Part shown: positions 1 to 52,634 of the stretch, in pieces
Layout of the letters: each line of letters begins with the position of its first letter
How positions within the stretch are numbered: the stretch's first letter is position 1
Source of the DNA: Paracoccaceae bacterium
Lineage (GTDB): Bacteria > Pseudomonadota > Alphaproteobacteria > Rhodobacterales > Rhodobacteraceae
Direction of reading: 5' to 3'
NCBI GenBank assembly: GCA_902631295.1
Contig: CACOXV010000012.1
Coordinates: forward strand, 1 to 52,634
DNA length: 52,634 nt
Made by a program: the position numbers and the translations under genes
The notes under the pieces: generated by a model
Database searches by the model: none
What the model saw: only the letters and a program-made list of their open reading frames with translations
What the model was told of the DNA's origin: nothing

Positions 1-1073
1 GGGTTGTGGAGAGGTGCGCCTTTACGATCCCACTCATGGCAGCCCCTCAGTGGCATAATGAATGCTGATTTTCTAGTGGCGTAAGAAAGTCGTTTTGTAT
101 GAGCTTTGGCTACGTCTTTGCGCTCATCGTCTGATAGGACGATCGAAGACAAAAGCCGATTATGAGCATGTACTTCGTGATCTTTCCAGCGTACATCCAA
201 ATCTCGCCATCCAGGAAAATCTACTAGGTCGTAACAGCCAGGGGCCACTATCTGTGGCACGCCGGCCTTTGCTGCTGCCGTTAACCGGTTTGGCCCGGCG
301 GAAACTACTGAGCCAAAAAGATGATTACCAACCTCTTGGGTGGCTAGGTCCATTACACATACGAAACGCCCCTTTGCAGCTAGGTCTTCAAATGCCTGTC
401 CACCCATTCCCGTAGGATGAAAGACTGCTACTTCATAGCCACGCATTTCCAAGGCTGGTTTCAGTGTGACCATATATTGAAGGACGGTTTTTCCAAACGA
501 CGTCATCCCCACCATCGGTTTTTTAATGTCTGGTTTTACTACCGCTTTTGCTGCTCCCAAAATGGCCCCCGCAGCTTGGCTGAGCGATGCTTTGCAAATG
601 CTGTTTAATCCATATAGGCCGCCTGCCCAAAGGATCATTTGTACATCGGCTGGGATACGCTCAGTTGGCAACAGCGGTGAGAATGCGATTGTCGAGATAA
701 TATATTTTGGGAAACCCAGCGGCAGCGCAAGACAGACATCCAGTGCCAGATCCGTTCCCATTGATCCGCCCAGAATAACAACACCATCAATTTGTCTTTC
801 AGTATAGGCTTGTATCGCCAGTTGGCAGGCACCAAGAGCCATTGTTTGCATAGCTTTGTTTTCATCATCCAGAGCGATGGTTTTTGTTATGTTACTATCT
901 GCAGCGGCGGCCACATCGTGTTTTGAAAAATCAGTGAATTCAATTGGGTCGTTGAGTATGCTTACATCCATGGTGACGGTAGCACCGCCCTGGTCTTTGA
1001 TAATATGCTCTAAGTAACGAAGTTCGTCTTCTTTGGTGTCGTATGTACCAATGATAAGGATTTTCTTTTTCAT
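1..1073 (-). CDS. UPF0261 / Tm-1-like ATP-binding protein (3' end beyond window)
   Basis: The frame is open from an ATG at 1073 to the left edge, 357 codons without a stop, so the C-terminus lies outside the window; family members are about 400 residues. The N-terminus begins MKKKILIIGTYDTKEDELRY, the nucleotide-binding start typical of UPF0261, and a glycine-rich VILGGSMGTDLAL segment follows near residue 100. The family includes the N-terminal domain of tomato Tm-1. Its bacterial reaction is not established. Its ATG overlaps the stop of the upstream metallo-hydrolase by 4 bases, so the two are translationally coupled. In other genomes such genes are often followed by a TIM-barrel protein annotated as phosphoenolpyruvate hydrolase family, which would fall past the edge. 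The family call is firm and the function unknown. Confidence 0.88.
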   Translation of the reverse strand, partial: MKKKILIIGTYDTKEDELRYLEHIIKDQGGATVTMDVSILNDPIEFTDFSKHDVAAAADSNITKTIALDDENKAMQTMALGACQLAIQAYTERQIDGVVILGGSMGTDLALDVCLALPLGFPKYIISTIAFSPLLPTERIPADVQMILWAGGLYGLNSICKASLSQAAGAILGAAKAVVKPDIKKPMVGMTSFGKTVLQYMVTLKPALEMRGYEVAVFHPTGMGGQAFEDLAAKGRFVCVMDLATQEVGNHLFGSVVSAGPNRLTAAAKAGVPQIVAPGCYDLVDFPGWRDLDVRWKDHEVHAHNRLLSSIVLSDDERKDVAKAHTKRLSYATRKSAFIMPLRGCHEWDRKGAPLHN

Positions 1074-1939
1074 CCTCTAGTCCCTTTCGTTAGTAAAATT
1101 CGCATCCCGTCTTTTCCTACGGTCACTGGTCCGTCCCATTCTGATGCAATGGCTTCTTGCCAGTCTACATCTGTAAATTTTGGGTCATCGGCAGGCACTA
1201 GGTGATTCAGAACAAGTTGCTTCACATTGGCAGCTGCAGCGATGCGGCCAACGTCTTCTGCCATGGTGTGGCTTGCGATTAAATTTGCTCTTAGCCCTGG
1301 TGCACCAGCCATACGCGCTACCAAAGCGTCGATCCCTTCGCTAAGCATTGCTTCATGTATCAAAAGATCGGCGTGCTTGGCAAACTCAGCCAATGGTTCA
1401 AAATAGCAAGTGTCAGCCGAAAAAATGACTGTTTGTGATCCTGTCTTGAACCGCAATGCAAAGCAGTCCTTTACTGGTGGATGATCTACACGCAGCGCAC
1501 TTACCGTAATATCGGCGAAAGAGGTTACATTTCCTTCACCATACTCATGCACCTTTACAAGTTGATCTAGGGGTTTTCGTTTGTCGTCTACAGTTCGTAT
1601 ATTATGGTCAAAACTCATAGATTTGAGGAAATATTGCCAATAATTGAGCAATCCTGGTGGTCCATAAAGTGGCAAGCTTCTTGGAGGCCCGGATGTCCAA
1701 GCTGTATAGATCAGTGGCCCGAGATCAAGAAGGTGATCTGAATGTAAATGAGTAATGACAATTGCGTCCAGATCAGACAGGGCTATATCCGCTTCGACCA
1801 AAGCTCGCGTTGCACCAATTCCACAATCTATAAGGATCGTTTGGCCATCCATTTGTAATACCGATGATGAGGGAGAAGGACTGCCTTTGCGCAATGACGG
1901 GCCACCCTTAGTTCCCAATAATGTGACGGCGTTGATCAC
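1070..1939 (-). CDS. MBL-fold metallo-hydrolase (RNase Z / lactonase-like)
   Basis: A 289-residue metallo-beta-lactamase-fold protein. The metal motif HLHSDH sits at residues 64-69 (H64, H66, D68, H69). Further probable ligands are H153, D176 (in FSADT), H224 (in SHTMAEDVG) and H246 (in LNHLVP), an arrangement like RNase Z and related phosphodiesterase or lactonase-type hydrolases. No signal peptide is visible, so it is probably cytoplasmic with two metal ions. The ATG overlaps the stop of the aminotransferase gene by 4 bases, and its own stop overlaps the next gene by 4, placing it mid-operon. The substrate is unknown. In this setting it may open a lactone or cyclic intermediate, but that is inference. 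Confidence 0.88.
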   Translation of the reverse strand: MINAVTLLGTKGGPSLRKGSPSPSSSVLQMDGQTILIDCGIGATRALVEADIALSDLDAIVITHLHSDHLLDLGPLIYTAWTSGPPRSLPLYGPPGLLNYWQYFLKSMSFDHNIRTVDDKRKPLDQLVKVHEYGEGNVTSFADITVSALRVDHPPVKDCFALRFKTGSQTVIFSADTCYFEPLAEFAKHADLLIHEAMLSEGIDALVARMAGAPGLRANLIASHTMAEDVGRIAAAANVKQLVLNHLVPADDPKFTDVDWQEAIASEWDGPVTVGKDGMRILLTKGTRG

Positions 1940-3294
1940 AGTGGGTTGGCCGCCATAGCCGCGTCAATTGCATCAATAATAGCTGCGGTTTCTTTTTCAG
2001 ATATAACTAGAGGTGGCGATAATATGACATTAGGTCCCGAAACACGTACCATCACCCCGTTTTGATAGATCGATTTGTAGATTGCGTTGACTTTGTCCTT
2101 TTTAGGAGCCGCTTTGGTCGTTCGGTCAGATGTAAGTTCCAATGCTGTCATTAAACCGTGCCCACCACGCACATCGCCAATGATTTCATATTTTTCGACT
2201 AATTTCTTAACTCCCTCAAAGATCTGTTTGCCACGTGATGCTGCGTTTTTATTCACTTCTAAACGTACTGTTTCTTTTACACATGCTATGGCTGCGGCAG
2301 CGCCTACTGGGTGTCCAGAGTAGGTGTAGCCAGATCCAATTGCAGCTTTTCCAGTAGTATCTTCCTCAAACACCTCAGCGATCTTTTGGTTTAACATAAC
2401 AGCGCCAAACGGAAAATAGCCGTTAGTAATCGCCTTGGCTGTACACATCATATCAGACTGCACCCCCCAAAGACGTGATCCAGACCAAGCACCAGTACGG
2501 CCATAAGCGGTAATGACTTCATCGGCGATCAATAAAATTCCATATTTGTCACAGATGTTCCGTATTGCAGGCATGAAACTCTCGTGGGGTGGTATTACTC
2601 CGCCTGCACCCAGGATAGGTTCCATAATAAATGCAGCAATAGTACCTGCGCCTTGAAATGCAATCTCATCTTCGAATGCGGCTATGCAATGTCCTGCTAG
2701 CTTTTCAGGGTCAGTTTCATTGAAAGGATTTCGATAAGGATATGGTGCGGGGATGTGGTAACAACCCGGCATCAAAGGTTCGTATTGCATCCGAAAGTTT
2801 GAGTTGCCGTTTACTGAGGCACAACTCGTGTGAGTGCCATGATAGCCTTTCTTAAGGCTAATATATTTTACGCGGCTGCTTTCTCCTCGAAGTTTATGAT
2901 ATTGCCGGGCCAATCGTAACGCGATTTCGACGCTGTCTGACCCACCGGACGTAAAAAAGGAGCGTACCATGCCATCGGGTGCAAAGAAATCTCGCAACAT
3001 TTCGCTCAACTCAATCGCTTTATCATTTGTGGTGCCGCGAAACGTTGAATAGAAGGGTAATTCACTGAGTTGTTCTGTGATTGCATTTTTCACTACTTCA
3101 CAAGAATATCCAAGGTTGACATTCCATAATCCGCCTACGGCATCAATCATGGATGAGCCATCAGCATCGCGGATCGTACAGCCCTCACCTGCGGTAATAA
3201 TGGCAGGAGGATTAGCTTGCATTTCTGCGGGATGTGCCATCGGGTGCCATAGATGCTTGGCGTTGTGTGCGGATAGATAATTAGAATCTTTCAT
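1936..3294 (-). CDS. class III (omega-amino) PLP aminotransferase
   Basis: A 452-residue fold-type-I aminotransferase of the class III group that uses omega-amines or omega-amino acids with pyruvate or 2-oxoglutarate. Visible elements are the phosphate-binding SGGSDS near residue 116, YHGTHTSCAS near 151, the cofactor Asp D258 in IADEV, and the Schiff-base lysine K287 in TAKAITNGYFPFGA. Length is normal and the ATG at 3294 is supported. It lies 3 bases after the IclR stop and overlaps the hydrolase start by 4 bases. Together with the decarboxylase and aldehyde dehydrogenases on the other arm, it could convert an arylethylamine to its aldehyde; this is inference. Beta-alanine, taurine or another omega-amine is equally possible from sequence alone. 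Confidence 0.92.
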   Translation of the reverse strand: MKDSNYLSAHNAKHLWHPMAHPAEMQANPPAIITAGEGCTIRDADGSSMIDAVGGLWNVNLGYSCEVVKNAITEQLSELPFYSTFRGTTNDKAIELSEMLRDFFAPDGMVRSFFTSGGSDSVEIALRLARQYHKLRGESSRVKYISLKKGYHGTHTSCASVNGNSNFRMQYEPLMPGCYHIPAPYPYRNPFNETDPEKLAGHCIAAFEDEIAFQGAGTIAAFIMEPILGAGGVIPPHESFMPAIRNICDKYGILLIADEVITAYGRTGAWSGSRLWGVQSDMMCTAKAITNGYFPFGAVMLNQKIAEVFEEDTTGKAAIGSGYTYSGHPVGAAAAIACVKETVRLEVNKNAASRGKQIFEGVKKLVEKYEIIGDVRGGHGLMTALELTSDRTTKAAPKKDKVNAIYKSIYQNGVMVRVSGPNVILSPPLVISEKETAAIIDAIDAAMAANPL

Positions 3295-3297
3295 CGG

Positions 3298-4089
3298 CTA
3301 TACCTCCAGTTTTGTTGCCCAAGCCTTAGCAACATTTGTGGGGATTTGGCCTCCCAAGTCCCTGCAAAGCTCAGTGCTGGCTGTAATCAGTTTTGTGATC
3401 ATGGTCTCATGAAAAGTTTCATTTATACGTGACACCGGGATAGCGATAGCAAGAGTGCCAATGGCGTCTCCTTTGACTCCAAAAAATGGAACTGCTACCG
3501 AACTGACTTCGTCTTCATATGATTGATCTGTAAAGGCAAAACCGCAGGCACGTATTGTCTCTAAATTGGCTTGTATATCTATAGCATTAGTTGGAGTGCT
3601 ATCAGTAAAACTGACCAATTTTTTTGATAAGATTTTACCTACAAAGGTATCATCATGGAAAGCTAACAAGGCAAGTCCTGATGAGGTAGCATGAAATGGT
3701 AGAATTTCTGCCTCATCAAAGTTAACACGAACTTTATGATTGCCTCCGTCTTTGGCATAAATCGCCGACATACCATTTTTTTGTGGCAACGCGGCGTGGA
3801 CTAGTTCGTGGATGTCATTGGCAATTCTGTCCACATAATACTTTACAGTTTTAACAATTGGCACTGTATTTTCTCGCACAGCAGCTAGTCGGATTACCGC
3901 TGGACCAAGACGGTACGCTTTTGTCAAATAGTTTTGTTCGAGGAACCCACTGTTCTTAAGTGCAGTCAGATGTCTGTGCAAGGTTCCTTTGTCGATACTA
4001 GTTCGTTTTTTGAACTCGGTTAGTCCAATTTCAGGACGATTGCTGGAGAAATGTTCTAACAGCGTGAGTGCCTTCTCGATTGTTGACAT
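3298..4089 (-). CDS. IclR-family transcriptional regulator
   Basis: A 263-residue regulator starting MSTIEKALTLLEHFSSNRPE, with a winged helix-turn-helix around residues 18-60 (GLTEFKKRTSIDKGTLHRHL) and a C-terminal effector-binding domain containing the typical VAVPFFGVKGDAIGTLAIAI segment. The ATG at 4089 is chosen over a longer TTG start because it matches family N-termini and is preceded by AGAGG about 11 bases upstream. IclR proteins commonly control aromatic-compound catabolism and bind palindromes in divergent promoters. Such a palindrome lies between this gene and the aldehyde dehydrogenase. It heads the minus-strand aminotransferase/hydrolase/UPF0261 operon and probably regulates both arms. 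Confidence 0.92.
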   Translation of the reverse strand: MSTIEKALTLLEHFSSNRPEIGLTEFKKRTSIDKGTLHRHLTALKNSGFLEQNYLTKAYRLGPAVIRLAAVRENTVPIVKTVKYYVDRIANDIHELVHAALPQKNGMSAIYAKDGGNHKVRVNFDEAEILPFHATSSGLALLAFHDDTFVGKILSKKLVSFTDSTPTNAIDIQANLETIRACGFAFTDQSYEDEVSSVAVPFFGVKGDAIGTLAIAIPVSRINETFHETMITKLITASTELCRDLGGQIPTNVAKAWATKLEV

Positions 4090-4114
4090 TTTTGTAGTAC
4101 CTCTGCCCTTACAC

Positions 4115-4143
4115 TTGACAGCCAAAAAATCATTCGTCAATAT
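4115..4143 (+). promoter_or_regulatory. candidate sigma-70 promoter for the aldehyde dehydrogenase arm
   Basis: TTGACA at 4115-4120 is a consensus -35 box. A 17-base spacer leads to CAATAT at 4138-4143, which matches three of the six -10 positions. It lies in the divergent region between the IclR gene and the plus-strand aldehyde dehydrogenase, with an inverted repeat just downstream. The -35 is strong and the -10 weak, so the call is tentative. Confidence 0.4.
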
Positions 4144-4159
4144 CAAATAGTACTCCACC

Positions 4160-4176
4160 GGTTCATTATTTGAACC
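4160..4176. promoter_or_regulatory. 17-bp inverted repeat, candidate IclR operator
   Basis: GGTTCA (4160-4165), spacer TTATT, then TGAACC (4171-4176) form a perfect 6-bp inverted repeat with an AT-only centre. It sits 21 bases before the preferred ATG of the aldehyde dehydrogenase and just downstream of the candidate promoter, a repressor-like position. IclR-family proteins bind palindromes of about this size in divergent regions. Assignment to the neighbouring regulator is inference from position. Confidence 0.6.
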
Positions 4177-4196
4177 AAAGTCTGTTGGGAGGCAGA

Positions 4197-5669
4197 ATGC
4201 GACAGGAGGATTTAGACGTGCTCCGGGCAATGCCTGTTGCAACGCCTACTATGATAATAAATGGTAAACCTTTAATGGCAAAGACTGGCGCTACTTTGAA
4301 CGTAGTTTCGCCAATCGATGGCACTTTACTGACGAAGATACCTGATGCGAGTGAGGCCGACGTAAACGTTGCAATAACATCTGCGCGACGCAGCTTTGAT
4401 TCTGGTGCTTGGTCACGTACTCAACCCATACTGCGTAAAAAAATTATGCTAGCGTGGGCTGACCTGATCGACAAACATGCGATTGAGCTTGCAGTGCTTG
4501 GTGTTCGTGACAACGGCACCGAAATTTCGATGGCTTACAAGGCAGAACCTATGTCTGCAGCCAATACGATCCGTTATTATGCAGAGTCAATTGACAAAAT
4601 TTATGGTGAAGTTGCCCCGACTGACCCATCCACACTGGCGATGATTTTAAAAGAACCTATTGGTGTTGTCGGTGCAATCGTGCCGTGGAACTTCCCACTT
4701 ATGATCTCCGCGTGGAAGATCGCGCCAGCATTGGCCATGGGAAATTCTTTTGTTCTTAAACCCTCTGAGGTGGCGTCCTTGTCTGTCTTGCGAATGGTGG
4801 CTTTAGCACATGAAGCCGGCTTGCCCGACGGTGTACTGAATGTCGTAACTGGAGCCGGGCCAGTATCAGGGCGCGCACTCGCAATGTCGATGGATGTTGA
4901 TGCTTTGGCATTTACTGGTTCGGGCCTTGTTGGTCGAACACTTTTGGAAGCCGCCGCCAACTCTAATCTGAAACGTGTATTCCTGGAGCTGGGCGGTAAA
5001 TCTCCTCATATTGTTTTTGATGATGCACATGACCTAGATTCTGCTGCTCAAGCAGTGGTTATGGGAATTTTTCGTAACTCTGGTCAGGTTTGCATAGCTG
5101 GATCTAGGCTATTGGTGCAGCACACTATTCACGACGCTTTTGTGGAGAAAATTGTCAATCTGACTGAAAAAATGAAAGTGGGTGATCCATTAGATTTACA
5201 AACTCAAATTGGCGCAATCAGTTCAGAAGCCCATTTGCGGCGTATTCAAAATGCACTTCATGGTGTAGATTCAATCGCTTCCGGTGGTTTTCAGATTCTT
5301 TCTGAGACTGGAGGCTACTACATGGCCCCAACGATTGTTACCGACATGGGTGTGGATGATAGGCTTGTGCGTGAGGAGGTATTTGGACCAGTCTTAACAG
5401 TGAGTCGCTTTAAAGATGAGTTGGATGCGGTAACCCAAGCAAATGCGTCAGAGCTTGGTTTAGCTGCTGGTGTCTGGACATCAGACTTGGGGCGAGCGCA
5501 TCGGATGGTAGCCAAAATCAATAGCGGTGTTGTTCATGTTAACACCTATGGCGGCGCTGATAATACCGTGCCGTTAGGAGGTTATAAGCAATCTGGTAAT
5601 GGTTATGATAAATCTCTGCACGCGATTGAAAAGTTTATTAACAATAAAACTGCATGGATTAAGCTATGA
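4197..5669 (+). CDS. NAD(P)-dependent aldehyde dehydrogenase
   Basis: A 490-residue ALDH-superfamily enzyme oxidising an aldehyde to a carboxylate with NAD(P). Numbered from the ATG at 4197: PWNFPL with N165, general base E264 in LELGGKSP, and nucleophile C299 in GQVCIAG. The ATG at 4197 is preferred to the upstream TTG at 4170 because GGGAGG lies 4 bases before it. The gene is transcribed divergently from the IclR operon across a region with a palindrome. Its closest relatives by eye are betaine-, phenylacetaldehyde- or gamma-glutamyl-type ALDHs. Here it would be well placed to oxidise an arylacetaldehyde to the substrate of the hpa genes. The substrate is inference; the family is certain. 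Confidence 0.93.
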   Translation: MRQEDLDVLRAMPVATPTMIINGKPLMAKTGATLNVVSPIDGTLLTKIPDASEADVNVAITSARRSFDSGAWSRTQPILRKKIMLAWADLIDKHAIELAVLGVRDNGTEISMAYKAEPMSAANTIRYYAESIDKIYGEVAPTDPSTLAMILKEPIGVVGAIVPWNFPLMISAWKIAPALAMGNSFVLKPSEVASLSVLRMVALAHEAGLPDGVLNVVTGAGPVSGRALAMSMDVDALAFTGSGLVGRTLLEAAANSNLKRVFLELGGKSPHIVFDDAHDLDSAAQAVVMGIFRNSGQVCIAGSRLLVQHTIHDAFVEKIVNLTEKMKVGDPLDLQTQIGAISSEAHLRRIQNALHGVDSIASGGFQILSETGGYYMAPTIVTDMGVDDRLVREEVFGPVLTVSRFKDELDAVTQANASELGLAAGVWTSDLGRAHRMVAKINSGVVHVNTYGGADNTVPLGGYKQSGNGYDKSLHAIEKFINNKTAWIKL

Positions 5670-5922
5670 TTGAAACGTTTAAGAATAATTTAAATCTTGT
5701 GGTTTTCGAAGACTAACTCATTCTGGAGAAACTGGCACGTTCCATGAAGTTTAAATAAACCCATGCTGGCCTGAAATAATAAAATAAAATATGTACAGCA
5801 ATCGGTGAAGCTTATCGCGGAACTTTTTATTAAAAGTGGGATGAATTTAATCGCCGTAGTGGTTAAGGTGATGATGAAGTACGTGCTTTTTATTTACCAT
5901 TTATTAAAAGGAAGTGCATTAA
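5670..5922. other. 253-bp intergenic region upstream of the hpa operon
   Basis: No gene is supported here. It contains an inverted repeat at 5822-5837 (ACTTTT, TATT, AAAAGT) and AT-rich stretches that could hold a promoter for the following flavoprotein gene. AAAAGGAAG near 5906-5914 is the ribosome-binding site of that gene. I found no convincing -35/-10 pair and no terminator for the upstream aldehyde dehydrogenase. Confidence 0.4.
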
Positions 5923-7137
5923 ATGAGTTCTGTTATTGTTATTGGTGCAGGTCAGGCGGCAGCCTCTTTTTGTGCAAAATTTAGGACTTTGGACCACAGA
6001 ACACCATTGACCATATACGGGGACGAGCCCGAAATCCCGTATCAGAGGCCGCCCCTGTCTAAGAAATATGCAACAGGTGATATGGCTAGGTCGCAGCTCT
6101 ACTTACGCCCTGAAGCCTGGTACGTTGATCAGAATATTGAACTCAATACTAGCGTGAAGGTGACATGTATCGATCGAGCTAAACGTGAAGTACATCTGTC
6201 CGATGGCACAACTGCACAATGGTCCAAGCTTATGATTGCCACTGGGTCTAAAGTGCGTGAATTGCCAAACTCTGTAACCAATAATTTGTCTGGTTTACAC
6301 TATATCCGCACCTTAGAGGATGCTAACAAATTTGGCGATGTATTAAGAAAGGGACGTCGTATTGTAATTATTGGTGGAGGTTATATCGGGCTTGAAGCTG
6401 CAGCAGTATGCGCACAGAAGGGTATGAAAGTGACCTTGGTTGAGGCAGGCTTACGCATACTGCAGCGTGTGGCTTGTAGGGAAACCTCTGAATGGTTCAA
6501 ACGACTACATTCAGAGGAAGGGGTCGATATAAAAGAAGGTGTTGGCCTATCTCATTTTGAGGGGCAAGGCGGAAAGCTGACCCGAGCGGTTCTTAATGAC
6601 AAATCCGTAATAGATGCAGAGGTTGCTGTGGTTGGAATTGGTATTTTGCCTAGCACTGAGTTGGCTGAAGAGTGTGGGCTAGCAGTTGAAAATGGAATTA
6701 TTGTGAATGGGGTCTGTCAGACGAACGATCTAGATATTTATGCGGCGGGCGATTGTGCAGTAAGTGATTACAAAGGCATTTTAACAAGGTTAGAATCGGT
6801 GCCAAACGCAATTGATCAAGCTACAATTGCAGGTACACATGCAGCCACAGGAGCAGCGCCCAATTACGTCGCAAAACCTTGGTTTTGGTCAGACCAATTT
6901 GATGTAAAGCTGCAAATTGCGGGTCTTAATCGTGGTTATACTTCTGTAGTTACAAGGGCTGGGAAAACGTCCAGATCAATAGCTCATTTTTATTATAACG
7001 GTGAAAAGCTCTTGGCCATCGATGCTATGAACGCACCTAGTGTTTACATGATCGGAAAAAGATTGCTCGAGGCGGGGAAAACAATACTACCAGAACATGC
7101 TGCAGATGTTGACTTTAATCTAAAGTCGTTGATGTAA
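5923..7137 (+). CDS. FAD-dependent ferredoxin/rubredoxin reductase-like oxidoreductase
   Basis: A 404-residue flavoprotein of the oxygenase-coupled reductase type (rhodocoxin, putidaredoxin or ferredoxin reductase). It has an N-terminal FAD fold (VIVIGAGQAAASF, residues 4-16), the RPPLSKKY segment near 42-49, a second nucleotide-binding fold for NAD(P)H (IIGGGYIGLEAAA, 149-161) and the FAD-binding IYAAGDCA near residue 280. Such reductases pass electrons from NAD(P)H to a ferredoxin serving a Rieske oxygenase or P450, neither of which is in the window. Start: ATG at 5923 with AAGGAAG upstream. It is followed after 68 bases by hpaF, so it probably leads the hpa operon. It may supply a ring hydroxylase encoded elsewhere (inference). 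Confidence 0.88.
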   Translation: MSSVIVIGAGQAAASFCAKFRTLDHRTPLTIYGDEPEIPYQRPPLSKKYATGDMARSQLYLRPEAWYVDQNIELNTSVKVTCIDRAKREVHLSDGTTAQWSKLMIATGSKVRELPNSVTNNLSGLHYIRTLEDANKFGDVLRKGRRIVIIGGGYIGLEAAAVCAQKGMKVTLVEAGLRILQRVACRETSEWFKRLHSEEGVDIKEGVGLSHFEGQGGKLTRAVLNDKSVIDAEVAVVGIGILPSTELAEECGLAVENGIIVNGVCQTNDLDIYAAGDCAVSDYKGILTRLESVPNAIDQATIAGTHAATGAAPNYVAKPWFWSDQFDVKLQIAGLNRGYTSVVTRAGKTSRSIAHFYYNGEKLLAIDAMNAPSVYMIGKRLLEAGKTILPEHAADVDFNLKSLM

Positions 7138-7205
7138 AATGATATGTTTGCAAGTTCAATATAGATTTCTTAAATTGAGAACAATCAACGCTTTAAGGGT
7201 ATGTG

Positions 7206-7595
7206 ATGCCGCACTTCCAAATTGAGTATTCTGCTAACATTGAAGATGTAGTGGATATAAGTGCTTTGTGTGATAATATTCGAACATCAGCGGCCAAGGT
7301 CCAAGCATTCCCGATAGCAGGTATTCGGGTGCGCGCAGTTCGAGTGGAGCATTTCGCAATAGCCGATGGCAATCCAAAACATGGGTTTATTGACCTCAGC
7401 ATTCGTTTGCGCGAGGGGCGACCTGATAATGTGAAGCTTGATGCTCTAAATGTGATTTTTTCTGCCCTTAAAAACTTTACGGCTAATGCTATGGAAACCA
7501 GGTCCATTGCTCTATCAGCAGAGATGCGCGACATTGATAATGTTCTCTCTGCTAAATTTGGTAACATCCGCGATCATATTAAGGATAGCTCATGA
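7206..7595 (+). CDS. hpaF: 5-carboxymethyl-2-hydroxymuconate delta-isomerase
   Basis: A 129-residue protein of the tautomerase-superfamily isomerase that acts after semialdehyde oxidation in homoprotocatechuate meta-cleavage. The ATG at 7206 gives MPHFQIEYSANIED; the proline after Met becomes the N-terminal catalytic Pro once Met is removed, which decides this start over the GTG 3 bases upstream. AAGGG lies about 6 bases before. Length matches the family (about 125-130). The stop overlaps the hpaE ATG by 4 bases. The C-terminal region LSAEMRDIDNVLSAKFGNIR is typical of the family. The call is firm from sequence and neighbours together. Confidence 0.9.
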   Translation: MPHFQIEYSANIEDVVDISALCDNIRTSAAKVQAFPIAGIRVRAVRVEHFAIADGNPKHGFIDLSIRLREGRPDNVKLDALNVIFSALKNFTANAMETRSIALSAEMRDIDNVLSAKFGNIRDHIKDSS

Positions 7596-9103
7596 GCGCG
7601 CTAGAAGAAAATATCGGAAAACTTGATGGTCACCTCAAAAAATTTCGTGAAGTAGGTATCCTGAATTGTATTGCGGGAGTTGATGTGACTGGATCGCAGG
7701 GTACTTTCCAGACTACTTCGCCAGTCGACAGGTCAATCATCTGCAATGTAGCCCACGGCTCAAAAGAAGACATTGATCGCGCTGCGAATGCTGCACAAGA
7801 GGCATTTTCTGTTTGGCGAGAAATGCCTGCGCTGGAACGTAAGGAGGTCTTGATCCGAATTGCAGATGGGATTGAAGCACGTGCCGAAGAAATAGCTTTA
7901 TGTGAATGTTGGGATACTGGGCAGGCCTACAAATTCATGTCGAAGGCTGCTTTGCGCGGGGCTGAAAATTTTCGTTACTTCGCAGACCAAGTCGTTCAAG
8001 CCCGCGATGGTCAACACTTGAAATCACCAACTTTAATGAATGTTACAACGCGTGTGCCAATCGGCCCGGTGGGTATCATCACGCCGTGGAACACTCCTTT
8101 CATGCTATCCACTTGGAAAATTGCACCTGCTCTGGCAGCTGGTTGTACAGTGGTGCACAAACCCGCTGAAGCATCACCCATCACAGCGCGTTTATTAGTT
8201 GAAATTGCGCATGATGCCGGTTTGCCCGCTGGTGTCTTGAATACCGTAAATGGATTTGGCGAGGTTGCAGGAAAAGCCCTATGTCAAAATCCTAAAATTA
8301 AGGCGATTGCATTTGTTGGAGAAAGCCAAACGGGTAGTCTTATTATCAAGCAAGGAGCCGATACTCTTAAACGCAATCACCTGGAACTTGGTGGTAAAAA
8401 TCCAGTTATTGTTTTTGATGATGCGGATTTAGATCGTGCATTGGATGCTGCAATTTTTATGATTTATTCAATCAATGGGGAGAGATGTACGTCTTCGTCT
8501 CGTCTGTTGGTACAAGATACGATTCGTGATAATTTCGAGGCCAAGTTAATTGATCGAGTCAACAACATCCAAGTTGGGCATCCGCTGGATCCCAAGACAG
8601 AAATTGGACCTCTTGTGAGTGAAGAACACTATAGAAAAGTAACAAGTTATTTTGATATTGCCAAGGCAGATGGTGCAACCATCGCTGCTGGTGGAGAGGT
8701 TATGGAAAGCGAAGGTTATTTTGTTCGTCCAACCTTGTTTACAGAAGCAAATACTAAAATGCGTATTGCTCAGGAAGAAATCTTTGGTCCTGTCCTCACA
8801 TCAATTTCGTTTTCGAGCGAAGAAGAGGCGTTAGAAATAGCAAATGATACTGACTACGGCTTAACAGGTTATGTTTGGACCAATGATCTAACCCGTGCCC
8901 TGCGTTTTACGGAAAAACTGGAGGCCGGGATGATTTGGGTGAACTCGGAAAATGTACGCCATCTTCCAACTCCGTTCGGTGGTGTAAAAGCCAGTGGTAT
9001 CGGCCGCGATGGCGGGGATTGGTCGTTTGAATTCTATATGGAGCAGAAACACATTGGATTTGCGACTGGTCGGCACAAAATTACGAAACTAGGAGCGCTC
9101 TAA
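7592..9103 (+). CDS. hpaE: 5-carboxymethyl-2-hydroxymuconate semialdehyde dehydrogenase
   Basis: A 503-residue ALDH that oxidises the ring-cleavage product of homoprotocatechuate to 5-carboxymethyl-2-hydroxymuconate with NAD. It shows PWNTPF near 165-170, general base E265 in LELGGKNP and nucleophile C299 in the SINGERCTSSSR context that is characteristic of HpaE. Its length is typical. It is coupled to hpaF by a 4-base overlap and abuts hpaD with no gap. Flanking genes for the isomerase and dioxygenase make the substrate assignment stronger than for the other two aldehyde dehydrogenases in the window. Confidence 0.92.
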   Translation: MSALEENIGKLDGHLKKFREVGILNCIAGVDVTGSQGTFQTTSPVDRSIICNVAHGSKEDIDRAANAAQEAFSVWREMPALERKEVLIRIADGIEARAEEIALCECWDTGQAYKFMSKAALRGAENFRYFADQVVQARDGQHLKSPTLMNVTTRVPIGPVGIITPWNTPFMLSTWKIAPALAAGCTVVHKPAEASPITARLLVEIAHDAGLPAGVLNTVNGFGEVAGKALCQNPKIKAIAFVGESQTGSLIIKQGADTLKRNHLELGGKNPVIVFDDADLDRALDAAIFMIYSINGERCTSSSRLLVQDTIRDNFEAKLIDRVNNIQVGHPLDPKTEIGPLVSEEHYRKVTSYFDIAKADGATIAAGGEVMESEGYFVRPTLFTEANTKMRIAQEEIFGPVLTSISFSSEEEALEIANDTDYGLTGYVWTNDLTRALRFTEKLEAGMIWVNSENVRHLPTPFGGVKASGIGRDGGDWSFEFYMEQKHIGFATGRHKITKLGAL

Positions 9104-10087
9104 ATGTCTGTACCCGCCCCTAACCTTTATCCTGACTTTAACATTATCCGCCTGAGCCATGTGTGTCTGAACGTAAAAGACCTCGTTGAATCATGTAAGT
9201 TTTATACAGAACTTCTTGGTCTTCAGGTTACTGATAAAAGCGACACTCATATATACTTGCGGGCGATGGAAGAACGCGGGCATCATTGCGTGATTCTGCA
9301 AAAATCTGATCAACCAGGCACTGTTGAGGTGATGGGCTTTAAGACCTTTGATGAAGATGACCTTGATCGTGCTGAAGAATATTTTGATAGTAAAGGTCGT
9401 CCTACATCATGGGTGAACAGACCATTTCAAGGCAGAACACTTCTGACTTCTGATAACATGGGTATCCCAATTGAATTTTACCACAAAATGGAACGTTTGG
9501 CGCCAATCCATCAAAAATATGAGCTTTATCGTGGTGTCAAATCACTGCGAATAGATCACTTTAATTGCTTTAGCCATGACGTAGATGCTTCCGTTAAATT
9601 TTATTCTGACTTTGGCTTTAGAGTTACAGAATACACAGTAGACGAAGAAAGCGAAAAGCTATGGGCGGCATGGATGCATCGCAAAGGAGGTGTTCATGAC
9701 ATGGCTTTCACCAATGGTATGGGCCCGCGCATGCATCATGTGGCCTTCTGGGTGCCAACGCCTCTGAATATAATAGATTTACTCGATCTAATGGCGACAA
9801 CTGGCTACGTTGAAAATATCGAGCGTGGACCTGGACGGCATGGGATTTCTAATGCGTTCTTCTTATATATACTGGACCCAGACGGTCATAGAATTGAAAT
9901 TTATTGTTCTGATTATCAAACGGTTGATCCTGATTTAGAGCCAATAAAATGGGACTTTAAGGATCCACAGCGTCAAACCTTGTGGGGAGCAGCAGCCCCT
10001 GAAAGTTGGTTCAAGCATGGTACCACATTTGTTGGTGTAGACACCCACAATTCTAAAATCACAGCAAGCCCGATTATCGCACCATGA
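9104..10087 (+). CDS. hpaD: homoprotocatechuate (3,4-dihydroxyphenylacetate) 2,3-dioxygenase
   Basis: A 327-residue extradiol ring-cleavage dioxygenase with two vicinal-oxygen-chelate repeats, the type found in Brevibacterium and Arthrobacter homoprotocatechuate dioxygenases. Metal ligands are readable in the second repeat: H152 (RIDHFNC), H212 (RMHHVAFW) and E265 (HRIEIY). Second-sphere residues H198 (GGVHDM), R241 and H246 (ERGPGRHG) and Y255 fall at a constant offset of two from the numbering known for the Brevibacterium enzyme, which supports the same fold and substrate. The ATG directly follows the hpaE stop. The window does not show whether it uses Fe(II) or Mn(II). Confidence 0.93.
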   Translation: MSVPAPNLYPDFNIIRLSHVCLNVKDLVESCKFYTELLGLQVTDKSDTHIYLRAMEERGHHCVILQKSDQPGTVEVMGFKTFDEDDLDRAEEYFDSKGRPTSWVNRPFQGRTLLTSDNMGIPIEFYHKMERLAPIHQKYELYRGVKSLRIDHFNCFSHDVDASVKFYSDFGFRVTEYTVDEESEKLWAAWMHRKGGVHDMAFTNGMGPRMHHVAFWVPTPLNIIDLLDLMATTGYVENIERGPGRHGISNAFFLYILDPDGHRIEIYCSDYQTVDPDLEPIKWDFKDPQRQTLWGAAAPESWFKHGTTFVGVDTHNSKITASPIIAP

Positions 10088-10197
10088 TTTTTAAGCTAAC
10101 AGAACGTGATCTTTTGAGCAAAGTGATTTGGCACTTGTTATGTAAAGTCATGGAAATACGCTATTCTTTCTCAACCTGCAGTGAGGAAAAATAGAAA

Positions 10198-11595
10198 GTG
10201 GATTGGGATGAATTCTCTGAGTGGAGCAAATGGATCGCAGAATGGGGTTCGCAGTATCATAAGACGCTGCGCGACAGGCCGGTTCGGGCAAAAACTAAGC
10301 CTGGTGAGATTTATGCTCAATTACCAGACAGTCCACCCCAGATGCCGGAGGACATGGGAAAAATACTGGGTGATTTTGAGAATATTGTGATGCCCGGAAT
10401 AACCCATTGGCAGCATCCCTGTTTTTTTGCCTATTTCCCCGCAAATGCCGCCCCACCATCCATGCTGGCAGAGCAGCTAGTTAATATGGTTGCGGCACAG
10501 TGCATGCTTTGGCAGACTTCGCCCGCTGCGACGGAAGTTGAGGGCAAGATGGTGGATTGGATGCGTCAGGCTCTTGGCCTAGCTGATGAATTTACTGGTG
10601 TTATACAAGATAGTGCATCCTCCGCGACCCTTTCGGCTGTACTTACCATGCGAGAAAAGGCAACTGGCTATACTGGCAACCGCGATGGTTTGGCAGGTAA
10701 GGGGTCTCTCCGGATTTACTGCTCTGACCAGGTGCATTCGTCTATTGATCGTGCCTGTTGGGTTGCGGGTATTGGGCAGAATAATTTGAAAAAAATTCCA
10801 GGAATTGGGCCAAGATTTGGAATGGATACAAAAGAATTAGAATTAGTAATCCGCGCCGACATCGCAGAAGGCCACACACCAGCTGGCATAATAGCTATAA
10901 CAGGTGGTACTGGTGTAGGTGCATCCGATGATTTAAAAGCGATCGCAGAGATCGCCAAAATTCATGATCTTTACACACATCTTGATGCTGCATGGGCGGG
11001 ATCTGCTATGATATGTCCTGAATACCGCGACTCATTATGGAATGGAGTTAATGCCTACGACAGCATAGTTTTCAATCCACACAAGTGGCTTGGCGCCCAA
11101 TTTGACTGTTCAATCCAATTTTTGAAGGATGCCACACCACAGTTGAACACTCTGAAGATTGAACCTGAGTACTTGAAAACGACCGGTGACGCCGTTACCA
11201 ATTATTCAGAATGGACTATTCCACTAGGGCGCAGGTTTCGCGCCTTGAAACTTTGGTTCTTGATCCGGTCTTACGGTTTAGTGGGTCTTCAAATGCGCAT
11301 CCGAAATCACGTTTTGTGGGCTGAAGAATTATGTTCGAAGATCCGGTTGCTAGAAGGGTTCCAGATCACGACTGATCCAATCTTAAGTTTATTTTCTTTT
11401 CGATGTCCTGGGGATGATATGGCTCAACAGCGCTTGGTAGACGCAATTAATGATGATGGTCGTATCTATCTTACTCAAGGCGCTTTTGCAGACCAAAAAA
11501 TAATCCGTGTACAGGTAGGCCAATTTGATACAACACGTGAAGATGTTATGTCCGTAGCTACGGTTGTTTCAGAGGTTTGGGAGGCTATAAAATGA
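10198..11595 (+). CDS. aromatic-L-amino-acid decarboxylase (group II PLP)
   Basis: A 465-residue group II PLP decarboxylase of the DOPA/tyrosine/tryptophan/phenylalanine type. Evidence: substrate-pocket segment THWQHPCFFAYFPAN (69-83), H180 in SDQVHSSID stacking on the cofactor, D263 in HLDAAWAG, Schiff-base lysine K296 in NPHKWLG, and the flexible-loop tyrosine Y325 in EPEYLK. His at 180 and Tyr at 325 are the residues seen in true decarboxylases rather than aldehyde synthases. The start is GTG at 10198 with GAGGAAAA about 9 bases upstream. Its stop overlaps the hpaG-like ATG by 4 bases, so it is an integral part of the hpa operon. It probably makes dopamine or tyramine from the amino acid; the exact substrate is inference. 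Confidence 0.92.
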   Translation: MDWDEFSEWSKWIAEWGSQYHKTLRDRPVRAKTKPGEIYAQLPDSPPQMPEDMGKILGDFENIVMPGITHWQHPCFFAYFPANAAPPSMLAEQLVNMVAAQCMLWQTSPAATEVEGKMVDWMRQALGLADEFTGVIQDSASSATLSAVLTMREKATGYTGNRDGLAGKGSLRIYCSDQVHSSIDRACWVAGIGQNNLKKIPGIGPRFGMDTKELELVIRADIAEGHTPAGIIAITGGTGVGASDDLKAIAEIAKIHDLYTHLDAAWAGSAMICPEYRDSLWNGVNAYDSIVFNPHKWLGAQFDCSIQFLKDATPQLNTLKIEPEYLKTTGDAVTNYSEWTIPLGRRFRALKLWFLIRSYGLVGLQMRIRNHVLWAEELCSKIRLLEGFQITTDPILSLFSFRCPGDDMAQQRLVDAINDDGRIYLTQGAFADQKIIRVQVGQFDTTREDVMSVATVVSEVWEAIK

Positions 11596-12446
11596 GATTT
11601 GCTAGCTTCACACATGGTGGTGATAAATATTATGGAGCTATTACGGATGAAGGGGTGGTCGCACTTAATGATGACTTTCCACAATGGCCTACACTGCTTG
11701 ATGCCGTTAAGGCAGATGGCTTAAAAGATCTAGCTAAAGCAATTATTGGTAAAGTTGTTACCCATACGGAATTTCAATATCAAATGGTTCTCCCAAATGC
11801 GCGTCGAATTTTGTGCGTAGGAATAAATTTCCCGGACCGCAATGCAGAATATAAAGATGGGTCTGAGCAGCCGAAATATATGTCTCTTTTCCCACGGTTT
11901 GCATCTGGTTTTACAGGTCATAAGTGTCCCTTGATCCGTCCACCTGAAAGCAAAAAATTGGACTATGAAGGTGAAGTAGCAATTGTGATTGGTAAAGGCG
12001 GACGTCGCATTTCGCAAGCAGATGCCTATGAACATATATCGGCTTTAACACTATGCAACGAAGGCACAATTCGTGACTGGGTCCGTCATGCGAAGTTTAA
12101 TGTCACGCAAGGTAAAAACTGGGATAAATCTGGAGCAATGGGTCCTTGGATAGTGCCGTTTACCCATGACTCACAAATTGATAATGCTCGGATAATCACG
12201 CGTGTTAACGGTGAGGTTCGTCAGGATGATATGCTTAGTAATATGGTTTTTCCGGTTCGGCGTGAGATTGAGTATATCTCTACTTTCATGACATTAGAAC
12301 CCGGTGACATCATCGTTACTGGGACACCAACGGGGTCTGGCGCGCGACTTGATCCGCCAAAATATCTCAAGCCTGGGGATGTGATAGAGGTCGAGGTGAG
12401 TGGTATCGGAGTCTTGTGCAATACTGTAGAGGATGAAAAGATATGA
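11592..12446 (+). CDS. hpaG: fumarylacetoacetate-hydrolase-family protein, HpaG-like decarboxylase/isomerase
   Basis: A 284-residue single-domain FAH-family protein. Metal-site residues are E126 and E128 (YEGEVAIVIG) and the LCNEGTIRDW segment (153-163); GPWIVP (184-189) and VTGTPTGSG near the C-terminus are family hallmarks. In the homoprotocatechuate pathway HpaG decarboxylates and isomerises oxopent-3-ene-tricarboxylate to 2-oxohept-3-ene-dioate. Enteric HpaG is about 430 residues with two FAH domains, while only one is encoded here. The ATG at 11592 is chosen because it overlaps the decarboxylase stop by 4 bases; the longer TTG start is not needed. It is coupled to hpaH by another 4-base overlap. 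The symbol rests on context. Confidence 0.82.
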   Translation: MRFASFTHGGDKYYGAITDEGVVALNDDFPQWPTLLDAVKADGLKDLAKAIIGKVVTHTEFQYQMVLPNARRILCVGINFPDRNAEYKDGSEQPKYMSLFPRFASGFTGHKCPLIRPPESKKLDYEGEVAIVIGKGGRRISQADAYEHISALTLCNEGTIRDWVRHAKFNVTQGKNWDKSGAMGPWIVPFTHDSQIDNARIITRVNGEVRQDDMLSNMVFPVRREIEYISTFMTLEPGDIIVTGTPTGSGARLDPPKYLKPGDVIEVEVSGIGVLCNTVEDEKI

Positions 12447-13243
12447 CCCCAGATGACCATATAAATGCTGCTGCTGATCTGTTGAACGCTGAGGAAAAAC
12501 GCGAGCAAATCAACCTGTTAACGAAACGCTATCCTGAGATGAGCATGGACGATGCTTACGCCGTTCAAAGTGCAATTTATCGCGCCAAGCTTGAGCAAGG
12601 TCGCAGTGTGGTTGGTTGGAAGATCGGGTTAACATCTAAGGCTATGCAATACGCTTTAGATATCAATATTCCCGATAGTGGGATTTTATTCGATGATATG
12701 GTTTTTGCTAACGGGGCTATTGTACCAAAGGAACGGTTCATAAAACCAAGGATAGAGGCAGAAATTGCGTTCGTTATGAAATCTGCGGTGGGCGGTGAAG
12801 GTGTGACCCGTGAGGATGTAATCGAAGCGACAGACTATGTAGCACCATCCCTTGAAATTCTTGATACCCGAATCTTGCGCGTTGATCCTGAGACTAATGC
12901 CAAGCGTAAGATATTTGATACAATAAGTGACAACGCTGCTAATGCTGGCATTGTTCTTGGCTCAGAACGCCATGCAGCTGATGGGATTGATTTGCGTTGG
13001 GTAGGAGTGATCGCGTCAAGTAATGGGGAGGTTGAAGAAACTGGATTAGGTGCTGGAGTACTAAATGATCCTATTGAAAGTGTTGTCTGGTTAGCCCGGC
13101 GAATGACAAAATATAAACAAACTATCCAACCTGGTCAAACTGTCCTATCTGGCAGTTTTATTCGTCCAATTGAATGCCCATCTGGAACAGCTATCCACGC
13201 TGATTTTGGCTCGTTTGGGTCTGTGGACATTTCGTTTGCGTGA
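12443..13243 (+). CDS. hpaH: 2-oxo-hepta-3-ene-1,7-dioate hydratase
   Basis: A 266-residue member of the 2-keto-4-pentenoate hydratase family, which adds water to 2-oxohept-3-ene-1,7-dioate. Conserved features: K60 in GWKIGLTSKAMQ, metal-binding glutamates E105 and E107 (RIEAEIAF) and E138 (SLEILDTR), and a C-terminal VLSGSFIRP segment. Length is normal for HpaH (about 265). The ATG overlaps the preceding stop by 4 bases. It is the last gene of the operon. The aldolase HpaI, which would complete the route to pyruvate and succinic semialdehyde, is not in the window. A 95-bp gap without a clear terminator separates it from a convergent glycosidase gene. Confidence 0.9.
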   Translation: MTPDDHINAAADLLNAEEKREQINLLTKRYPEMSMDDAYAVQSAIYRAKLEQGRSVVGWKIGLTSKAMQYALDINIPDSGILFDDMVFANGAIVPKERFIKPRIEAEIAFVMKSAVGGEGVTREDVIEATDYVAPSLEILDTRILRVDPETNAKRKIFDTISDNAANAGIVLGSERHAADGIDLRWVGVIASSNGEVEETGLGAGVLNDPIESVVWLARRMTKYKQTIQPGQTVLSGSFIRPIECPSGTAIHADFGSFGSVDISFA

Positions 13244-13338
13244 AAAGATAAACTGAAAATATCTACCCAGATAAGTTCCGACAATGGCTTCCGTTATTCG
13301 GCGCATAACAGGAAAATAGAGAAAATTATAATAAATTT

Positions 13339-14667
13339 CTAGGAATTTAAAGATAGAGCCCACTCATTAAAAGATGCTTTTGGTGTCCTTTTTTGTGTTT
13401 CAAAGTCCACGTGTACTATTCCAAAACGTTTTTCATATCCAAAAGCCCATTCGAAATTATCAAGAAGTGACCAATAAAAAAATCCTTGCAAATTCACACC
13501 CTCGTCAATGGCTGCTCGCGCAGCAGCGAGGTGAGTGAAAATATAATCAATGCGACTATGGTCGTAGACTGTTTCATTCTGGACTTCATCTGCACAAGCC
13601 ATACCATTCTCGGTAACTAGCAAGGGTAAGTTACCTGTATAATTTTTACTCACGCGTAATAGTAGGTTTTTTAAGCCCTCTGGATAAATTTCCCAACCCA
13701 TTTGGGTCTTGTCCATTGATCCCTCAATATCTTTTAGAGATGGCCAAGGCTCCCCGGGGTCATCAGCTACAATTCCACGTGTATAGTAATTTATGCCAAG
13801 CCAATCGATTGATTCAGAAATGAGACTCATATCGTCCTCAAAGTTATCTGGCATAAATTCATTAAGTTTCTCGAGAATATCTTGGGGGTATTCGCCTTTA
13901 AATATTGCGTCCAGAAACCAACGATTATGAATTCCGTCGAGGCGGTCTTTTGCATTCACATCACACGGCCTGTTACTCGCTGGATGAGCTTCAGTAAGGT
14001 TCAATACAACACCAATATTCGAAGTTCTTAGTGAACGCATCGCTTCGGCTGACAATCCGTGTGCAAGTAAGATATGATGCATAGCTCTGGCAGCTGCTCG
14101 TATATCTCGCAAACCTGGTGCGTGATGCCCAAGGAAGTAACTGAGCCATGCTACACACCAAGGTTCATTTATCGTTGCAATAGTGTCTACGCGATCCCCA
14201 ACACATTTTATAACAGCATTGGTGTGATCCACAAACCGGTTCGCTGTTTCTCGGTTTGCCCAGCCGCCAATGTCAGACAACGCTGCTGGTAAATCCCAAT
14301 GATAAAGTGTAAGGTTAGGCCTTAAATTTCTTGCACAAATGGCATCGACCAAACGGTCATAAAATTCTAAGCCTTCTTTATTTATAGATTGACCATCAGG
14401 CATTATTCTCGCCCACGATGTTGAAAATCTATAGGCGTCAAATCCACATGCTTTTACCAGATCCAAATCCTCTTCAAAACGATGAAAATGATCGCATGCT
14501 GTGGATCCATTTTCGGCTTTAGACACATTCTTAGGTGTCGCAGAAAAGGTGTCCCAATGAGAGGGGCCGCAATTGCCATTCGATGAACCTTCTATTTGAT
14601 AGGCAGCTGTTGCCGTTCCAAATATAAATCCTTTTGGGAAATCGCTTCTTGAAAATTTAGTTGGCAT
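13339..14667 (-). CDS. GH1 family beta-glucosidase
   Basis: A 442-residue glycoside hydrolase family 1 enzyme, cytoplasmic (no signal peptide), that releases terminal beta-linked sugars by a retaining mechanism. It begins FPKGFIFGTATAAYQIEGS, the family N-terminal signature. The acid/base is E168 in TINEPW and the nucleophile E353 in LLVTENGM; FYWSLLDNFEWAFGY near the C-terminus is also diagnostic. Length matches bacterial bglA/bglB enzymes. It is convergent with hpaH. No sugar transporter is nearby, so the natural substrate is not indicated. The downstream SnoaL-like and HD-domain genes share the strand but are separated by gaps, so a common operon is not proven. Confidence 0.95.
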   Translation of the reverse strand: MPTKFSRSDFPKGFIFGTATAAYQIEGSSNGNCGPSHWDTFSATPKNVSKAENGSTACDHFHRFEEDLDLVKACGFDAYRFSTSWARIMPDGQSINKEGLEFYDRLVDAICARNLRPNLTLYHWDLPAALSDIGGWANRETANRFVDHTNAVIKCVGDRVDTIATINEPWCVAWLSYFLGHHAPGLRDIRAAARAMHHILLAHGLSAEAMRSLRTSNIGVVLNLTEAHPASNRPCDVNAKDRLDGIHNRWFLDAIFKGEYPQDILEKLNEFMPDNFEDDMSLISESIDWLGINYYTRGIVADDPGEPWPSLKDIEGSMDKTQMGWEIYPEGLKNLLLRVSKNYTGNLPLLVTENGMACADEVQNETVYDHSRIDYIFTHLAAARAAIDEGVNLQGFFYWSLLDNFEWAFGYEKRFGIVHVDFETQKRTPKASFNEWALSLNS

Positions 14668-14723
14668 TGTAATTTTTGTTTCTTTGCTGTTTCAAAATAG
14701 CAAGTAAATTATTTTTATATGTT

Positions 14724-15197
14724 TTATTCCTCATAAGGCAGAGATGAATGATGCAGAACTATTTTTAAGTTTCCGTGAGGATCCTGTTTATATCCCCAGC
14801 TTTTGTCAACTTTGGTAATATTTCCATTTTTGTCAGTAAAAGTCACCCATCCCATCCACATAGCCACAGTTTCTTCAATAAATATATTAGCCGTATCAAA
14901 CTGAACGTCTCTCCAATATTTAAGTCCAAAGCCAGTATCTTTTGGATAGTTTGGGTTTTGGCCAACAAAATATGATAGTGTGCCATCCCTATTCTCGCGA
15001 AAGGTTTTGGCGCCTCCGCTTAAAGTTGGCTTGAATAGTATGGGTCCAAAATCAAAGCCATATAAATGATCTACAACTTTACTCGCGATAGAATGAGCTT
15101 TTTGTATACCTTCTCTTTCGAAAACGTCAGAAATTTCAATTAGACCATTACCCCAGGCTTGTCGTGCTTCGGCAAGATCTTTCTCTGATATTGGCAT
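14724..15197 (-). CDS. SnoaL / NTF2-like protein of unknown function
   Basis: A 157-residue soluble protein. The start is the ATG at 15197 with GAGG 5 bases upstream, preferred to a TTG 7 codons earlier. Segments such as LFKPTLSGGAKTFRE, LSYFVGQNPNYPKDTGFGL and the C-terminal GNLKIVLHHSSLPYE resemble the SnoaL-like cone-barrel group; the last is a common ending in this group. Relatives in marine alphaproteobacteria are sometimes labelled phosphoribosyl-AMP cyclohydrolase, but the metal-binding Cys and His motifs of HisI are not visible here, so I do not adopt that label. No catalytic residues can be assigned. It lies 56 bases upstream of the glycosidase gene on the same strand. Confidence 0.75.
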   Translation of the reverse strand: MPISEKDLAEARQAWGNGLIEISDVFEREGIQKAHSIASKVVDHLYGFDFGPILFKPTLSGGAKTFRENRDGTLSYFVGQNPNYPKDTGFGLKYWRDVQFDTANIFIEETVAMWMGWVTFTDKNGNITKVDKSWGYKQDPHGNLKIVLHHSSLPYEE

Positions 15198-15367
15198 ATT
15201 TACCTCATTATTATCCAAAAATAGTTATGATACGATCACGGGGAATATCCGCCTGTAAACAAACTTGCAATATGTCCAATGTCTTCAAGCTCAAAAAATT
15301 ATTTGGCTTTTTGTGATTTTTTCAGGCTTCTGCACAAGCTCATTTGAATCCAAAATTCCACTTTAAT

Positions 15368-15967
15368 TTATCCGGTGAGTGATGATACATAACCCTCTCG
15401 TATGATATTTGGATCGTAGGCTTTCCTACTAAAGACTTCTTTTACAATGGGCTCGAAAGTTTCCAGCGGTTCCATAGGGTATTCTGGGTCGAAGCTTGAC
15501 TGGTCCCAGCGTTCACAGAAATCTTCGCAGGTTTTAAAAAGGGGATGGTCGCGGAATCTATCACGTGCATTTCGATCCCAGTTATAATGATGAGCGTAAT
15601 ACAACATCTGAAATATACCATGATGTTCAACTGTCCAGGCTACATCCCACCTGACAAATGGTCTGATTACCTCTGCAGACATACGATCATGGTTTTGTGG
15701 TGCTAGACCGTCACCAATATCATGAAGCAAAGCACCAACAATCCAATCTATATCTGCACCATCTCGCATTGCACGAGTGCCTGACTGTAGGGCATGATCT
15801 AAACGAGTAATCTGATATCCTTCCAGAGTCGTATCTCCTGATTGGCGTAATTCTTTCAAAATGCGATCTGCGGTTAGGGCTAAGAATGGTTTTTCTAATT
15901 CGGCTAAGATTTCGTAATCCTCACGAGTACCATCTTTCATTGCTGTAAAACTTACTTTTTTATCCAT
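15368..15967 (-). CDS. HD-domain protein, possibly a PhnZ/TmpB-like diiron oxygenase
   Basis: A 199-residue HD-domain protein. Candidate metal residues are H58 (LDHALQSG), the HD pair H82-D83 (LLHDIGDG), H93 (QNHDRM), H115/H116 (VEHHGIF) and an Asp in the WDQSSFDP segment (154-161). The 24-residue spacing between the first His and the HD pair equals that in PhnZ, the mixed-valent diiron oxygenase of organophosphonate breakdown. The spacing of later ligands differs, so the match is partial. Relatives are usually labelled phosphohydrolase or inositol-oxygenase-like. Start: ATG at 15967 with no strong ribosome-binding site. A short coding remnant ends 8 bases upstream, suggesting a lost operon partner. 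Confidence 0.75.
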   Translation of the reverse strand: MDKKVSFTAMKDGTREDYEILAELEKPFLALTADRILKELRQSGDTTLEGYQITRLDHALQSGTRAMRDGADIDWIVGALLHDIGDGLAPQNHDRMSAEVIRPFVRWDVAWTVEHHGIFQMLYYAHHYNWDRNARDRFRDHPLFKTCEDFCERWDQSSFDPEYPMEPLETFEPIVKEVFSRKAYDPNIIREGYVSSLTG

Positions 15968-15975
15968 TTTTCAAC

Positions 15976-16086
15976 TCAGTATTCGTAATCCTCACAGTAT
16001 TTGAAAATCTTCCTTGGGTATAATTCACCAGGATCTTGTACGGTTGGTCTGGTAAAGTCTTTTCCAATAACGACTTGAATGTCGTT
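15976..16086 (-). pseudogene. 3' remnant of a gene formerly upstream of the HD-domain gene
   Basis: On the minus strand a reading frame without a start codon runs 36 codons to a TGA at 15978-15976. Its product ends RKIFKYCEDYEY and includes GKDFTRPTVQDPGELYP, which looks like ordinary protein-coding sequence. It ends 8 bases before the ATG of the HD-domain gene, the spacing expected within an operon. On its 5' side it is cut by an in-frame stop at 16087-16089, close to the end of the lipocalin-like gene. I read it as the tail of a deleted gene. PhnZ-type genes are commonly preceded by a 2-oxoglutarate dioxygenase (PhnY, TmpA), but I cannot assign this tail to that family. Confidence 0.35.
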
Positions 16087-16104
16087 TCATAAAAGGTGAC
16101 CTGT

Positions 16105-17142
16105 TTAATAGCCTGTCATTTCTAAATAGCCCCGTCCAGTATGACTGCCAGAAACGTATACCGGACCTTCCCAGTAGGGAATAGAGAGGTTCATCCATGA
16201 GTTTGGGTTGAGTGCTTTTACAGTAACGTCTAGATTTTTATCTTCAAGTTTTAATCGCCATTCTGTCGGGATCTTTTTATCGTATACATTACTTTCTTTT
16301 ATCGGTTCGGCGACGAATTCACTGTTACCGTAGGAAGTTAGTGACCCGTCTGGTTCAATCCAGGATGAGGAGCTAAAGTTTAACCCATCAGTTTGACGAA
16401 GTTGAAAACCCATTAATTTAGCTCCATTTTCTAACGAGAGTGAAAACCAGTCCCAACCTAATTGATTTTCAGAGAGAGGTTGAGACGACCATTCCCGGTC
16501 AAGCCATGCATTTCCTTCTACATTTATATCTCCCTCTGGTAGTGATAGATTGCCTTTTATTTTGAAAAAAGGTTGGGAGTAATAGTAACTTGCTTGCCCC
16601 TCCGAAGATTTGACTGAATAACCTTTATCCCCGTGAAATACTAACGGGCCTTCTGCCTCGAGCGACATATTATAAGCGAAATTCGGTCCCGCAGCATTCA
16701 AGCTTAACTCATCGAAGTTTTTACCACTTAATTTCCATTCATCTATCCAAGCCTCAAAGGGCTCAGCTGTTACGCCTGCTTGCCCGATACCACCTCGGGC
16801 AAACCGTTCTGTGGTGAAATGTTCATTGGGTGTGGTTATCGCCGCATGTGCGAACCATATTTGATTAGAAAGCCAGCCGTTTTTTTCGTTTGGTGACCGC
16901 GCTGTGCGAAAAAGAGTCCATTGAATTCCATAGGGTGTTTGATCTTCTCCTGATAAATTTGCAGTAAGGTACCACCATTCAACTCTATAAGTGTTATGCG
17001 GCCCATGATCCAAAGGAAAATTGAAAATTGTATTTGGTGCAGGATCCGCAAAACCTTCCGCCGTACTTCCCAAACCTGAAAAACTTTGGGCTAAAAGGTT
17101 ATGGGGTAAAAAGACCAATAAAATTAAAACCTTAACGTTCAC
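16105..17142 (-). CDS. secreted lipocalin-like AttH / carotenoid 1,2-hydratase-fold protein
   Basis: A 345-residue protein with an N-terminal signal peptide (hydrophobic VLILLVFL, likely cleavage after LLA) followed by a lipocalin-like AttH domain: FPLDHGPHNTYRVEWWYLTA, YGIQWTLFR, IWFAHAAI, GNAWLDREWSSQPL and GWDWFSL are typical. The family is named for Agrobacterium AttH and includes carotenoid 1,2-hydratase, but the role beside ABC exporters is unknown. GTG at 17142 is preferred because AAAGG lies 9 bases upstream, whereas it is only 3 from the alternative TTG at 17148. Its start overlaps the end of the permease gene. It probably acts in the periplasm with the ABC system. Confidence 0.85.
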   Translation of the reverse strand: MNVKVLILLVFLPHNLLAQSFSGLGSTAEGFADPAPNTIFNFPLDHGPHNTYRVEWWYLTANLSGEDQTPYGIQWTLFRTARSPNEKNGWLSNQIWFAHAAITTPNEHFTTERFARGGIGQAGVTAEPFEAWIDEWKLSGKNFDELSLNAAGPNFAYNMSLEAEGPLVFHGDKGYSVKSSEGQASYYYSQPFFKIKGNLSLPEGDINVEGNAWLDREWSSQPLSENQLGWDWFSLSLENGAKLMGFQLRQTDGLNFSSSSWIEPDGSLTSYGNSEFVAEPIKESNVYDKKIPTEWRLKLEDKNLDVTVKALNPNSWMNLSIPYWEGPVYVSGSHTGRGYLEMTGY

Positions 17143-19510
17143 TGGCAAAAACCTTTAATAAATCGCTTGGAGGTGTCCTAATTAGTTTTAGACTTGGCCA
17201 TGTTGCCGCTAGAAATGAAGCAAATAAAGCATAAAACCCAAGCTTAAGATATTCCAGTGGGAAGAAAAACATTGGTAATTGCCAGCCGAAAGCTTTTACG
17301 TTGATGACATTTAACAGCACCCATGCAAGTACCAAACCTGTTGGAATAGAAAAAACAACGACAAATAAAGCAAGTAAAACTGCGCGCAAAAGCTCTAATT
17401 TTCCAATTTGCGAACGTGTAAGCCCAAGTGCCCAAACTGGGGAAAGCTGCGGTATACGTCTATCGGCTAATGTGAGAAGGCTCATTAAAATAGCGAAGCT
17501 CGCTACGCCAAGTGTTAGAATGTTTAAGGCAGATGTGACAAGAAATGTTCTTTCAAAAATCTCCAATGAAAACGCCTTTAGTGATTTTTGATCTATGATT
17601 GAATTATTATCGATACCGATTTGGTTAATAATTTCAGACTGCAGTTTAACCGGATTATTCGTGCGAATACCAAATCGAGCTGGGTATGATTGTGGATATA
17701 AATTACGGAATAATTCTTCATTTATTATAACTTGGCCTTTAGGGTTTCCATAGTCTCCGACAATGGCTGCAATTGGAAGTGTAAGCTTCGAAGCTATGTT
17801 CACCTGATCGCCCACCCAAAGATTTGTGCGGCGTGCAAATTGCTCATTAACAATGGTAGCGCTTCCATCCTGCAAGGTATCCCACGGGTTTTCAATTGCG
17901 TCGAGAAAACGCCAATTCTCTCTATAGGTATTTCCAACTTTTATACCGAATAGTTCCACCGGTTGTTTAGAAATTACTGCTTCCTTAGACATCAGTGGTA
18001 AAACTTCAATACCACGTTCAGAGAGAAAGGTATTTAATTCAATACTCTGATCTCTATTACTTACTTGCAGAAAAAGTTCTGGTGCGAGACGCTGATCTAA
18101 AAAACTGATAAACGTTAATCTGAAACTCGATACCATAGTTGAAACCCCGATGTTTGCTGATACAGCAAGTAACAAGGCCATCAAAGCTAGGCTTAAACCT
18201 GGCAATTGCTGTCGCGTATCAGCCCAGAACCAACCCCACAAAGGTGTCCGTGCAGATTTTTGAAGTTTCCCTAGAGACCAGGCTAATAATGCCGGTAGTG
18301 ATGCTGCTGCGGCAATGAGCAAAGCGCCAAGCAAAGCGAAACCAGCAATCAGTCCTTCAAATAAGATAGTACAAATACCGCCTAATGTGAGTAATAAGAT
18401 TGCGCTTTTCATTTGCAAAGTAAAATGTGATGTAGAAACAAGCATCCACGCCCTAGGTTTCGCACTGGCTAAGATGGGCAGCTTAGTTATCTGCCAGATT
18501 TGCGATGACATTGCCAAAGCGGTGCCTAGCAACGCTATTATCAAACCTGAAAGCCACCAGTCTGGCCTTAACTGGAGATTTCCAGAAATGTTTGCGCCGT
18601 ATAGGCCTTTTAGGGTTGCTGCAACATCTGGCAATAAAAATCCTGCGATTAAGTAGCCTAAAACAATCCCAATAATTGCTCCAATAATGGCTAAAATTAT
18701 CATCTCAATCGTGACTATGATTATTAGTGTTCTGATTGACACTCCCATAGATCTCATTGAGCGCATTATTGCCCTTCGCTGTTCAAAAGCGAGGCCAATT
18801 GTACTATGTACAATAAATAAACCTACAGCAAAGCTTAGTAAGCCAAATGCTGACAAATTTAAATGAAAGCTATCCGTGAGTTTTGAGATATCTGTCATTT
18901 GTTGAATATTTTTTAAAGTTAAATGAGGAGTAACAATTTCTAATTCTTTTTGGCCCAATGGCTGTTCAGGGTCGACGATCAAGTAAGTAATTTTATCTTT
19001 TTTCAGTAATCGTTGAACTAAACTTATATCGCCCACCGCCATACCTGGTGCCACATTTTGATCTACTATGACCTTAACATTTTTGATCAGATTTTTGACA
19101 GTACTCTCATTAGTTAAGAGTATTTCAAATATATTAGTTTCACCTATTGAATTAGTAATATTGGCATTAGCAAACAAAAAAGATGATGGTAATGTTAGGG
19201 GGTCCATGCCCACAAGGCGGATATTATGTAAATATCCGTCAACCACTGGAGATACTAACCAGCCTGATTTTCGAAGTGAAACATAATCGGCCGTTGAGAT
19301 AGTTCTATCTTGCTTGGGCTGAATTATATCGTACTGACCTTCGCCTAAGGTTTCAGCGGCAGCTTTATAGCTAACTTTCGCTTCGAGGTTGATTGCTTGT
19401 ACACCAGACCAAAGAGCAGTGGCGAGTGCAACTCCCGAAAGATATGCGAATATTTGTAACGGGTTCTTATGCCAATAAGATAGAAGAGCCAGAAGGCATG
19501 AAGCTATCAA
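17132..19510 (-). CDS. FtsX/MacB-type ABC transporter permease, two-repeat form
   Basis: A 792-residue membrane protein with two FtsX-like repeats. There is a transmembrane helix near residues 15-38, then a periplasmic domain. A helical block follows around 220-310 (LLSFAVGLFIVHSTIGLAF and neighbours), then a second group around 370-460, another periplasmic domain, and three C-terminal helices. The start is a TTG at 19510 that overlaps the stop of the ATPase gene by 4 bases (TTGA); no ATG near the N-terminus would preserve the first helix. This large form occurs with a small ATPase and a lipocalin-like protein in att-type clusters, thought to act in envelope lipid or lipoprotein handling. The substrate is unknown. 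Confidence 0.88.
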   Translation of the reverse strand: MIASCLLALLSYWHKNPLQIFAYLSGVALATALWSGVQAINLEAKVSYKAAAETLGEGQYDIIQPKQDRTISTADYVSLRKSGWLVSPVVDGYLHNIRLVGMDPLTLPSSFLFANANITNSIGETNIFEILLTNESTVKNLIKNVKVIVDQNVAPGMAVGDISLVQRLLKKDKITYLIVDPEQPLGQKELEIVTPHLTLKNIQQMTDISKLTDSFHLNLSAFGLLSFAVGLFIVHSTIGLAFEQRRAIMRSMRSMGVSIRTLIIIVTIEMIILAIIGAIIGIVLGYLIAGFLLPDVAATLKGLYGANISGNLQLRPDWWLSGLIIALLGTALAMSSQIWQITKLPILASAKPRAWMLVSTSHFTLQMKSAILLLTLGGICTILFEGLIAGFALLGALLIAAAASLPALLAWSLGKLQKSARTPLWGWFWADTRQQLPGLSLALMALLLAVSANIGVSTMVSSFRLTFISFLDQRLAPELFLQVSNRDQSIELNTFLSERGIEVLPLMSKEAVISKQPVELFGIKVGNTYRENWRFLDAIENPWDTLQDGSATIVNEQFARRTNLWVGDQVNIASKLTLPIAAIVGDYGNPKGQVIINEELFRNLYPQSYPARFGIRTNNPVKLQSEIINQIGIDNNSIIDQKSLKAFSLEIFERTFLVTSALNILTLGVASFAILMSLLTLADRRIPQLSPVWALGLTRSQIGKLELLRAVLLALFVVVFSIPTGLVLAWVLLNVINVKAFGWQLPMFFFPLEYLKLGFYALFASFLAATWPSLKLIRTPPSDLLKVFASER

Positions 19511-20163
19511 GTCAGTTTTCCTCCAACCAATTGAACTTGCTTATCCATTCTGGCTGCAACATTTTGAGAATGGGTAACCACCATTAAAGCAGTGTCTGTC
19601 TCTGCCACCAATTTCAACATTTGCTCAAGGACAGCGAGCGAGCTTCGCTCATCTAAGTTTCCGGTCGGTTCATCAGCCAGTAGTAGTTTAGGTTCTGAAA
19701 CTAATGCTCTAGCAATCGCAACTCTTTGCTGTTGTCCTCCAGATAATGTCTCAGGATATTTTCCCATTTGGTCTGATAGGCCGAGGGAAGATACTATTTT
19801 TTCTACCTTAGTTTTGTCTACTGGCCCTGACAATTTTGCTTGAAAGTTTATATTTGAGGCAACAGTTAATGACGGAATTAAGTTAAATTGTTGAAATATT
19901 ATCGCTATATCTCTGCGTCTGACGGTGGCTCGTCCAGTATCATCCATTTTTGATATATCATTCCCAGCTATTTTTACGCTTCCGGTATCTGGCAGTTCTA
20001 AGGCTCCGGCAATATGTAGTAGTGTACTTTTCCCGCTACCGGATTCACCCCTAAGAGCGAGTGTTTCCCCTGCCAATAACGTTAAGCTAATACCATTGAG
20101 TACCGGTATCGTGCCTTCATTAGTTTGATACGATTTTTTTATTGACGTTAAATTAAGAACCAT
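19507..20163 (-). CDS. ABC transporter ATP-binding protein (LolD/MacB type)
   Basis: A 218-residue nucleotide-binding subunit. Walker A GESGSGKST at 39-47, Q-loop in IIFQQFN near 91, signature LSGGQQQR at 140-147, Walker B LLLADEP at 160-166 with catalytic E165, and switch H198 in VVTHSQ. The pattern DEPTGNLDE is typical of the LolD/FtsE/MacB group, which pairs with FtsX-type permeases like the one encoded immediately downstream. ATG at 20163 with GAGGG about 6 bases upstream. It forms one operon with the permease and the AttH-like gene. Confidence 0.95.
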   Translation of the reverse strand: MVLNLTSIKKSYQTNEGTIPVLNGISLTLLAGETLALRGESGSGKSTLLHIAGALELPDTGSVKIAGNDISKMDDTGRATVRRRDIAIIFQQFNLIPSLTVASNINFQAKLSGPVDKTKVEKIVSSLGLSDQMGKYPETLSGGQQQRVAIARALVSEPKLLLADEPTGNLDERSSLAVLEQMLKLVAETDTALMVVTHSQNVAARMDKQVQLVGGKLT

Positions 20164-20297
20164 TGATCCCTCTCATGGGAGAAAAATAGAGCAGTAAGGT
20201 AACTTTGAAAGTATACATGAGCGCTTGCTCTCTGATACTGCGTCTAAAGATAATATATCTGGCTAGTCTTAAGTTATTAACCTGTACATATTTTTAT

Positions 20298-21014
20298 TTA
20301 CTTAAGTATAGACTTACTAATGCGCTCTGCCCAGGCACGGTAGAATACTTCATTCGGATGATAACCATCAATTGCCATTGTTTGGCTCGATACTGGCAAG
20401 TTAATATCAATAAAGAAACATTCGTTGTTTTCTGCACAAAACTCCCTCAAAGCTTTCCCAAAAACAAACGCTTTGAGACCTAATATATGTAATAATGGAT
20501 TTGGTACTTGGTTCAATTTATGGACAGGTGGGATCCCAGAAAATATTATTTTTGAAACATCGTATTTATCGATTATGATTTTGCGTAAGTTTAAAATATC
20601 TCGCATCCATGTTTTGACACTTTTCCCATCAGTAATATCATTCATACCAATGCACACTACTGCTATGTCGAAATTTGTTTCTTCTTCCTTCGAAATTAAG
20701 GTCGTAAGTTCGGAAGTCATTAATTTGCTCTTTGCAAAAACTTTCCAATCACAAGAATATTTCTGACTTAAAATATTCAGAAGTCCACCAGACAAAGCTT
20801 TGTTTAAATGAGAAACGCCAACGCCACAGGCGGAGGAATCTCCGAGAAAAATCAGTCCTAGTTTACGTCCTTTGCCAAGAGTTCCCTGTCGTTCTCCAGT
20901 TGCTTCTGGAAGTTCAATAATATTTTTTCTTAACCTCCAGCCCTGAACTAACAGAATAGGCAGCAGGAGAGTTTGTAGTATCTGTGAGTAATTAGAAAGC
21001 CAGTTTATTTTCAT
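20298..21014 (-). CDS. SGNH/GDSL-type esterase or lipase
   Basis: A 238-residue SGNH-fold hydrolase: block I FLGDSSACG with nucleophile S60, block III CIGMND (121-126) with oxyanion Asn N125, and block V DGYHP with D216 and H219. Family members hydrolyse acyl esters, thioesters or acetylated sugars. The N-terminus carries a hydrophobic stretch (ILQTLLLPILLVQGW, residues 11-25) that could be a membrane anchor or uncleaved signal. The ATG at 21014 is supported. It lies 134 bases upstream of the ABC ATPase gene on the same strand, and may belong with that envelope system. The substrate is not readable. Confidence 0.9.
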   Translation of the reverse strand: MKINWLSNYSQILQTLLLPILLVQGWRLRKNIIELPEATGERQGTLGKGRKLGLIFLGDSSACGVGVSHLNKALSGGLLNILSQKYSCDWKVFAKSKLMTSELTTLISKEEETNFDIAVVCIGMNDITDGKSVKTWMRDILNLRKIIIDKYDVSKIIFSGIPPVHKLNQVPNPLLHILGLKAFVFGKALREFCAENNECFFIDINLPVSSQTMAIDGYHPNEVFYRAWAERISKSILK

Positions 21015-21237
21015 TTAAAAATTAAGAGTAATGATGATAAAAATTATAAATAACAGGCGCTTTATTAGCTGACCTAAATGTTTACGCCCATTTCCTTGTC
21101 AACGATATAAAATCGTATCGAAAAGGTTCAAGAGAGAAATAAAAGCTTGGTACTCTCTGGTACTTGAGGAACATAATTAAATTAACTAAAGTTATTCAGT
21201 ATTGCTCTTCAATTTTGATTTTTTTTGGAAATTTTAC

Positions 21238-21906
21238 GTGAAATTATATTTGGACTCTTTTGATGTTGAATCATGGCAGGAGTGGATGCCCTCAGGTCTT
21301 TTCTACGGTATCACTACAAATCCTATTTTGGCAAAACGAGCTGGTTTATTTTATCCGAAGATAAATTGGCCCTCAAAAATGGCCATAGCTGATAAACTCA
21401 ATGTAAAAGAGTTTCATGTTCAGGTTCCAAGCTGTGATGAAACGGCTATTAGCTTTGCCAAGCAACGAAAAGATGATGCTGAAAACTTTAATTTAAAATT
21501 TGTAATTAAAGTGCCTTTAACAAAAGAAGGTTTGAGATTGGTGCCGGAAATGAAAAGGATGGGGCTCTCTATTCTAATGACAGCATGCTATCACTCTAAA
21601 CAATACATTATAGCAGACGCCGCAGAGGCCGAATACATAGCTCCGTATTATGGTAGAATGGAAGAGTTTGGATTAGACGCTTTTCAGCATCTGTGTGAAA
21701 TGAAAGATTTTGCGACTTACTCGACAAACGGATGTAAAATACTTGTGGCATCTATTCGTTCTGTAGAGCAAATGATAACTCTTGCAGAACGAGGGCACGC
21801 ATACTTTACAATTGCACCTCCTATTGCAGAAGAACTTATAAAAAATGAATTAACGATCAAAGCAGTTGGAGAGTTTGATGAGGCAGCATCCAAAGTTGAA
21901 ATTTAA
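21238..21906 (+). CDS. transaldolase / fructose-6-phosphate aldolase-like protein
   Basis: A 222-residue protein of the small transaldolase (FSA/MipB/TalC) family. From the GTG at 21238 it reads MKLYLDSFDVESWQEW, matching the MELYLDTSD-type start of the family, and total length equals the usual 215-225; the longer TTG start adds an unrelated stretch. ITTNPILAKRAG (25-36) and the Schiff-base lysine K91 in FVIKVPLTKEGL (K85 in E. coli FSA) are readable. It would catalyse reversible aldol cleavage of a sugar phosphate or dihydroxyacetone-linked ketose. Only a weak GGAA precedes the start. The gene stands alone between a divergent hydrolase and a DUF475 gene. Confidence 0.88.
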   Translation: MKLYLDSFDVESWQEWMPSGLFYGITTNPILAKRAGLFYPKINWPSKMAIADKLNVKEFHVQVPSCDETAISFAKQRKDDAENFNLKFVIKVPLTKEGLRLVPEMKRMGLSILMTACYHSKQYIIADAAEAEYIAPYYGRMEEFGLDAFQHLCEMKDFATYSTNGCKILVASIRSVEQMITLAERGHAYFTIAPPIAEELIKNELTIKAVGEFDEAASKVEI

Positions 21907-21946
21907 AATAAATGTTCCCTTAGTTTTTGGATCATAGGTCACCTAT

Positions 21947-23011
21947 ATGACTAGATCAGCTTTATCATACCAAAAATGGCCAATAATAGTTACTGTAATC
22001 GGGCTAGCTCTGTCAGGTTGGCTGGGTTGGGTGACTACAGGTACTTTGTCTGGATTGATAGGGTTTCTGGTTATTGGCGGTATACTGGCAACCCTGGAAA
22101 TAGCTCTCTCATTTGATAATGCAATTGTTAATGCTAATAAGTTGGTAGAAATGACACCTATATGGCAAAGAAGATTTCTGACTTGGGGAATCCTAATCGC
22201 TGTATTTGGAATGCGTATCATTTTTCCACTCGCTATCGTTTCAATTTTTGCATGGATCAATCCATTTGCCGCAATGCATTTGGCCTTATCAGATCCTGAT
22301 CAATATTCATACATCATTGAAGACGCGCATAGTCCAATATCGGCTTTTGGCGGCACCTTTTTAATGATGGTTGCCCTGAAATTTTTCGTCAATGAAGAGA
22401 AATCGATAGATTGGTTTGTTAGTCTTGAAAAAAGTTTGAGAAAGTTTGGTTATATAAAAGGTTTTGAAATTGTGATCGTCCTTTTTGTAATAATTGGAGT
22501 ATGCCAATTCTTACCTGAAACAAAACATGCATCATTCCTTATGTCTGCTTTGTGTGGGCTCCTAATCTTTATGCTAGTTGACGGTTTGGGTTCATATCTT
22601 GACGGCATATCTAGGTCGACAACCTCTATGTCTGCTAGGGGTGGATTAGGCGCTTTCCTATATCTTGAAGTCCTTGATGCTAGTTTTTCTTTTGACGGTG
22701 TAATCGGTGCTTTTGCTCTAACTACTAATATTTTACTGATCGCTATAGGCTTGGGTATTGGAGCAATGTACGTTCGGTCTATGACAATAATGTTAGTGGA
22801 ACGCGGTACACTTTCTGAATTCCGCTATCTTGAGCATGGAGCTTTTTATTCGATATTTGTCCTTTCTGTCATCATGTTTTTACAATCACTATTTCATGTT
22901 CCAGAACTAATAACAGGTGGCATTGGATTTTCTCTCATTGGTTTATCTTTCTATCGATCAATTCAATACAACAAAAATGAAGCTGTGACTAAAGCAGCTG
23001 CAGGAATTTGA
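21947..23011 (+). CDS. DUF475 (TerC-related) integral membrane protein
   Basis: A 354-residue polytopic inner-membrane protein of the DUF475 group, related to TerC. Hydrophobic segments are visible near residues 12-30, 33-52, 78-102, 130-145, 172-190, 200-215, 245-275 and 297-335. Acidic signatures typical of the family lie in the membrane (EIALSFDNAIVNANKL near 50-66 and ASFSFDGVIGAFALTTN near 245-261), resembling paired metal- or cation-binding motifs. TerC-type proteins are linked to metal-ion export, but DUF475 itself is not characterised. ATG at 21947. It is followed by a broken gene fragment rather than an intact partner. Confidence 0.88.
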   Translation: MTRSALSYQKWPIIVTVIGLALSGWLGWVTTGTLSGLIGFLVIGGILATLEIALSFDNAIVNANKLVEMTPIWQRRFLTWGILIAVFGMRIIFPLAIVSIFAWINPFAAMHLALSDPDQYSYIIEDAHSPISAFGGTFLMMVALKFFVNEEKSIDWFVSLEKSLRKFGYIKGFEIVIVLFVIIGVCQFLPETKHASFLMSALCGLLIFMLVDGLGSYLDGISRSTTSMSARGGLGAFLYLEVLDASFSFDGVIGAFALTTNILLIAIGLGIGAMYVRSMTIMLVERGTLSEFRYLEHGAFYSIFVLSVIMFLQSLFHVPELITGGIGFSLIGLSFYRSIQYNKNEAVTKAAAGI

Positions 23012-23073
23012 TAACGGGTCTAAAAATTTAAAAAGCACCTCGTCATTCAAGCCGTCGCGATGTTAAACCGTAG

Positions 23074-23286
23074 CTAATTGCGGTGGGTATTTTAAGTGAG
23101 CTAGAAGAAACTGTTGGTTAAAAAGCTTTAAAGTATGCGGATAAATTAGATAATGATGATGGTGAAATAGTCTTTACAAAAAACACAACAGATTTAGAAG
23201 CAGAGCTAATCTTAGAAAAAGTTATTCAAGATCTTCTAGATAATAAAGTTGCAGCACCAAAAATACTTCTTCAGCCATGGGAATAA
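23074..23286 (+). pseudogene. decayed gene fragment downstream of the DUF475 gene
   Basis: A plus-strand frame that looks coding but has no usable start and one internal stop. Codons 23074-23118 (product LIAVGILSELEETVG) are followed by TAA at 23119-23121, then 54 open codons to a second TAA at 23284-23286. The second part is acidic and helical in character (TDLEAELILEKVIQDLLDNK) and ends KILLQPWE. The two parts stay in one frame, consistent with a gene broken by a nonsense mutation and lacking its 5' end. I do not recognise the family. It ends 2 bases before the convergent TRAP permease gene. Confidence 0.4.
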
Positions 23287-23288
23287 TT

Positions 23289-24665
23289 TCACTTTGTGAT
23301 AATTTCAGGTCCCATAAAGTATGTTGGCAAAAATGTAGAGATTATTGGAACGTAAGTTATCAAGATCAAGAATATAAATAATACACCTAGGAATGGTAAA
23401 GCGGCTCTTACGACAGACATCATTGGCATTTTAGCTACACCCGATGTGACAAAAAGGTTTAAGCCAACGGGTGGAGTAATCATGCCAATCTCCATATTTA
23501 CAACCATTATAATTCCGAGATGTATTGGGTCAATTCCTAGTTCGATCGCAATTGGGAATACTAATGGTGCTACAATTACGATTAATCCCGATGGTTCCAT
23601 GAACTGACCACCAATAAGTAAAATCACATTTACGATTACTAAAAACATAATAGCGCCGAAACCTGCAGACAGCATTGCACTGGCAATCTGTTGTGGTATC
23701 TGTTCGTCAGTTAAAACATGCTTTAAGATAAGAGCGTTGGCGATTATAAACATCAATGTCACTGTTAGCTTTCCAGCTTCAAATAAAGTATCTCTAGTGT
23801 CTTTATGAAAGAAAGCAGTTATTAGTGCTGTTGGTTTCTGTATTAAGTTTTGCCGCGGTTTGCCGTCCCTCTCTGCAAGTGGTCCCATATCGCGGTAAAC
23901 GAAAACTGCAATGACAAATGCATAAACAGATGCAACTGCAGCGGCCTCAGTAGGGGTGAAAATTCCTCCATATATACCGCCTAGAATGATAACTATGAGA
24001 AAAAGCCCCCAAACTGCTTCTCTTGCAGAAGCAAAAATCTCATTCCAACCTAACCAATCACCTTTAGGTAGGTTACGCATTTTTGCTATTATATATATTG
24101 TTACCATTAACATTATACCGGCCAACAAACCGGGTATCACCCCTGCAAGGAACATTCTGCCCACCGACACATCTGTAGCGGACGCATATACTACCATTAC
24201 AATAGATGGTGGTATTAATATTCCTAGTGTGCCTGCATTTGCAATTACGCCTGCTGCAAACTCTTTCGAATACCCAACCTGCCTCATTCCAGCAATGACG
24301 ATTGTACCGATGGCAACAACAGTAGCTGGTGACGATCCGGACAAAGCAGCAAATAGCATACAAGCAAAAACGCCTGCTATCGCAAGCCCCCCTGGAAAAT
24401 GTCCTACAACCGCAATTGAGAAGCGAATAATTCTTTTGGCAACACCGCCAGTGGACATGAATGAGGATGCAAGAATAAAAAATGGAATGGCCAATAGTGT
24501 ATAATGCCCAGCCATTGCTTGGAAAAAGGATTGGGCGATGGAAGCGAGTGAAGTATCACTTAATATTAAAAGAAAAAAAATGGAGGACAAACCGAGAGAT
24601 ATTGCTATGGGAACGCCAATCATTAGCATTGCAATAACCAAGATGAATAAGATAGCGACTTCCAT
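23289..24665 (-). CDS. dctM: TRAP transporter large permease subunit (DctM)
   Basis: A 458-residue membrane protein of the TRAP DctM family, the ion-coupled translocation subunit. It has about 12 hydrophobic segments, an ALSGSSPATVVAIGTI motif near residue 108, and GMITPPVGLNLFV near 393, both characteristic. It is some 30 residues longer than many DctMs because of a hydrophilic insertion around residues 257-300 (RDMGPLAERDGKPRQN and following), seen in a subgroup. ATG at 24665; the gene starts 10 bases after dctQ. Together with DctP and DctQ it imports an organic acid or similar anion; the substrate is not evident. Confidence 0.94.
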   Translation of the reverse strand: MEVAILFILVIAMLMIGVPIAISLGLSSIFFLLILSDTSLASIAQSFFQAMAGHYTLLAIPFFILASSFMSTGGVAKRIIRFSIAVVGHFPGGLAIAGVFACMLFAALSGSSPATVVAIGTIVIAGMRQVGYSKEFAAGVIANAGTLGILIPPSIVMVVYASATDVSVGRMFLAGVIPGLLAGIMLMVTIYIIAKMRNLPKGDWLGWNEIFASAREAVWGLFLIVIILGGIYGGIFTPTEAAAVASVYAFVIAVFVYRDMGPLAERDGKPRQNLIQKPTALITAFFHKDTRDTLFEAGKLTVTLMFIIANALILKHVLTDEQIPQQIASAMLSAGFGAIMFLVIVNVILLIGGQFMEPSGLIVIVAPLVFPIAIELGIDPIHLGIIMVVNMEIGMITPPVGLNLFVTSGVAKMPMMSVVRAALPFLGVLFIFLILITYVPIISTFLPTYFMGPEIITK

Positions 24666-24675
24666 TAATTTGCCT

Positions 24676-25365
24676 CTAAACTCTCGGTTCGCTTATTTTT
24701 TCAACTCTTTCCTCTGCCTCATGACTTACTATTAGTGAATCTTGTTTACCGTTAATTATTTTAAACATTACTTGTGTACATCTTAAGAGCAACAATGCAC
24801 TTCCGATTGGTAGCATTGCGTATGGAATAAACCGCGGTATTTTTTCATAGGCGTCTCCAGAATTTATAAGTGGTTCTATCCATCGCAACCAGTCTGGCAT
24901 ATGAATGTCAATAACCTCATACCAAGAGCGGTACGAAGTCGTTTTCATCTCTTCAAATCCTGTTGGAAACCACCGTCCAGTAGTCTGCGGTAAGTTTGCA
25001 AAATTTGCCCAATAATCCCAAGAACCCTTAAATAATAACAGGGCGTACAAAATACATAAAATTGACGCCGTTAAGGCTAAAACACGCTTACTTGGAGCCG
25101 AACAAATGTTTACTAAAGCATCAACACCAAGGTGTAATTTTTTCTTCACTGCGTAACTAATTCCAAGTAATACTAACCAAGCAAATAGGAAGGTGACCAT
25201 TTCCAGGCCCCAGATCAAACCTGAATTAAACCCGTAACGTAATACCACATTTATAAATGTGATTGTGACCATTAGTGCCAAAATGATCGCAATAATAGTT
25301 TCTTCAATTTCATCAATAAAGCGCGAAATTCTCGACTGTCCGTAATGATGTTGTGTATCTAGCAT
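24676..25365 (-). CDS. dctQ: TRAP transporter small permease subunit (DctQ)
   Basis: A 229-residue four-helix DctQ-family protein: hydrophobic segments near residues 20-40, 48-68, 92-112 and 175-195. The segment FLFAWLVLLGISYAVKKKLHLGVD (58-81) is typical. It is longer than the usual 160-180 residues because of an extra-membrane loop between helices 3 and 4 (FANLPQTTGRWFPTGFEEMK and following), which fits the enlarged DctM partner. ATG at 25365. It lies between the binding-protein gene, from which a stem-loop separates it, and dctM. Confidence 0.9.
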   Translation of the reverse strand: MLDTQHHYGQSRISRFIDEIEETIIAIILALMVTITFINVVLRYGFNSGLIWGLEMVTFLFAWLVLLGISYAVKKKLHLGVDALVNICSAPSKRVLALTASILCILYALLLFKGSWDYWANFANLPQTTGRWFPTGFEEMKTTSYRSWYEVIDIHMPDWLRWIEPLINSGDAYEKIPRFIPYAMLPIGSALLLLRCTQVMFKIINGKQDSLIVSHEAEERVEKISEPRV

Positions 25366-25407
25366 TTTAAAATATTTTATTGATAGCTAATTCTACGATT
25401 ATTATAA

Positions 25408-25430
25408 CCGGCCATCGCACGAATGGCCGG
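25408..25430 (-). promoter_or_regulatory. intergenic stem-loop between dctP and dctQ
   Basis: CCGGCCAT (25408-25415), a 7-base loop, then ATGGCCGG (25423-25430) form a perfect 8-bp GC-rich stem. In the transcribed (minus) direction it follows the dctP stop and is trailed by TTATAAT rather than a uniform U-run, so it is more likely a partial terminator or mRNA-stabilising hairpin. That would let dctP be expressed above dctQM, as is common for binding-protein operons. The structure is seen in the sequence; the role is inference. Confidence 0.7.
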
Positions 25431-25448
25431 CATTTATCTACATTTGAT

Positions 25449-26450
25449 TTAATGATTAGCGTTTATTGCTTGCGCAGCAGCAATATTCTCTTCTCCAACA
25501 TCATCCTTAAATTGATCCCATACCGGCATCATGGCAGCGACCCATGCATCTCGTTGTGCGGAAGTTAACTGGCGAACTACACCACCTGAACTAATGATCT
25601 CTTGCTTTGCCGATTCATTAACAGCGGTAGACTCTGAGTTACGAGCTTCAGTAACTTCATCAACTATTTTCGATAGCTGATTACGCATTCCTGCGTCTAG
25701 ACTGTCCCACCAATCTGTAGATGTGACCAACATATAGTCGATAATTCCATGGTTCGTTTCAGTCACTCCATCCTGAACTTCGAAGAATTTTTTGCCATAA
25801 ATGTTTGACCATGTATTTTCTTGCCCGTCCACGACGCCAGTTTGCAGCGCACCATAAACTTCAGAAAAAGCCATTGGCTGCGGTGAACCTCCAAGTGCTG
25901 CCATCTGCGCTTTTAGCACCTCTGAGTTTTGTACGCGAAATTTTAATCCGTTTGCATCCGTTGGCATCTCAAGTGGTTTATTTGCTGACATTTGCTTCAT
26001 TCCATTATGCCAAAACGCAAGTCCTAGTAGCCCACGGCGTGTCATACTTTCTTTCATTGCTTGACCAGTGTCGGAATTTTGAAATTCATCTACCGCATTA
26101 ATATTTTTGAACATAAATGGAAGGTCAAAAATACGAAAAACTTTTGTGAACTGTTCGAACTTTGACAGTGACGGTGCAGCCATTTGAACGTCACCCTGTA
26201 GCATTGCCTCCAAAACTTGATTATCATTATATAAGGTTGAGTTTGGATAAACTTCCATACAAGCTTTGCCATTCATTTCGTCATTCACACGCTGTTGAAG
26301 TAGTGACGCGGCAATTCCCTTTGGATGCTTATCAGTATTAGTGACGTGGGATAATTTAATTACCATTTCACCGTCGTCGCATGCGGCCATCAGAGCATTA
26401 CCTGATAGTGCTATTCCTAAAGCCGCAGTAGCGGCAAATATGATTTTCAT
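25449..26450 (-). CDS. dctP: TRAP transporter substrate-binding protein (DctP)
   Basis: A 333-residue periplasmic solute-binding protein. A signal peptide (MKIIFAATAALGIALSGNAL, cleavage near residue 22-24) precedes the DctP fold: IKLSHVTNTDKHPKG, LPFMFKN, the FRVQNSEVLKAQMAALG segment with the conserved Arg that usually contacts a substrate carboxylate, and GVVDGQENTW. The ATG at 26450 has a near-perfect GGAGGA 6 bases upstream. It is the first gene of the dctPQM operon and lies behind a promoter region with palindromes. The ligand is probably a carboxylate, judged from the family only. Confidence 0.94.
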   Translation of the reverse strand: MKIIFAATAALGIALSGNALMAACDDGEMVIKLSHVTNTDKHPKGIAASLLQQRVNDEMNGKACMEVYPNSTLYNDNQVLEAMLQGDVQMAAPSLSKFEQFTKVFRIFDLPFMFKNINAVDEFQNSDTGQAMKESMTRRGLLGLAFWHNGMKQMSANKPLEMPTDANGLKFRVQNSEVLKAQMAALGGSPQPMAFSEVYGALQTGVVDGQENTWSNIYGKKFFEVQDGVTETNHGIIDYMLVTSTDWWDSLDAGMRNQLSKIVDEVTEARNSESTAVNESAKQEIISSGGVVRQLTSAQRDAWVAAMMPVWDQFKDDVGEENIAAAQAINANH

Positions 26451-26483
26451 TCGGTGTCCTCCGGTTAATTTATAAAAGAAAAA

Positions 26484-26501
26484 AGTGATAACACGATCAC
26501 T
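26484..26501. promoter_or_regulatory. palindrome upstream of dctP, candidate operator
   Basis: AGTGAT (26484-26489), six bases, then ATCACT (26496-26501) form a perfect inverted repeat 33 bases before the dctP ATG, probably overlapping the promoter or transcription start. A second palindrome, GCAAATTTGC at 26547-26556, overlaps TTGCGCAA at 26553-26560 farther upstream. Such dyads are typical binding sites for GntR, LacI or FadR-like regulators of TRAP operons, but no regulator gene is adjacent. Confidence 0.5.
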
Positions 26502-26599
26502 GACTTTGTAAATATTGAATTTGCCAATTATTTATAAAAATGTGCGGCAAATTTGCGCAATAACCCCAAGTAAGTTTCTTGCTAGTGCCGAATTCCTTT

Positions 26600-27379
26600 T
26601 TAAGTATTTGTGGCTTGGGGGAGTATAAAAATTTTATCATTTTTGGGCGTTTTGTTTACTTTTATTTCACAGCTATATGCCTCAGATAATATTTTATCGT
26701 TCATTACTTGACTTGGAGTTCCAAAGCAAAGCAGTTTCCCATTGTGCAGCAATCCAACATTGTCCGCATACATAGCGGTGAGGTTAAGGTCATGCATGAT
26801 TGTAAGTACACCACCGCCTCGATCGGCGTAATTTTGCATTATGTTCATTACCTCTAATTGGTACGAAATGTCCAAGCTTGAAACCGGCTCGTCTAGGAAG
26901 ATCCATTTTGCAGAACCATCAATTAAAGGGCTCCACACTTGGGCTAATACTCTCGCCAGTTGAACTCTTTGTTGCTCACCGCCTGAAAGTTGTGAGTATT
27001 CACGTTTTGCTAGGGATAAAAGCCCCACACAATCTAAAGCATCGTTTATTAAGTGATCTGTTGAGGATTCTGTACTGTTTCTAAGGCCAATATGTATGAC
27101 TTCTGCAACTGTAAATGGAAAAGCAACTGATGAATTTTGTGGTAGCACTGCACGAATTGCAGCTAACTCCCATGCCTTCATAAAATTTATATCACGTTCA
27201 TTAATAAATATTTTACCCTGATAGGAGATCTCGCCACTTATTGCTCTCATCAAGGTTGATTTACCAGAACCATTTGGTCCTATAAGTGCGGTAATTTTAC
27301 CTGCAGGAACGTCGAATTTGATATTTTTCAATATTTTCTTTTTGTTAATTTCCACACATACATCGTGGGTTTGCAGCAT
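26600..27379 (-). CDS. hmuV: heme ABC transporter ATP-binding protein
   Basis: A 259-residue ABC ATPase of the iron/heme/B12 importer group. Walker A GPNGSGKST at 34-42, signature LSGGEQQR at 131-138, Walker B WIFLDEP ending at 165 followed by VSSLD, and H-loop in IMHDLN near 195. The insert after LAQVW (residues 146-157) and the LDEPVSSLDISYQLEVM segment are typical of HmuV. It energises heme import through HmuU and begins 1 base after the hmuU stop. The neighbouring divergent TonB receptor with ExbBD/TonB supports heme as substrate. An unknown iron-siderophore remains possible. Confidence 0.93.
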   Translation of the reverse strand: MLQTHDVCVEINKKKILKNIKFDVPAGKITALIGPNGSGKSTLMRAISGEISYQGKIFINERDINFMKAWELAAIRAVLPQNSSVAFPFTVAEVIHIGLRNSTESSTDHLINDALDCVGLLSLAKREYSQLSGGEQQRVQLARVLAQVWSPLIDGSAKWIFLDEPVSSLDISYQLEVMNIMQNYADRGGGVLTIMHDLNLTAMYADNVGLLHNGKLLCFGTPSQVMNDKILSEAYSCEIKVNKTPKNDKIFILPQATNT

Positions 27380-27380
27380 T

Positions 27381-28454
27381 CTACCAGTTCCCCTCTTTGC
27401 GGTTACTTAACAAAATCCAAAGGAATACTGGCGCACCAATTACAGCTGTTATTATGCCAATTGGTAGCTCTGCAGGTGCAACAATAATTCTGCTTATTAC
27501 ATCTGCTAAAACTAATATGATGGCTCCCAGTAAGCCTGAATTAACTATTAAAGTTCGGTGGTCTGGCCCTATCAGCTGTCTAACTAAGTGCGGAACTACT
27601 ATACCAATGAAGCCAATACCGCCAGACACAGCCACAGCTATTCCAGTGGCTGCTGCCACAGCGAAAATTGCGTTGTTTTTTAAATTTTGTGTAGCGACTC
27701 CAATATGAGCGGCTGTTGCCTCACCTAATGCCAGTGCATTTAGCCCATGACCTAATCGCACTGCAAAGAAAATCGCGACACCTATAAGCGGACCTGCAAC
27801 TGTCACTTTTGCCCAGGATGCACCCGCAAGCGAGCCAAGACCCCAAAATGTTAAGTCTCGGAGCTGCTGGTCATTTGCTTTATAAACTAAAATACCAGAG
27901 ATTGCGCCGGCAAGAGCGCCTAAAGCGATACCTGCCAGTAACATGGTGGCAACCGAAGTTTGACCTCTCCTGGTCGCCACTGTATATAAAATGAGTGTAG
28001 TTGCCCAACCTCCTAAAAACGCAAAAAAAACAACCAGATAATTCCCAAGTATGCTGGTTATAAATCCTGGAATAATACCTCCCAGTACGATTGCAATTAT
28101 TGCACCTAGTCCAGCTCCGGCACTTATACCTATCAGACCAGGATCAGCGAGGGGGTTTCGGAATAGCCCTTGCATTACAGCACCTGATATCGCCAAAGCT
28201 GCTCCAACGCATGTTCCCAATAGTAAACGAGGTAAGCGGATATCAAAGATGATTATATACTCCAGTGATGTAAGGAGTTCATTTAGCATTAATTTTTTTA
28301 GAATTGACCAGATTGATACGTTGGCAGGACCGATAGCAAGGCTAAAACAACCAACTAAAAGTAGAGCTAAAGTTAGAATGACGTGGGCGCGCCTGCCTAC
28401 GCGATACTTATCAGCTAATATTGATTTATTTTTGCTCTCTTTTGTGGCCCACAT
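27381..28454 (-). CDS. hmuU: heme ABC transporter permease
   Basis: A 357-residue BtuC/FecCD-type permease with about ten hydrophobic helices. Characteristic segments include RLPRLLLGTCVGAALAISGA (residues 73-92), GLFRNPLADPGLIGISAGAG near 95-114 and GFIGIVVPHLVRQLIGPDHR near 275-294. Two copies form the inner-membrane channel that takes heme from HmuT and works with HmuV. ATG at 28454, 3 bases after the hmuT stop, so hmuT-hmuU-hmuV is a tight operon. Confidence 0.94.
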   Translation of the reverse strand: MWATKESKNKSILADKYRVGRRAHVILTLALLLVGCFSLAIGPANVSIWSILKKLMLNELLTSLEYIIIFDIRLPRLLLGTCVGAALAISGAVMQGLFRNPLADPGLIGISAGAGLGAIIAIVLGGIIPGFITSILGNYLVVFFAFLGGWATTLILYTVATRRGQTSVATMLLAGIALGALAGAISGILVYKANDQQLRDLTFWGLGSLAGASWAKVTVAGPLIGVAIFFAVRLGHGLNALALGEATAAHIGVATQNLKNNAIFAVAAATGIAVAVSGGIGFIGIVVPHLVRQLIGPDHRTLIVNSGLLGAIILVLADVISRIIVAPAELPIGIITAVIGAPVFLWILLSNRKEGNW

Positions 28455-28457
28455 AAA

Positions 28458-29363
28458 TTAATCGCTGTAAAGTTCACTACGCAGCTCATTGATTGCCGAT
28501 GCTGTTCTGGGCCCGAACCCCAATAGATAAAGTCCGTTCATACGTATTAAAGATTTAGTTTTTGCAGCAGGTGTTGTTGATATTGAGGGCATGGAAAATA
28601 ATTCTTCATCATCTGTACCATGATTACCTCTTCGATCCATCATTAATATAACGTCGGGCGCAGCTACTGTAACTGCTTCATCTGATAAAGGCTTATATCC
28701 ATTAAAGGAATTTACAGCATTGATTGCTCCGGCCATCTTAATAATGCCATCAGCAGCAGTATTCGACCCGGATGCTAAGATTTTTCCTCCCCTCGTGCTC
28801 AATATAAATAGAACTTTTTTTCGTTTTCCTGAATATTGATTAGATTTTCTTTCAGCATCCATGAGCTCGTCATTTATTCTAGCAGCGACTTTTTCTGCTT
28901 TAGCTTTGACACCTAGTGCATCCCCAACCTCAAGGATTTTTTGTATGATACCCTGTCTGGTAAAGCCATCTGATATTTTTACAAATGGCACCGAAGCCTG
29001 CGTAAGTAGATCTATGGTTTCTTGAGGTCCAGATCCATCTTCTGCAATAATAAGGTTAGGATCCACCGAGAGAATACCTTCTGGTGACAGTGCTCTCATA
29101 TAACCAACATCAGGTAACAAAGTGGCAGCGTTTGGATAAGTTGACGTGCTATCGCGAGCGACTAAACGATCGGCTTCCTCAAGCTCGTAGATTATTTCAG
29201 TTACAGAGCCACCTATCGATACTACCTTGTCAAGCTTCTGCCTGTCAGTGTCTGCGAATACAGTTGATGATAATAGAAGAAAAATGCCTAATGTAATTTT
29301 AGCTATTACAAGTGACGTGTTTATAATCTTAAAGTGTAGGCTTTTGGAGATAAAATATTTCAT
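28458..29363 (-). CDS. hmuT: periplasmic heme-binding protein
   Basis: From the ATG at 29363 a 301-residue protein with a long N-terminal signal region (hydrophobic ITLGIFLLLSSTVFA, cleavage near residue 37) and a class III periplasmic binding-protein fold: VVSIGGSVTEIIYEL, RDSTSTYP, LPDVGYMRALSPEGILS and PNLIIAEDGSGP. The RDxTSxYP segment with its tyrosine is typical of HmuT/ShuT-type heme-binding proteins. The chosen ATG overlaps the stop of a preceding 66-codon ORF by 4 bases; a TTG 12 bases upstream is the alternative. It delivers heme from the outer-membrane receptor to HmuUV. Confidence 0.92.
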   Translation of the reverse strand: MKYFISKSLHFKIINTSLVIAKITLGIFLLLSSTVFADTDRQKLDKVVSIGGSVTEIIYELEEADRLVARDSTSTYPNAATLLPDVGYMRALSPEGILSVDPNLIIAEDGSGPQETIDLLTQASVPFVKISDGFTRQGIIQKILEVGDALGVKAKAEKVAARINDELMDAERKSNQYSGKRKKVLFILSTRGGKILASGSNTAADGIIKMAGAINAVNSFNGYKPLSDEAVTVAAPDVILMMDRRGNHGTDDEELFSMPSISTTPAAKTKSLIRMNGLYLLGFGPRTASAINELRSELYSD

Positions 29364-29560
29364 AGGGCCCCGCAAATAATTTTTGTATGTTTACCAAAAT
29401 TAAACAGCAATGACCCAGGAGTTTTTCTTGCCAGTGTATCTTTATGTCTCTGGCTAGGTTCTAGTTCCAAACTCGTCGAGGTATTTCTGAAAGCGTTAAC
29501 ACTTCCTGAGTTCCACATTTTCATTACTGGTAATATAAATGATTGAGTTGCCATTGGCAT
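29360..29560 (-). CDS. 66-residue unknown protein coupled to hmuT
   Basis: A small ORF starting at an ATG at 29560 (another ATG at 29554) and ending in a TGA that overlaps the hmuT ATG by 4 bases, the same coupling seen between real genes throughout the window. The hmuT start has only a weak ribosome-binding site, so translation of this ORF may be needed for hmuT expression. The product is basic and polar with no membrane helix (TSLELEPSQRHKDTLARKT in the middle, LLFNFGKHTKIIC near the end). Its position matches that of the small HemP/HmuP proteins of heme loci, but the HemP ending (LRxTxxGKLILTK) is absent. It is either a divergent member, a leader peptide, or a new small protein. Confidence 0.55.
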   Translation of the reverse strand: MPMATQSFILPVMKMWNSGSVNAFRNTSTSLELEPSQRHKDTLARKTPGSLLFNFGKHTKIICGAL

Positions 29561-29666
29561 AATCCCGTTGTTTTTTGGCTATTACACTGAACATCCAGGA
29601 TTAGCTTACTTAATAACTTTTTAATCTTGACAATCTTTTTGGTTTTATATGGAATTGGGTTGTTGA

Positions 29667-29710
29667 TTGCAAGTTTTGCAAAACCAGAAAATTAATTAGT
29701 AGTATATAAT
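29667..29710 (+). promoter_or_regulatory. candidate promoter and operator for the heme receptor operon
   Basis: TATAAT at 29705-29710 is a perfect -10 box 53 bases before the receptor start. Just upstream lies TTGCAA (29667-29672), GTT, TTGCAA (29676-29681), an inverted repeat because TTGCAA is self-complementary, placed where a regulator would meet the -35 region. No good -35 box sits at 17 bases. A separate TTGACA at 29627-29632 also lies in this divergent region. Iron-dependent control by Fur, Irr or RirA is expected for heme uptake, but the repeat does not clearly match their known boxes. Confidence 0.45.
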
Positions 29711-29762
29711 CAAGCCAGCATTTTGCGAGCGTCACAAGACTGTAAGCAGAATGGAGGTTCTG

Positions 29763-31808
29763 ATGGGACTATTGTATCGTAAATATACATTAATATTAAT
29801 CAGCACATTTTTTATTTTTTATCTAACTGTAATGTCGTTTGCGCAGGATGGTAGTTCACAATTTATTGGTGAAGTTACTGTTGGCGAGAGCAAGCGGGAT
29901 GTTCAAATTGATACGCCAGATCCGTTTACTGTTGTTGATCAAGGTGAAATTTATGATCGTCAAGCTGGAACCGTTGCAGAGCTGATAGATTCTGTACCAG
30001 GCGTTCATTTGATTAATGGATCAACTCCTCAGGGATCGGGTATAAATATAAGGGGCTTTGGTGCAAATGGCACATTCGGGACAGATCAAAAAGTGATGAT
30101 ATACATCGATGATGCAGCAACTGGAGCCGAAGAGTTATATCGAATTGGTAATCAGTTATTTACAGATCCAGAGTTGTACAAGTCCGTGTCAGTAATTCGT
30201 GGTACCGTTGGAAGTTTTGAATATGGTTCTGGTATAATTGGTGGTATCGTTAAACTAGAAACTAAAAATGCTTCAGATCTCACAAATAATGATGAAGATT
30301 TTAAACTGCGCCAGTCTTTGCAGTATTCATCTAACGGAAATGGTCTGGTTACCTCAACCACAATGGCGGTAAGGCCCTCTGATAATTTAGACTTTCTTGG
30401 AAACTTTACTTTGAGGCGGCAGTCGGATCAAAAATCTGGCGATGGAGCAGTTATTGGATCTAGTGAGTATAGTTTGCCTTCTTATATGCTTAAGGGAAAG
30501 TATAATTTTGGCCAAAACGTATCACAATCTCTGACGCTATCTATGACAAATACAACCAGCGATGAGAAGGACGTGCCGTATGATACTTTTCAAACGACAG
30601 GAGGTGCTTTTGGCAATGTAGATCGCGAAACAATTTCACGAACATTTTCAGTTTCTTACGATTTTGTACCAGCTGATAATGACCTAATAGATCTGAACGC
30701 TACACTTTCCTATGCTGATCAATCTATTGACCAAGAATATGTTCCCGGCAGTTCATTTTGTGCAAGTTTCCCACTACCACCAGGTTGTAGAGGTCCTGCT
30801 CCTGCTGACGGATATAGCACAGTTAACGCAGATCATCGTTATGAAACAACAAAACTAACAATTAAGAATACAAGTTTATTCGATCAATTTGGTATGTCAC
30901 ATCAGCTACGTACTGGCTTTGAAAGCCTTCAGAAAGAAAGAAAATCTGCAGATTCTGCGCCAGGTGGGACTGATGCTCGATTGGCATTGTTTTTGATAGA
31001 TCAAGTAGACGTTTCATCAAACCTAACTGTTACCCCAGCTTTGAGACTCGAGACGCAAACAATTACTGATGAGCAAGGTTTGACCGGTCCGTATGACAAT
31101 ACTGCATTGATGGGGGGTATTTCGGCCAGGCAGATGCTTTCCGACGATGTCTCAGTATTTTATAGTCGAGCTTATACTGAAAGTCTTCCAATTATGGATG
31201 ATCTATACAATGCTTTTTCTGGAAGACCTCAACCTGATCTGATGGAAAAGAGTGAGAAATCATTCACAACAGAGGTCGGTGCAGCTATGCAACAAAGCCT
31301 TTCAGCGAGCAAAGACGATAACCTAAAAGTAAAGTTAACTCTATACTCAAGCGACCTGAGCGATGTCACCTCCTACTCTAGGATAGATGCCGTGGAGCGG
31401 AGTGGTTTTGAAATTGAGGCTTCTTATGCCTCTAGTGCAGGTTCATATGTTGATTTTAACTTCGATAAATCTAGGGGTTCTGCTTTTGATGCTACCGGAA
31501 TTGAAACAGATTGGTCTAATGAACCAGCGGATACATTTAGAATTACATTTGGACGAAAATTTAACTCTGATTTAGACCTAAGTTGGGAAATAAGTGGCGC
31601 AACAAAGTTTAAAAATGAAACTACCGAAATTGGTACATATGCCGCTCACAATCTAAGAGCAACTTATTTACCAAATTCGGGCGTTTTGGACGGAACTGAA
31701 ATTCGATTTGGAATTGAAAATGTTGGTGATCGCCTTTACACTCCAAGGTTATCTACACGTCCAGCTGCTGGGCGAAATTTCAAGTTAACTTTATCCAGAA
31801 ACTTTTAA
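29763..31808 (+). CDS. TonB-dependent outer-membrane receptor, probably for heme
   Basis: A 681-residue TonB-dependent receptor. It has a signal peptide (LILISTFFIFYLTVMSFA), a plug domain with IDSVPGVHL, NIRGFGANG and VIRGTVGSFEYGSG, then a beta-barrel ending in aromatic F (LTLSRNF), as outer-membrane proteins do. YSRAYTESLPIMDDLY followed by PQPDLMEKSEKSFTTEVG resembles the FRAP and NPDL boxes of heme receptors, though I see no histidine between the two boxes. The ATG at 29763 is preferred because GGAGG lies 5 bases upstream; an ATG at 29751 would place that site inside the gene. Divergent hmuTUV supports heme as ligand. Confidence 0.9.
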   Translation: MGLLYRKYTLILISTFFIFYLTVMSFAQDGSSQFIGEVTVGESKRDVQIDTPDPFTVVDQGEIYDRQAGTVAELIDSVPGVHLINGSTPQGSGINIRGFGANGTFGTDQKVMIYIDDAATGAEELYRIGNQLFTDPELYKSVSVIRGTVGSFEYGSGIIGGIVKLETKNASDLTNNDEDFKLRQSLQYSSNGNGLVTSTTMAVRPSDNLDFLGNFTLRRQSDQKSGDGAVIGSSEYSLPSYMLKGKYNFGQNVSQSLTLSMTNTTSDEKDVPYDTFQTTGGAFGNVDRETISRTFSVSYDFVPADNDLIDLNATLSYADQSIDQEYVPGSSFCASFPLPPGCRGPAPADGYSTVNADHRYETTKLTIKNTSLFDQFGMSHQLRTGFESLQKERKSADSAPGGTDARLALFLIDQVDVSSNLTVTPALRLETQTITDEQGLTGPYDNTALMGGISARQMLSDDVSVFYSRAYTESLPIMDDLYNAFSGRPQPDLMEKSEKSFTTEVGAAMQQSLSASKDDNLKVKLTLYSSDLSDVTSYSRIDAVERSGFEIEASYASSAGSYVDFNFDKSRGSAFDATGIETDWSNEPADTFRITFGRKFNSDLDLSWEISGATKFKNETTEIGTYAAHNLRATYLPNSGVLDGTEIRFGIENVGDRLYTPRLSTRPAAGRNFKLTLSRNF

Positions 31809-31823
31809 GAACGTTGTGTTGGT

Positions 31824-32264
31824 ATGATAGGCAATTTTAAAAATTTTCAAAAATATTTTTTGGTTGCCTCCATATTTTCTACATTATTTTCAGTTTGTAA
31901 TGCGGAATTTTTGGAACAAAAATTTTCTTTGCAGTTAAACTCAGTACAGACGATTGAAAACTCTTGCAGACTTACATTTGTAGTTGATAATCAAACAGAA
32001 AAAGACATTTCTGAACTTGTTTTTGAGACTGTTTTGTTCTCGCAGCAAGGGGAAGTAATATTTTTCACACTTTTTGACTTTGGGGAAGTGCCTTATGGAA
32101 TTCCCAGAGTTCGGCAATTTGATGTTCCTAGTTATAGTTGTGAAGACGTAAATCAGGTACTGATAAATGGCATAGACAAATGTGTGTTTAGCAACAGTGG
32201 CGTGGAAGAATGCAGACTGAAGCTTGAGACCTCTAGCCGGAGCGAAATAGGGTTTCTTGGATAA
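31824..32264 (+). CDS. small exported protein of the heme-uptake operon, unknown function
   Basis: A 146-residue protein with a signal peptide (YFLVASIFSTLFSVCNA, cleavage near residue 27), so probably periplasmic. The mature part is beta-rich in character and has four cysteines (in ENSCRL, YSCEDV, DKCVF and EECRL) that could form two disulfides. It starts 15 bases after the receptor gene and its TAA overlaps the exbB ATG by one base, so it is an integral operon member. I do not recognise a characterised family. By position it may help the receptor, the TonB complex or heme transfer. Confidence 0.75.
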   Translation: MIGNFKNFQKYFLVASIFSTLFSVCNAEFLEQKFSLQLNSVQTIENSCRLTFVVDNQTEKDISELVFETVLFSQQGEVIFFTLFDFGEVPYGIPRVRQFDVPSYSCEDVNQVLINGIDKCVFSNSGVEECRLKLETSSRSEIGFLG

Positions 32265-32884
32265 TGTTGAGTGACGAAATTTTTTCCTCACTGGCTGATT
32301 TTTTTGAGCTTGGAGGACCCGTTGTTATTTTGTTAATAATGATATCGCTTATAACACTTACGATAATATTATTTAAAATATTTCAATTTACAGTGTCTGC
32401 AGTTGGCAACAATCAAGCTTTATCTGTAGAGCTGCGCAAGCTGGTAACTGATTCAGAAGATCAAGTTGTAAAAACACTTGCTGCGTCACGTAATATTTTT
32501 GTGCCAATTATCTTGGATGCAGCTAATTGCGATAAAACGGATGAAGCATTTAAAAGATTAAAAGCAGCGGCTGAAATTCGATTTGTGAAATTAGAGAGTG
32601 GATTTCGGTTTTTGGATACAGTAGTTCAATTAGCTCCATTACTAGGTTTATTTGGGACAGTCCTGGGGATGATCGAGGCATTCCAAGCTTTGCAGGCCGC
32701 TGGAACTCAGGTGGACCCATCTTTATTAGCTGGTGGTATTTGGGTAGCGCTGCTAACAACTGCAGTTGGGTTGATTATAGCTATACCAACGGCGATGTCT
32801 CTTGCCTGGCTAGAGAGTAGGGTTGAGAGGGAACGCGTTTTTTTTGACTGGGCTATTGCACTAGTTTTTGAATCAAAAATTTAA
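32264..32884 (+). CDS. exbB: ExbB/TolQ-type proton channel subunit
   Basis: A 206-residue MotA/TolQ/ExbB-family protein with three membrane helices: residues 18-40 (VVILLIMISLITLTIILFK), about 123-145 (LAPLLGLFGTVLGMIEAF) and 155-180 (GGIWVALLTTAVGLIIAIP). The GLFGTVLGM and ALLTTAVGL segments line the ExbB pore, the latter with the conserved Thr residues. It forms the inner-membrane pentamer that houses ExbD and powers TonB. It starts by a 1-base TAATG overlap with the preceding gene and is followed by two exbD genes and tonB. Confidence 0.95.
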   Translation: MLSDEIFSSLADFFELGGPVVILLIMISLITLTIILFKIFQFTVSAVGNNQALSVELRKLVTDSEDQVVKTLAASRNIFVPIILDAANCDKTDEAFKRLKAAAEIRFVKLESGFRFLDTVVQLAPLLGLFGTVLGMIEAFQALQAAGTQVDPSLLAGGIWVALLTTAVGLIIAIPTAMSLAWLESRVERERVFFDWAIALVFESKI

Positions 32885-32910
32885 AATAGTTAGGGCTACT
32901 TGAAAAGTAG

Positions 32911-33297
32911 ATGGAACATAGATCTTACAAGGTAAAAAAACGATTAGCTTTAACTTCGTTAATTGATATTATCTTTCTTCTTTTGTTATTTCTCATGTTA
33001 ACATCAACTTTTTCAAAATTTTCTGAGATCGAATTGGGTGTAGCTACAACGGCAGCTAAAAACAAAGTTTCGGAAAAAATATTATTTTTGCGAGTTTCAG
33101 CTGTGAGGATTGATTTGAACAGTGGCGAAGTTGAAATGAACTCTTTAGCAAAATCTATAGAAAGCTTTACCCAAAATACAAAAGCTTCGTTGGTAATTAG
33201 TATGGATCAAGATGTAACATCACAAAGACTTGTCGATATTTTAGGAATAGTTGCCAATATCGAAGGCTTATCTGTAAATTTGATTGGGTCATCCTGA
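32911..33297 (+). CDS. exbD: ExbD biopolymer transport protein, canonical copy
   Basis: A 128-residue protein with one N-terminal membrane helix and a periplasmic domain. The helix contains the conserved aspartate D19 in LTSLIDIIFLLLLF, the proton-carrying residue (D25 in E. coli ExbD). The periplasmic part ends VDILGIVANIEGLSVNL. It forms the ExbD component within the ExbB pore and transduces the proton-motive force to TonB. It lies 26 bases after exbB and 1 base before the next exbD. Compared with the following copy it retains the acidic residue, so it is the likely force-generating subunit. Confidence 0.93.
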   Translation: MEHRSYKVKKRLALTSLIDIIFLLLLFLMLTSTFSKFSEIELGVATTAAKNKVSEKILFLRVSAVRIDLNSGEVEMNSLAKSIESFTQNTKASLVISMDQDVTSQRLVDILGIVANIEGLSVNLIGSS

Positions 33298-33298
33298 T

Positions 33299-33673
33299 AT
33301 GAAAAGAAAATTCTCGCGTCGTGAGCCCACAATTGCATTAATCAATATAGTATTTTTAATGCTTATTTTTTTCATGATTACAGGTACAATTGCAAAGCCT
33401 ATCGAGAAAACCCTCAGATTAATTGAAACTGAAAATTTGATACGTATAGACCCCCCCAATGCATTGGTTCTTTTAAAAGATGGAACTATGAAGTTTAATG
33501 GATATAATCTTAAAGATTTGCAAATTTTTGTGACAGAAAATCATATTGGAAAAGATATTCGGATAGTACCTGATCGTAATCTGTCAGCAAATGAACTTGT
33601 AAAAATCACTAAAAAGCTCAAAACTTTTGGTGCAAAGCGTGTATTTATTGTGACTGAAAATTTATCTCAATGA
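33299..33673 (+). CDS. second ExbD-like protein with Asn in place of the membrane Asp
   Basis: A 124-residue ExbD-family protein starting at the ATG at 33299, one base after the previous stop; a longer TTG start is not needed. Its single membrane helix reads TIALINIVFLMLIFFMI, so residue N16 (codon AAT) occupies the position of the essential ExbD aspartate. The periplasmic domain (IRIVPDRNLSANELVKITKK) is intact, including the VPDRN segment typical of ExbD. The protein therefore looks folded and maintained but not protonatable at this site. It is coupled to tonB by a 4-base overlap. It may form a heterodimer with the canonical ExbD. Confidence 0.9.
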   Translation: MKRKFSRREPTIALINIVFLMLIFFMITGTIAKPIEKTLRLIETENLIRIDPPNALVLLKDGTMKFNGYNLKDLQIFVTENHIGKDIRIVPDRNLSANELVKITKKLKTFGAKRVFIVTENLSQ

Positions 33674-34776
33674 CCAAAGGTTACTTGCTATCTTTCACCT
33701 TTTTTGGACTTCTCTCATTTTCTATTCATATTGCTGGTTTAAGCTATTTTTTTAAGCATAACACCACTGACTTAGAGGGAGGGGATTTCGAAATTACAGC
33801 TGCTATTGGAAATAGTTTTGCAGATTTTGTGCAAGGATCTAAATTAACGCCAGTTGAGCCACACCGTGATATAATAGAAAAATTTAGTTTGGATAAAGTA
33901 CTTAAGCCAAGCCTTGAAACTTTATCAAATGTAGAAAATAAGGATAAAGTCTCACCTTCAAATTCCAGCACGTTTGACTCAAAAGTAATTAGCGAAATTG
34001 CTGAAACCGAGGTGGTCAGGCTGGATATTAAAAAATCAATTTCCAGTCTTGGGGACTTACCATCTAAACCAGTTGATAAACGCTCGTCTGTTTTAGTAAA
34101 TAAATTCGACATTCCCAGCGATGACGCAGTGATTTTTAAATCAACGGTTGAGGATAATACGCTAAAATCGCAAAACAGAAAAAGTCTGATAAAGAGTATA
34201 AAGCAGACATTAGAAGTGAAAAAGACTATTGTTCCAACAAGTAATACAATTAAAAAGCAGACCGCAATAAAAAGTATTGCCGGCGCAAAAGTAAGAAAAA
34301 GCACAGAGGTTTTTAATAAAACAGACCAGTCAGTTACTTTAGAAGAGTTACAACCCAAAAAATCAATTGCAGCGAATAGCGAGGAACCCGAGTTGAAAGC
34401 TTTGGTTGGGAATGCTTTAGAGACGGCAATTAAGGGCTCTTCTGTGGGCGAAGAACAAGCATCTGCAGTAGTTCCTAAAGATTTAACGGTAAATAAAAAA
34501 CTTGGGTCTGGTAGTGATAGAAAATCTAACTATGCTGGTATAGTTTTGCAAATTTTGAAAAAGCAAAGGAAATTTAAAAGCCAAAGTAGCGGAAGTGTGC
34601 GGGTGAAGCTAAGTATTGACGGTGATGGTAAATTATCTGCAGTTAAAGTTTTACGAAGTTCTGGTTTTCCGCGTGATGACAAGAATGCTAGGCGATTTAT
34701 AAAAAAAGCAGCACCTTTTCCAAAACCACCCAACTCAAATGGTATCACATTTGAAGTTGAGCTTAAATTGAAGTGA
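33670..34776 (+). CDS. tonB: TonB family energy transducer
   Basis: A 368-residue TonB-type protein. The N-terminal membrane helix (YLLSFTFFGLLSFSIHIAGL) contains S16 and H20 at exactly the spacing and positions of the functional SxxxH of E. coli TonB. A long periplasmic linker (about 30-275) is rich in Ser, Lys, Thr and acidic residues rather than the usual Pro-Lys/Pro-Glu repeats. The C-terminal TonB domain includes SGSVRVKLSIDGDGKLSAVK and VLRSSGFPRDD, ending in EVELKLK. It spans the periplasm and transmits ExbBD energy to the receptor. The ATG overlaps the second exbD stop by 4 bases. Confidence 0.93.
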   Translation: MTKGYLLSFTFFGLLSFSIHIAGLSYFFKHNTTDLEGGDFEITAAIGNSFADFVQGSKLTPVEPHRDIIEKFSLDKVLKPSLETLSNVENKDKVSPSNSSTFDSKVISEIAETEVVRLDIKKSISSLGDLPSKPVDKRSSVLVNKFDIPSDDAVIFKSTVEDNTLKSQNRKSLIKSIKQTLEVKKTIVPTSNTIKKQTAIKSIAGAKVRKSTEVFNKTDQSVTLEELQPKKSIAANSEEPELKALVGNALETAIKGSSVGEEQASAVVPKDLTVNKKLGSGSDRKSNYAGIVLQILKKQRKFKSQSSGSVRVKLSIDGDGKLSAVKVLRSSGFPRDDKNARRFIKKAAPFPKPPNSNGITFEVELKLK

Positions 34777-34904
34777 TACCTGTACGCCTGATAAATCCGC
34801 ATTATGCGCCGTCGAATACTCGTTCTAGCCGCCAGTTTGGAAAATCCCAGATTCTTCACAGTAAGCTTGCGTTTCAAGACCAGAAAATAACCCATCTTTT
34901 GTAA
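34773..34904 (+). CDS. possible 43-residue ORF overlapping the tonB stop
   Basis: A GTG at 34773 overlaps the tonB TGA (GTGA), and the frame stays open for 43 codons to TAA at 34902-34904. The product is basic and polar (PHYAPSNTRSSRQFGKSQIL in the middle) with no recognisable domain. The overlap is the same type that couples other genes in this operon, but the GTG lacks its own ribosome-binding site and the composition is not distinctive. It could be chance. The rest of the gap to 35055 shows only AT-rich sequence and the GAGG site of the next gene. Confidence 0.25.
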   Translation: MIPVRLINPHYAPSNTRSSRQFGKSQILHSKLAFQDQKITHLL

Positions 34905-35055
34905 AAAGAACCGTTTTCCTTTCAGTAGCTTTTTGTCATGTAAGAAAGTCTGGTTAGACTTAGTGAATAATTAATACTGGCACTTTCAATTTTTTCACCA
35001 CATTATATAAATTGGAGCCTACAAAATTTAACACAATAGTAATGAGGAATGATGA

Positions 35056-35835
35056 TTGTCTGACGAAGTACATTATGACGAAAAGATTATATCTTTTCTG
35101 GAAGATTTATGGGGAGATGGATTTCTATCGCCCGGCGGTTCGGAAGAGGTTCGTAGGGTGTTAGACGGAGTAACGATCTCTGATAAATCTGTGATTGATA
35201 TCGGATGTGGTTCGGGTGCATGTGCAATTTTATTGGCTCAGGAATGTGGTGCACATAGCGTTGTTGCAATTGATGTGGCAGCCCCTGTTTGTGAAGCTGC
35301 TAAGAAGCGTGTGGCAGCTAATGGATTGTCCGAGAAAGTCTCAATTAAGTTAGTAGAACCTGGTCCATTACCATTTGCTGACGAGATGTTCGATGTGGTT
35401 TTTTCAAAAGATTCCATAATCCATATTCCCGATAAAGAGGCATTGGCTCTTGAGGCATATCGTGTTTTAAAGCCAGGAGGACGTTTTGCAGCATCAGATT
35501 GGCTGATCAGCCATGATAATAATCCATCAGATGAAATGGTTGAATACATAAAAGCCGAGGGGCTCGATTTTGCAATGGCGTCACCAGCTAGATATGAAAA
35601 CGCAATGAAGAATGCAGGCTTCGTTGACGTAGAGCTCGTAAACAGAAATTCTTGGTACTCAAAAGTCGCCCGTAAGGAGCTTGAGTGGTTGTCAGGAAGT
35701 AGAAAGTCTGAGCTTTACGAAAGACATGGAAGAGAGTTAATTGATCATCAAATTAATGTATGGTCAAAAATGGTTCCTGTTGTGAAAAGCGGTGAGCATT
35801 GCCCTCATCATATACGCGCCAAAAAACCAAGATAG
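35056..35835 (+). CDS. class I SAM-dependent methyltransferase
   Basis: A 259-residue methyltransferase with motif I VIDIGCGSGACAILLA (46-61), acidic residue of motif II in VAIDVAAPV, motif post-I/III FDVVFSKDSIIHIPDKEAL and LKPGGRFAASDW. The overall pattern resembles phosphoethanolamine or small-amine N-methyltransferase-like proteins. The start is TTG at 35056: an in-frame stop lies immediately upstream, GAGG sits 8 bases before, and the protein begins SDEVHYDEKIISFLEDLWG, as homologues do. It is the first gene of the methyltransferase/aminotransferase cluster, 10 bases before the aminotransferase. The methyl acceptor is unknown. Confidence 0.88.
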   Translation: MSDEVHYDEKIISFLEDLWGDGFLSPGGSEEVRRVLDGVTISDKSVIDIGCGSGACAILLAQECGAHSVVAIDVAAPVCEAAKKRVAANGLSEKVSIKLVEPGPLPFADEMFDVVFSKDSIIHIPDKEALALEAYRVLKPGGRFAASDWLISHDNNPSDEMVEYIKAEGLDFAMASPARYENAMKNAGFVDVELVNRNSWYSKVARKELEWLSGSRKSELYERHGRELIDHQINVWSKMVPVVKSGEHCPHHIRAKKPR

Positions 35836-35845
35836 GGTTAGTCGA

Positions 35846-36964
35846 ATGAAAATCGATACATTTGGTGTGGAAATGTGGATGAATGAATGGGAAACCAAAT
35901 GTGAGTTCAACTTGGCGGAAACATGCGTAGAAAGTCTAACAATTGATCAATTGTTTCAAATTTCGGGCAAGAACAAAAAAGATTTATCCGAAATACTAAG
36001 CCTCAAAATGACCTACGGTGAGATTAAAGGTTCTGATAGGCTGAGAAAAGCAATTGCAGCATTATATGATAACCGAACTTATGAAAATGTGCTTGTTACT
36101 CATGGGACGATCGGAGCTAACATGTTGGTACATAAGACCCTAGTGCACAGTGGCGATCGTGTTGTTTCAGTTGTGCCAACCTACCAGCAACATTTTTCAA
36201 TCCCAAAAAGTATAGGTGCCGATGTGCATTTTTTGAGGTTGCGGGAAGAAAATAATTGGTTGCCTGATTTAGACGAGCTCAAAAAGCTTATGATGCCTGG
36301 CACAAAACTACTTGCATTGACAAATCCCAATAATCCAACCGGATCACTTATCGATAAAGAGATGCTTGGTCAAATTTCAGAAATTGCAGCAGAGGCAGGA
36401 TCATGGATCCTTTGTGATGAAGTCTATCGTGGTACCGATCAGCACGGAACTGGGACAACTGCATCAATTACTGATATTTATGAAAAAGGAATAAGCACGG
36501 CTGGAATGTCAAAGGCGTATAGTTTGGCCGGATTAAGGCTTGGCTGGGTGACGGCCTCACTTAAGGTTATCGAGGACGTGATGATCCACCGCGACTATGA
36601 TACCATTAGCGTTGGCATGGTAGATGATTATCTTGCTACGGTTGCCTTGGAGAGTGTTGATCGGTTATTGGAGCGTTCACACAAAATCACTCGAGGTAAC
36701 TTAAGCTATCTATCATCTTGGCTTGACGGAGAAACAAAACTTTCTTGGGTTAAACCGAGTTCTGGTACTACTGCATTAGTAAAACTCGAACTACCAATCA
36801 AATCAAATGATTTTTGTGTAAAGCTCCTTCAGAAGACAGGTGTGATGTTTACCCCTGGCGCGGCTATGGGAATGGAAGGCTTCATCCGAGTTGGTTATGC
36901 CAATAACCCAGATGTATTGAGAGCGGGTTTGGGCCGTGTGTCAGAATATCTAGAAACTATTTAA
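35846..36964 (+). CDS. class I/II PLP-dependent aminotransferase
   Basis: A 372-residue fold-type-I enzyme. NPNNPTG at 160-166, D191 and Y194 in CDEVYRG, Schiff-base lysine K223 in GMSKAYSLAGLRLGW, and the C-terminal arginine region GFIRVGYAN. The ATG at 35846 is chosen because the upstream extension would overlap the methyltransferase, and AGGG lies nearby. The N-terminus (FGVEMWMNEWE, NLAETCVESLTIDQL) places it in a poorly characterised subgroup distantly resembling capreomycidine synthase VioD. Whether it transaminates or performs another PLP reaction is not readable. Immediate neighbours are a methyltransferase and an ornithine-cyclodeaminase-like gene. Confidence 0.88.
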   Translation: MKIDTFGVEMWMNEWETKCEFNLAETCVESLTIDQLFQISGKNKKDLSEILSLKMTYGEIKGSDRLRKAIAALYDNRTYENVLVTHGTIGANMLVHKTLVHSGDRVVSVVPTYQQHFSIPKSIGADVHFLRLREENNWLPDLDELKKLMMPGTKLLALTNPNNPTGSLIDKEMLGQISEIAAEAGSWILCDEVYRGTDQHGTGTTASITDIYEKGISTAGMSKAYSLAGLRLGWVTASLKVIEDVMIHRDYDTISVGMVDDYLATVALESVDRLLERSHKITRGNLSYLSSWLDGETKLSWVKPSSGTTALVKLELPIKSNDFCVKLLQKTGVMFTPGAAMGMEGFIRVGYANNPDVLRAGLGRVSEYLETI

Positions 36965-37029
36965 ACTATTTTACTGAAGTAAATGAGGTTTTGGTTTTAA
37001 GATAATCTAAGATAAGGACATTTAGTTTT

Positions 37030-37983
37030 ATGTATGATCTAAATAAATCTCAAATTATGGAGCTATTTCAGTTCGATAACGCAGCAAAAGTTATCAGTGC
37101 AGCATATATTGCCTCTTCTAGTGGTGATGTGCAGACAGGTGATGTTGTTCACTTAAGCTTTCCAGGTTCGAACGGGGACTGTCATGTTAAATCTGGTCAT
37201 ATTAATAATGCAGAGTCGTATGTAATTAAAATTGCCTCTGGGTTTTATGATAATCCATCAAAAGGACTCCCATCTTCAAATGGCATGATGCTAGCCTTTT
37301 CTGCATCTACTGGAGAACCTAAAGCAATTCTAAGAGACGAGGGTTGGCTAACGGATATGCGTACCGGTATAGGAGGTGCCATAGCAACCAAGGCTTTAGC
37401 AGCCAAAAACGCGGAAAAAGTCCTAATAATTGGGTCCGGTATTCAGGCGCAATTTCAAGCTAAATGTTTAGCATCTTTGATGCCTGAAAGACCATTTAAT
37501 TTCAATATTTGGGGTAGAAATACAAGTGCTGCTGCTGCTCTCGCGGAAGAGCTACGAGGTTACAATTTAAATGCTGATATTGCTAAAAATTTAGATGAGG
37601 AAGTTCCACTTGCAGATATTATAATTACCACAACTCCTGCGACATCTTCTTTGTTCGGGGATAATTTAGTGCGGCCGGGTACCCACATAACAGCTATCGG
37701 AGCGGATACTCATGGCAAGCAGGAATTGCCAACAAGCTTAATTGAATCCGCCTCGCTTTTGGTTTGTGATATGATATCACAGTCACTGAACCATGGTGAG
37801 TTTCAGGTCATTAATGATACTGATCTTTCAAAAAAGGTACTAGAACTGGGTAACATTCTGTCTAATAGTTGTGCAGGTCGTACATCGGATTATGATATTA
37901 CTATCGCAGATCTTACAGGTATAGCCGCTCAAGATATTGCAATCACAAGTCAAATTATTGATGCCGCGGCATTTGGAAAATAA
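37030..37983 (+). CDS. ornithine cyclodeaminase / mu-crystallin family protein
   Basis: A 317-residue NAD(P)-binding protein of the OCD/mu-crystallin family: GSGIQAQFQAKC (135-146) is the dinucleotide-binding loop, DMRTGIGGAIATKALA (109-124) the family hallmark, and THITAIGADTHGKQELP near 218-234 a segment shared by EutC and iminosuccinate reductase BhcD. Members are cyclodeaminases, imine reductases or amino-acid dehydrogenases. It is 18 bases before a threonine-dehydratase-like gene. That pairing occurs in hydroxyectoine degradation (EutB/EutC) and in the beta-hydroxyaspartate cycle (BhcB/BhcD). ATG at 37030. The exact activity is open. Confidence 0.88.
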   Translation: MYDLNKSQIMELFQFDNAAKVISAAYIASSSGDVQTGDVVHLSFPGSNGDCHVKSGHINNAESYVIKIASGFYDNPSKGLPSSNGMMLAFSASTGEPKAILRDEGWLTDMRTGIGGAIATKALAAKNAEKVLIIGSGIQAQFQAKCLASLMPERPFNFNIWGRNTSAAAALAEELRGYNLNADIAKNLDEEVPLADIIITTTPATSSLFGDNLVRPGTHITAIGADTHGKQELPTSLIESASLLVCDMISQSLNHGEFQVINDTDLSKKVLELGNILSNSCAGRTSDYDITIADLTGIAAQDIAITSQIIDAAAFGK

Positions 37984-38001
37984 ATTTAAAGGATATTATT
38001 T

Positions 38002-38970
38002 ATGAGTGTATCTTCGGCAGTACTTCAGCAGGCTGCTCTTTCAGTATCAGCTTACAGTCGAATTAAGCCTTGGTTGAGCCCAACACCATGCATTCCATCC
38101 CGTCAGGTCCTGACAGAAAAAACTGAGCTTTATTATAAGGCTGATAATTTCCAAAAAACGGGTTCATTTAAATTTAGAGGCGCAATATCAAAATTGACTT
38201 CAATGTCGACCGACATGCCAGCAATCACTGCTTCATCAGGAAATCATGGTCTAGGCCTTTCAACAGCCGCAAAGTTAACTGGCCACAATTTAACTGTCGT
38301 ACTACCTGAAACAGTAGCTCGTGAGAAGTTGGAGAAAATTAAGGCACTTGGTGTTGAAACTATTTTGTATTCCAATGACTCTGGTATTGCTGAGCAGCAT
38401 GCGCAGAAGCTGGCGAGAGAGCAGGGGAAAATTTATATTTCGCCCTACAATGATCCCCAGATTATTGCTGGTCAAGGAACACTAGCAATCGAGTTGTTAG
38501 ATCAGCTTCCCACGTTGGATGTGGTGTACGTTTCTATTGGTGGGGGAGGGTTAATTTCGGGCATTGGTTCTGTAATGAAAGCCTTTTCACCACAAACTAG
38601 GGTCGTTGGGGTTAGCGCCAAAAACTCCGCTGAGCTGGCAGCGAGTATTAGGGCTGGTAAAATGGTTCAAGTTGACCATCACGAAACCCTAGCGGACGGA
38701 TGTGCTGGCGGTGTAGATCGCGACACCATAACATTTGGTTTAGGAACAGAGGTAATCGATGATCTTATTGACTGTTCTGAACAACAAATAGAGGTAGGCT
38801 TGCAGCAGATTGCTTGGAGTGAAAAAATGTTGGTCGAGGGGTCTGCAGGTTTGGCCTATGCTGCTTGGCAAGAAGATTCTGAGAAAAATAAAAATAAGAT
38901 AAGTGCAGTCGTTTTGTGTGGAGCGAATTTTGACAAGGAAACTTTGTCTCCAATTGTCAATTCACAATAA
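38002..38970 (+). CDS. threonine dehydratase-like PLP enzyme (hydroxyamino-acid dehydratase family)
   Basis: A 322-residue fold-type-II PLP enzyme: Schiff-base lysine K57 in TGSFKFRGA, ASSGNHGLGLS near 77-87, and the phosphate-binding glycine loop in SIGGGGLISGIG near 177-188. It lacks the C-terminal ACT regulatory domain of biosynthetic IlvA, so it belongs to the short group with serine racemase, 3-hydroxyaspartate dehydratase, EutB and BhcB. It would remove water and often ammonia from a beta-hydroxy amino acid. ATG at 38002 with AAAGGA upstream. It is paired with the OCD-family gene; together they could dehydrate a substrate and reduce the resulting imine (inference). Confidence 0.88.
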   Translation: MSVSSAVLQQAALSVSAYSRIKPWLSPTPCIPSRQVLTEKTELYYKADNFQKTGSFKFRGAISKLTSMSTDMPAITASSGNHGLGLSTAAKLTGHNLTVVLPETVAREKLEKIKALGVETILYSNDSGIAEQHAQKLAREQGKIYISPYNDPQIIAGQGTLAIELLDQLPTLDVVYVSIGGGGLISGIGSVMKAFSPQTRVVGVSAKNSAELAASIRAGKMVQVDHHETLADGCAGGVDRDTITFGLGTEVIDDLIDCSEQQIEVGLQQIAWSEKMLVEGSAGLAYAAWQEDSEKNKNKISAVVLCGANFDKETLSPIVNSQ

Positions 38971-39101
38971 CTAAGTAGTTTCCCAAAGAACGGTTGGTGA
39001 AAGTGAAATAAAAATACTACAATTTAAAATAAAATTTCTATTTCTTCTCACCCTCTAGCTTTCATGTGGTAAATAAAACTTAGCCAACAAGGGAGAAAAA
39101 A

Positions 39102-39527
39102 ATGATAGAAAGTTTTGGTGGTTCTTTAAACCTCATTATATGGATTATCGCTACACTGGGAGCAGGTTATTATTCATACAGGTGTCTTTTCGGGACCAGG
39201 GGGATGATAGACCAGTATGGTGCCGGGGATGGAGCAGCTTTTCCATTAGTATTAATTGGGACTTTTACGGGTGCTGGTTTTATTATGGGTATTGTGGTTT
39301 TAATTTCTGGGCCTCAGTACGCATGGGCGTTTATAACTTATAGTTTTGTTCAATCAGCTTTAGGAATTGTATTTGGTTTCAGAATCCTCAAAAGCGAATG
39401 GGCACAGGTAGAGGGTGTAAAAATGACCAATGAATTTTGGATTGCGCCCTTAGTGTTCACAGTTCTGTATGGGTTTCTTTTATTCAACATGCAGGACATT
39501 TTGTATGTAACGGACGCCGTGAGCTAA
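39102..39527 (+). CDS. small four-helix membrane protein, unknown function
   Basis: A 141-residue hydrophobic protein with four predicted membrane helices near residues 8-28, 44-68, 72-95 and 112-132. No signal peptide, catalytic motif or recognised family. The ATG at 39102 has GGGAG 6 bases upstream, and the hydrophobic pattern and codon use look like a real gene. It lies between the dehydratase gene and a truncated ABC permease, with a 131-bp gap on its 5' side that could carry a promoter. It may be a transport accessory, but nothing in the sequence shows it. Confidence 0.75.
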   Translation: MIESFGGSLNLIIWIIATLGAGYYSYRCLFGTRGMIDQYGAGDGAAFPLVLIGTFTGAGFIMGIVVLISGPQYAWAFITYSFVQSALGIVFGFRILKSEWAQVEGVKMTNEFWIAPLVFTVLYGFLLFNMQDILYVTDAVS

Positions 39528-39607
39528 AGAAGCCTATTTAATCTGCGTATACCTAATGTTGAATTGGGAAAAGTGTCTAGTGAAAAGATATGCGTCCTTT
39601 TGGCTGA

Positions 39608-39937
39608 ATGAATTGTTATATTTATTCGGCCACTACTACATCAAGAGAAGAAACCAGATGCTCAAATGGCCTTTTACTTTGGCGCGTAAAATTACCTTTA
39701 GCCACACCACAGCTTTTGTTGGGCCTTAATCAAACAATTATGTTGGCCCTTTCCATGCTAGTTATAACTGCACTGGTAGGCACTCGTGACTTAGGTCAGG
39801 AGGTATACATAGCTCTGACAAAGGCTAATGCTGGTCAAGGTATCGTAGCTGGTTTATGTGTGGCCTTTATTGCAATAATAGCTGATAGGGTAGTTAACGC
39901 ATCGGCTGATGGCCAAAGAAAAAGGTTGGGTTTATGA
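39608..39937 (+). pseudogene. 3' stub of a ProW-type ABC transporter permease
   Basis: An ORF of 109 codons whose residues 23-109 match the C-terminal third of glycine-betaine/choline ABC permeases (ProW): LLWRVKLPLATPQLLLGLNQ, MLALSMLVITALVGTRDLGQE and a final helix. The first 22 residues do not resemble the family, and no upstream sequence supplies the missing helices and N-terminus. The stop overlaps the phosphotransferase ATG by 4 bases, showing that a full permease gene was once coupled to it. I call it a truncated remnant; the binding-protein and ATPase genes are absent too. Confidence 0.8.
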
Positions 39938-40806
39938 AAGATGTAGTAAATCTTGTTTCGAATTTGTCATTTTTCCAAAACCCTACTGATATTGTCCCAA
40001 TTAATGGGGGAATAACGAATGTGAACGTTAGTGTTACCGACGGTGACAAAAAATATGTAGTTCGTATTGGAAACGATATTCCTGAACATGGGGTAATGCG
40101 TTGGAATGAATTAGCTCTTAGTAAAGCTGCCGAGAGCTTGGGTGTTTCTCCCGCTGTGATACATTTTGAGCCAGGAATATTAGTTCTTGAGTTCATAGAA
40201 GCCCAAACTTTTAAAGAAGCGGATGTACGCGCACCTAAAAATCTTATGCGGGTTATAAGCTTGGTGGCGAGAACTCATCGGGGAATAGGAAAGTACTTAA
40301 ATACGCCGATCCTTACTTTCTGGCCTTTTCAGGTAAATCAATCTTACATGTTGAGACTAGAGTCCGATGGGTCGCCCCATATTTCGAAACTTGCTGAATT
40401 GAAACGTCAACTTGATTTGCTTCAAGATGCAACCGGGCAAGTTGATCTGGTAATTGGTCATAACGATCTTTTAGCTGCAAATATATTGGATGATGGAGAT
40501 CACCTTTGGTTAATTGACTGGGAATATGGTGGTTTTAATACTCCGCTTTTTGATCTGGCGGGTCTTGCTGGAAATAATGGTTTATCGATTGTACAAGAAC
40601 AGCAAGTATTAGAGCAATATTTCGATCGAAGTTGGGAGATATATTGGCGCCCTTATCAGGCGATGAAATGTATTTCTTTAATGCGAGAAACCTTATGGTC
40701 TATGATTTCTGAACTATATTCTGAAATTGATTTTGATTATGCGGCATACACTTCCGAGAACTTGAATAGACTTGATGCAGCAATATCAGATTTTCAAAAC
40801 GCTTAG
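39934..40806 (+). CDS. choline/ethanolamine kinase-like phosphotransferase
   Basis: A 290-residue APH-fold phosphotransferase. NGGITNVNV (24-32) is the choline-kinase-type ATP loop, GHNDLLAANIL (175-185) is the Brenner motif with H176, catalytic D178 and N183, and LIDWEYGG (193-200) carries the metal-binding D195. These match the LicA/choline-kinase group, which phosphorylates choline, ethanolamine or a related amino alcohol. It overlaps the permease remnant by 4 bases and lies 9 bases before the dimethylglycine-dehydrogenase-like gene. The context of methylated amines fits, but the substrate is inferred. Confidence 0.85.
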   Translation: MKDVVNLVSNLSFFQNPTDIVPINGGITNVNVSVTDGDKKYVVRIGNDIPEHGVMRWNELALSKAAESLGVSPAVIHFEPGILVLEFIEAQTFKEADVRAPKNLMRVISLVARTHRGIGKYLNTPILTFWPFQVNQSYMLRLESDGSPHISKLAELKRQLDLLQDATGQVDLVIGHNDLLAANILDDGDHLWLIDWEYGGFNTPLFDLAGLAGNNGLSIVQEQQVLEQYFDRSWEIYWRPYQAMKCISLMRETLWSMISELYSEIDFDYAAYTSENLNRLDAAISDFQNA

Positions 40807-40815
40807 GGGCATTAA

Positions 40816-43248
40816 ATGGGTCTACCTACTTCATCAAAAATTATAATAGTAGGAGGGGGTATTGTAGGCTGCTCTACAGCTCACCATCTTGCTAAAATGG
40901 GGTATGAGGTTTTGTTGTTGGAAAAAGCAGCACTCACGTCAGGTTCTACGTGGCATGCTGCTGGGTTGGTTGGGCAGTTGCGCTCTAATGCGAATATTAC
41001 CCAGCTTTTGGGTTATTCAATAAACCTTTATGATCAATTAGAGGCCGAAACGGGTCTGGCAACTGGCTGGAAGATGAATGGTGGTTTGCGATTAGCATGT
41101 AATGAGGAGCGTTGGACAGAAGTCAAACGTCAAGCTACTACCGCGCATTCATTCGGACTAGACATGCAATTGTTAACACCCAAGGAGGCACAGGATTTGT
41201 GGCCACTCATGGACATAAGTGATGTTGTGGGAGCCGCTTTTCTGCCAAGTGATGGGCAGGCGTCACCGTCTGATATAACTCAAGCTTTAGCTCGAGGAGC
41301 TAGAGGCTCTGGCGCCAAAATCGTGGAAAACTGTGCTGTAAGCGAGATTATCATAGAAAATGAAAAACTGATTGGAGTTAAAACAAAACTTGGTCACGTC
41401 TCCTGTGAAAAACTTATACTATGTTGCGGTCAGTGGACCCGTGATCTTGCGGCAACTATCGGGGTGAATGTGCCCCTCGTATCAGTTGAACACCAATATA
41501 TGATAACTGAAGATTTTGGTGTCCCATCAGACTTACCTACTCTAAGGGATCCTGATAGACTTACCTATTATAAAGAGGAAGTTGGAGGATTGGCCTGGGG
41601 AGGTTACGAACCTAACGGTATACCTTGGGCGTTAGAAGGTATTCCAGAACCTTTCGATTTTCAATTATTAGAGTCTCGCTACGAACATTTTGAGCAGTTA
41701 ATTGAGCTTGCCTTGCCTCGTGTTCCTAAACTTTCAGAAGTGGGTGTGAAGCAATTGTTGAATGGCCCCGAAAGCTTCACCCCGGATGGAAATTTTATAT
41801 TGGGAGAAGCCCCAGAAATAAGAGATTTGTACATAGGAGCGGGTTTTAACGCTTATGGTATAGCAGCCGGTGGTGGCGCAGGAATGGCATTGGCTGAGTG
41901 GGTTGCAAATGGAGCGCCGCCTTTTGATTTGTGGCCAGTTGATATCCGTCGTTTTGGTAGACCTCATTTGGACACAGATTGGGTTAGGTCACGTACCTTA
42001 GAAGCTTATGGAAAACATTATACCATGGCTTGGCCATCTGAAGAGCATGCTACTGGTCGTCCGTGCCGTCGGTCACCATTATATGACACCTTAAAATCAT
42101 CTGGTGCAGTCTTTGGTGAAAAACTTGGGTGGGAGCGAGCGAATTGGTTTGCGGAAAGTGGTGAGGAAGCGCATGACATATATACTTTTGGACTTCCTAA
42201 CTGGCATGATGCTGTAGCTCGTGAACATAAAGCAGCTAGAGAAGCAGCTGTTTTGTTTGATCAAACCTCATTTGCAAAATATAAATTAAGTGGCCCAGAT
42301 GCAGAACAGGCACTTCAATGGATTGCAGCAAATCGTGTTGATAAACCAGTCGGAACTATAACTTACACTCAAATGCTCAACGATAAAGGTGGTATCGAAT
42401 GTGATTTAACCTGTGTTCGGACAAAGTTAAATGAGTACTATATAACTACAGGTACAGGGTATGCTACTCATGATTTTGATTGGATTAGTAGAAATATTCC
42501 ATCTGGTCTTAATGCTCAATTGATTGATGTGACATCATCTAATGCCGTTTTGTCACTCTTTGGCCCAAGGGCACGCGATATTTTACAGCTGGTCACGACA
42601 AACGATGTTTCTCATGGCAGTCATCCTTTCGGATTAGCAAAGCAAATTTGCATAGCCGGATGCCCAACTTTGGCTATGCGGATTACGTATGTTGGTGAAC
42701 TTGGGTGGGAACTACATCTACCCGTAGAATATGCACAAACAGTTTATAACATTTTAATGACGGCAGGATCACCTTTGGGGTTGCGCAATGCGGGTTATCG
42801 GGCAATCGAAACACTGCGACTTGAGAAGGGATATCGTGCGTGGTCATCAGATATCGGCCCAGATCATACGCCGGATGAAGCGGGTTTAGGGTGGGCTGTT
42901 AAAATGAAATCTAACATCTCTTTCAAAGGGCGCGAGGCAGTCGCGAAACAGCGAGCCGAGGGCATTAAAAAGATAATGGCCACATTCACGACGGAGAGCG
43001 ATATCATATTATCTGGTCGAGAAACAATTTATCGTAATGGCGAGCGTTGTGGTTGGTTAAGCTCAGCAGGATTTGGGCACACTATAGGAAAATTCATAGG
43101 TATGGGGTATGTGCGAAATGGCGGTTACATTGATCACGATTTCGTATTATCTGGTGAGTACGAACTTGAAGTAGCGACTAAAAGAGTAAAGGCCACTGTT
43201 AGTTTAAAACCTCTTTATGACCCTAAATTAGAAAAGGTAAAAACATAA
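40816..43248 (+). CDS. FAD oxidoreductase-GcvT fusion, dimethylglycine/sarcosine dehydrogenase-like
   Basis: An 810-residue two-part enzyme. The N-terminal half is a DAO-type FAD domain (IIIVGGGIVGCSTAHHLAK, residues 9-27) with H47 in GSTWHAAGL, the site of covalent FAD linkage in dimethylglycine dehydrogenase. The C-terminal half, from about residue 420, is an aminomethyltransferase-like tetrahydrofolate domain (GPDAEQALQWIAANRV, LTCVRTKLNEYYI, ETLRLEKGYRAW). Such proteins oxidatively remove an N-methyl group and pass it to folate. Close paralogues act on dimethylglycine, sarcosine or other N-methyl compounds. ATG at 40816. Which substrate applies is uncertain. Confidence 0.92.
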   Translation: MGLPTSSKIIIVGGGIVGCSTAHHLAKMGYEVLLLEKAALTSGSTWHAAGLVGQLRSNANITQLLGYSINLYDQLEAETGLATGWKMNGGLRLACNEERWTEVKRQATTAHSFGLDMQLLTPKEAQDLWPLMDISDVVGAAFLPSDGQASPSDITQALARGARGSGAKIVENCAVSEIIIENEKLIGVKTKLGHVSCEKLILCCGQWTRDLAATIGVNVPLVSVEHQYMITEDFGVPSDLPTLRDPDRLTYYKEEVGGLAWGGYEPNGIPWALEGIPEPFDFQLLESRYEHFEQLIELALPRVPKLSEVGVKQLLNGPESFTPDGNFILGEAPEIRDLYIGAGFNAYGIAAGGGAGMALAEWVANGAPPFDLWPVDIRRFGRPHLDTDWVRSRTLEAYGKHYTMAWPSEEHATGRPCRRSPLYDTLKSSGAVFGEKLGWERANWFAESGEEAHDIYTFGLPNWHDAVAREHKAAREAAVLFDQTSFAKYKLSGPDAEQALQWIAANRVDKPVGTITYTQMLNDKGGIECDLTCVRTKLNEYYITTGTGYATHDFDWISRNIPSGLNAQLIDVTSSNAVLSLFGPRARDILQLVTTNDVSHGSHPFGLAKQICIAGCPTLAMRITYVGELGWELHLPVEYAQTVYNILMTAGSPLGLRNAGYRAIETLRLEKGYRAWSSDIGPDHTPDEAGLGWAVKMKSNISFKGREAVAKQRAEGIKKIMATFTTESDIILSGRETIYRNGERCGWLSSAGFGHTIGKFIGMGYVRNGGYIDHDFVLSGEYELEVATKRVKATVSLKPLYDPKLEKVKT

Positions 43249-43408
43249 TTTAAAAAATATTTTAACCACTGAAATTTTTTATTTTTTTGGTAAGTTTCGG
43301 ATCCATTTACGACAATTTGAATGGCGTTATTAAGCCAGCAAAAACTGCTGCCTTTGGTACTCTTAAATTTAGGCTTATTTAGCCTCAGATAGTTATTTTG
43401 GATTTTTA

Positions 43409-44392
43409 ATGAACGATCGGCTTACCAAAGTGTCAATTCTACTTTTAATGCTAGGTATGGCGCTGATCCCTCTAAATGATTCATTAATCAAACTTTTGAG
43501 TTCGCGTTATCCTCTTGCTCAAATCGTCGCCATCCGCGCTTTATTTTGTATCTTAGTTATTTCAATAATAGGTCAGGGTGCAAAGAAAGTCTTACTACTG
43601 CCACGTCGCACAGTGATCTTATTTTCTATAAGGGGCATGTGTCTTGTTATCGCCATGTATCTTTTCTTCATATCCCTAGCAAGTTTACCATTATCCACCG
43701 TGGTATCTATATTTTTTATATCACCTCTTTTGATAACTGTTTTGTCTTCAATCGTTCTGAAAGAGAAGATTGGTATTCATCGAGTAACTTCGGTTATAGT
43801 TGCTCTGATTGGCGTTATGTTTGTAATGAAGCCAGGCACAAGTGAATTTCATCCAGAAATGTTGTTCGCTTTGGGATCGGCAATAAGTTATGCAATTTTT
43901 CAAATCTTTACACGCAGCCTCAAATCAGACGGAAATTTACCAGCTTTAATAGCAATTCAACATCTATGTTATTTTTTTTCTGCGTTACCCCTGCTCGTGT
44001 TTAATTGGAGTGGTGGGTTAAGTTCCACTGGGAATATGTCTTTTGATTTTTTACTACGTGCCACTGTCTTGCCTACAGTGATGGAAGTTATTTACATTGC
44101 AATTTGTGCTGGTACGGTATTGTTTTTATCTTTAGCTTCATCTTTTGCGTATAGAAATGTTGAGGCCTCATTGATTGCCCCTTTTGAGTATGTCGCTATA
44201 CCGGTCAGTGTTTTATGGGGAATTTTGATTTGGGGAGATTATCCTAGTTATACAGCATGGATAGGGATGGGTTTAATAATTTCCAGTGGAATTTATGTAG
44301 TATACAGAGAGAGGATTAATCAGGTTGAGACGGCGTCAAGAGTCCCTATGCCGGGCTCTGCTGGGATGATTCAGAACAAAAAAGATGAATAA
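43409..44392 (+). CDS. EamA-family drug/metabolite transporter (DMT superfamily)
   Basis: A 327-residue inner-membrane protein with about ten hydrophobic helices arranged as two EamA repeats. MALIPLNDSLIKLL and SRYPLAQIVAIRALFCI near the N-terminus and FLSLASSFAYRNVEASLIAP plus YVAIPVSVLWGILIWGDYPS in the second repeat are typical. Members usually export amino acids, nucleosides or other small metabolites. ATG at 43409, after a 160-bp gap that carries a short hairpin (AGGCT, TATTT, AGCCT at 43371-43385). It is convergent with the amidase gene. The substrate is unknown. Confidence 0.92.
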   Translation: MNDRLTKVSILLLMLGMALIPLNDSLIKLLSSRYPLAQIVAIRALFCILVISIIGQGAKKVLLLPRRTVILFSIRGMCLVIAMYLFFISLASLPLSTVVSIFFISPLLITVLSSIVLKEKIGIHRVTSVIVALIGVMFVMKPGTSEFHPEMLFALGSAISYAIFQIFTRSLKSDGNLPALIAIQHLCYFFSALPLLVFNWSGGLSSTGNMSFDFLLRATVLPTVMEVIYIAICAGTVLFLSLASSFAYRNVEASLIAPFEYVAIPVSVLWGILIWGDYPSYTAWIGMGLIISSGIYVVYRERINQVETASRVPMPGSAGMIQNKKDE

Positions 44393-44471
44393 ACTTTATA
44401 TTTTTGCGACTGTTAAGGAAGCTTCTGAGTACGAATGAAATTTTTAATCCTATTAGATGAATTTGTTAACT

Positions 44472-45662
44472 TTAATTTAAAATAGCTTCCGCTAAAACGG
44501 TTAATCCATCTATTAGATCTTGCTCATTTGTGTCCTCTGAAAAATTATGACTTATACCATCTATAGATGGAACAAACAGCATTGCTGCTGGCATTAGTTT
44601 GGCGATGTTAGCTGCATCATGTAACGCTCCAGACTGGATATTTCTCCAGCGGTTTGGACATATTTTTTCAGCAGCATTACAAAGTATTTTTTGCAAATGT
44701 TCGTCCATCTGCACGGGCTTTAGTCCGTGCATTTTAGTAAAATCAACTGAAGTGCCATCTCTTTTAGCGACTTCAATTGCTGTGCTCCGTATTATGTGTT
44801 CCATTTTGTCAAGCCGCTGATTATCACCATCTCGCCATTGCATAGAAAAAGTACATTTTCCTGGAACAATTGAATGAGCATCTGGCTCTATTTTGACGTG
44901 GCCAGTTGTCCAAACAGTTGAGGGAGTTACAACATTTCTGAAGCGGGCATTGATCAATTGACTGAAGCTTAACATCGATTGATATGCATCAATACGTCTA
45001 TGCATCGGTGTAGTGCCAGCGTGGTTTTGTTCTCCATTGAAAATGATACGCATATCTCTAATGCCAACAATATCTGTCACTATACCCACAGTATGGTCTG
45101 CTTCGTACAACCAGGGACCTTGTTCAATATGACATTCTAAGAAACCTGAGAAGCGCTTAGGATCAACGAAATCTTTAGAAAATTTGGATATTTTTTTTCT
45201 TGCACTAGAAAAACTTATGCGATCTTTATCAATTAATTTGTCGGCCTCCTCTAGTGAAAGGATACCCGCCCATATAGCGCTACCAGTGGTTACACCAAAA
45301 CGGCCCTCCTCGTCTTGAAAGCTGACGACAGAAATTGCAGGCCCATCATTTTCGCGTGATATCCGTGCCAATTCTAAACCGCATATAACCCCAAGCGCAC
45401 CATCCAGCCATCCTCCTTGAGGTTGTGTGTCTGAATGTGATCCAATTAAAATTGAACTTTCTTTAGCTAGTCCAAAAAGATTTCCTACTGGATCATAGTG
45501 AGGTGCTAAACCCGCATCGGAAAATTTACCTGATAGCCAATTTCTGGCTGCCATGTCAGCCTCCGAGTAAGCTGGCCTTATCACTCCCTTTCCAACACCT
45601 GCTGAACCAATAGACCTAAGTTCGTTAAGGTCTGATAGAAATCGCTTTGAGTTTATATTCAT
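44472..45662 (-). CDS. hydantoinase/carbamoylase-family amidase (AllC-like)
   Basis: A 396-residue M20-type metalloamidase of the N-carbamoyl-L-amino-acid hydrolase/allantoate amidohydrolase group. Metal-site segments: [11 protein letters not shown] with the first His, GWLDGALGV with Asp, QDEEGRFG with Glu, ECHIEQGP with His, and a final His in [20 protein letters not shown] is the family dimer-lid motif. It cleaves a carbamoyl or ureido group, releasing ammonia and CO2 or an amino acid. ATG at 45662. It follows an isopenicillin-N-synthase-like oxygenase on the same strand; the order resembles ureide or pyrimidine catabolic clusters, without proof of substrate. Confidence 0.9.
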
Positions 45663-45718
45663 TATTAAAATAGACTCATAATATTTTTACAAAGGACAAG
45701 TTATATTTTGTTATGACT

Positions 45719-46660
45719 TTAGGTTCTGGTGCTTAAAAATTTATCCATAAGATAGGGACCAGAAATCACTGGCTCCTTTTTGTTTTCGCCAATTGGATAA
45801 ATTTTTGCCTCCCAATTAGGCTGGTGAAAAAATGCAAGACTTTTTCGTTCTGGTTGGTTTGGTTTTGCTATGACGCGATGGAGGGTCGACTTCCATCTTC
45901 TCCCGGTCCAGAGTTCCATAAGGTCGCCAATGTTTATAACAAAAGTTCCTTTAATTGCAGGGACATCTATCCATTGATTTTTTATTTGTAACTGCAGGCC
46001 TGAAGTATCTGGTTGTGGAAGTAGAATGGTCAGTGACCCGTAGTCTGTATGCGCGCCCGCTCTCTGTTGCCCCTCTTCTGGAACAATAGTTGTTTTGGGA
46101 TAATGAAGTGCCCTTAGTGCTGAGATTGGAGTCTCTATATAATTTTTAAAAAAATTAGGTTCGAGATTTAAAGCTTCAGCGAATGCTGACATAATTTTAC
46201 GTGCGAGTTTTTCCATCTCAATATAGTAATCAGTCCATGCCTTTTGAAAACCATTAATTTCTGGCCAAATCGTTGGCTGGTAACAGAATTCGTAAGCCCG
46301 GTCATCCTTAATTTTTTTTGAAGGGATCTTTATTGGCCCACCGTTGAAGCTTTCCTTTAGATCTGGTGGGGTTTTATCTCCCTTTGAGGCCGCTAATGCT
46401 TCTTTATTTGGTCCTATCCAACCGTATGGATAACCAGGATATGGTGCGCTAGCTTTCTTTTTATCCTCTGTTTTTTGTGAAAAAAATTTGTTAACAGCAG
46501 TCCATTGGCTTTCAATAACATTATCTGGTACGCCATGGTTTTCTATCAGCAAAAAACCAATTTCGCTGCAAAACCTATCCAGATCTGTGCAGAATTTTTT
46601 CCGTAAGTCTCCAGTTGAATTCTCAAATTCCCCAATATTGAATATAGGAAGCTTAAACAC
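45719..46660 (-). CDS. isopenicillin-N-synthase-like Fe(II)/2-oxoglutarate oxygenase
   Basis: A 313-residue member of the IPNS-like dioxygenase family. The iron facial triad is readable as His and Asp in RAGAHTDYGSLTIL and the distal His in STLHRVI, with the 2-oxoglutarate-binding Arg/Ser pair in the PERKSLAFF segment. The N-terminal GFLLIENHGVP (DIOX_N region) is typical. The start is GTG at 46660 with AAAGG about 7 bases upstream. Bacterial members act on small metabolites and rarely in antibiotic synthesis. It sits between an aldehyde dehydrogenase and the amidase gene, all transcribed leftward with gaps of about 55 bases. Confidence 0.9.
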   Translation of the reverse strand: MFKLPIFNIGEFENSTGDLRKKFCTDLDRFCSEIGFLLIENHGVPDNVIESQWTAVNKFFSQKTEDKKKASAPYPGYPYGWIGPNKEALAASKGDKTPPDLKESFNGGPIKIPSKKIKDDRAYEFCYQPTIWPEINGFQKAWTDYYIEMEKLARKIMSAFAEALNLEPNFFKNYIETPISALRALHYPKTTIVPEEGQQRAGAHTDYGSLTILLPQPDTSGLQLQIKNQWIDVPAIKGTFVINIGDLMELWTGRRWKSTLHRVIAKPNQPERKSLAFFHQPNWEAKIYPIGENKKEPVISGPYLMDKFLSTRT

Positions 46661-46717
46661 GGTTAAACCTTTTATTTTGAGATGATGGTCTAAATGTAAT
46701 AGTTAGTTTCAGAAAAT

Positions 46718-48136
46718 TTATTCACCCAAGATTGCCTTTACTTCGAGAAATTCTTCAAATCCCCATTCTGCTTTTTCTCGACCGTTGCCGGACTGCTTAT
46801 AGCCACCAAATGGAGCATCAGCACCACCCGAGCCATAATTTATGTGAATTTGGCCTGCTCTTAATCTTCGAGCAATTGCAGTTAAATCTTCTTTATTTTT
46901 TCCTGCCACATAAGCGGCTAGACCATATTCAGAGTCATTTGCTATTGATACAGCCTCGTCTATGTCTTTGTATGTAATGATTGATAAAACTGGTCCAAAA
47001 ATTTCTTCTCGTGCAATCGTCATATCGTTAGTAACATCACCAAAGACTGTTGGTTTAACATAATAGCCTTTATTAAGGCCATTTGGTTTTCCAGTACCCC
47101 CTACCAAAAGCGTGGCACCTTCGGAAATTCCGGCATCAATCAGCGTCTGAACTTTGTCGAATTGAATATCACTTACAAGTGGTCCAATTATTGTATCATC
47201 AGCCTTTGGGTCACCCACTGTGGTATTTTCTGCTTCTTTAACTGCCAGTTTAAATGCCTCTTCTTTCCGGCTCTCGGGAACCAGCATGCGGGTTGGAGCA
47301 TTGCATGATTGCCCTGTATTGTTCATGCAAAGTTCAACCCCATCCATCACTGACTTTTCAAAGTGATCATCGTCAAGAATTATGTTAGGAGACTTACCAC
47401 CGAGCTCTTGACTAACTCGTTTGACACTATCTGCAGATGCTTTTGCTACTGCTACTCCACCTCGTGTGGAGCCTGTAAATGACATCATATCAATATCAGG
47501 GTGTGAGGACATTGCTTCGCCTACTTCCGGACCTAGCCCATTCACGAGATTAAAAACTCCAGAGGGGACATTCGCTTCATGTATTATTTCAGCAATAACC
47601 ATCGATGATAGGGGTGCAATTTCTGATGGCTTTAGGATGGCAGTGCATCCTGCTGCAAGGCATGGCGCAAGTTTAGAAACTACTTGGTTTACAGGCCAAT
47701 TCCAAGGCGTAATTAAACCGCATACTCCAATTGGTTCGTGCCTTATAAGAAATTTACCATGGGTATATTCGAATTCATGATTACCGAGAGATCGGATAGC
47801 GGCTTTTAGATGCCCCAGACCTACCATTGCCTGAGCGCCTCTTGCCAAACTTGTTGGAGCTCCCATTTCAGTTTGGATTGCATCGGCAACGTCATCAATT
47901 CGTCGTTTATAAATTTCTTTAATGGTAGTGAGTAATTCAATGCGTTCCGCGACTGGAGTTAATGAATAACTCTCGAACGCAGATTTGGCAGCACTTACTG
48001 CTGAATTAACATCTGCCTGTGAGCCTAACGAAATGGTTGCAACAGCTTCTTCAGTCGCTGGGTTAATGACGTCAAGAGTTTTAGTCTCAGATGGTTTTAC
48101 CCATGCTCCATTGATATAGAAGTCTAGTTTTTCCAT
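46718..48136 (-). CDS. NAD-dependent aldehyde dehydrogenase
   Basis: A 472-residue ALDH: PWNWPV with N146, general base E244 in QELGGKSP, nucleophile C278 in TGQSCNAPTR, and EEIFGPVLS near residue 378. It is distinct from the two ALDHs at the other end of the window in sequence and context. AAGGAAAC precedes the ATG at 48136. It is in a leftward series with an oxygenase and amidase downstream and an M20 deacetylase upstream, and could oxidise an aldehyde released by the oxygenase (inference). The substrate cannot be read from sequence. Confidence 0.93.
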   Translation of the reverse strand: MEKLDFYINGAWVKPSETKTLDVINPATEEAVATISLGSQADVNSAVSAAKSAFESYSLTPVAERIELLTTIKEIYKRRIDDVADAIQTEMGAPTSLARGAQAMVGLGHLKAAIRSLGNHEFEYTHGKFLIRHEPIGVCGLITPWNWPVNQVVSKLAPCLAAGCTAILKPSEIAPLSSMVIAEIIHEANVPSGVFNLVNGLGPEVGEAMSSHPDIDMMSFTGSTRGGVAVAKASADSVKRVSQELGGKSPNIILDDDHFEKSVMDGVELCMNNTGQSCNAPTRMLVPESRKEEAFKLAVKEAENTTVGDPKADDTIIGPLVSDIQFDKVQTLIDAGISEGATLLVGGTGKPNGLNKGYYVKPTVFGDVTNDMTIAREEIFGPVLSIITYKDIDEAVSIANDSEYGLAAYVAGKNKEDLTAIARRLRAGQIHINYGSGGADAPFGGYKQSGNGREKAEWGFEEFLEVKAILGE

Positions 48137-48255
48137 AAAGGTTTCCTTCGGTATTGGGCAATTACTATATTGTAAACATCTTGTATTCTTTCTAGTGTCA
48201 GTTGCAAGCTCAAACTATTATCTTGAACTCTCCAATTGATTAGAATTATTAAGCC

Positions 48256-49494
48256 CTATTTCATTAAATAATCATATGCAGACAGTGCGTGTGTCCGTAC
48301 GATATGCAGATAATCATTTATCGGGACATGTTCATTCGCAGAACCCATACCGGTTGGTGTGGGTCCATATACATAAGCTGGAATATTTTTGTATCGCCAT
48401 AGCCTTGCATCAGTACCGCCTAGGCTAACTACTGGTTCTGGCTGAAACCCCTTCAAGTCTTTGACATTACTTCTCAAAATATCCATCATATCTCCATCTG
48501 GGTCACAATGAGAGGGAGGATTAAGCATATTTTGTTCCATAGAAACTTCGGGGAATTTTTTAGTAATTTTCTCAATTGATTGTAAGATTTTATCTAAATT
48601 GCAGCCAACTGGAAGTCTAATATCAGCCTCAAATGAACACTCTGATGGAACCATATTATTTTTTAAACCCCCAGAAATTTTACCAATATTTAAAGTCACC
48701 CTTGGTGCTATCACTGCAGCACCAATTCCCATCCCCTGATCAAAAGCAGCTGCAGATTTTTTCTGTGCTTCTAACAAGCTGGAGGGGACTTCAGCATCTA
48801 AGAATTCCAGAGACTTTAATTCCTGTATTAAATCTGTTGCTACTAAAGTAGCAGACTTCGATAAGTGAGTATAAGCTCCATGAGAGCCCTCTGTCTGAAT
48901 TTTAAATGTTAACCATAATAAGCCCTTTTCCCCGTACCTTATCGTATAGGGACTTGAGGGTTCACCATTGAGACAGCAATCTCCCAAGACTTCAGGTTCA
49001 TTATCCATGAGCCATCTACTTCCCCACGGTCCAAAAGTTTCCTCATCAGACACACAGGTCAGCGTTAATTTTCCTGAAAATTCCGATTTGAATTTGTTCA
49101 ATATAATATAAGTCCAAATGCTTGCACTTGTCCCACATTTCATATCAGTCGAACCGCGGCCATATATTTTATTTTCAATGATTTCACCGCTCCAAGGAGG
49201 CGTAATCCATCCCTCCTCTGAAACCGGAAATACGTCTATGTGCCCATTTAATATTAAATGCCGACCTGAGCTCACTCCATTAATTGATCCGATAATATTG
49301 GGCATTGTTTTTTGCGGTGCAACCCAACGAAATGGCATTTCGTATTTTTCTAGTAGTTTGCTTATGACTTTAGCAGCAGCTGTTGTATCACCAGGTGGGT
49401 TGGGGCTTGCAGCTTGAATAAATTCTTGAAGAAAGGAAATGATTTCTTGCTTTATATTTTCTATTGAATTTAAAATTTCAATTTTTGTAGACAT
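48256..49494 (-). CDS. M20 family metallopeptidase (ArgE/DapE-like deacylase)
   Basis: A 412-residue M20 metallohydrolase. Metal ligands are visible in GHIDVFPV (His), GRGSTDMKCG (bridging Asp), CVSDEETFG (catalytic Glu and metal Glu) and NEHVPINDY (His). The lid domain between contains the conserved His of the SHGAYTHLSKSA segment. Members deacylate acetylornithine, succinyl-diaminopimelate or other N-acyl amino acids, or cleave dipeptides. ATG at 49494. A 119-bp gap separates it from the aldehyde dehydrogenase. A distinct role in amino-acid salvage is likely, with substrate unknown. Confidence 0.9.
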   Translation of the reverse strand: MSTKIEILNSIENIKQEIISFLQEFIQAASPNPPGDTTAAAKVISKLLEKYEMPFRWVAPQKTMPNIIGSINGVSSGRHLILNGHIDVFPVSEEGWITPPWSGEIIENKIYGRGSTDMKCGTSASIWTYIILNKFKSEFSGKLTLTCVSDEETFGPWGSRWLMDNEPEVLGDCCLNGEPSSPYTIRYGEKGLLWLTFKIQTEGSHGAYTHLSKSATLVATDLIQELKSLEFLDAEVPSSLLEAQKKSAAAFDQGMGIGAAVIAPRVTLNIGKISGGLKNNMVPSECSFEADIRLPVGCNLDKILQSIEKITKKFPEVSMEQNMLNPPSHCDPDGDMMDILRSNVKDLKGFQPEPVVSLGGTDARLWRYKNIPAYVYGPTPTGMGSANEHVPINDYLHIVRTHALSAYDYLMK

Positions 49495-49790
49495 TGAAAT
49501 ATCCCTTATCAGTTGCTACTTTCAACAATATATCACGAAATATAAAATTTTTCATAAAAGCTAATTTTGCTGACATGCACAAAGGATATAAAAACCTTTC
49601 AAATAAATATAAATTCTATAGGCTTTTATTTATTGGGAATCATAAGGGATTTTGAATACTTAAAAGCACACTCCAACTGATTAAAATTTAGGCATTTTTT
49701 CAATAACCCAACGTAATTAAAGTTGAAGTAAATTTTTCACTTTGCTCTCACTTGGTATTCATTGAAACTTATAGCTTAGGGAGATTGGAG
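49495..49790. other. 296-bp divergent intergenic region (M20 peptidase / HxlR regulator)
   Basis: No gene is supported. The sequence is strongly AT-rich, as expected for back-to-back promoters. An inverted repeat AAAGG (49581-49585) and CCTTT (49595-49599) lies 87 bases upstream of the peptidase ATG and could be a regulator site. GGGAG at 49779-49783 is the ribosome-binding site of the HxlR gene. No confident -35/-10 pair was identified. Confidence 0.4.
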
Positions 49791-50492
49791 ATGAATTCGT
49801 CTTACAGGCAGTTTTGTCCAGTGGCAATGGCGGCTGAAGTATTAGAGTCCCGCTGGACTTTGTTAATTATCCGCGAGTTATGTTTAGGATCACATCATTT
49901 CAATGATATCCGGAGGGGAGTTCCTAAAATGTCTCCCACGCTGCTTTCCAAAAGATTAAAAGAGCTCGAGTGGCATGGTATTCTAAAACGGGTCACAAGT
50001 TCCAGTGGCACGCGGAAAACCGAGTATGTTCTAACACAAGCTGGAAATGAACTTTTCGACGTTATTAATGCTGTAGGATCCTGGGGTAAACGATGGATAG
50101 ATATGAGACATCATCTCGATAGCGCTGAAGAGAACCTATTAATTTGGGATATTCGAAGAAATCTTCGCATTGAGAGTTTTCCAATGCATGAAGCCGTTCT
50201 ACAAATTTACATTAAAGACGTCCCCAAGAAAACGTCAAATTGGTGGTTCGTCTTCGATGGAAAGCAGAGGCCAGATGTTGGATATCTCGACCCAAGCTTA
50301 GATGTAGATCTTTATATAGAAACTAGTCTTTCCTCACTTACAAAGATATGGCTTGGCGAAAGTACTCCCTCCATTGAACAAGAAACCGGTTTTTTTGAGC
50401 TAGATGGCTCGCAAAAACTGATAGAAACTTTCGAAAGTTGGTTCGGAAGCAGTAATTTTGCTGCTATTCCAAAACTAGCAATCGCCTCTTAA
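49791..50492 (+). CDS. HxlR-family winged-helix regulator with C-terminal SCP2-like domain
   Basis: A 233-residue protein. The HxlR helix-turn-helix is in the first 100 residues: YRQFCPVAMAAEVLESRWTL with the N-terminal Cys typical of the family, IIRELCLGSHHFNDIRRGVP, MSPTLLSKRLKELEWHGIL and a wing ending KTEYVLTQAG. The remaining 120 residues resemble the sterol-carrier-like domain attached to many alphaproteobacterial HxlR proteins (WWFVFDGKQRPDVGY, DLYIETSLSSLTKIWLG). The ATG at 49791 has GGGAG 7 bases upstream and replaces a longer start. It is divergent from the M20/ALDH series, which it may control. Confidence 0.9.
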   Translation: MNSSYRQFCPVAMAAEVLESRWTLLIIRELCLGSHHFNDIRRGVPKMSPTLLSKRLKELEWHGILKRVTSSSGTRKTEYVLTQAGNELFDVINAVGSWGKRWIDMRHHLDSAEENLLIWDIRRNLRIESFPMHEAVLQIYIKDVPKKTSNWWFVFDGKQRPDVGYLDPSLDVDLYIETSLSSLTKIWLGESTPSIEQETGFFELDGSQKLIETFESWFGSSNFAAIPKLAIAS

Positions 50493-50495
50493 TCC

Positions 50496-50533
50496 AATAA
50501 CCACTCTATTATCAAATTTTTAATAACCACTCT
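50496..50533 (+). repeat. 12-bp direct repeat between convergent genes
   Basis: AATAACCACTCT occurs at 50496-50507 and again at 50522-50533, a 26-base period, filling most of the 46-bp gap between the HxlR and htpG stop codons. No hairpin terminator is visible in the gap. The repeat may be a local duplication; no function is evident. Confidence 0.6.
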
Positions 50534-50538
50534 TGCTT

Positions 50539-52386
50539 TTACTTAAGTTTCAAACCTATCGTAATTAAGTCTTTAGAAAACTGCAGGCTGTCAGATGGCA
50601 TCTCTCCGTCGAGAATTCTTGCCTGCTCGAACAATACCCGGCATAGAGATTTTTGAGTTTCCGAAGGAAGCGCTGGTAGCTTTTTTATTAAGTCATGGTT
50701 AGTGTTAATTTCCAATATTTTTTTACTACCCTCAAAGTCTGGGTTTTGAGCTTTGAGGATTCTTTCTAAATTATAATCTAATCCACCTTCACCAGCTACC
50801 AGGCGCACAGGGCTATCAACAAGATTGTTAGAAGCTTTTACATCCTCCACCATCTCACCAAGGCATTCCTTTATGATGGGTGAATAAGTTTCATCGGCGT
50901 TCTTGGTCTCTTCAACGTCCTCATCCTTAACGTCACCAAGTTTTGTGATATCGTATTTTTCTCGCGATATAGATAGAAAGTTTTTTTCCTGGAAGCTTCT
51001 CATTTGCGAAGTCCAAAATGCGTCAATAGGGTCCGTCATAAGCAAAACATCAATACCTTTCGCTTTGAAGCCTTCAAGATGCGGACTTGACTGAGCTTGT
51101 GCTAAAGTATCTGCGGTTAAAACGTATATTTTATCCTGCCCATCAACCATGGAATCAATGTAACTTTGGAGTGTTATTAATTTGTCCTCTTTTAGCGAAT
51201 GTACCTTTATAATTTCCGCTATTTTGTCCTTATTTTCTAAGTCTTCGTATAGGCCTTCTTTTAAGACTTTACCAAATTGCTCCCAGAAAGCATCGTAGGC
51301 TTCTTCATCTTTTTTTAATCGTTTTTTTAGTTCGGAAAGAACACGCTTTGTCAGTGACTTTGAAATTTTCTTTAACACAGGATTATTTTGGACCATTTCC
51401 CGACTTACATTGAGGTCTAAACTTGTGGTGTCCAGAATACCTTTGATAAATCTAAGCCAAGTGGGAATAACACCTTCTAAATCGTTACTAATGAAAACCC
51501 TGTTTATATACAGATTGATCTTTGTTTTCCGTTCTGGATCAAATAGATCAAAGGGAGCTGTTTTCGGAATGAATAGAAGATTAGTAAATTCTAATGTGCC
51601 CTCGGACTTATTGTGTAAGGTTGCAAATGGTTCGTCAAAAGCCCCAAAGGTTGAATTGTAAAATTCCTTATATTCTTCTTTGGAAATTTCAGAGGCTGCC
51701 TTCGTCCATATCGCTGTCGCACTGTTTACTTGTTCAATTTCTCCGTCGGCTTCTTTAATATTAATTGGGAAACTAATGTGGTCAGAATATTTTTTTATAA
51801 GTCCTTTAATTTTGTCAGGATCAGCAAATTCTTTGGCGTCTTTTTTGAGGGATAATCTTATTTTCGTTCCTGCAGCTTGCTCTTCTTCAGAGGTGCTGAT
51901 CGAGAAACCACTTTGTCCATCACTTTCCCACGAATTACATTGGGTGTCACCAGCTTTTCTACTAACTACTTCCACCTTATCTGCTACCATAAAGGCAGAG
52001 TAGAAGCCCACGCCAAATTGTCCAATTAAGGTTTTTGCTGCATCTTTGGAGTTTTCCTCTCCCTCCATTTCTTTCAAGAAGGCTGATGTCCCTGATTTAG
52101 CAATCGTTCCTAATGTTTCAGCGAGCTCGGCTTCATTAAGTCCTATGCCGGTATCAGTAATCTCAATTATTTTCTTCTTTTTATTTACGATGATTTCAAT
52201 ACTATCTGCTTCGATGTTCAAAATAGATGGATCTGTTTGCCCTAAGAATTTTCTTTTTTGGATAGCATCTGATGCGTTAGATAATAGTTCCCTTAAAAAA
52301 ATATCCCGCTCTGAATACAGTGAGTTAATGACAATATTTAGTATCTTGCCTGTGTCAGCTTCAAATGTTTGCGTATAATTACTCAT
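50539..52386 (-). CDS. htpG: molecular chaperone HtpG (Hsp90)
   Basis: A 615-residue Hsp90 homologue. The ATPase domain shows the catalytic Glu and Asn in RELLSNASDAI (E33, N37 from the chosen start), ITDTGIGLNEAEL, TLGTIAKSGTSAF and LIGQFGVGFYSAFMVAD. The middle domain has FIPKTAPFDLF, YINRVFIS and SLDLNVSREMVQNN. The C-terminal dimerisation domain is present. The ATG at 52386 is chosen because GAGGAG lies 6 bases upstream and homologues start near it; the longer ORF start at 52437 falls inside the likely heat-shock promoter. It is a cytosolic stress chaperone, encoded alone. Confidence 0.97.
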   Translation of the reverse strand: MSNYTQTFEADTGKILNIVINSLYSERDIFLRELLSNASDAIQKRKFLGQTDPSILNIEADSIEIIVNKKKKIIEITDTGIGLNEAELAETLGTIAKSGTSAFLKEMEGEENSKDAAKTLIGQFGVGFYSAFMVADKVEVVSRKAGDTQCNSWESDGQSGFSISTSEEEQAAGTKIRLSLKKDAKEFADPDKIKGLIKKYSDHISFPINIKEADGEIEQVNSATAIWTKAASEISKEEYKEFYNSTFGAFDEPFATLHNKSEGTLEFTNLLFIPKTAPFDLFDPERKTKINLYINRVFISNDLEGVIPTWLRFIKGILDTTSLDLNVSREMVQNNPVLKKISKSLTKRVLSELKKRLKKDEEAYDAFWEQFGKVLKEGLYEDLENKDKIAEIIKVHSLKEDKLITLQSYIDSMVDGQDKIYVLTADTLAQAQSSPHLEGFKAKGIDVLLMTDPIDAFWTSQMRSFQEKNFLSISREKYDITKLGDVKDEDVEETKNADETYSPIIKECLGEMVEDVKASNNLVDSPVRLVAGEGGLDYNLERILKAQNPDFEGSKKILEINTNHDLIKKLPALPSETQKSLCRVLFEQARILDGEMPSDSLQFSKDLITIGLKLK

Positions 52387-52410
52387 TCTATTCTCCTCGC
52401 CATCTGATTG

Positions 52411-52438
52411 AGCTATGTACTCTTTTTTTATTTTCAAG
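52411..52438 (-). promoter_or_regulatory. RpoH (sigma-32)-type promoter of htpG
   Basis: Read on the minus strand, CTTGAAA (52438-52432) is a consensus heat-shock -35 box. After CTTG and 17 bases comes CATAGCT (52417-52411), matching four of the six fixed positions of the alphaproteobacterial RpoH -10 pattern CYTATnT. Transcription would begin about 7 bases further, leaving a leader of roughly 20 bases that contains the GAGGAG ribosome-binding site. Heat-shock control is known for htpG in general and the match supports it here. Confidence 0.6.
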
Positions 52439-52548
52439 AGATACGCAAAATCTGATTAACTAGTTTAATCATTGATATTTTAATAATTACCTCAGCAGTA
52501 GTCGACTTTTAGTTTTTGCAACTAAATATAAACTGTAAGAGCCAGAGC

Positions 52549-52634
52549 ATGGCCGTGGATTTAAGTATGAAAAACCTGCACAACGAAAATAATGCAAAGC
52601 ATTTGCCAGTAAGCTCCTTGGCGCGTTCTACACT
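52549..52634 (+). CDS. start of an ORF cut by the right edge
   Basis: An ATG at 52549 (with a second at 52567) opens a frame of 28 codons to the window end without a stop. The product begins MAVDLSMKNLHNENN and is followed by AKHLPVSSLARST. It is divergent from htpG. No strong ribosome-binding site is visible; AAGAG lies about 10 bases upstream. Too little is present to recognise a family, so it may be a real gene start or chance. Confidence 0.35.
   Translation, partial: MAVDLSMKNLHNENNAKHLPVSSLARST

Follow-up and report, generated by a model that had tools for sequence, protein, structure and literature searches.

We found that a gene for an aromatic-amino-acid-decarboxylase-like PLP enzyme (AADC) belongs to a homoprotocatechuate (hpa) operon, an assignment supported by neighbouring genes and a 4-base gene overlap that are kept over many genera. 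We put the chances at about even that the window, the 52,634-nucleotide stretch of DNA analysed here, holds a catabolic island that handles an aromatic amino acid with a dihydroxylated ring and the corresponding amine.

Profile searches with NCBIfam and Pfam recovered, each in its place, every gene that a preliminary description of this DNA had named. A single co-directional run at 4197–13243 comprises an aldehyde dehydrogenase (ALDH), a ferredoxin reductase, hpaF, hpaE, hpaD, AADC, hpaG and hpaH; diverging from it behind an IclR-family regulator are a class III aminotransferase, an MBL hydrolase and a UPF0261 gene:

3–1073, minus strand: UPF0261 (Tm-1-like) protein, PF06792 and PF23189 over cut-off, extending past the window edge
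1070–1939, minus strand: MBL-fold metallo-hydrolase
1936–3294, minus strand: class III aminotransferase resembling omega transaminases, a candidate arylethylamine transaminase; PRK07481, 715 bits (cut-off 575)
3298–4089, minus strand: IclR-family regulator, ATG at 4089; nearest NCBIfam model PcaR/PcaU/PobR, below cut-off
4197–5669, plus strand: PuuC-like ALDH, proposed arylacetaldehyde dehydrogenase; above the Pfam cut-off but below every NCBIfam equivalog
5798–5905, plus strand: decayed 3′ remnant of a glutamine-synthetase-like (GS; gamma-glutamyl-amine synthetase-like) gene, with two in-frame stops
5923–7137, plus strand: ferredoxin–NAD reductase, AndAa/HcaD type, below equivalog cut-offs
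7203–7595, plus strand: hpaF, 5-carboxymethyl-2-hydroxymuconate isomerase; PF02962 (CHMI) over cut-off, NCBIfam PRK15031 below
7592–9103, plus strand: hpaE, CHMS dehydrogenase; TIGR02299, 760.7 bits (cut-off 638)
9104–10087, plus strand: hpaD, homoprotocatechuate 2,3-dioxygenase (VOC type); TIGR02295, 407.5 bits (cut-off 321)
10198–11595, plus strand: AADC; 309 bits to PF00282, below all NCBIfam cut-offs
11592–12446, plus strand: hpaG, single-domain isomerase/decarboxylase of the Pfam FAA family
12443–13243, plus strand: hpaH, 2-oxo-hept-4-ene-1,7-dioate hydratase; TIGR02312, 369 bits (cut-off 351.5); PDB 2eb4

The ferredoxin reductase, the MBL hydrolase, the UPF0261 gene and the GS-like remnant had not been listed before.

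Within the meta-cleavage pathway, HpaD, HpaE and HpaH exceeded NCBIfam cut-offs and HpaF exceeded that of Pfam; hpaG, a single gene with one FAA domain, matched the second half of PDB 1gtt and scored under the TIGR02303 and TIGR02305 equivalog cut-offs. The ORF list contained no HpaI aldolase in the island, and the best HpaI match in the window's own genome (G000, a MAG that is 70% complete) reached only 39%.

The coupling of AADC to hpaG by a 4-base overlap inside the hpa operon, claimed in the preliminary description, is real and conserved: hpaG is encoded from the overlap (ATGA) in 57 of the 59 hpa-context loci examined. The same description had taken the arrangement for something unusual, but it is not unique; among the nearest 80 AADC loci in named genomes, 57 have an hpa context, 54 carry AADC, hpaD (or LigB) and hpaG on the same strand within 5 kb, and 19 fall outside any hpa or homogentisate context by our own context rule. 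We also sampled 394 genomes of the family, nearly one per genus (121 HpaD-positive, 273 HpaD-negative); co-occurrence of AADC with hpa genes in genomes lacking hpaB had been proposed as something to look for. AADC tracked HpaD beyond chance expectation (105/121 HpaD-positive versus 80/273 HpaD-negative genomes), and HpaB was rare, but its rarity was not specific to AADC. Within the same genus, genome G546 is 96% complete and has neither HpaD nor AADC.

The best PDB match of the AADC is a DOPA decarboxylase (7xin, 346 bits), and the AADC of Phaeobacter porticola is 80% identical to it. In alignment the window protein keeps the equivalents of Lys303, His192, Tyr332 and Asp271; the PLP lysine, His192 and Tyr332 are held in common with 7xin, 3rbf and 1js3, DOPA or aromatic amino acid decarboxylases of the same family, and fit the PLP group II decarboxylase pattern of EC 4.1.1.28. 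We take the Tyr332 and His192 equivalents to be marks of true decarboxylases. The substrate pocket is different: the three aligned DOPA/tyrosine decarboxylases, at about 297–346 bits, depart from the hpa-context AADCs at positions 82, 101 and 103 (the last two in human DDC numbering), where T82 is replaced by Ala in 53 of 59 hpa-context proteins, and I101 and F103 by Gln and Met in all 59. Such a pocket could mean that the AADC uses another aromatic amino acid, for example meta-tyrosine or a tyrosine bearing a methoxy group or a halogen, with an intact P450 demethylating or hydroxylating the product, and related AADCs do adjoin homogentisate genes in loci L038 and L194. Gln101 and Met103 also occur, however, in 23/23 other named AADCs outside hpa contexts, so the pocket need not mirror the hpa substrate, and we regard this explanation as distinctly unlikely. 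Decarboxylation of OPET was considered separately and rejected on chemistry, because PLP decarboxylases require an amino acid substrate.

On the other side of the AADC step, the aminotransferase (best PDB match 5lh9, an omega transaminase) and the ALDH are candidate enzymes for a dopamine/tyramine catabolon that would be co-regulated with hpa. The proposal that the aminotransferase is a partner of the AADC–hpa arm agrees with its recurrence: of the 57 named AADC+hpa loci 20 carry it, compared with 10 of 78 hpaD loci without AADC (the two sets were sampled differently). UPF0261 homologues, recurrent neighbours of hpa/amine loci, are present in 21/57 AADC+hpa named loci and MBL hydrolase homologues in 6/57, in L090 again after the aminotransferase. 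At 20 of 57 the aminotransferase is not obligatory within 10 kb, and scanning each region singly revealed no inverted repeat in the IclR–ALDH promoter region and weak ones in other regions. Both observations would fit two arms that are mere neighbours, only AADC being tied to hpa and free amines being handled elsewhere. We consider this very improbable, as a module of aminotransferase, ALDH, IclR, Tct and UPF0261 recurs beside hpa in varying arrangements, in L043 with the aminotransferase immediately preceding AADC, both on one strand, and some named loci are truncated.

The preliminary description had seen no HpaBC hydroxylase and had reasoned that DOPA would make one unnecessary. Indeed, a profile search (PF03241) did not find HpaB in the 70% complete G000, nor was it found in G331, a 100% complete genome whose island matches Phaeobacter porticola plasmid NZ_CP016366.1 by match coordinates; both are among the 39 of 45 genomes with AADC beside hpaD from which HpaB is missing. 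HpaB is, however, present in only 22/121 HpaD-positive genomes and is about as rare without an adjacent AADC (16/76) as with one (6/45; Fisher p 0.34). Its absence is therefore a habit of the family, and we rejected it as proof of DOPA use.

A P450 tracks HpaD (39/79 HpaD-positive versus 5/80 HpaD-negative genomes tested), and was found in 27 of 45 genomes in which AADC adjoins hpaD versus 12 of the 34 other HpaD-positive genomes tested. In locus L176 the order is P450–GS–GS–reductase–hpaFED–AADC–hpaGH. This distribution is consistent with an AADC that converts tyrosine to tyramine, whose ring would be hydroxylated later by a non-HpaBC enzyme, either a P450 with its reductase, perhaps acting on a gamma-glutamyl amine, or a flavoprotein. 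A hydroxylase other than HpaB or P450 may operate in HpaD-positive genomes: a flavoprotein hydroxylase lies inside the hpa island of G331, and 29/79 HpaD-positive genomes (counted among HpaD-positive genomes only) encode one of the phenol-hydroxylase type. Yet HpaB and P450 are both missing from 16 of the 45 genomes with AADC next to hpaD, and whereas seven of these 16 (G331, G439, G583, G594, G626, G668 and G770) carry the flavoprotein, nine gave no match to it at E 1e-60. Nor is the P450 complementary to HpaB (9/16 HpaB-positive versus 30/63 HpaB-negative among the 79 HpaD-positive genomes tested), leaving a simple substitution of one for the other unsupported, and in the window's own genome P450 and GS are remnants. 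We hold the tyramine route to be possible but somewhat unlikely. When ORFs from 160 loci were clustered, P450 (13 loci) and an MhpA-like flavoprotein (5 loci) were among the 75 largest families, several of which are antisense ORFs; inspection by eye recognised no further conserved hydroxylase beside hpa in these 75.

The GS fragment in the window aligns with the GS of L238 across 37 columns at 59% identity, a match equalled by 0/500 mononucleotide shuffles, and it precedes the reductase as in L238, where a 76% identical reductase homologue comes after P450–GS; the L176 reductase, 49% identical, has the same order. A P450 remnant lies on contig C14 of the same genome beside an intact GATase. 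As judged from these alignments, the window reductase appears to be the orphan of a GATase–P450–GS–reductase unit that has decayed in this genome. Gene order in L176 and L238 is also why we favour a P450 over a Rieske oxygenase as its partner, even though reductase homologues occur in only 2/57 AADC+hpa and 1/78 hpaD-without-AADC mapped loci; the Rieske oxygenase was set aside, PF00848 being uninformative because it is present in 37 of 40 searched genomes (of 121 HpaD-positive). Ferredoxin matches in the window were not convincing (best E 0.055 and 0.058).

A broader and rather doubtful proposal is that the hpa pathway of this alphaproteobacterial family is normally fed by a gamma-glutamyl-protected P450 route that starts at aromatic amino acids and amines, not by HpaBC, the window being a catechol-only descendant. 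AADC would make the amine and a gamma-glutamyl ligase would protect it; hydroxylation or demethylation of the protected amine would fall to a class I P450 working with a ferredoxin reductase and a 2Fe-2S ferredoxin, and a glutamine-amidotransferase-like hydrolase would free the amine for the transaminase and ALDH to yield homoprotocatechuate; the window lineage would have lost P450 and ligase and retained the DOPA/dopamine branch.

In the window's own genome neither HpaB nor an intact P450 was found, and its substrates are most plausibly catechols (L-DOPA or dopamine), a reading that we rate at roughly even strength. AADC, coupled to HpaG through the overlapping genes, would convert L-DOPA to dopamine; the aminotransferase would yield 3,4-dihydroxyphenylacetaldehyde and the ALDH homoprotocatechuate, whose ring HpaD-E-F-G-H would open and then shorten, with IclR probably controlling both divergent arms. 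Ancestors probably carried the P450/gamma-glutamyl unit, which would have widened the substrate range; with P450 and GS now remnants, the reductase would be orphaned and the route confined to substrates already bearing a catechol. The DOPA-to-homoprotocatechuate scheme of the preliminary description thus survives in part: AADC sits in the hpa operon and the aminotransferase recurs, but the absence of HpaB is unspecific, P450 is common and the pocket is unlike that of DOPA decarboxylases.

The DOPA prediction is sharp in nine genomes with AADC beside hpaD (G000, G404, G437, G501, G533, G556, G696, G700 and G756), because HpaB, P450 and flavoprotein were not found there. More widely, hpa genes with AADC in many marine bacteria, mostly without HpaB, suggest that this route serves to feed on DOPA or on amino acids and amines related to it; possible DOPA sources are algal, mussel-adhesive or melanin-related. 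If so, a large marine bacterial group would have a dedicated HpaB-free route from aromatic amino acids or catecholamines to central metabolism, and the AADC/hpaG gene pair is a concrete marker to seek in metagenomes.

At the level of titles and abstract openings, we found no description of AADC within hpa operons. Dopamine entry to homoprotocatechuate is already known from Pseudomonas putida U, whose 3,4-dihydroxyphenylacetate catabolon, going by the title of Arcos et al. (2010), joins tyramine and dopamine entry in one catabolic unit; set beside that title, the entry route in the window includes an AADC embedded among the hpa genes as well as a class III aminotransferase, with no HpaBC found. 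The HpaD, E, F, G and H enzymes and steps are the same as in the hpa/hpc operons of Escherichia coli W/C and Acinetobacter baumannii TH, as described in PMC12718150. Unlike those operons, as given there, the window has no HpaBC found and an AADC between hpaD and hpaG, and its hpaG is one single-domain gene, in contrast to a two-domain protein in E. coli and two genes in A. baumannii TH.

The AADC gene lies inside a compact run of genes that is divided from a regulator by a short intergenic gap:

4197-13243, one strand: ALDH, ferredoxin reductase, hpaF, hpaE, hpaD, AADC, hpaG and hpaH, an unbroken co-directional run
ATG at 4089, divergent from ALDH with 107 bp between: IclR
beyond IclR, in this order: class III aminotransferase, MBL-fold hydrolase, UPF0261 gene

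Four-base overlaps occur at three joints, hpaF/hpaE, AADC/hpaG and hpaG/hpaH. The products of hpaE, hpaD and hpaH pass NCBIfam equivalog cut-offs and that of hpaF a Pfam cut-off; hpaG encodes a single FAA domain scoring under the HpaG cut-offs. The closest solved structures are 7xin, a DOPA decarboxylase (346 bits), for AADC and 5lh9, an omega-transaminase, for the aminotransferase. UPF0261 and MBL-fold hydrolase genes (3-1939 in the window) recur next to the aminotransferase/ALDH module in several genera.

With 30 query proteins we mapped the best 80 of 588 confirmed AADC stretches from named species genomes, a sample biased to close relatives because only the best were kept. By our own rule 57 of these 80 loci had an hpa context, and in 54 of the 80 both hpaG and either hpaD or LigB lay on the AADC strand, no more than 5 kb away; the rest comprised 19 elsewhere, three truncated and one near homogentisate genes. 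Adding the window and locus L036 of genome G331, and excluding L072-L074, gave 59 hpa-context loci, and in 57 of them hpaG is encoded by a frame opening at a 4-base overlap with the AADC stop, the exceptions being L182 and L209. Around hpaD genes lacking AADC, hpaG lies downstream on the same strand in 65 of 78 stretches, with a gap of under 300 bases in 53 of these 65. On a quick tree the window AADC falls in a starred, all-hpa group of five rows, and the hpa label requires 15 changes, against a shuffled mean of 28.9, with 40 of 92 inner branches unsupported. Two homoprotocatechuate dioxygenases, one VOC type and one LigB type (TIGR02298 over cut-off), adjoin in L036 (11989-13837); a LigB match occurs in 16 of the 57 AADC-hpa loci drawn from the best 80 of 588. 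The second G331 AADC (L037, 61% identity) adjoins an HpaI-like gene and a branched-chain-type ABC transporter, both named by eye.

Across 394 family genomes, about one per genus, HpaD was found in 121 and AADC in 185. AADC was present in 105/121 genomes with HpaD and 80/273 without (odds ratio 15.8; Fisher p 1.4e-27, nominal only since the genomes are related). Of the 121, 45 have AADC no more than 12 kb from hpaD and 42 have it in another place, while it was unplaced in 18 and not found in 16; no AADC appeared in 78 stretches around hpaD from the last three groups, of which L282, L312 and L315 are under 7 kb. The association of AADC with hpa is not chance.

The preliminary description leaned on the lack of an HpaBC hydroxylase. 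The absence is genuine, but it is not specific to this arrangement, since HpaB is rare in the family's hpa genomes with or without an adjacent AADC: PF03241 passes its cut-off in 40/394 genomes (two below it were dropped) and in 22 of the 121 with HpaD, namely 6/45 with adjacent AADC versus 16/76 others (p 0.34). Within mapped loci, HpaB occurs in 2 of the 57 AADC-hpa loci from the best 80 of 588 and 0 of the 78 hpaD loci without AADC; L096, outside both sets, carries it.

That description also overlooked a P450 system beside hpa:

L096 (genome G117; some names by eye): an upper module of the same kind (aminotransferase, IclR, ALDH, Tct transporter), then class I glutamine amidotransferase, P450, GS-like, UPF0261, MarR, HpaB and HpaC; hpaHGDE follows on the opposite strand
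L238 (genome G528): GATase-P450-GS-reductase, then hpaI-like and MarR genes, then hpaFED
L176: GATase-P450-GS-GS-reductase-hpaFED-AADC-hpaGH

The window reductase is 76% identical to that of L238 and 49% to that of L176; such a reductase is otherwise rare (2 of the 57 AADC-hpa loci from the best 80 of 588, 1 of 78 hpaD loci without AADC). L238 also holds a ferredoxin-like fragment, named by eye, with a 52% identical counterpart in L072. P450 was found in 39 of 79 HpaD genomes, the test covering three of the four groups (27/45 with adjacent AADC, 4/16 without AADC, 8/18 unplaced), and in 5 of 80 genomes lacking HpaD, taken first in handle order (5/40 with AADC, 0/40 without). In L072 (5124-14782), as in L073 and L074, a distant AADC (~40% identity) accompanies P450, a ferredoxin-reductase match, a LigB-like dioxygenase, an FAA protein and an HpaE-like ALDH (some named by eye); here AADC, P450 and meta-cleavage appear to have been combined separately.

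In the window's own genome this unit has decayed. The gap between ALDH and reductase retains the 3' remnant of a GS gene, which aligns over 37 columns at 59% identity with two stops and one gap, a match equalled by 0/500 mononucleotide shuffles. On another contig, C14, the GATase is intact, with 74% identity to its L238 counterpart, and after it comes a P450 remnant covering residues 2-159 in two frames with one stop, the remainder lacking a convincing match; no further P450 of this kind was found in the genome at E 1e-20 or 1e-70. With P450 and GS decayed, the window reductase seems to be the orphan left by an oxygenase system since lost, and may now serve another partner.

Tyr332 separates decarboxylases from aldehyde synthases. 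The window AADC retains the PLP lysine together with residues equivalent to His192 and Tyr332, and so is expected to act as a decarboxylase rather than an aldehyde synthase. For a genome without HpaB and P450, the simplest route would run from L-DOPA through dopamine and 3,4-dihydroxyphenylacetaldehyde to homoprotocatechuate; both are missing from 16/45 AADC-adjacent genomes, including the window's own and G331 (the former and G501 are under 80% complete). Against DOPA, the pocket has Gln at position 101 and Met at position 103 in 59/59 hpa-context AADCs and in 23/23 others (named loci from the best 80 of 588), where the alignment gives hydrophobic residues for the human, 7xin and 6eei enzymes. 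Also against it, a phenol-hydroxylase-type flavoprotein lies within the G331 island and, counting HpaD genomes alone, occurs in 29/79 and in 7/16 of those without HpaB and P450, and the window's own MAG is 70% complete. We regard DOPA or dopamine as the island's substrate as an evenly balanced proposition.

Phe replaces the catalytic-loop Tyr332 in homologues L208 and L209 (hpa context), in L218, L219, L226 and L227 (other or truncated context) and in L044-L047 and L051. This change is known from aldehyde synthases, and these homologues may make the aldehyde directly, with no transaminase. Elsewhere (L090, 11505-13717; also L260, L295 and L299) a second class III aminotransferase and an APH-type kinase accompany the hpa/amine module, a pair that we take to resemble kinase plus phospho-lyase pairs and whose substrates could be beta-hydroxylated amines, octopamine or noradrenaline for instance.

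The nearest named AADC loci suggest that the window's organism belongs to the Rhodobacteraceae sensu lato. The island can be plasmid-borne: by match coordinates the G331 copy corresponds to Phaeobacter porticola plasmid NZ_CP016366.1, and two Ruegeria plasmids carry an AADC of 75% identity, their annotation showing a fumarylacetoacetate-hydrolase-family gene where the match falls. Neither HpaD nor AADC was found in G546, a 96% complete genome of the window's genus, and thus the island is accessory.

Our literature search, with subscription papers mostly beyond reach, found no description of an AADC built into an hpa operon. In Pseudomonas putida U, by a title cited in PMC12718150, tyramine and dopamine are known to feed 3,4-dihydroxyphenylacetate catabolism as a single unit. 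One single-domain HpaG only is encoded in the window (11592-12446), and one hpaG match is likewise seen in many mapped hpa loci, AADC present or not; in Acinetobacter baumannii TH, by contrast, two FAA proteins carry out the tri-acid decarboxylation (PMC12718150).
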